Source: Cyanobacteria bacterium RUI128
GTDB lineage: Bacteria; Cyanobacteriota; Vampirovibrionia; Gastranaerophilales; Gastranaerophilaceae
Reading direction: 5' to 3'
Length of the DNA: 20,076 nucleotides
NCBI GenBank assembly: GCA_024695725.1
Contig: JAILHQ010000055.1
Span: 1 to 20,076, forward strand
The position numbers and the translations under genes are program-made. The notes beneath the pieces are model-generated. The model did no database searches, was not told where the DNA came from, and was given only the letters and a program-made list of their open reading frames with translations. Shown here piece by piece: positions 1-20,076 of this stretch (positions are counted from its first letter, which is position 1; each line of letters opens with the position of its first letter).

Positions 1-424
1 GATAATCCTAAAGCACTGATATTTGACCTGATGTTTATAAAATCGTTTAAATCTGATATGAAAGCGGATGCACATCTTGCATCAACACTGGAACTTGTCT
101 TATAATACCGTCTTCCGAACGATTTATGTTTATCATACCAACTTTTGTTTTTGAGTCCAAAATCTGAGGTATAATTGCCCTGCAATTTGAGAACCCAAAA
201 TTCTTTTCGATATCAATATTTTTTGACCTGTTATCCACAGAAACAGACATTCTTTCCGGTAGTACAATCGGGGATCTTACATCTGTTGACTGATTATCAA
301 AATTGATTGCGGTATAGATATTGTCGTACTTTGCCATTGTTGATGCAAGATGTGCATCCGCTTTCATATCAGATTTAAACGATTTTATAAACATCAGGTC
401 AAATATCAGTGCTTTAGGATTATC
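1..424. repeat. 87-bp perfect inverted repeat at the window's left edge (arms 1-87 and 338-424)
   Basis: Bases 1-87 are the exact reverse complement of 338-424 (position i pairs with 425-i, with the match ending at base 88). The arms are separated by 250 bp. Both arms carry coding sequence of the same CHASE2 gene, so the left arm is an inverted duplicate of a gene segment and not a functional palindrome. This is typical of a fold-back chimera at a contig end. A genuine inverted duplication is less likely. Confidence 0.93.
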
Positions 425-736
425 CGCCTCAACTCTTTCGATTATCCTTGAATATACCCTTCTTGAAATTGGCCATTCGCCGTATTTATCAAGTATGTAT
501 TCATAACTTCCGTCGTCAATTGCAATGATTACAATATCCTTACTTGGTTTTAAATGTCTGTGTTTTACTAACAGAGACTGTCTGTAATCGAATGATTTAT
601 TTTCGGAATCATTGAAAAAATTGATTATCATTGTGTTGTTTGCCAATAAAAATATGGCAAACAATATTGATGCCGTAATCAAAAAATAAGCAATTCCGTT
701 AAATATCTGCTCTCTGGTTAATTTATTATCGCTCAA
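47..736 (-). pseudogene. CHASE2-domain membrane sensor protein, 3' part lost at inverted repeat
   Basis: The N-terminal part of an extracytoplasmic sensor protein. After a short cytoplasmic N-terminus there is one membrane segment (about residues 11-32). It is followed by a CHASE2-type domain with the characteristic stretches KPSKDIVIIAIDD, WPISRRVYSRII, NPKALIFDLMF and EDGIIRQVP. The start is TTG, preceded by GAGG at 8 bases; no ATG or GTG lies in frame after the upstream stop. About residue 216 the frame runs into the inverted copy of its own sequence (bases 1-87) and stops after 13 nonsense residues. CHASE2 proteins normally go on to further membrane helices and a cyclase, kinase, phosphatase or similar output domain, which is missing here. 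The output domain cannot be inferred. The gene follows the 49-aa ORF by 65 bp and may share its transcript. Confidence 0.8.
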
Positions 737-801
737 AACAAGTACCTCACGACATGAGTGAATAGTAAATAGTAAATTTTTACTATGACTAATCAGTTAA
801 A

Positions 802-951
802 CTACTTTTCTGTCTTTATTTTACCAAAAAAGTTATTCCTGATAAACTCTCTTTCTAACAATTTGTTATTTAACTTCAAAATTTCCGTTGTATAAGCCAA
901 TTCATCAGGTTTAAGCAGATAGTTTATCAAACAGTCCTCATGCAAACTCAT
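802..951 (-). CDS. 49-aa hypothetical protein
   Basis: A short ORF of 49 residues starting MSLHEDCLINYLLKPDEL, with a lysine/asparagine-rich, probably helical C-terminal half. I chose the ATG at 951 and not an in-frame ATG 48 bases upstream because GAGGTG sits 7 bases before it. A TATAAT box (minus strand, 977-982) lies about 25 bases upstream, without a clear -35 element. It is not recognised as any family and has no Cys pairs, membrane segment or signal peptide. It lies upstream of and in the same direction as the CHASE2 gene, so it could be co-transcribed. It may be spurious, but its RBS and -10 element support translation. Confidence 0.5.
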   Translation of the reverse strand: MSLHEDCLINYLLKPDELAYTTEILKLNNKLLEREFIRNNFFGKIKTEK

Positions 952-1183
952 AAAACACCTCACATATTGTCGACAAATTATACTGACGGCAAGAAACATA
1001 AAACCGATAATAAAATAAAGAAAAATAGTTCAAATAATATAGATTATAAAATATTAAGTTATGTTACGAACTTCTAAAAAAAGCTAAAGTCTAGGAAGTT
1101 TCAGCCGTAATGCATGGTGTAACAAACGAGTTTATTTTTTTTCGCGAACCACTTGTTTGATTACAGAATAGGAAAAACGGGAA

Positions 1184-3124
1184 ATGGGACTTTCATCGTC
1201 ACAAGCTAGATTATTAAATCTGACTGCAAGAATGCACCAGATAGAATATAAAGCGGCCAAGGTTGAGGCTCAAAAGCTTCAAATGGCTAACGAATCCCGT
1301 CGTGTGTATGATGATTACTTACTGGCACTGGATGCTACAAAAATTCAATTAAAAACAATAGATACAGACGGATCTTTGAAGAATGTTGATGCAACATATC
1401 AAAGATTATTGGATGCAGGTTATTATATAGGATTTTTGGAAACCAACGAAGTTTGGGGTAAAAACGGCAGAGTTGAAGACGGCAAGGTAACAGTCACCCA
1501 GGAAGATTTAGATGACTATGCTACTGCTTCTGGAAACAGAGATTTCTTTACCGCATTGAGAACGGGCAGAGTTGATGCATCGGGTTATAACTCTTCTGAC
1601 GGAGTTTATGAAATATATCTAAAATCACATCTTGACAATGTAACCTCAGCAAACAACTACAGATTGATGTCAAATATTGATTTGTCATCATCACCATTAT
1701 CTTCTTCAAAAACAATTGGTTCCGGTAAAACCTTTGATGGTAACGGTCACTCTATTATAGGATTAGATAAAGCGCTGTTTTCTACAGCGTCCAGCAACTC
1801 AACTATCAAGAATTTATCTGTTCAGGGTAATGTTGGAACAAATGCCATTTTAGTTAATGCAATCAGTGCAAGCGGAGTAAAAATTCAAGATATATCCATA
1901 AGCGGAAGTGTAACTTCAACTGCAAATAATTCTGGTGCATTAGTCGGTTCCGTATCCGGCTCAAACATAGAAATTCAAAGATGTTCTTCAAGCGCAAGCG
2001 TCACAGCAAACGATCAATTAAATGCTGGCGGGCTTATAGGTGTAGTAAATGGAACGAGTTCAAGCAAAGTTCTTATAAAAGACTGTTCTGCAACAGGCGG
2101 AAGTGTAACAGCATCTCGCAATGTTGGTGGTCTTGTCGGCGTAGTAACATATGCTAACATTCAAAACTGTATAACTAACAACGCAGTAAAAGGTACCTTT
2201 GACAATTATCCAAACAGCGGGGGATGCGATTGTGTAGCCGGAGGCTTGTTAGGCCGAGTTTTCTACTGTACAATTACTTATTGCGAAACTCGCGGATCAG
2301 TCGAATCAGCAACTTCTGTCGGCGGAAGTATGTTTGGATACATAGCAGACGGCAGCAATGCATCACACCTGAACGGTAAAGCAAATGTATCTTTGAATAA
2401 AAATGGTTCAATGGTTGATCCAAATATTGCCGGTTCCCTAATGGGTGCATTCTCGGGCGGTATCCACAATGCAACAATAAGTGACAGTAACTTTACAGGA
2501 ACAATTAATGGAAACGGATACACCGGAGATATCGGGGCATTCATCGGAGGATCTACAGATGGTACAAGTGATACAAGCAGTTTAGTTCAAAATTGTTATA
2601 CTTCAGCACCCGGACCTTTCACAAAATGGAATGATTTATCATATACTGAAGCATCTGCACCTGTTGCCAACACTGTTACCGCAGCATCTACAAACATTTC
2701 AACAACATACACTGTTTCAGATACTGGCGGATACGGTCACATGTTCGATTTAATCAAATCAGGGGACTACATTATGGGTACCGCTTCCGATCCTACAAAC
2801 GGACACGCAAATGATACCGAATGGCTTGCTAATATGCTTAATAACGGTTACATCTTCATATACAAACAAGGTGAAGACGGCATTTATTATCAGACAAGCG
2901 TTGCAACAGACACCGGGCTCCAGGAAGTTTCTGACGAATCAAATCTCAGAAAAGCTGAAGCTAAGTATGAAGCCGATATGCGTAAAATCGACATGAAAGA
3001 CAGAAAATACGATACAGATTTAGCTGCCTTAGATGCCGAAAGAAACGCTATCAAATCAGAAATGGAAACACTGAAAACTGTTGCAAAAGACAACGTAGAA
3101 AGAACCTTCAAACTCTTCTCTTAG
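1184..3124 (+). CDS. GLUG-repeat protein with helical N- and C-terminal ends, surface-type, unknown function
   Basis: A 646-residue protein in three parts. Residues 1-60 (beginning MGLSSSQARLLNLTARMHQI) are a charged amphipathic helix. Residues about 160-480 are a Ser/Gly/Asn/Thr-rich beta-solenoid-like middle with seven GLUG-type turns: GALVGSV, GGLIGVV, GGLVGVV, GGLLGRV, GSMFGYI, GSLMGAF and GAFIGGS. Residues about 580-646 are a coiled coil rich in Lys, Glu, Asp and Arg ending VERTFKLFS. There is no signal peptide or anchor. The N-terminal type is one I recall as recurrent in Gastranaerophilales genomes, with no known function. The helical ends resemble the paired terminal helices of flagellar/T3SS-exported proteins, so non-Sec export is possible but unproven. 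The ATG is preceded by AGGAAAAACGGGA. The gene is monocistronic, with flanking genes on the other strand. Confidence 0.85.
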   Translation: MGLSSSQARLLNLTARMHQIEYKAAKVEAQKLQMANESRRVYDDYLLALDATKIQLKTIDTDGSLKNVDATYQRLLDAGYYIGFLETNEVWGKNGRVEDGKVTVTQEDLDDYATASGNRDFFTALRTGRVDASGYNSSDGVYEIYLKSHLDNVTSANNYRLMSNIDLSSSPLSSSKTIGSGKTFDGNGHSIIGLDKALFSTASSNSTIKNLSVQGNVGTNAILVNAISASGVKIQDISISGSVTSTANNSGALVGSVSGSNIEIQRCSSSASVTANDQLNAGGLIGVVNGTSSSKVLIKDCSATGGSVTASRNVGGLVGVVTYANIQNCITNNAVKGTFDNYPNSGGCDCVAGGLLGRVFYCTITYCETRGSVESATSVGGSMFGYIADGSNASHLNGKANVSLNKNGSMVDPNIAGSLMGAFSGGIHNATISDSNFTGTINGNGYTGDIGAFIGGSTDGTSDTSSLVQNCYTSAPGPFTKWNDLSYTEASAPVANTVTAASTNISTTYTVSDTGGYGHMFDLIKSGDYIMGTASDPTNGHANDTEWLANMLNNGYIFIYKQGEDGIYYQTSVATDTGLQEVSDESNLRKAEAKYEADMRKIDMKDRKYDTDLAALDAERNAIKSEMETLKTVAKDNVERTFKLFS

Positions 3125-3159
3125 GAGTAGAACTATCCGCCATTCATAGGGAATAGCAC

Positions 3160-3187
3160 AAAATAAAAACTTCCCGAATGGGAAGTT
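3160..3187 (-). terminator. Rho-independent terminator of the DivIVA/ATPase-E-like gene
   Basis: The 8-bp perfect stem AACTTCCC/GGGAAGTT (3168-3175 and 3180-3187) has tetraloop GAAT. On the minus strand it is followed by a T-rich tract (TTTTATTTT), so it fits the end of the leftward gene stopping at 3225. On the plus strand no T-run follows, so the plus-strand GLUG gene would use the same hairpin only weakly. Confidence 0.8.
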
Positions 3188-3224
3188 AACCGAATTATAA
3201 AATCCAACTTATATCTTTTTTACT

Positions 3225-3812
3225 CTATCTAAAATTACCCTGCATATCAGCGGGTTGAGAAGAGTATGCACCGTTCAGTTCTTCACTGCGCTGGCGCTCT
3301 AACTGAACCTGATTGTTTTTAACCATTTGTTGTAACTGGTTAAGGTTTTGTTCAAGACCTGTAAGAATCTGATCAGCATAGACATTCATTCCGTCCTTAA
3401 TTCTGACAGCTTCATCTCTTGCCTGGTTTCTGATAGCATCAGCCTCTTCAACAGCTTTTCTTTTCATCACCTCACAATCAGCAATAACCTGTTCTTTTAT
3501 CTTTTGAACTTCTCTTTGAACATTCTGCATAATAACAGATTCGCTAAGAAGTCTGTTAGCCTCAGCCTGAGCATCTCTGATAACCTTTTCTGCTCTTTGC
3601 TGTGCTTCGTGCTGAATTTCATCTCTTCTTCTGAGCAGCGCGCGAGCATCCTGCACTTCAGTCGGAAGTGATGCATAAATATTATCCAACAATGTTTCTA
3701 CTACATCTCTTTTCACAACTACCATATAACTTGAAAGAAGTGGGAAACCTCTATCCATAGCTTCTTCCAGTTTACCGAGTAAATTATAAATATTGCTCTG
3801 TTGCGCACTCAT
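3225..3812 (-). CDS. DivIVA / ATPase subunit E-like coiled-coil protein
   Basis: A 195-residue cytoplasmic protein. Residues 1-55 contain the compact head seen in the cyanobacterial/Firmicute DivIVA-ATPase-E-like family (IYNLLGKLEEAM, then RDVVETLLDNIYASLPTEV). The rest is a long Ala/Glu/Arg/Gln heptad coiled coil with the family phrase AEKVIRDAQAEANRLLSES. The tail is Gln/Ser-rich. I chose the ATG at 3812 because AGGAGA lies 10 bases upstream; the 13 extra in-frame upstream codons have no RBS. Its promoter (3853-3882) and its terminator (3160-3187) make it monocistronic. The family is usually guessed to be involved in cell division, polarity or envelope scaffolding. The exact role is unknown. 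Confidence 0.8.
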   Translation of the reverse strand: MSAQQSNIYNLLGKLEEAMDRGFPLLSSYMVVVKRDVVETLLDNIYASLPTEVQDARALLRRRDEIQHEAQQRAEKVIRDAQAEANRLLSESVIMQNVQREVQKIKEQVIADCEVMKRKAVEEADAIRNQARDEAVRIKDGMNVYADQILTGLEQNLNQLQQMVKNNQVQLERQRSEELNGAYSSQPADMQGNFR

Positions 3813-3852
3813 TTTACATATATCTCCTGATACTAAATATATCCTCAACAAA

Positions 3853-3882
3853 ATTCTACGACAAAATTATTTATAAAGTCAA
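3853..3882 (-). promoter_or_regulatory. Promoter of the coiled-coil gene
   Basis: On the minus strand, TTGACT (3877-3882) is followed after 18 bp by TAGAAT (3853-3858), about 40 bases before the ATG at 3812. It is a good sigma70-type match. Confidence 0.6.
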
Positions 3883-3920
3883 ATTTTAGTAAATTTATTA
3901 TGTAGTTTTATTTACAAATA

Positions 3921-3957
3921 AAAAAGAATTGGCCTTTGACCAATTCTTTTTTTATAT
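3921..3957. terminator. Bidirectional intrinsic terminator
   Basis: A 12-bp stem (AAAAAGAATTGG at 3921-3932, complement at 3940-3951) with loop CCTTTGA and T-runs on both strands. It lies just after the stop at 3967 of the leftward three-gene unit and would end that transcript. Confidence 0.85.
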
Positions 3958-3966
3958 ATTTTTACA

Positions 3967-4731
3967 CTACACGCTTTTTTGTACTTTATCTGCTCTTGCG
4001 CTTTCAACAAACTTACCGAAGGTAGTGTTTACCGGTGCAGGTTTTTCTGTTCCGAAATTAACTACTGTCGGTTTTGGCTGAGCTTGTTCTGCTGCAACCT
4101 GTTTTTCTCCGTTCTTCTGAGATTTGTAGTTTTGATAAACTTTACCAACCTTACTTGCAAGAGGTGTTACAAGAACCGGTGCGATGTATCTGTACATCAT
4201 TGTGAAGATCAATAACTGTTTAGCTATATCGAAGCCTTTCATTCTTGTTGAAAGTTTTGCATGTCCCTGGTTTGCTTCTCTGAACTTGTAACCTAAGTTC
4301 TTACTGAATTTACCGAGAGCATCGTTCAAACCGTAAGCACCTAAAGTTGACAAACCTGTAACCATTACCTGGTTAGTTGCCAATACCTTAGCACGCTTTT
4401 TCTGTTCTTCGTCTTTATTTAATGTTTTAAGTGTTCTGTTTGCATAGAAATAAGTTGTTACAAAAGAACCTGCTGTTGACATGTGACTTGGTAAGTTCTT
4501 CATATCAGCAGTTCTGTCTGCAAAACCTTGCATAAATTTTGAGTTCATTACAGGCTGTAATACTGGCTTGATGATTGCTTTTTCGATGAAATCTTCTTTT
4601 GCCTTCTTGTATTTTGTACCAAAGTCATTAAGGAACGCATTTGATCTGCTGAACATAGATGCGGTTGACTTAGGTGCAGCTGTGAATGCTTGTTGATTAT
4701 TGTTTGTTAAAGAAACAGGAGCTATATTCAT
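3967..4731 (-). CDS. Lineage-specific hypothetical protein, probably membrane-associated
   Basis: A 254-residue basic protein with no recognised domain. It has a low-complexity polar N-terminus (MNIAPVSLTNNNQQAFTAAP). Two hydrophobic stretches could touch or cross a membrane: about residues 119-138 (ATNQVMVTGLSTLGAYGLND) and about 170-195 (KQLLIFTMMYRYIAPVLVTP). The tail is Lys/Gln/Pro-rich. There is no signal peptide. The ATG shares one base with the stop of the preceding gene (TAATG) and has AGGAG 7 bases upstream inside that gene, so the two are translationally coupled. It is the last gene of the unit 5961-3967. The name-less N-terminal style is common in Gastranaerophilales proteins. Function unknown. 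Confidence 0.75.
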   Translation of the reverse strand: MNIAPVSLTNNNQQAFTAAPKSTASMFSRSNAFLNDFGTKYKKAKEDFIEKAIIKPVLQPVMNSKFMQGFADRTADMKNLPSHMSTAGSFVTTYFYANRTLKTLNKDEEQKKRAKVLATNQVMVTGLSTLGAYGLNDALGKFSKNLGYKFREANQGHAKLSTRMKGFDIAKQLLIFTMMYRYIAPVLVTPLASKVGKVYQNYKSQKNGEKQVAAEQAQPKPTVVNFGTEKPAPVNTTFGKFVESARADKVQKSV

Positions 4732-5825
4732 TATGAAACTCCTTTCTTGAACGCACTAAAAGTTGAGCTTCCGCTCGACTTAACTACTGTATTGTTTGAT
4801 TGTGATACGACATTTAAAGGTTTGATTTGTGCAGTCTGTGTTGATGATGCATCCGGTTTCTTACGTTTCTCTATACCGAAGGATTTCAACAGAGGCGGTA
4901 TCAGAGCGATTGTAAGGGATGCTCTGAACGGTGCCAACAGGATATCAGGCACCATATTCACAAATTTCTGAACGTTTTGTTCTTTTTGTGCACCGATTTC
5001 CATATCTTCGGTAATTGGAGTAAGATCCTTTTCGGTAACCTCTTCACCATATGTTCTTACACCGTCTTTACCAACCTTAGATCTGCGAAGTACACCATTA
5101 TTATCAAAAGCGAAATCTTTAGCCTGAACAGCTTCGCCAATAGGTTGTACTCTGTCACCTTTTACTTTGAATTTTCCGACACCATTTTCAGTCTTGAGGT
5201 GCATCCAACCTCCGTCTTCTTTCTGTACCGGCTTTATTCTAACAACATTTGTTTTTGATTCCACATAGAAATTAGGGAATTTCTTTTCGAAGGCTGCTAT
5301 GTCTCTCTTACCATAAACCATCAACGGTTCCAGATCAGCACATAATACAGTGCCGTCTTTTCTTAACATCTTTCCTTCGGCATTTGTAGCAATCTTCTTA
5401 ATCATTGATTTGCCGTCTTGTGCTAAAGTTTCTTCAACCTTAACGCTAGGATAGAATTTCTGAATCATTTCAGGTTTGAAATATTTTGTAGGATTTGCAA
5501 CCATTTTCTTCACACCCATCGCAATAGGAGTTGCAAATACCATAGGCCATAAATAACCAACCACCCCGGATGAAATGGAGTGGCAGTTTGCATAAGTAGC
5601 ATCTTTTTTATCTTCAGTTATGATGTAATTAGTAACAGGTCTTGGCCCTACGCAAATTGCCAACGCAAACAAAGATTGACAAAGTGTCTGGTTCTCGGCA
5701 GCCACATCAAGGACTTTTCCGAGAGTCTCACTTCTCATCATTTTTTTCAGTGCAACATCTTTACCTCCGGCAATCGCTGCCTTCGCTGTCTTAGGTACTA
5801 TTGAACCCATGACCTTGTTAATCAT
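4731..5825 (-). CDS. Lineage-specific hypothetical membrane protein
   Basis: A 364-residue protein with no recognised family. Visible layout: a basic N-terminus, hydrophobic segments at about residues 48-68 (TLCQSLFALAICVGPRPVTN) and 84-105 (SGVVGYLWPMVFATPIAMGV), and a long polar domain (about 110-290) rich in Lys/Gly/Val beta-strand-like repeats (GKMLRKDGTVL, GVLRRSKVGKDGVRTYGEEV). A third hydrophobic stretch follows (about 295-318, LLAPFRASLTIALIPPLLKS), then a Ser/Thr/Asn tail. The ATG has AAAGGA 8 bases upstream and lies inside the last codons of the 47-aa ORF (8-base overlap). It is coupled downstream to the 254-aa gene by TAATG. The paired membrane proteins may form one envelope-associated complex; this is inference from gene order only. 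Confidence 0.75.
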   Translation of the reverse strand: MINKVMGSIVPKTAKAAIAGGKDVALKKMMRSETLGKVLDVAAENQTLCQSLFALAICVGPRPVTNYIITEDKKDATYANCHSISSGVVGYLWPMVFATPIAMGVKKMVANPTKYFKPEMIQKFYPSVKVEETLAQDGKSMIKKIATNAEGKMLRKDGTVLCADLEPLMVYGKRDIAAFEKKFPNFYVESKTNVVRIKPVQKEDGGWMHLKTENGVGKFKVKGDRVQPIGEAVQAKDFAFDNNGVLRRSKVGKDGVRTYGEEVTEKDLTPITEDMEIGAQKEQNVQKFVNMVPDILLAPFRASLTIALIPPLLKSFGIEKRKKPDASSTQTAQIKPLNVVSQSNNTVVKSSGSSTFSAFKKGVS

Positions 5826-5961
5826 CGCACATTTCCTTTAGTTGTTTTGAAATCTTAGTTGTTGTTTGGTTGAATAAAACGCTTAATTTGTGACCCTTTT
5901 TGCAAGAAGCTTTAGATCTTACGTTGTATGTATTAACCATAGTTTCCAATCTAAATTTCAT
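5818..5961 (-). CDS. 47-aa hypothetical protein, first gene of the unit
   Basis: A short Lys-rich ORF starting MKFRLETMVNTYNVRSKASC and ending KEMCDD, with two Cys residues (20 and 45). AGAAGG lies 8 bases before the ATG. The stop codon overlaps the start of the 364-aa gene by 8 bases (ATGATTAA), a classic coupling arrangement and the main reason to believe it is translated. A second in-frame ATG (residue 8) is possible but has no better RBS. It may be a leader ORF controlling the downstream genes or a small structural protein. No family is recognised. Confidence 0.65.
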   Translation of the reverse strand: MKFRLETMVNTYNVRSKASCKKGHKLSVLFNQTTTKISKQLKEMCDD

Positions 5962-6129
5962 TGTATTAACCTTCTGTATTTATATTAAATCAAACTATGA
6001 TTTTTTTTGTCAGTTTGTTGCAAAACTGTTACATTGTGTCGAACCTTTTCCATATTTAAATTAAAGTTTACCGATTAGTGCGATAAACCCTGATTTTTCG
6101 GCCATTTTGTAACAAAAGATTAACGTTTT
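5962..6129. other. Divergent intergenic region with no clear gene
   Basis: AT-rich sequence between the leftward unit starting at 5961 and the rightward HD-GYP gene. Both must be promoted from here. A CTGACA-like element on the minus strand (near 6010) upstream of an AATATAAAT stretch is a weak promoter candidate for the leftward unit. No RNA-like fold or extra ORF was found. Confidence 0.4.
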
Positions 6130-6157
6130 TTGACTTTGTGTAAATTCTAATTAAATA
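6130..6157 (+). promoter_or_regulatory. Probable promoter of the HD-GYP gene
   Basis: TTGACT (6130-6135) is followed after 16 bp by TAAATA (6152-6157), about 34 bases before the ATG at 6191. Confidence 0.45.
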
Positions 6158-6190
6158 AAAAACTTTATATAAACATAGGTTAAGTTGTGT

Positions 6191-6973
6191 ATGAATTATA
6201 GTGTGTTAAATACATTACCCATAGGTCAGCTTCGTGTCGGCATGAATCAAAGCATGCCTGCTTACAGACCGATTCGCACAGGCAGAGATAATATCTCCGT
6301 CAACAGGGAACTTGACCGCCTTTTAGACAAGAGAGTATTAACAGACATGGTAAACACTAACCCTGTCGTTTTATCAATATTAAAGAACAACAACTTAAAA
6401 CCTGTTATTAATGTAGAGAACTTTAAAAGAACAACTTATGCCCACTCGGTAGATACAAAGAATACCGCAACCGGTATTTACAACTTCCTGCCGACAGATT
6501 TAAAATCACAGGCAAATCTTCAGTATATCCAAAAAGGTGCCATGCTCCATGACCTGGGTAAAGTTTTAATACCTGAAAAAATCATGAACAAAAGAGGCAG
6601 ACTGAACGAAGAAGAAGCAAGAATCATGCATCTTCACTCAAAACTCAGTGATGCTCTTCTTTCAACCCAAAACATTGAGCCTGAAGTTTTGAACATAGTT
6701 AAATACCATCACCAAAACAGAAGAGGTACAGGTTATCCTGAAATCAAAAATACATTGAACGGCTTTGATATAAATACAGAAATCGTATCACTTGCTGACA
6801 AATTCTCTGCTTTAACAGAGAACCGTTCCTACAAAACATCCATGTCAGCTGAAGATGCAATGGCAATCATCAGACAAGATGTTGAAGAAGGAAATATCAA
6901 TCCAAGAGTATACAACGCTCTTGTCGGTTACATCAACAGCGGTAAAACTGCAAAAGTAGCAGTAAACAAATAA
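6191..6973 (+). CDS. HD-GYP domain phosphohydrolase (putative cyclic-di-GMP phosphodiesterase)
   Basis: A 260-residue soluble protein. After an 80-residue N-terminal segment without a recognised sensor comes a complete HD-GYP domain. It has the first His (H85 in TYAHSVDT), HDLGK at 120-124, the long KIMNKRGRLNEEEARIMHLH stretch, HHQNRRGTGYP at 173-183, and LADKFSALTENRSYK corresponding to the usual LADxFDALTxxRPYR. The metal-binding His/Asp residues and the GYP motif are intact, so hydrolysis of c-di-GMP or a related cyclic dinucleotide is plausible. The SALTENRSYK box deviates slightly from consensus. The ATG at 6191 is chosen; an in-frame TTG at 6185 sits 5 bases after AGG and is an alternative start. 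There is no receiver or membrane segment, so input is probably via protein partners or the N-terminal part. Confidence 0.88.
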   Translation: MNYSVLNTLPIGQLRVGMNQSMPAYRPIRTGRDNISVNRELDRLLDKRVLTDMVNTNPVVLSILKNNNLKPVINVENFKRTTYAHSVDTKNTATGIYNFLPTDLKSQANLQYIQKGAMLHDLGKVLIPEKIMNKRGRLNEEEARIMHLHSKLSDALLSTQNIEPEVLNIVKYHHQNRRGTGYPEIKNTLNGFDINTEIVSLADKFSALTENRSYKTSMSAEDAMAIIRQDVEEGNINPRVYNALVGYINSGKTAKVAVNK

Positions 6974-6985
6974 TTCTTAATCTGT

Positions 6986-7020
6986 ATTTACCCCATACAT
7001 TTACCCCATACATTTACCCC
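6986..7020 (+). repeat. 13-bp tandem repeat upstream of leuS (2.7 copies)
   Basis: The unit ATTTACCCCATAC is repeated at 6986-6998 and 6999-7011, with a partial third copy ATTTACCCC at 7012-7020. The third copy supplies the -35 element of the leuS promoter. The inverted motif GGGGTAAATG recurs just after leuS at 9562-9571. Confidence 0.9.
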
Positions 7021-7041
7021 TGATTATTTTTATTATATAAT
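7013..7041 (+). promoter_or_regulatory. leuS promoter
   Basis: TTTACC (7013-7018) lies 17 bp before a perfect TATAAT (7036-7041), about 40 bases before the leuS ATG. The -35 element lies in the last unit of the 13-bp repeat array. Confidence 0.65.
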
Positions 7042-7081
7042 TTTCACGTTAATTGAAGGGACAAAGAGGTAATTTTACATT

Positions 7082-9562
7082 ATGAAAGAGAGTTATTTTC
7101 CACAGGAATTAGAGCCTAGATGGCAAAAATATTATGAAGACAACAACACATTCAAGACATACAACGACAGTGACAAACCGAAGTATTATGCACTTTCAAT
7201 GTTTCCTTACCCGTCAGGTAAGTTACACATGGGACACGTAAGAAATTATACTATTACTGACGTTATAGCAAGATTTAAGAAAATGAACGGATACAATGTT
7301 TTGCATCCTATCGGATGGGACAGTTTCGGGCTTCCTGCAGAAAACGCAGCAATGCAGCATGGTGCAGACCCTGCGCAGTGGACAGACGAAAACATTGCAT
7401 ACATGACAGGTCAGCTAAAAAGACTCGGACTTTCCTACGATTGGGACAGAGAAGTTGCAACCTGCAAAGAAGAATATTATAAATGGACCCAATGGTTATT
7501 CCTTCAATTATATAAAAAGGGGTTAGCATATAAAAAAGAAGCGGCAGTGAACTGGTGCGAAAAATGCGGAACCGTATTGGCAAACGAACAGGTTATTGAC
7601 GGCAAATGCTGGAGATGCGACACAACCGTTGAAAAGAAATACCTGTCTCAATGGTTCTTCAAAATTACCGATTATGCTGAAACCTTATTAAAAGATCTCG
7701 ATTTACTGGAAGGCTGGGGCGATAACGTCAAGACTATGCAGGCTAACTGGATAGGTAAATCAACAGGTGCAATCTTTAGATTTAAAGTAAAAGAAATCGA
7801 AGGACTTGAAGTGCCTGTTTACACAACAAGACCTGATACCGTTCACGGTATTACATACCTTGTTGTAGCACCTGAATACAAGGATATTGAAAAATTAACC
7901 ACACCTAAAAATAAAGATGCGGTTGAAGAATACAGAGCAAACGCTCGTAAAATGTCTGAAATAGAACGACTTTCAACAGACAGACCAAAAACAGGTGTTC
8001 CTTTGGGTACTCACTGTATCAACCCGTTCACCGGAGAAGAGTTCCCACTGTGGACAGCAGATTATGCTCTTGTTGAATACGGAACAGGTGCCGTCATGGC
8101 CGTTCCTACGCATGACACAAGAGACTACGCGTTTGCGAAAAAATATAATTTACCGCTTAAGGTAGTTATCCAGAACCCTGAAAATCCGTCAGACTGTTCT
8201 GAAGACGCTTATACAGAAGAAGGTACATTAATTAATTCAAACGAATTTAACGGAATGAAGAATACCGAAGCTAAAAAAGCAATAACACAAAAAGCCGTAG
8301 ACAACGGATTTGGTGAATTTAAGACTCAGTACAGACTTAGAGACTGGCTGATTTCACGTCAAAGATACTGGGGCGCGCCTATACCTGTTGTGTATTGTGA
8401 CAAGTGCGGTATTCAGCCTGTTCCTGAAGATCAGCTTCCTGTAAAACTACCGAAAGATGTTGATTTCTCAGTAGTAGGTAAATCTCCGATTACCACATCA
8501 CCGACGTTCAAAGATACGGTTTGCCCTGTCTGCGGAGGTCACGCTGTCAGAGAAATGGACACAATGGATACATTTGTTTGCTCAAGTTGGTATTACTTAA
8601 GATACGCTGATGCAAGAAATTCAGAAAAATGTTTTGATAAAGATATAGTTAACAAGTGGCTGCCTGTCGATCAGTACGTTGGTGGTATAGAACACGCTAT
8701 TCTTCACTTGTTATACTCAAGATTCTTCACTAAAGCGTTAAGAGATTGCGGTCTTTTGAATTTTGACGAACCGTTTAAGAACTTACTTACACAAGGTATG
8801 GTTCTAAAAGACGGTGCTAAAATGTCAAAATCAAAAGGTAACACGGTTGATCCTGACGAAATCTTTGAAAACTACGGTGCTGATACAGCAAGATTATTCA
8901 TATTATCAGACAGTCCTCCGGCACGTGACTTTGACTGGTCTGATGCAGGGGTTGAAGGTTGCTACAAATTCCTTAACCGTGTTTGGAGACTGGTTTCAGG
9001 GAACACTGATAAGATTAGTTTAGAATATAAACTGCCTGAAAAATTATCAAAAGAAAATGATGATTTGGTAAGAACAGTTCATATGGCTATAAAAGCTATT
9101 ACCAACGACATATCTAATGATTTCCAATTCAATACGGTTATTTCAAGATATCGTGAATTAACTAACTCTATTTACGATTATGTCGGTTGCAAAAAGGAAT
9201 GGGCAGATGATGATAAAGCAGTATTCAGCTTTGCAGTTACGACACTGATTAAGTTAATGTCTCCTGTAACCGTATTTATGGCAGACGAAATATGGCATGA
9301 GTTAGGCGCTAAAAATTCTATCCACGACGAAAAATGGTGCGAATGGAACGAAAACCTTGCAAAAGCAAGCTCAATAACTTTGGTAGTTCAGGTTAACGGT
9401 AAAGTTAAAGACAAAATCGAAGCTGATGAAGGGGTAAATGACGAAGAGCTGAAGTCAATTGCACTAAACAGCCCTAAGATTAAAGAGCTAATTGCAGGCA
9501 AAGAGATAGTTAAGACTATCGTTGTTCCTAAGAAGCTCGTTAACATAGTCGTTAAGGGGTAG
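7082..9562 (+). CDS. leuS: Leucyl-tRNA synthetase
   Basis: Charges tRNA-Leu with leucine in the cytoplasm. The 826-residue protein is full length for bacterial LeuRS. Class I signatures are intact: HMGH at residues 49-52 (after PYPSGKL) and KMSKS at 580-584 (before KGNTVDPDEIFENYGADT). A zinc-knuckle-like set of Cys pairs is present (WCEKC and CWRC at about 158-180, CDKC at about 440 and CPVC at about 480). The editing (CP1) domain has TTRPDT at about 248 and the GTGAVMAVPTHDTRD segment. The anticodon-binding and C-terminal domains end in VVPKKLVNIVVKG. RPDTVHG replaces the commoner RPDTxFG, as in some clostridial enzymes. The start is ATG with AGAGG 12 bases upstream. It is transcribed alone from its own promoter and ends at a strong bidirectional terminator. 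Confidence 0.98.
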   Translation: MKESYFPQELEPRWQKYYEDNNTFKTYNDSDKPKYYALSMFPYPSGKLHMGHVRNYTITDVIARFKKMNGYNVLHPIGWDSFGLPAENAAMQHGADPAQWTDENIAYMTGQLKRLGLSYDWDREVATCKEEYYKWTQWLFLQLYKKGLAYKKEAAVNWCEKCGTVLANEQVIDGKCWRCDTTVEKKYLSQWFFKITDYAETLLKDLDLLEGWGDNVKTMQANWIGKSTGAIFRFKVKEIEGLEVPVYTTRPDTVHGITYLVVAPEYKDIEKLTTPKNKDAVEEYRANARKMSEIERLSTDRPKTGVPLGTHCINPFTGEEFPLWTADYALVEYGTGAVMAVPTHDTRDYAFAKKYNLPLKVVIQNPENPSDCSEDAYTEEGTLINSNEFNGMKNTEAKKAITQKAVDNGFGEFKTQYRLRDWLISRQRYWGAPIPVVYCDKCGIQPVPEDQLPVKLPKDVDFSVVGKSPITTSPTFKDTVCPVCGGHAVREMDTMDTFVCSSWYYLRYADARNSEKCFDKDIVNKWLPVDQYVGGIEHAILHLLYSRFFTKALRDCGLLNFDEPFKNLLTQGMVLKDGAKMSKSKGNTVDPDEIFENYGADTARLFILSDSPPARDFDWSDAGVEGCYKFLNRVWRLVSGNTDKISLEYKLPEKLSKENDDLVRTVHMAIKAITNDISNDFQFNTVISRYRELTNSIYDYVGCKKEWADDDKAVFSFAVTTLIKLMSPVTVFMADEIWHELGAKNSIHDEKWCEWNENLAKASSITLVVQVNGKVKDKIEADEGVNDEELKSIALNSPKIKELIAGKEIVKTIVVPKKLVNIVVKG

Positions 9563-9607
9563 GGGTAAATGTTGTAGTAGTATTTATCCGTAAATACTTC
9601 AATAAGA

Positions 9608-9643
9608 ATAAAAAGAGGCGATGAAGATATCGCCTCTTTTTAT
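9608..9643. terminator. Bidirectional terminator between leuS and the Nif3-like gene
   Basis: A perfect 15-bp stem (9608-9622 with 9629-9643) containing the GC core GAGGCGAT, a 6-base loop GAAGAT, and T-runs on both strands. It serves the convergent genes leuS (+) and the Nif3-like gene (-). Confidence 0.93.
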
Positions 9644-10315
9644 TTAATATATAAATGGTGATTTCTCTTTTGCGTAAACCACGTCTATACCCAAAATATC
9701 TTTAAACACAGGTAGTATCAAAATCTCGCTTTCGAAGTGACCTATGTCATATACAACAATTTTGCTGTCTAAGGCAGTATGAAACTTTAAATCACCCGTA
9801 ACAAACGCATCTACTTCTGAATCAAATATAAATTCACTACCCGAGCCTGCACAAAAACCTATCTTTTGGATTTCAGTTACATTCTTGTTGTTTATATAGC
9901 GAGCATTAGGAGAAACTTGTTTCAGCTTGTCAAAAAACTCTTTTACCCCGACAGGCTTATCCAATTTTACAATGCGAACAAACTCTTCAACAGTTTCACA
10001 CGAACTTAACCCCAGTGTTTTAATAAGTGTATCGGTAGTCCCGCCCTGCGCTTTATCCATATTTGTATGCGCACAATATATATCAACATCCGAATAACCT
10101 AACGGCACACAAAACAACGGATGATGCGAAATAATCATGTCACAACCGTTCTTTTTTGCCTGACTTACTACATCATCCGTTACGGTAAGTGCAAGCATAA
10201 CCTTATTTATATCATTTTTCTTTGTACAGACAAGCCAGCCTGAACAATCCCATTTTTCCTGAGTATCTAACGGCGCAAACTTCTCTATTTTATGGACTAA
10301 ATCAAACTTATTCAC
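9644..10315 (-). CDS. Nif3-like dinuclear metal centre hexameric protein (DUF34/YbgI/YqfO family)
   Basis: A 223-residue cytoplasmic protein with the family's metal-site motifs: SHHPLF (HHP at 64-66), AHTNMDKAQGG (83-92), TGDLKFH (173-179) and DIGHFESE (190-197). The family forms toroidal hexamers with a two-metal site. Its in vivo role is unsettled; a metal-dependent hydrolase or GTP cyclohydrolase-like role has been proposed. It lacks the PII-like insert of YqfO-type members, so it is a short form. I chose the GTG at 10315 because it overlaps the coaBC stop by 8 bases (GTGAATAA), has TTGGAG 10 bases upstream, and the homologous N-terminal motif begins there. A 241-aa extension to an upstream ATG would overlap coaBC further and has no RBS. 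It is the last gene of the gmk-coaBC operon. Confidence 0.9.
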   Translation of the reverse strand: MNKFDLVHKIEKFAPLDTQEKWDCSGWLVCTKKNDINKVMLALTVTDDVVSQAKKNGCDMIISHHPLFCVPLGYSDVDIYCAHTNMDKAQGGTTDTLIKTLGLSSCETVEEFVRIVKLDKPVGVKEFFDKLKQVSPNARYINNKNVTEIQKIGFCAGSGSEFIFDSEVDAFVTGDLKFHTALDSKIVVYDIGHFESEILILPVFKDILGIDVVYAKEKSPFIY

Positions 10316-11510
10316 CAAATACGTACTCCAATATCTGTTTAGCAATCTTATCCTTGGTGTTTTTTCCAAGATGTTTTGATTTCAGGTTCTTATCAAGTAT
10401 ATAAACTTCATTTTCATCAGAGCCAAAACCGATATCTTTCCTTGAAATATCGTTTGCTACAAGATAATCACAACCTTTTGCTTTTATCTTATCCTTTGCG
10501 TTTTTAATCAGATTTTCACTTTCGGCACAGAAACCAACTATCTTGATATTATCATTATTTCTGTTTTCAGATATAGTCTTCAGGATATCAGGGTTCTTTA
10601 CTAACGAAATTGTAATTTTGTCATCTGATGTCTTCTTCATCTTCTGTTCTGCGCAATTTTCAGCTCTGTAATCTGCAACAGCCGCTGCCATAATTACACA
10701 GTCCGCATCCGTTTCAGCTGTTTCAACTGCCTTGAGCATATCCTGCGCAGACTGAACCTTTGTAACCTTATATGGTCTTTCCGCATCAAACGTGGATATG
10801 AGTTCAACCTCTGCCCCCATCATATAGGCATTATCAGCGAGCGCCGTACCCATTTTGCCTGATGAGAAGTTTGAAATGTATCTGACCGGATCAAGTTTCT
10901 CTACTGTTCCGCCTGCAGTGATAACAATCTTTTTATCTTTTAACGGTTGATTATGGTCTAATATTTCCAAAGTCTTATCTAAAATTTTATCGAGAGAACA
11001 AAGTCTTCCCTGACCTTCCGTACCGCACGCCAAAAATCCGCTTTCAGGTTCAAGTATATTAAAACCGTTCTTTTTCAGTTTTTTGAGATTTTCCTGAAGG
11101 AACTTGTTGTTCCACATATTAGTGTTCATTGCAGGTGCTATCACAATCGGTTTATTAAATGCACAAACTACCGATGTCAAAAGATTATCACAAATTCCGT
11201 CGGCAATTTTTGATATCGTGTTCGCTGAAACCGGCGCAATTACTAATATATCCCCTTCGTCAGATAAACTTATATGTTCAGGTTTATACTCTTTTATATC
11301 AAAATTGTCCGAATAAACTTCATTATCCGATAGAGTTGCAAGTGTAAGCTCAGTCACGAAATTGAAGGCATTCTGAGTTGCGATAACTCTCACATTCAAC
11401 CCCTGCCTTTTGTACATACGAATCAGCTCGCACATTTTATATGCGGCAATTCCGCCGGTTATACCGAGCAAAACAGTTTTATTAAGTTTAAAATTCTGTG
11501 ATGTTGACAT
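10308..11510 (-). CDS. coaBC: Bifunctional phosphopantothenoylcysteine decarboxylase / phosphopantothenate-cysteine ligase
   Basis: A two-domain enzyme of coenzyme A synthesis (4'-phosphopantothenate to 4'-phosphopantetheine). The N-terminal flavin-dependent CoaC domain (1-185) has ITGGIAAYK, the catalytic His (H79 in EHISL), PAMNTNMW at 126-133 and the redox Cys loop GFLACGTEGQGR (158-169). The C-terminal CoaB domain (about 190-400) has ITAGGTVEKLDPVRYISNFS followed by SGKMG, MAAAVADYR, and the VKNPDIL and GFCAES motifs. The length (400 aa) is normal. The ATG lies 1 base after the gmk stop, so the two are co-translated; GAGAAG lies 10 bases upstream. The 3' end overlaps the Nif3-like gene. 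No rpoZ lies between gmk and coaBC, unlike in many bacteria. Confidence 0.96.
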   Translation of the reverse strand: MSTSQNFKLNKTVLLGITGGIAAYKMCELIRMYKRQGLNVRVIATQNAFNFVTELTLATLSDNEVYSDNFDIKEYKPEHISLSDEGDILVIAPVSANTISKIADGICDNLLTSVVCAFNKPIVIAPAMNTNMWNNKFLQENLKKLKKNGFNILEPESGFLACGTEGQGRLCSLDKILDKTLEILDHNQPLKDKKIVITAGGTVEKLDPVRYISNFSSGKMGTALADNAYMMGAEVELISTFDAERPYKVTKVQSAQDMLKAVETAETDADCVIMAAAVADYRAENCAEQKMKKTSDDKITISLVKNPDILKTISENRNNDNIKIVGFCAESENLIKNAKDKIKAKGCDYLVANDISRKDIGFGSDENEVYILDKNLKSKHLGKNTKDKIAKQILEYVFGE

Positions 11511-11511
11511 T

Positions 11512-12063
11512 TTATAAGTGCTTCTCTATCTCATTTACTGCATTTTCAACAGTATCATTTATTATTATATAATCGAAATACTTTGAATTTTCCTTTTCAA
11601 ATTCAACAAATTTCAAACGCTTTTGGATAGCTTCTTCCGTCTCGGTCTTTCTCCCTCTGAGCCTTGCTTCAAGCTCTTCATAAGACGGAGGTGCAATAAA
11701 GAGTAATACTGCTTCAGGCATCTTCTTTTTTATCTGAAGGGCTCCCTGCGTATCAATTTCCAAAAGAACGTGTTCACCATTGTTCAGAGATTTCTCGACA
11801 AACTTCCGTTTTGTACCGTAACAATTGCCTGAAAACTCTGCCCATTCAAGAAATTCGTCATTTTCCACAGCCTTCATAAACTCTTCTTTTGTTCTGAAGA
11901 AATAGTTTACACCTTCTTCTTCTCCGGCTCTCGGAGAACGGGTTGTGTATGATATGGATAATTTAATATCAGAATGTTTTGCCAGTAATGACTTTATAAC
12001 AGTACCTTTACCGACACCCGAAGAACCTGATATTACAAATAATTTCTTAGAATCGTTACTCAT
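11512..12063 (-). CDS. gmk: Guanylate kinase
   Basis: Phosphorylates GMP to GDP with ATP in the cytoplasm. At 183 residues it is slightly shorter than the typical ~200. The P-loop GSSGVGKGT lies at 13-21. The GMP-binding region includes YTTRSPRAGEEEGVNYFF, then EFLEWAEFSGNCYGT and LLEIDTQGA; the lid Arg-rich segment is RLRGRKTETEEAIQKRL. The C-terminus ends early, after NAVNEIEKHL. It is the first gene of gmk-coaBC-Nif3, with a promoter at 12089-12117 giving a leader of about 20 bases and only a weak SD (CGGTAA). Confidence 0.96.
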   Translation of the reverse strand: MSNDSKKLFVISGSSGVGKGTVIKSLLAKHSDIKLSISYTTRSPRAGEEEGVNYFFRTKEEFMKAVENDEFLEWAEFSGNCYGTKRKFVEKSLNNGEHVLLEIDTQGALQIKKKMPEAVLLFIAPPSYEELEARLRGRKTETEEAIQKRLKFVEFEKENSKYFDYIIINDTVENAVNEIEKHL

Positions 12064-12088
12064 TTACCGAATTTTATAAAAAACATAA

Positions 12089-12117
12089 ATTATATTCAAG
12101 TAAAAAATGAGCATTAA
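12089..12117 (-). promoter_or_regulatory. Promoter of the gmk-coaBC-Nif3 operon
   Basis: On the minus strand, TTAATG (12112-12117) is followed after 17 bp by a perfect TATAAT (12089-12094), 26 bases before the gmk ATG. The -35 element sits directly at the 3' terminator T-run of the candidate 6S RNA. Confidence 0.6.
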
Positions 12118-12298
12118 AAAACTTTGCACGAGTGCGATTTTGTTACCTGCTGATACTCAACAGGTGGGTGAACGCCTTGGTGAATCCGTTTCCCGCTGAC
12201 AATTATTTTGGTAATTGGCGGGTATACTTCAATGCACCGCTGAGTCAATTCTCCCTTTTTTTAAAAATGTAGGAACAAAATTAACACCCGTACAAAGT
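12116..12298 (-). ncRNA. ssrS: Candidate 6S RNA (about 183 nt)
   Basis: Seen in the sequence: a transcript predicted from its promoter would start at the A at 12298. Its 5' end (ACTTTGTACGGGTG, 12298-12285) pairs with its 3' end (CACTCGTGCAAAGT, 12134-12121) over 14 bp with two G-U pairs. The stem continues ATTTTGTT (12281-12274) with AACAAAAT (12144-12137) for 8 bp. Next to the 3' arm is a small hairpin ACCTG..CAGGT (12145-12165). The apical part is capped by a stable hairpin (12192-12222) with paired CCCGC/GCGGG and CAATTA/TAATTG. Six T's follow the closing stem (12121-12116). Known: the 6S RNA family is 180-190 nt, with paired ends, a central bubble with a small 3'-side hairpin, and a stable apical arm, and it sequesters sigma70 RNA polymerase. 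SRP RNA and tmRNA signatures are absent. The identification is by architecture, not by homology. Confidence 0.7.
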
Positions 12299-12304
12299 AA
12301 TAGC

Positions 12305-12333
12305 ATTATGACATATTTTTCATGTTTTGACAA
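12305..12333 (-). promoter_or_regulatory. Promoter of the candidate 6S RNA
   Basis: On the minus strand, TTGTCA (12328-12333) is followed after exactly 17 bp by CATAAT (12305-12310). Each hexamer is one base off consensus. The predicted start 7 bases on (12298) is the first base of the RNA's closing stem. Confidence 0.75.
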
Positions 12334-12342
12334 GTTGACACC

Positions 12343-12371
12343 AGGGGTAGGTTAAATAACCAACCTAACCC
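12343..12371 (-). terminator. Possible attenuating hairpin at the end of the cupin gene
   Basis: An imperfect inverted repeat (GGGTTAGGTT against AACCTACCC, with one bulge) overlaps the stop of the cupin gene. No T-run follows, so it is a weak terminator or a 3'-end stabiliser. Coordinates are approximate by one base. Confidence 0.35.
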
Positions 12372-12682
12372 TTAAATAGTGCCAACTTTAATTTAGTTTT
12401 TGCAAAGAGCGCGTGCGGCTTATCTTTCGGCATCAATATCATTTCGCCTTCATCCAAATCATAATTTTCGCCGGCTATCATTACTTCAGCACGACCTTCT
12501 AATATGTGGATAGCTGCATTAACAGATGCAGTGCACGGCAAAATAGATTGCCCCCTGTCAAAGGCAAATCCCGTAATCGATGTGTTTCTGTCCTCTGTAA
12601 ACGTTTTTCTAACGATTGATTCTTTTTTATATTCTAAACATTCTTTTATATTCAAAACTTTGTTTTCAGTTGTGGTTGACAT
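12365..12682 (-). CDS. Small cupin-domain protein
   Basis: A 105-residue single-domain cupin. The core matches the second cupin motif region (HILEGRAEVMIAGENYDLDE, then GEMILMPKDKPHALFAKTKL). In the first motif the usual metal-ligand His cluster is reduced: positions read PCTASVNAAIHILEGRAE, with one His. One conserved His remains in PHALFA, so metal binding may be weakened. I chose the ATG at 12682 because a perfect AAGGAGG lies 5 bases upstream; an in-frame ATG 33 bases earlier has none. The gene directly follows the Rrf2 regulator, whose stop lies 36 bases upstream, so the two share a transcript and probably a redox or nitrosative stress response. Confidence 0.85.
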   Translation of the reverse strand: MSTTTENKVLNIKECLEYKKESIVRKTFTEDRNTSITGFAFDRGQSILPCTASVNAAIHILEGRAEVMIAGENYDLDEGEMILMPKDKPHALFAKTKLKLALFKG

Positions 12683-12718
12683 TCTAACCTCCTTATAAGG
12701 ATGTACATTATTCATAAA

Positions 12719-13132
12719 TTAATTTGGATTCAGGTTCTTACATTTAGTGAAATCTGCAATCGTCTTAGTAGTCATATATTTAACAAATTCTTTTTCCATA
12801 TTTGTGACTAAATCTGACATAATACATTCTATACAATCACCGTTTTTTGCGCTGAAAAGACATTTATGACACTGAAATTTCCCTTCAAAAATTTCATACA
12901 CTTCCATCAAGGTCATTTTTTTGTATTCTTCTTTGATAGAAAAGCCACCTCTAGGACCTTTTTCAGATACTAAAACACCTTCTCTGACAAAGCGCTGTAA
13001 GATTTTTGACAAGTGGTTGTCTGATACTTCGAACTTGGCTGATATTTCCTTTACCGTCGCAGGCTCCGCTTTGTTATTGATATACACAATCGAATGTAAA
13101 GCGATCGCGGTTCCTTCTAACAGTTTAAGCAT
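12719..13132 (-). CDS. Rrf2-family transcriptional regulator with Cys cluster
   Basis: A 137-residue dimeric DNA-binding regulator. A winged HTH occupies about residues 1-65 (VKEISAKFEVSDNHLSKILQ, then GLVSEKGPRGGFSI-like wing). A Cys-rich region follows, with C88, C91, C100 and C103 (QCHKCLFSAKNGDCIECIM) plus C131. Rrf2 proteins such as IscR, NsrR and RsrR use such Cys residues to hold an Fe-S cluster; the spacing C-x2-C-x8-C-x2-C is unlike IscR's. The ATG at 13132 has AGGGG 5 bases upstream. It sits under a strong promoter containing an inverted repeat that may be its own operator, and it leads into the cupin gene. Confidence 0.93.
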   Translation of the reverse strand: MLKLLEGTAIALHSIVYINNKAEPATVKEISAKFEVSDNHLSKILQRFVREGVLVSEKGPRGGFSIKEEYKKMTLMEVYEIFEGKFQCHKCLFSAKNGDCIECIMSDLVTNMEKEFVKYMTTKTIADFTKCKNLNPN

Positions 13133-13150
13133 TAGTTCCCCTTATCAAGT

Positions 13151-13187
13151 GTATTGGTACTATAATACTATTTTAAAAATCTGTCAA
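13151..13187 (-). promoter_or_regulatory. Promoter and candidate operator of the Rrf2-cupin operon
   Basis: On the minus strand, consensus TTGACA (13182-13187) is followed after 17 bp by TATAGT (13159-13164). The inverted repeat GTATT-N8-AATAC (13151-13168) overlaps the -10 element, a position typical for autorepression by an Rrf2 protein. Confidence 0.7.
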
Positions 13188-13243
13188 TCCTTTATGTAAC
13201 ATTCTCGTTATATTCAGATACAAAAGTTTAGACATCTGATTTA

Positions 13244-14167
13244 TCAATTTGAATATTTCAACCCCTGACAGGAATTGCGCCTAATAAATTCTCTGTCTAT
13301 TTTGTTAAGAGCATCAAGTTTTTTGCCAATCCATCTCGGGGCGATAAGTTCACGCTTCAGACCGTTCCCTGCAAGCCTGTGGATAGTAGTTTCAGGGGGT
13401 AAATATTCCAAAAAGTCGCATACAGTGCTGATATAGTCATCTTCGGACATAAAATCTATTTCGTCTTTGCGATACATCTCAGCAAGTTTTGTTCCCTCCA
13501 GAGCGCACAACATGTGAATCTTTACCCCATCGACCTTCAATTCGGCAAGCCTTTGAGCAGTCTGCATCATTTCATCGTGAGTTTCCCAAAGACCGAGTAT
13601 AACGTGGACACAAACGTTTATGCCGTATTCTTTTGTTTTTTCATACATTCTGACAAAGGTTTCGTAATCGTGCCCTCTGTTTATTTTCTTCAGGGTTTTG
13701 TTATGTGAAGACTGCAAACCGTATTCAAGCCAAGTATAATAGTCATCTTTATATGATGCTATGAGTTTAAGCTTATCGTCATCTACACAATCCGGTCTTG
13801 TACCTATTGAAATTCCTACAATATCCTTATGGCTCAAAGAGGCATCATATATCTGCTTTAACTCATTTACGGGTTTATAAGTATTTGAGTATGCCTGAAA
13901 ATACGCCATAAACTTCTCTGCTTTAAACCGTTTTGAAAGCGTTTCAGCACCTGTTTTCACCTGTTCCCCTACAGGAAGAATATTTGAATGAGCCTGAGAA
14001 AAACTCCCGCTTTCATCACAAAAAATACAGCCGCCTTTTGATATGGTGCCATCTCTGTTTGGGCAGGAAAAACCTGCATCAATAGTTATTTTATAAACTT
14101 TAGCGCCAAACTTATTCTTAAGAAAGGCGCTAAATTGATTATATCTTTTGTCTGTATTATTGAACAT
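13244..14167 (-). CDS. TIGR01212/YhcC-family radical SAM protein
   Basis: A 307-residue radical SAM enzyme. Its cluster ligands are C35, C47 and C50 (SCPNRDGTISKGGCIFCDES), the extended spacing C-x11-C-x2-C typical of the YhcC family. The SAM-binding strands read VGISIGTRPDCVDD, WLEYGLQSSHNKTLKKINRG and VCVHVILGLWETHDEMMQTA. The C-terminus, ending LAGNGLKRELIAPRWIGKKL, is also typical of the family. The substrate is unknown; E. coli YhcC is nicknamed for redox-linked phenotypes. The ATG lies 5 bases after the stop of the zinc-ribbon gene and has no obvious SD, so it is probably translated by coupling. The length is normal for the family. Confidence 0.93.
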   Translation of the reverse strand: MFNNTDKRYNQFSAFLKNKFGAKVYKITIDAGFSCPNRDGTISKGGCIFCDESGSFSQAHSNILPVGEQVKTGAETLSKRFKAEKFMAYFQAYSNTYKPVNELKQIYDASLSHKDIVGISIGTRPDCVDDDKLKLIASYKDDYYTWLEYGLQSSHNKTLKKINRGHDYETFVRMYEKTKEYGINVCVHVILGLWETHDEMMQTAQRLAELKVDGVKIHMLCALEGTKLAEMYRKDEIDFMSEDDYISTVCDFLEYLPPETTIHRLAGNGLKRELIAPRWIGKKLDALNKIDREFIRRNSCQGLKYSN

Positions 14168-14172
14168 AGATA

Positions 14173-14343
14173 CTAATTGTTGTTGTCATCTTCATCTTTT
14201 ATCGGATAAACATAGTGTTCACCACAATTAGGACAAACAACTTCCTGTTGTCTTCCGTCTTCAGTTTGCGCAACCTCAAATAAAGTTCTGCATCCTGATT
14301 GTGTACATCTTATTGCCCATGTAGGTCTAACTAATCTTGCCAT
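14173..14343 (-). CDS. 56-aa zinc-ribbon protein
   Basis: A compact protein, MARLVRPTWAIRCTQSGCRT..., with Cys13, Cys18, Cys37 and Cys40 (CTQSGC and CPNC) forming one zinc ribbon and an acidic tail KDEDDNNN. AAGGAG lies 6 bases before the ATG. It is upstream of and 5 bases from the radical SAM gene, hence one operon. It resembles small rubredoxin- or FmdB-like zinc ribbons, but no exact family is recognised. Confidence 0.85.
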   Translation of the reverse strand: MARLVRPTWAIRCTQSGCRTLFEVAQTEDGRQQEVVCPNCGEHYVYPIKDEDDNNN

Positions 14344-14370
14344 AATTTTCTCCTTATTTAACTTAATAAT

Positions 14371-14403
14371 ATAGTATCATTATTTACACCCTTTGTAAAT
14401 AAT
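14371..14403 (-). promoter_or_regulatory. Promoter with overlapping inverted repeat, zinc-ribbon/radical SAM operon
   Basis: The 10-bp inverted repeat ATTATTTACA/TGTAAATAAT (14379-14388 and 14394-14403, loop CCCTT) overlaps the end of gdhA. On the minus strand, TTTACA (14394-14399) is followed after 17 bp by TACTAT (14371-14376), 28 bases before the zinc-ribbon ATG. The palindrome could be an operator or a weak gdhA terminator; no T-run follows it. Confidence 0.45.
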
Positions 14404-15752
14404 TAAACTATACCCTGAGCCTTCATTGCCTTAGCCAGTTTTTTGAAGGCAGCAATGTTTGCACCGGCAACATAGTTGCCGTTCAAATTAAACTCGTCAG
14501 AAGCTTCTTTACAAGCCTTGAAAATGTTAGTCATAATTGTATCCAGTTTAGCTTCAACTTCTTCAAATGTATGATAGAATCTCATACTGTTTTGAGACAT
14601 TTCAATTGCAGAAGTAGCAACACCGCCGGCGTTAGATGCTTTTGCCGGAGCAACAAGAACTTTATGTTCCTGCAAATATTTTGTAGCCTCTTCGGAACAA
14701 GGCATATTAGCACCTTCGCCCACTGCTATGACACCGTTAGCAACAAGATTCTTAGCATCTTCCAATATCAGTTCGTTTTGTGTTGCACAAGGAAGTGCAA
14801 CATCTGTCTTAATAGTCCAAACAGGGTTTTCTGTACCTGATTTTTCAAGATATTTTGCGTCTTTGTGGCATTCTAAATATTCTTTAATTCTGCCTCTTCT
14901 TACTTCTTTGATTTCTTTTACACAATCAAGATCAATACCGTTCTCATCATAGATACAGCCGTTTGAATCACTCATAGCAACGACTTTTGCACCCATAGCC
15001 TGAGCCTTTTCACAAGCATAGATAGCAACGTTTCCTGAGCCTGAAATAGTAACGGTTTTACCCATCAGACCTATATTATGAGCACCCAGCATCTCTCTCA
15101 TAAAGAACATCAGACCGTAGCCTGTAGCTTCTTTTCTTGCAAGAGAACCACCATATACAACGTCTTTACCTGTCAGGACACCACCTTCATAGGCATTTCT
15201 AATTCTTTTATACTGACCGAACAGATATCCGATTTCACGTCCGCCGACACCAATATCACCTGCCGGGACGTCAACATCTTGTCCGATATGTCTGTATAAT
15301 TCAGTCATAAAGCTTTGACAAAATCTCATGATTTCATCATCAGATTTTCCTTTAGGATCAAAATCACTGCCACCCTTTGCACCACCAATAGGCAAACCGG
15401 TCAAAGCATTCTTAAATATTTGTTCAAACCCCAAAAACTTCATTATACTGAGGTTTACGCTCGGGTGAAATCTCAGTCCGCCCTTGTAAGGTCCAAGTAA
15501 TGAATTATACTGTACACGATAACCTCTGTTTACAACAACCTGACCTTTGTCATTCATCCACGGAACTCTGAATAATACAATTCTTTCAGGTTCTGTCATT
15601 CTTTCAAGCAGAGCAATTCTTTCATACTCGCTGTGCTGTTCAATAACAGGTTCTATTGATGTTAAAACTTCATGTATAGCCTGCAGATACTCAGGCTGAT
15701 CCGCATTCTTTTTCGCAGTCTCTTCCAAAATTCTCTTTAAATAGTCATTCAT
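14403..15752 (-). CDS. gdhA: NADP-dependent glutamate dehydrogenase
   Basis: Reversibly aminates 2-oxoglutarate to glutamate; the biosynthetic NADP type by similarity. At 449 residues it is full length for the hexameric enzyme. The substrate site reads GPYKGGLRFHPSVNLSIMKF and GLPIGGAKGGSDFDP, with the catalytic Lys at 126. DVDVPAGDIGVGGREIGYLF follows. The Rossmann-fold domain has VTISGSGNVAIYACEKAQAM at about 233-252. The C-terminal GVIAVGEGANMP and NAGGVATSAIEMSQNSMR segments are typical. The ATG has GAGGAT 5 bases upstream. The gene has its own promoter (15781-15809) and is not in an operon with its neighbours. Confidence 0.98.
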   Translation of the reverse strand: MNDYLKRILEETAKKNADQPEYLQAIHEVLTSIEPVIEQHSEYERIALLERMTEPERIVLFRVPWMNDKGQVVVNRGYRVQYNSLLGPYKGGLRFHPSVNLSIMKFLGFEQIFKNALTGLPIGGAKGGSDFDPKGKSDDEIMRFCQSFMTELYRHIGQDVDVPAGDIGVGGREIGYLFGQYKRIRNAYEGGVLTGKDVVYGGSLARKEATGYGLMFFMREMLGAHNIGLMGKTVTISGSGNVAIYACEKAQAMGAKVVAMSDSNGCIYDENGIDLDCVKEIKEVRRGRIKEYLECHKDAKYLEKSGTENPVWTIKTDVALPCATQNELILEDAKNLVANGVIAVGEGANMPCSEEATKYLQEHKVLVAPAKASNAGGVATSAIEMSQNSMRFYHTFEEVEAKLDTIMTNIFKACKEASDEFNLNGNYVAGANIAAFKKLAKAMKAQGIV

Positions 15753-15780
15753 ATTCTATATCCTCATTGTGTCCTAGTTA

Positions 15781-15809
15781 ATTTTATAAAGCACATGGGA
15801 CAAATTCAA
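15781..15809 (-). promoter_or_regulatory. gdhA promoter
   Basis: On the minus strand, TTGAAT (15804-15809) is followed after 17 bp by TAAAAT (15781-15786), 29 bases before the gdhA ATG. Confidence 0.5.
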
Positions 15810-15835
15810 GAAAATGTTAAAAATTTTTACTCAAA

Positions 15836-15858
15836 CAAAAAAAAGAGCCTTTCGGCTC
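15836..15858 (-). terminator. Terminator of the 68-aa gene
   Basis: On the minus strand, stem GAGCC/GGCTC (15854-15858 and 15845-15849) has loop GAAA and is followed by an eight-base T-run. It ends the transcript of the 68-aa gene, whose stop is at 15972, before the gdhA promoter. The 113 bases between hold no ORF, only an imperfect inverted repeat GTGGA..TCCAC. Confidence 0.9.
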
Positions 15859-15971
15859 AGTTTAAAACATCATTAGAATAGATAGTGGATTCTGGATTCC
15901 ACAATAACTCTTCTAACACGTATTGTGTTTGAATACTTGTTATATGTATGATTTAGGTGCTTCCCCTAAGA

Positions 15972-16178
15972 TTAGCTGATTACGCCTAATGCGTGACCTT
16001 CTGCAGGGTTGTTTACAAGAGCTTCTTCTTTAACTATAGAAGCTAAGTGAGGGAGACCTAAAGTATTTACGATGTTGATTCCTTCTTCCTCAGATAATAA
16101 AGTGTTCTTTTTGTAGTCCACATTGTTGATAGTGTATCTACCAAAAACCGGTGTTGTTGCTGCTTCAAATTTTGCCAT
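15972..16178 (-). CDS. 68-aa hypothetical protein
   Basis: A small soluble protein, MAKFEAATTPVFGRYTINNV..., with an Asn/Glu-rich middle (LLSEEEGINIVNTLGLPHLA) and an ending GHALGVIS. It has no Cys, signal peptide or membrane segment and no recognised family. GAGG lies 9 bases before the ATG. It is monocistronic, with a terminator at 15836 and a long leader (16179-16300) that holds an 8-bp inverted repeat. The strong independent signals suggest an abundant or regulated small protein. Function unknown. Confidence 0.75.
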   Translation of the reverse strand: MAKFEAATTPVFGRYTINNVDYKKNTLLSEEEGINIVNTLGLPHLASIVKEEALVNNPAEGHALGVIS

Positions 16179-16243
16179 ATCCTATATCCTCTATTCTAAT
16201 GTATAAATCCTAATTACCTTTGAGATATATTGCTTATCTCTTA

Positions 16244-16264
16244 TGTATATATAAAGTATATACA
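16244..16264. repeat. AT-rich inverted repeat TGTATATA-N5-TATATACA in the leader of the 68-aa gene
   Basis: A perfect 8-bp inverted repeat with spacer TAAAG, 66 bases upstream of the 68-aa gene. A second inverted repeat, GAGATA-N7-TATCTC, lies at 16222-16240. Either could be an operator or part of a structured leader RNA. Confidence 0.5.
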
Positions 16265-16471
16265 TTCTGGGAAATTGCCTTTTTTGTTCTGTTTTGTTAA
16301 CACTTCTTAATAAACCCGGAAAAGCAGCTCGGGGCGCGGGCTGGATTTTGGCTAACTATCCTAATATTACAAAATATTACACATTTAAAACAAAAAATTA
16401 AAGTTTTTCCCAAAAATGTCGTTACTGAAAATGTAGGAATTAGATAAAAGAAAATTTAGGGAATGTGTGTT
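16265..16471. other. Intergenic region with a GC-rich block
   Basis: Divergent region between the 68-aa gene and the HExxH gene. It contains an out-of-character GC-rich stretch (16315-16344) able to form a short CAGCTC/GGGCTG hairpin. It also contains an AT-rich stretch with the direct repeat AATATTACA (two copies near 16372-16390). Promoters for both genes must lie here, but none is convincing by eye. Confidence 0.5.
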
Positions 16472-17050
16472 ATGTTAAAGAGAGTATTAGTGCTTTTAGC
16501 ATGTTTATTTGTGTTGTCTTCATCCGCGGTTTCCGCGATGAACGTAAAATATTTCAGTGACGATTTAAAAATAAGAGAAGCATTAACAATGCTTGATGAT
16601 ATAGGAGCAAAAGAGGTTTTTGATAACCTGCAAGAAAATTCAGTAAAGATCCAATTTTACGATTTAACACAAATCTCATACAGCTATGGTAAGCACTTCG
16701 CAATGAACACAACAGACACCTGGGGAAACAGATATATATTAATTAATTCAAGATATAAAAATGCACCGGCAGAACAAATAGCATGCCTTATCGCACACGA
16801 AAGCTGCCACAAAGGAAGAGTAGCAACATTAGCAGAAGAAACAACAGCTACAAGAACAGAAGCAAGATACTGGCAGGTATTAAAACACCGCAACCACACT
16901 TACGCAAACACAGCATTAACCAACAGATTAAACAGTCTCGCAAATCTTGAAAGTTCATCAACCGTAAACCACGATTACATACAGGACAGAATCTCAAACA
17001 GCAAGTTTTATCAATCACAATTAGCTGTCAGAGAAAGAAAGGCTTTTTAA
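16472..17050 (+). CDS. Secreted HExxH (zincin-like) protein
   Basis: A 192-residue exported protein. It has an N-terminal Sec signal peptide (MLKRVLVLLACLFVLSSSAVSA, likely cut near AVSA/MN). The HESCH motif at residues 109-113 sits in the helix AEQIACLIAHESCHKGR, with candidate third ligands E122, E123 and E130 downstream. It is therefore a plausible small zinc-dependent metallopeptidase, but no named family is recognised and Cys within the HExxH is unusual. The ATG at 16472 is chosen because AGGGA lies 9 bases upstream; an in-frame ATG at 16463 would sit one base from it. The C-terminal third is Asn/Ser/Arg-rich. The gene is followed by a strong terminator. Confidence 0.8.
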   Translation: MLKRVLVLLACLFVLSSSAVSAMNVKYFSDDLKIREALTMLDDIGAKEVFDNLQENSVKIQFYDLTQISYSYGKHFAMNTTDTWGNRYILINSRYKNAPAEQIACLIAHESCHKGRVATLAEETTATRTEARYWQVLKHRNHTYANTALTNRLNSLANLESSSTVNHDYIQDRISNSKFYQSQLAVRERKAF

Positions 17051-17104
17051 CCCCAAAGTATTGACTAACGAAAACATTTGATAATCTTAAAATATCAATT
17101 ACTG

Positions 17105-17129
17105 GCGATATCCTCGGATATCGCTTTTT
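17105..17129 (+). terminator. Terminator of the HExxH gene
   Basis: The perfect stem GCGATATC/GATATCGC (17105-17112 and 17117-17124) has tetraloop CTCG and is followed by five T's. Confidence 0.92.
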
Positions 17130-17248
17130 CTTTGGGTTACAGGGGTATTACACGTATGTTAATTTTTGTAACACATCCTTCAAAAATACTAAAGATTTAA
17201 AAAAAAATGCCGATATACATGTCACAGAACAATTAGAAAGGACGGTAT

Positions 17249-17404
17249 ATGTTAAAGAAAATTGAAATACCAACATGTAATACCTTCAGTGGCGTAGAAT
17301 ACATACTTCGAGGAGCAAAGAAACGCCGCTCTTCAGCAATGGCAAACGCAAGAAGAATGAATGCCGAAGTCGGTATCCAATCTCAATTGGTTGCTGTTAA
17401 GTAA
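17249..17404 (+). CDS. 51-aa basic hypothetical protein
   Basis: A 51-residue protein, MLKKIEIPTCNTFSGVEYIL..., with a positively charged middle (RGAKKRRSSAMANARRMN) and a single Cys. AAGGA lies 7 bases before the ATG, and a good terminator (17459-17480) follows. It is monocistronic. The charge suggests nucleic-acid or membrane contact. No family is recognised. It may be a small regulatory or ribosome-associated protein; this is only a guess. Confidence 0.65.
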   Translation: MLKKIEIPTCNTFSGVEYILRGAKKRRSSAMANARRMNAEVGIQSQLVAVK

Positions 17405-17458
17405 GTGAAACAACTATATTAAGGTCTATCGATTTAGTAAGATGATTGAGAGTTATTG

Positions 17459-17480
17459 AGCGGACTATAAGTCCGCTTTT
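17459..17480 (+). terminator. Terminator of the 51-aa gene
   Basis: The perfect stem AGCGGACT/AGTCCGCT (17459-17466 and 17470-17477) has loop ATA and is followed by a T-run. Confidence 0.92.
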
Positions 17481-17499
17481 ATTTATTAATAATAAACAC

Positions 17500-17528
17500 T
17501 TTATTTCAAAAATTATTTATGATAGAAT
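17500..17528 (+). promoter_or_regulatory. tRNA-Ser promoter
   Basis: TTTATT (17500-17505) is followed after 17 bp by TAGAAT (17523-17528), 17 bases before the tRNA start. Confidence 0.55.
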
Positions 17529-17545
17529 AGTTAAGCAATCGGCAT

Positions 17546-17635
17546 GGAGAAGTGGCCGAGTAGGCTTAAGGCGGCACCCTGCTAAGGTGTTGTAGGGATA
17601 ATTCTCTACCGTGGGTTCGAATCCCACCTTCTCCG
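17546..17635 (+). tRNA. tRNA-Ser (anticodon GCU)
   Basis: A full class II tRNA with a long variable arm. Acceptor stem GGAGAAG pairs with CTTCTCC, discriminator G. The anticodon loop CTGCTAA puts GCT at 17581-17583 (serine, AGC/AGU codons). The T-loop is GTTCGAATC. No CCA is encoded. The 3' end of the gene abuts the mobile element integrase, so it is the probable attachment site. Confidence 0.97.
17612..17635 (+). other. Probable element attachment core (attL/attR) at the tRNA 3' end
   Basis: The tRNA-Ser 3' half (17612-17635, ending CTTCTCCG) is the usual site for tyrosine-integrase elements, and the integrase begins just beyond it. The second copy needed for proof lies outside the window. 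Confidence 0.5.
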
Positions 17636-17639
17636 AATT

Positions 17640-17677
17640 AAAAAGAGTTTCAGCGATTTTGCTAAAACTCTTTTTTT
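17640..17677. terminator. Bidirectional terminator between tRNA-Ser and integrase
   Basis: The stem AAAAAGAGTTT/AAACTCTTTTT (17640-17650 and 17665-17675) continues after one mismatch with AGC/GCT; the loop is GATTTT. T-runs lie on both strands. It ends the tRNA transcript and the leftward integrase operon. Confidence 0.88.
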
Positions 17678-17723
17678 GTTGGCTATGTGTAAAATGCTCA
17701 CGGAATTGCTCACAATATTTTTT

Positions 17724-18824
17724 CTAAAAAACTTTTTTGCTTAGTTTGACCATTGCTTCGTCTTTTACCGAATTTAGTATTGATGTATAGATATCGTTTG
17801 TTGTTGATGTCCGAGCGTGGCCAATGTTTCTTGATATGAACGGCACAGGCACACCTGCCGAGTTCATTATATCTACGTACTCTCCCCTTAAATCGTGAAC
17901 ACGCATATAATTTCTTGGATAACCGCATAATTCAAGAAGTGTTTTAAATCTTTCATTTATCCAATTTGGACTGACAGGTTTGTTGTTTTTGCCTTTAAAC
18001 ATAAACCCGGAGAAAACATTGTATTTTCTTCTGTGCCAATTTATAACCTCGTTTAATTCGTCAGGATATCTTGCAATTCGTGTTGAGTTGTATGTTTTTG
18101 TTCGGGGTTTCAATTCCCTGCGTGTATATTGTTGATCTATGTATATTTCATTCCTATCTTGTTTTATCTTCTCAACACATACGGCCGAGTATTCTCCAAG
18201 TCTCATACCGACCAAATAAGCTAAACTGAATATACAATAGAAATCTGGCAATTTCTTTTTACATACAATTGCCATATTCTTTAATGCTTCAATCGTTAAC
18301 CTGTTTCTCAATATTTTAGGCTCTTTTATTTTGTCTATTTCTTTAAATGGGTTGAATTTAAACTTCTTTCTATGATATGTGAATACGGACATTCCGAACT
18401 TTCTACACCCATTTATTACATGCGGACTTGCACCTTTTTCTTGCAAATGTCTTACCCAATTGTTTAACACGTCCTCATTTAAGCTTTTAGCCTTTATATT
18501 GTATAACATTTGCATGTGGTTTTTAAAATAACCCTTATAATTGCTTACTGTCCCTTTTTCATATTCTGGGGACGCTTCGATTTCTTTTATAAATGCGTCT
18601 GCGAGTTGTTTAAATGTTGAGTCCGGGCATATAATAATATTGCCATCCTCTAATTCATTTAAAAATTCACGTTCGGCCTTTTTTGCTTCTTTTTCAGTTG
18701 TAAAACCGCTTTTACGCTTTTGTTTTCTCTTAGGGTTTCCGTTTGCATCATATTCATTAGACGGAATATCAACGCAAAATTCCCAAGAAAACTTTTTACC
18801 ATTGTACCTTTTGCGCACTGTCAT
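17724..18824 (-). CDS. int: Tyrosine-type site-specific integrase
   Basis: A 366-residue phage/ICE-type integrase for excision and integration of the flanking element. The N-terminus has an arm-binding region (1-65) with basic residues. A SAM-like core-binding domain follows (about 70-160). The catalytic domain is intact: R208 in YLVGMRLGEYS, H310-x-x-R313 in VHDLRGEY, H336 in NIGHARTSTT and the nucleophile Y346 in DIYTS. The length is normal. It reads toward the tRNA-Ser 3' end 89 bases away. The ATG shares one base with the stop of the excisionase-like gene (TAATG). Confidence 0.95.
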   Translation of the reverse strand: MTVRKRYNGKKFSWEFCVDIPSNEYDANGNPKRKQKRKSGFTTEKEAKKAEREFLNELEDGNIIICPDSTFKQLADAFIKEIEASPEYEKGTVSNYKGYFKNHMQMLYNIKAKSLNEDVLNNWVRHLQEKGASPHVINGCRKFGMSVFTYHRKKFKFNPFKEIDKIKEPKILRNRLTIEALKNMAIVCKKKLPDFYCIFSLAYLVGMRLGEYSAVCVEKIKQDRNEIYIDQQYTRRELKPRTKTYNSTRIARYPDELNEVINWHRRKYNVFSGFMFKGKNNKPVSPNWINERFKTLLELCGYPRNYMRVHDLRGEYVDIMNSAGVPVPFISRNIGHARTSTTNDIYTSILNSVKDEAMVKLSKKVF

Positions 18825-19039
18825 TATTTACTTCCTTTACGATAACAACTTTCTTTGTATTTGAGCAGATCTGCTTTTACAACTCGATAAACACCACCGT
18901 AGTTATAAACCCCGATATCATTCTCAAATATCCTACGTCTTGCCGTTGCGTATGGTATGCCTAATATTTCTGATGCTTCAGCAAGCGTTATTTCTTCGCT
19001 ATTACTACTGTTTAATCTGATTATATTATCGTCATTCAT
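18824..19039 (-). CDS. Excisionase-like DNA-binding protein (HTH)
   Basis: A 71-residue protein with a MerR/excisionase-type helix-turn-helix (ITLAEASEILGIPYATARRR, then IFENDIGVYNYGGVYRVVKADL). This is the layout of small Xis proteins that bend attachment-site DNA. I chose the ATG at 19039 because AGGAG lies 8 bases upstream; an earlier ATG (19063) has none. The stop overlaps the integrase start by one base, and the xis-int pairing supports the assignment. It could instead act as a repressor. Confidence 0.8.
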   Translation of the reverse strand: MNDDNIIRLNSSNSEEITLAEASEILGIPYATARRRIFENDIGVYNYGGVYRVVKADLLKYKESCYRKGSK

Positions 19040-19097
19040 ATTTATCACTCCTATCCTTTGCACTTTTTACAAAAAGTCATGAACTTTTGTAAATTCT

Positions 19098-19295
19098 CTA
19101 TCCTTTCAAAATATCTGCTATCTGTTCTTCAACGTAAAAAACTCTTTGATTATCTAACTCAATTCTTGTAGCATCCATAACATAATCTTCATTTATTGAA
19201 CAGATTTTATCTTTGTTTATATATACATATAATTCGTTTTTACAATATCCCTCTGCATTGATATTTTTATTTTTGAGTTTTATAAAATTATCCAT
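19098..19295 (-). CDS. 65-aa small element protein
   Basis: A short protein, MDNFIKLKNKNINAEGYCKN..., rich in Lys, Asn and Ile, ending VEEQIADILKG. It may form a compact beta-sheet fold (ELYVYINKDKICSI, MDATRIELDNQRVFYVEEQI) of the style of FlbD-like or phage-associated small proteins; I do not recognise a specific family. AAGGAG lies 8 bases upstream of the ATG. The start overlaps the stop of the preceding gene by 8 bases (ATGGATAA), which supports its reality. A 58-base gap separates it from the excisionase gene. Confidence 0.7.
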   Translation of the reverse strand: MDNFIKLKNKNINAEGYCKNELYVYINKDKICSINEDYVMDATRIELDNQRVFYVEEQIADILKG

Positions 19296-19731
19296 TCAAA
19301 ATACTCCTTATCTCTTTTCTCTCTTGCTCTGTTAGGTCTTGCCAAAGGGTGTTAATAAGTCCTGCTAAACTTTCTTCAAAGTTATCACCAGAAGCACCTT
19401 TTTGATAATAAAAATCAACAGGTCTGCTATCCCACGTTTCGTGTTCGCAATCACACAAACATTTTATAAAATCTTTTCGTGTGCTTTCATCATTTCCCGT
19501 TATCATATACATAGTTTGAAAGCCAATATCCCCATATTTATTGAGAATAAACTTAATCAGACTTAACTGCTTTTCGGGTGTGAATGGTGGGTATTCTGCA
19601 TTTTTACAATAAGGCGTCGCATCTTCAATATGTGCTTCACACTCTTTGCAATATAATTCATTACTTGAACATACTTTTGGTATTTGCTTTTTTACCCCTG
19701 CATTTTTATATAGTTTTGCTACTTCTGACAT
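19288..19731 (-). CDS. 147-aa element protein with Cys-rich N-terminal half
   Basis: A 147-residue protein starting MSEVAKLYKNAGVKKQ. The Cys residues in CSSNELYCKECEAHIEDATP-YC suggest one zinc-binding site, and two more Cys are in KCLCDCEHETWD. Next is PPFTPEKQLSLIKFILNKYG, a helical element of the type found in phage accessory proteins. No family is recognised. I chose the ATG at 19731 because GGAGG lies 7 bases upstream; an in-frame ATG 39 bases earlier has no RBS. The start overlaps the preceding 56-aa gene by 13 bases, and it leads into the 65-aa gene. Confidence 0.75.
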   Translation of the reverse strand: MSEVAKLYKNAGVKKQIPKVCSSNELYCKECEAHIEDATPYCKNAEYPPFTPEKQLSLIKFILNKYGDIGFQTMYMITGNDESTRKDFIKCLCDCEHETWDSRPVDFYYQKGASGDNFEESLAGLINTLWQDLTEQERKEIRSILNG

Positions 19732-19889
19732 TCTGTGTCCTCCAAATATCTTGTAAAATCTTTGTGCCATTTAAACCACTCACAATTATTCATATTGCAT
19801 ATTTTATTTTTTAAGCTTTTGACTGGACTGAAACACCAATATTGTCCGTTTCTCAATTTGTACGCATCAGGGCATATTTGTTTACTCAT
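19719..19889 (-). CDS. 56-aa Cys-rich element protein
   Basis: A 56-residue protein, MSKQICPDAYKLRNGQYWCF..., with Cys at 6, 19, 31, 36 and 54. The pairs could coordinate a metal (zinc-finger-like CPDAYKLRNGQYWC and KICNMNNC). It is Trp/Lys-rich. GGAGG lies 9 bases upstream. The start overlaps the stop of the YopX-like gene by 8 bases (ATGAGTAA) and its end overlaps the 147-aa gene by 13 bases. Function unknown. Confidence 0.7.
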   Translation of the reverse strand: MSKQICPDAYKLRNGQYWCFSPVKSLKNKICNMNNCEWFKWHKDFTRYLEDTECQK

Positions 19890-19905
19890 TTTCTGTGTCC
19901 TCCAA
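19731..19905 (-). repeat. Identical 15-base translation-initiation leader, two copies
   Basis: TTGGAGGACACAGAA occurs on the minus strand at 19745-19731 and 19905-19891, in each case just before or at an ATG. Each copy is also coding for Leu-Glu-Asp-Thr-Glu at the end of the upstream ORF. It is a duplicated ribosome-binding leader, not a chance match at this length. Confidence 0.85.
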
Positions 19906-20076
19906 TAAATCTGCGTTCTCGTATATATTGCCGATTACTTTACAATCATTAATTTCGGCATATTGAAAATCATTTAATGGTTTTGTCAGAAAAGAAGCAT
20001 ATTTGTTGTTAAAATAAATAATTGCTTTTTGTTTTCCAATATCCTCAAATTCATATTCGCATATATCCCCCTCATA
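19882..20076 (-). CDS. YopX-like phage protein, partial (runs off the right edge)
   Basis: The last 64 residues are visible, starting YEGDICEYEFEDIGKQKA and ending with VIGNIYENADLLEDTENE. This matches the C-terminal YopX-type pattern (YEGDI...ViGNiYENpeLL) of temperate-phage proteins, whose function is unknown. The start lies beyond the window. It overlaps the 56-aa gene by 8 bases. It strengthens the view that the element is phage-derived. Confidence 0.75.
   Translation of the reverse strand, partial: YEGDICEYEFEDIGKQKAIIYFNNKYASFLTKPLNDFQYAEINDCKVIGNIYENADLLEDTENE

Follow-up and report, generated by a model that had tools for sequence, protein, structure and literature searches.

6S RNAs are rod-shaped molecules with a bubble at their centre; they imitate an open promoter and bind the housekeeping holoenzyme. 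They come free once the polymerase uses the 5′ side of this bubble to make a short product RNA (pRNA), a step in which the helix P2 is unwound (PMC8876501, in the excerpted text). The RNA adjusts global transcription to nutrient supply; that of Synechocystis (ssaA) aids recovery from nitrogen depletion and reportedly can replace E. coli 6S in vitro (PMC5721685, likewise in excerpt). The locus analyzed here lies in a window of 20,076 nt, by which we mean the whole stretch of DNA under analysis, in the gap between a cupin gene and gmk. We conclude that the minus strand from 12298 to 12116 is almost certainly a single-copy 6S RNA (SsrS/SsaA) gene of Candidatus Gastranaerophilales, a judgment made from sequence and its comparison, and its product would probably go through the 6S cycle. 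Gastranaerophilales are gut bacteria, which we take to fall under Vampirovibrionia/Melainabacteria. In the open-licence part of PubMed Central we found no paper in which the term 6S RNA appears alongside Melainabacteria, Gastranaerophilales or Vampirovibrio; a survey reportedly bears the title 'Dissemination of 6S RNA'. As a further member of a known family, the gene is a firm finding, useful for annotation and unsurprising.

Family assignment and predicted fold

The Rfam model of 6S RNA (RF00013) aligned over its full length (model positions 1-187 of 187) with the minus strand from 12299 to 12119, scoring 37.1 bits (E 8.5e-6). As the gathering score of RF00013 is 46.4 bits, a standard Rfam scan misses this gene; with curated thresholds, tRNA was the sole family shown over the whole window. 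The gathering score is the curators' threshold for annotation and no biological feature. When thresholds were lifted and all 4227 Rfam families were run against the 901 bases from 11800 to 12700, no family besides 6S came below E 1 and the second-best stood at E 1.6. Other RNA families were rejected on these grounds. Because its own score is sub-threshold, the 6S membership of the element in the window rests on that E value and on homology to relatives that score above the cut-off. A model tuned to the lineage, R1, built from 39 homologues, gave 187.7 bits (12302-12116), a value obtained by construction because R1 has the window among its seed sequences.

The 187-nt sequence folds with a free energy of -59.4 kcal/mol (z -5.47), a stability that none of 200 shuffled sequences attained. 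The fold shows the layout that PMC8876501 describes for 6S RNA, in which a closing stem, a central bubble and an apical arm make up a rod of some 200 nt (Table 1). A preliminary description of this DNA, made from its letters, had already proposed the element as a candidate 6S RNA, a reading that the full-length covariance match and the covariation of the closing stem (see below) both support. It had counted 22 bp in the closing stem; the stem is there, the minimum-energy fold giving it 23 pairs, 15 + 8 with a small break, between 12298-12274 and 12144-12121. The inner eight pairs form P2 (UUUUGUU/AACAAAA). The hairpin that it had placed beside the bubble was recovered, as was the length of 183 nt, counted from A 12298 to the end of the T-run. 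The same description had called the gap between gmk and the cupin gene otherwise empty, and these 301 nt contain no listed ORF of at least 60 aa, for which reason a protein-coding content of the gap was rejected.

Table 1. Positions of the 6S RNA element, its predicted parts and the adjoining genes in the window.
Feature	Position	Strand	Basis or remark
-35 element	12328..12333	-	TTGTCA; promoter scan
Extended -10 element	12305..12313	-	TGT-CATAAT, with CATAAT at 12310-12305; promoter scan
6S RNA gene	12116..12298	-	Predicted transcript of ~183 nt; RF00013, R1, fold z -5.47
Outer closing stem, 5′ strand	12284..12298	-	15 pairs in the fold of the window
Presumed pRNA template	12269..12282	-	Start C 12269; predicted 14-mer GUAGGAACAAAAUU
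P2 (bubble-adjacent helix), 5′ strand	12274..12281	-	Overlaps the presumed pRNA template
Central bubble, 5′ side	12256..12273	-	Unpaired in the fold of the window
Apical (internal) arm	12166..12255	-	Consensus helices 4-7
3′-side bubble hairpin	12145..12165	-	ACCUG...CAGGU; 9 pairs in the fold of the window
P2, 3′ strand	12137..12144	-	AACAAAAU; fold and 98-homologue alignment
Outer closing stem, 3′ strand	12121..12135	-	Fold of the window and consensus
3′ T-run	12116..12121	-	Six T on the minus strand; sequence
gmk, downstream neighbour	11512..12063	-	PF00625, E 2.4e-50
Cupin gene, upstream neighbour	12365..12715	-	PF07883, E 2.7e-7

Occurrence, covariation and predicted transcript ends in related genomes

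BLASTN with the region found matches in 89 of 146 related genomes (the relatives of G001). R1 matched 111 of these 146, once in each, and RF00013 matched 92, with 26 above the gathering score and 66 below. In the 35 genomes left without an R1 match, gene loss and assembly gaps are indistinguishable; comparison of the two lists showed that eight of the 35 are matched by RF00013 only. Twenty of the 57 BLASTN-negative genomes were also searched with laxer filters, and seven were still without R1. Since the Rfam cut-off flags 26 genomes and R1 111, pipelines that rely on the former would be expected to miss most copies. A model tuned to the lineage would repair the missed annotation and make it possible to look for 6S and its product RNA in gut metatranscriptomes.

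Applied to individual loci, RF00013 matched all 20 of one homologous set at E up to 0.1, three of them above the gathering score (L129 at 51.4, L135 at 49.0 and L124 at 46.8 bits). At the same limit it matched 19 of the 20 in another set, none above the gathering score (L104 was missed), and it matched 17 of 20 in a set made of 18 more distant and two lineage loci, from which L202, L204 and L205 gave no match. Across the phylum, 130 of 146 sampled genomes were matched, 72 above the cut-off and with up to 115 bits. Most genomes of about 2 Mb scored 28-51 bits and most larger ones 54-115, with exceptions in both groups such as G228 (1.7 Mb, 92.2 bits) and G180 (6.2 Mb, 36.7 bits). For comparison, fifteen of the 130 matching loci, all above the cut-off, were selected manually; from phylum and genome size we infer that they come from photosynthetic cyanobacteria.

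Two alignments were used to analyze covariation. Ninety-four loci (L081-L174) were fetched; L171, a chance BLASTN match without R1 match, was dropped together with six truncated loci and the window was added, leaving 88. Sixty-three of these are less than 90% identical, and 39 of the 63 make up alignment A1, the 24 omitted being mostly more divergent. The second alignment holds 98 homologues, window included, some near-duplicates and truncated loci having been left out. These are related sequences and not independent events, and 98 of 98 is no independent count because the loci were picked among known matches. In two loci outside this set, L163 and L166, the R1 match spans 255 and 267 nt, against a median of 181 in the 98, which points to inserted sequence within these two RNAs. 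In G008 and G071 the 6S gene is split over the ends of two contigs (L088, L089, L173 and L174); it looks as if sequence shared by co-occurring strains breaks the metagenome assembly there.

In A1, changes on both sides were found in 23 of the 45 predicted consensus pairs and 97.8% of cells were paired, against 90.2% in shuffles; the covariation score was 0.342, against 0.186 ± 0.006 in shuffles and 0.037-0.096 with slid partners. Such changes affect 12 of the 14 pairs of the outer closing stem (helices 1-2), where relatives had been expected to show them if the stem were real, and helices 4, 5 and 6 of the apical arm (helices 4-7). One short helix of the apical arm, beside GAAGUA, shifts in register and was assessed visually; no conclusion is drawn from it. 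The 98 homologues raised the number of pairs with two-sided changes to 34 of 45 and the score to 0.480 (0.193 shuffled), figures that lean toward the structure because the alignment was fitted to that of the model. The P2 helix is more static: seven of its eight consensus pairs are invariant among the 39 sequences of A1. In the larger set 99.2% of its cells are paired and six of the eight pairs show at least one two-sided change, with one U-A pair turned to A-U in 16 of 98 sequences and one A-U pair turned to G-C in 14 of 98. The bubble-side hairpin (helix 8 of A1, five pairs) is paired in 100% of cells with no two-sided change among the 39, and only two of its pairs have such changes among the 98 (helix 10 there). 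Thus, both alignments contain the compensatory changes to be expected of a 6S structure, beyond what shuffled and slid controls produce.

The preliminary description had also proposed a near-consensus promoter on the minus strand, with a predicted start on the base that opens the stem. Both points were borne out: TTGTCA and CATAAT are separated by 17 nt, with TG before the -10 element and 10 of 12 consensus matches, and A 12298 lies 7 nt past the -10 and is the first paired base. A single site of this kind is not above chance (3 in the scanned stretch, 1.9 ± 1.4 expected); it becomes significant because it is conserved in relatives. A -10 element (at least 5 of 6 matches in a range of 13 positions at the expected place) was found in 89 of the 98 homologues and was accompanied by TG in 70. 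The corresponding counts at three control offsets were 18, 13 and 15 of 98 (with TG 0, 0 and 1), and shuffled upstream sequence gave a mean of 23.2 and a maximum of 33 (with TG 1.1 and 4). The distance from the -10 to the start of the hit varies, the commonest value occurring in 57 of 98. Counted without controls, 65 of 98 homologues have a -35 element that agrees with the consensus at 4 or more of 6 positions and is spaced by 16-19 nt, and 89 of 98 carry five or more T within eight consecutive bases at the 3′ end. The terminator that had been claimed holds only loosely: the T-run does follow the long-range closing stem, but the terminator scan returned 0 local hairpin-plus-T intrinsic terminators.

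Gene neighbourhood and rival explanations

The position of the element, 52 nt upstream of gmk, on the same strand and with a promoter-like site of its own, would suit a structured 5′ leader or riboswitch that is co-transcribed with gmk and controls it in cis. We regard this as very improbable. The best 80 gmk relatives in GTDB species genomes show no copy of the element by BLASTN at the gmk locus. The nearest two (91% and 86%) come from records titled uncultured bacterium, the third (81%) and many lower ones from Candidatus Gastranaerophilales, and the weakest, at about 45-50%, from Firmicutes and others; it is by these gmk relatives that the window is assigned to Gastranaerophilales. A few of these loci have little or no DNA upstream of gmk (L001 199 nt, L002 112 nt, L012 none), and the first bases upstream in L001 and L002, inspected by eye, contain nothing 6S-like. 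Of the nine genomes with close gmk loci that were tried, eight do hold the element by BLASTN, on contigs different in length from that of gmk. The element is therefore conserved yet not tied to gmk. Its neighbours also differ between relatives: in the nearest one, L090 (95% identical), the genes upstream of the element are those found there in the window (radical SAM, Rrf2 and cupin), but no gmk match follows within the remaining 330 bases of the contig, and the homologues in L081, L082 and L091 have different neighbours, so that gene neighbourhood is not conserved even among close relatives. The family matched is moreover 6S and no riboswitch. The location of the homologue elsewhere in relatives, without synteny, led us to reject the gmk leader.

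An RNA peculiar to the lineage could be 6S-shaped and no more, for instance a binder of core polymerase, and not of the sigma holoenzyme, like Ms1, a structurally related core-binding RNA (PMC9130861, as excerpted). The sub-threshold score of the window agrees with such a view, which nevertheless has little to recommend it in light of the related genomes that do pass the 6S threshold (26 of 146) and of the 115 bits reached in the phylum. Short motifs are held in common as well: the apical GGAAAC occurs in 12 of the 15 phylum loci and 91 of the 98 homologues, GTA-N-ACC in 14 of 15 and 93 of 98. An inverted repeat that arose by chance in AT-rich intergenic DNA could be argued for in that one promoter-like site is nothing out of the ordinary in this region. 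The probability of such a repeat is negligible given the fold z of -5.47, and covariation in the 39 and the 98 homologues refutes it.

Several other traits of the surroundings were recorded. Two of the gmk loci, L034 and L038 (69% identity), belong to records titled Muribaculaceae and Acinetobacter, yet stand among the Gastranaerophilales rows by identity; their labels look wrong or the bins mixed. An ORF of 646 aa (1184-3124) lies 9 kb from the 6S gene in the window, and partial homologues lie about 170-180 nt from 6S, downstream of it in L090 (1893-2027) and upstream in L082 (1893-2930), the result of rearrangement or possibly of a misjoin in one assembly. A search with the cupin protein returned 25 homologues; no viral contig carried a relative of it. 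Farther along, a tRNA-Ser(GCT) gene (17545-17636, plus strand) has an integrase gene (17724-19063, minus strand; PF00589 and PF14657) 87 nt beyond it, together with a small HTH_17 gene, an arrangement like that of elements inserted at tRNA genes; within 17500-20076 the tRNA end is not listed as repeated.

Template, release and comparison with known 6S RNAs

By analogy, the mechanism is likely to be the standard 6S cycle. The RNA would imitate an open promoter, bind the RNA polymerase that contains the housekeeping sigma factor and keep it off promoters; once nucleotides are plentiful, the polymerase would use the bubble as template from about C 12269, making a short product that begins GUAGGAACAAAA, and this synthesis would unwind P2 and free the enzyme. 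The start is presumed at C 12269 because we take this position to align with U44, where synthesis starts in E. coli. That the RNA helps in recovery from starvation is no more than a natural guess.

The template motif reads TTTTGTTCCTACA in 70 of the 98 homologues and TTTTGATCCTACA in 15. The exact form TG(A/T)TCCT is present in 91 of 98 and in none of the 15 phylum loci, 13 of which have GATCT instead. Release was modelled by constrained folding. With 9-16 nt of the template covered, P2 opens, the 3′-side hairpin stays intact and no new release helix is predicted; when the covered stretch is 20 nt long, the P2 3′ strand finds new partners in part and the outer stem becomes shorter. Since no new helix appears, neither the extended hairpin of E. 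coli nor the collapse helix of B. subtilis is predicted for this RNA.

Aligned with RF00013, the element of the window lacks a ten-position block of the consensus on the 5′ side of its closing arm, and two seven-position blocks on the 3′ side; this shortening of both strands may account for the low Rfam scores. The 15 phylum loci have 42-48 nt between the start of the hit and the aligned start of the template, against 34 nt in the window, the hit starts coming from two different models; counted from the RF00013 start at 12299, the window has 31 nt. In nine other R1-matching loci of this alignment the distance is 34-37 nt, and in five more distant relatives 36-45 nt. What is new here is modest: a 6S RNA of this lineage with a 5′ closing-arm strand about 10 nt shorter than in the 15 phylum loci compared, and a template block that is strongly conserved. 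Whether these traits mark off the Gastranaerophilales 6S as a distinct, shortened subclass, its closing arm having lost about 10 nt of the 5′ strand and, by the Rfam alignment, a similar stretch of the 3′ strand relative to cyanobacterial 6S, with the template TTTTGTTCCTACA nearly frozen, the outer stem drifting freely and the 3′-side hairpin preformed, is doubtful, and we put the idea forward tentatively. If true, it would suggest selection on the sequence of the product RNA itself or, alternatively, a release mechanism different from both the extended hairpin of E. coli and the bubble-collapse helix of B. subtilis.

Comparison with described systems places the element among them as follows. 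The 6S-1 RNA of Bacillus subtilis has a 3′-side bubble hairpin in the free RNA, unlike E. coli (PMC8876501, in the excerpted text), and such a hairpin is predicted here too; unlike in B. subtilis, no central-bubble collapse helix is predicted here when the template is covered. With cyanobacterial 6S, as represented by the 15 phylum loci, the element shares GGGA (12 of 15) in addition to GTA-N-ACC and GGAAAC, all three being present in the window, as is the hairpin motif CCCACCTG, found in 7 of the 15 and in 88 of the 98 homologues. With the RF00013 family as a whole, the likeness comprises the full-length match, the closing stem, the central bubble, the apical arm, the 3′-side hairpin and a length of about 183 nt.
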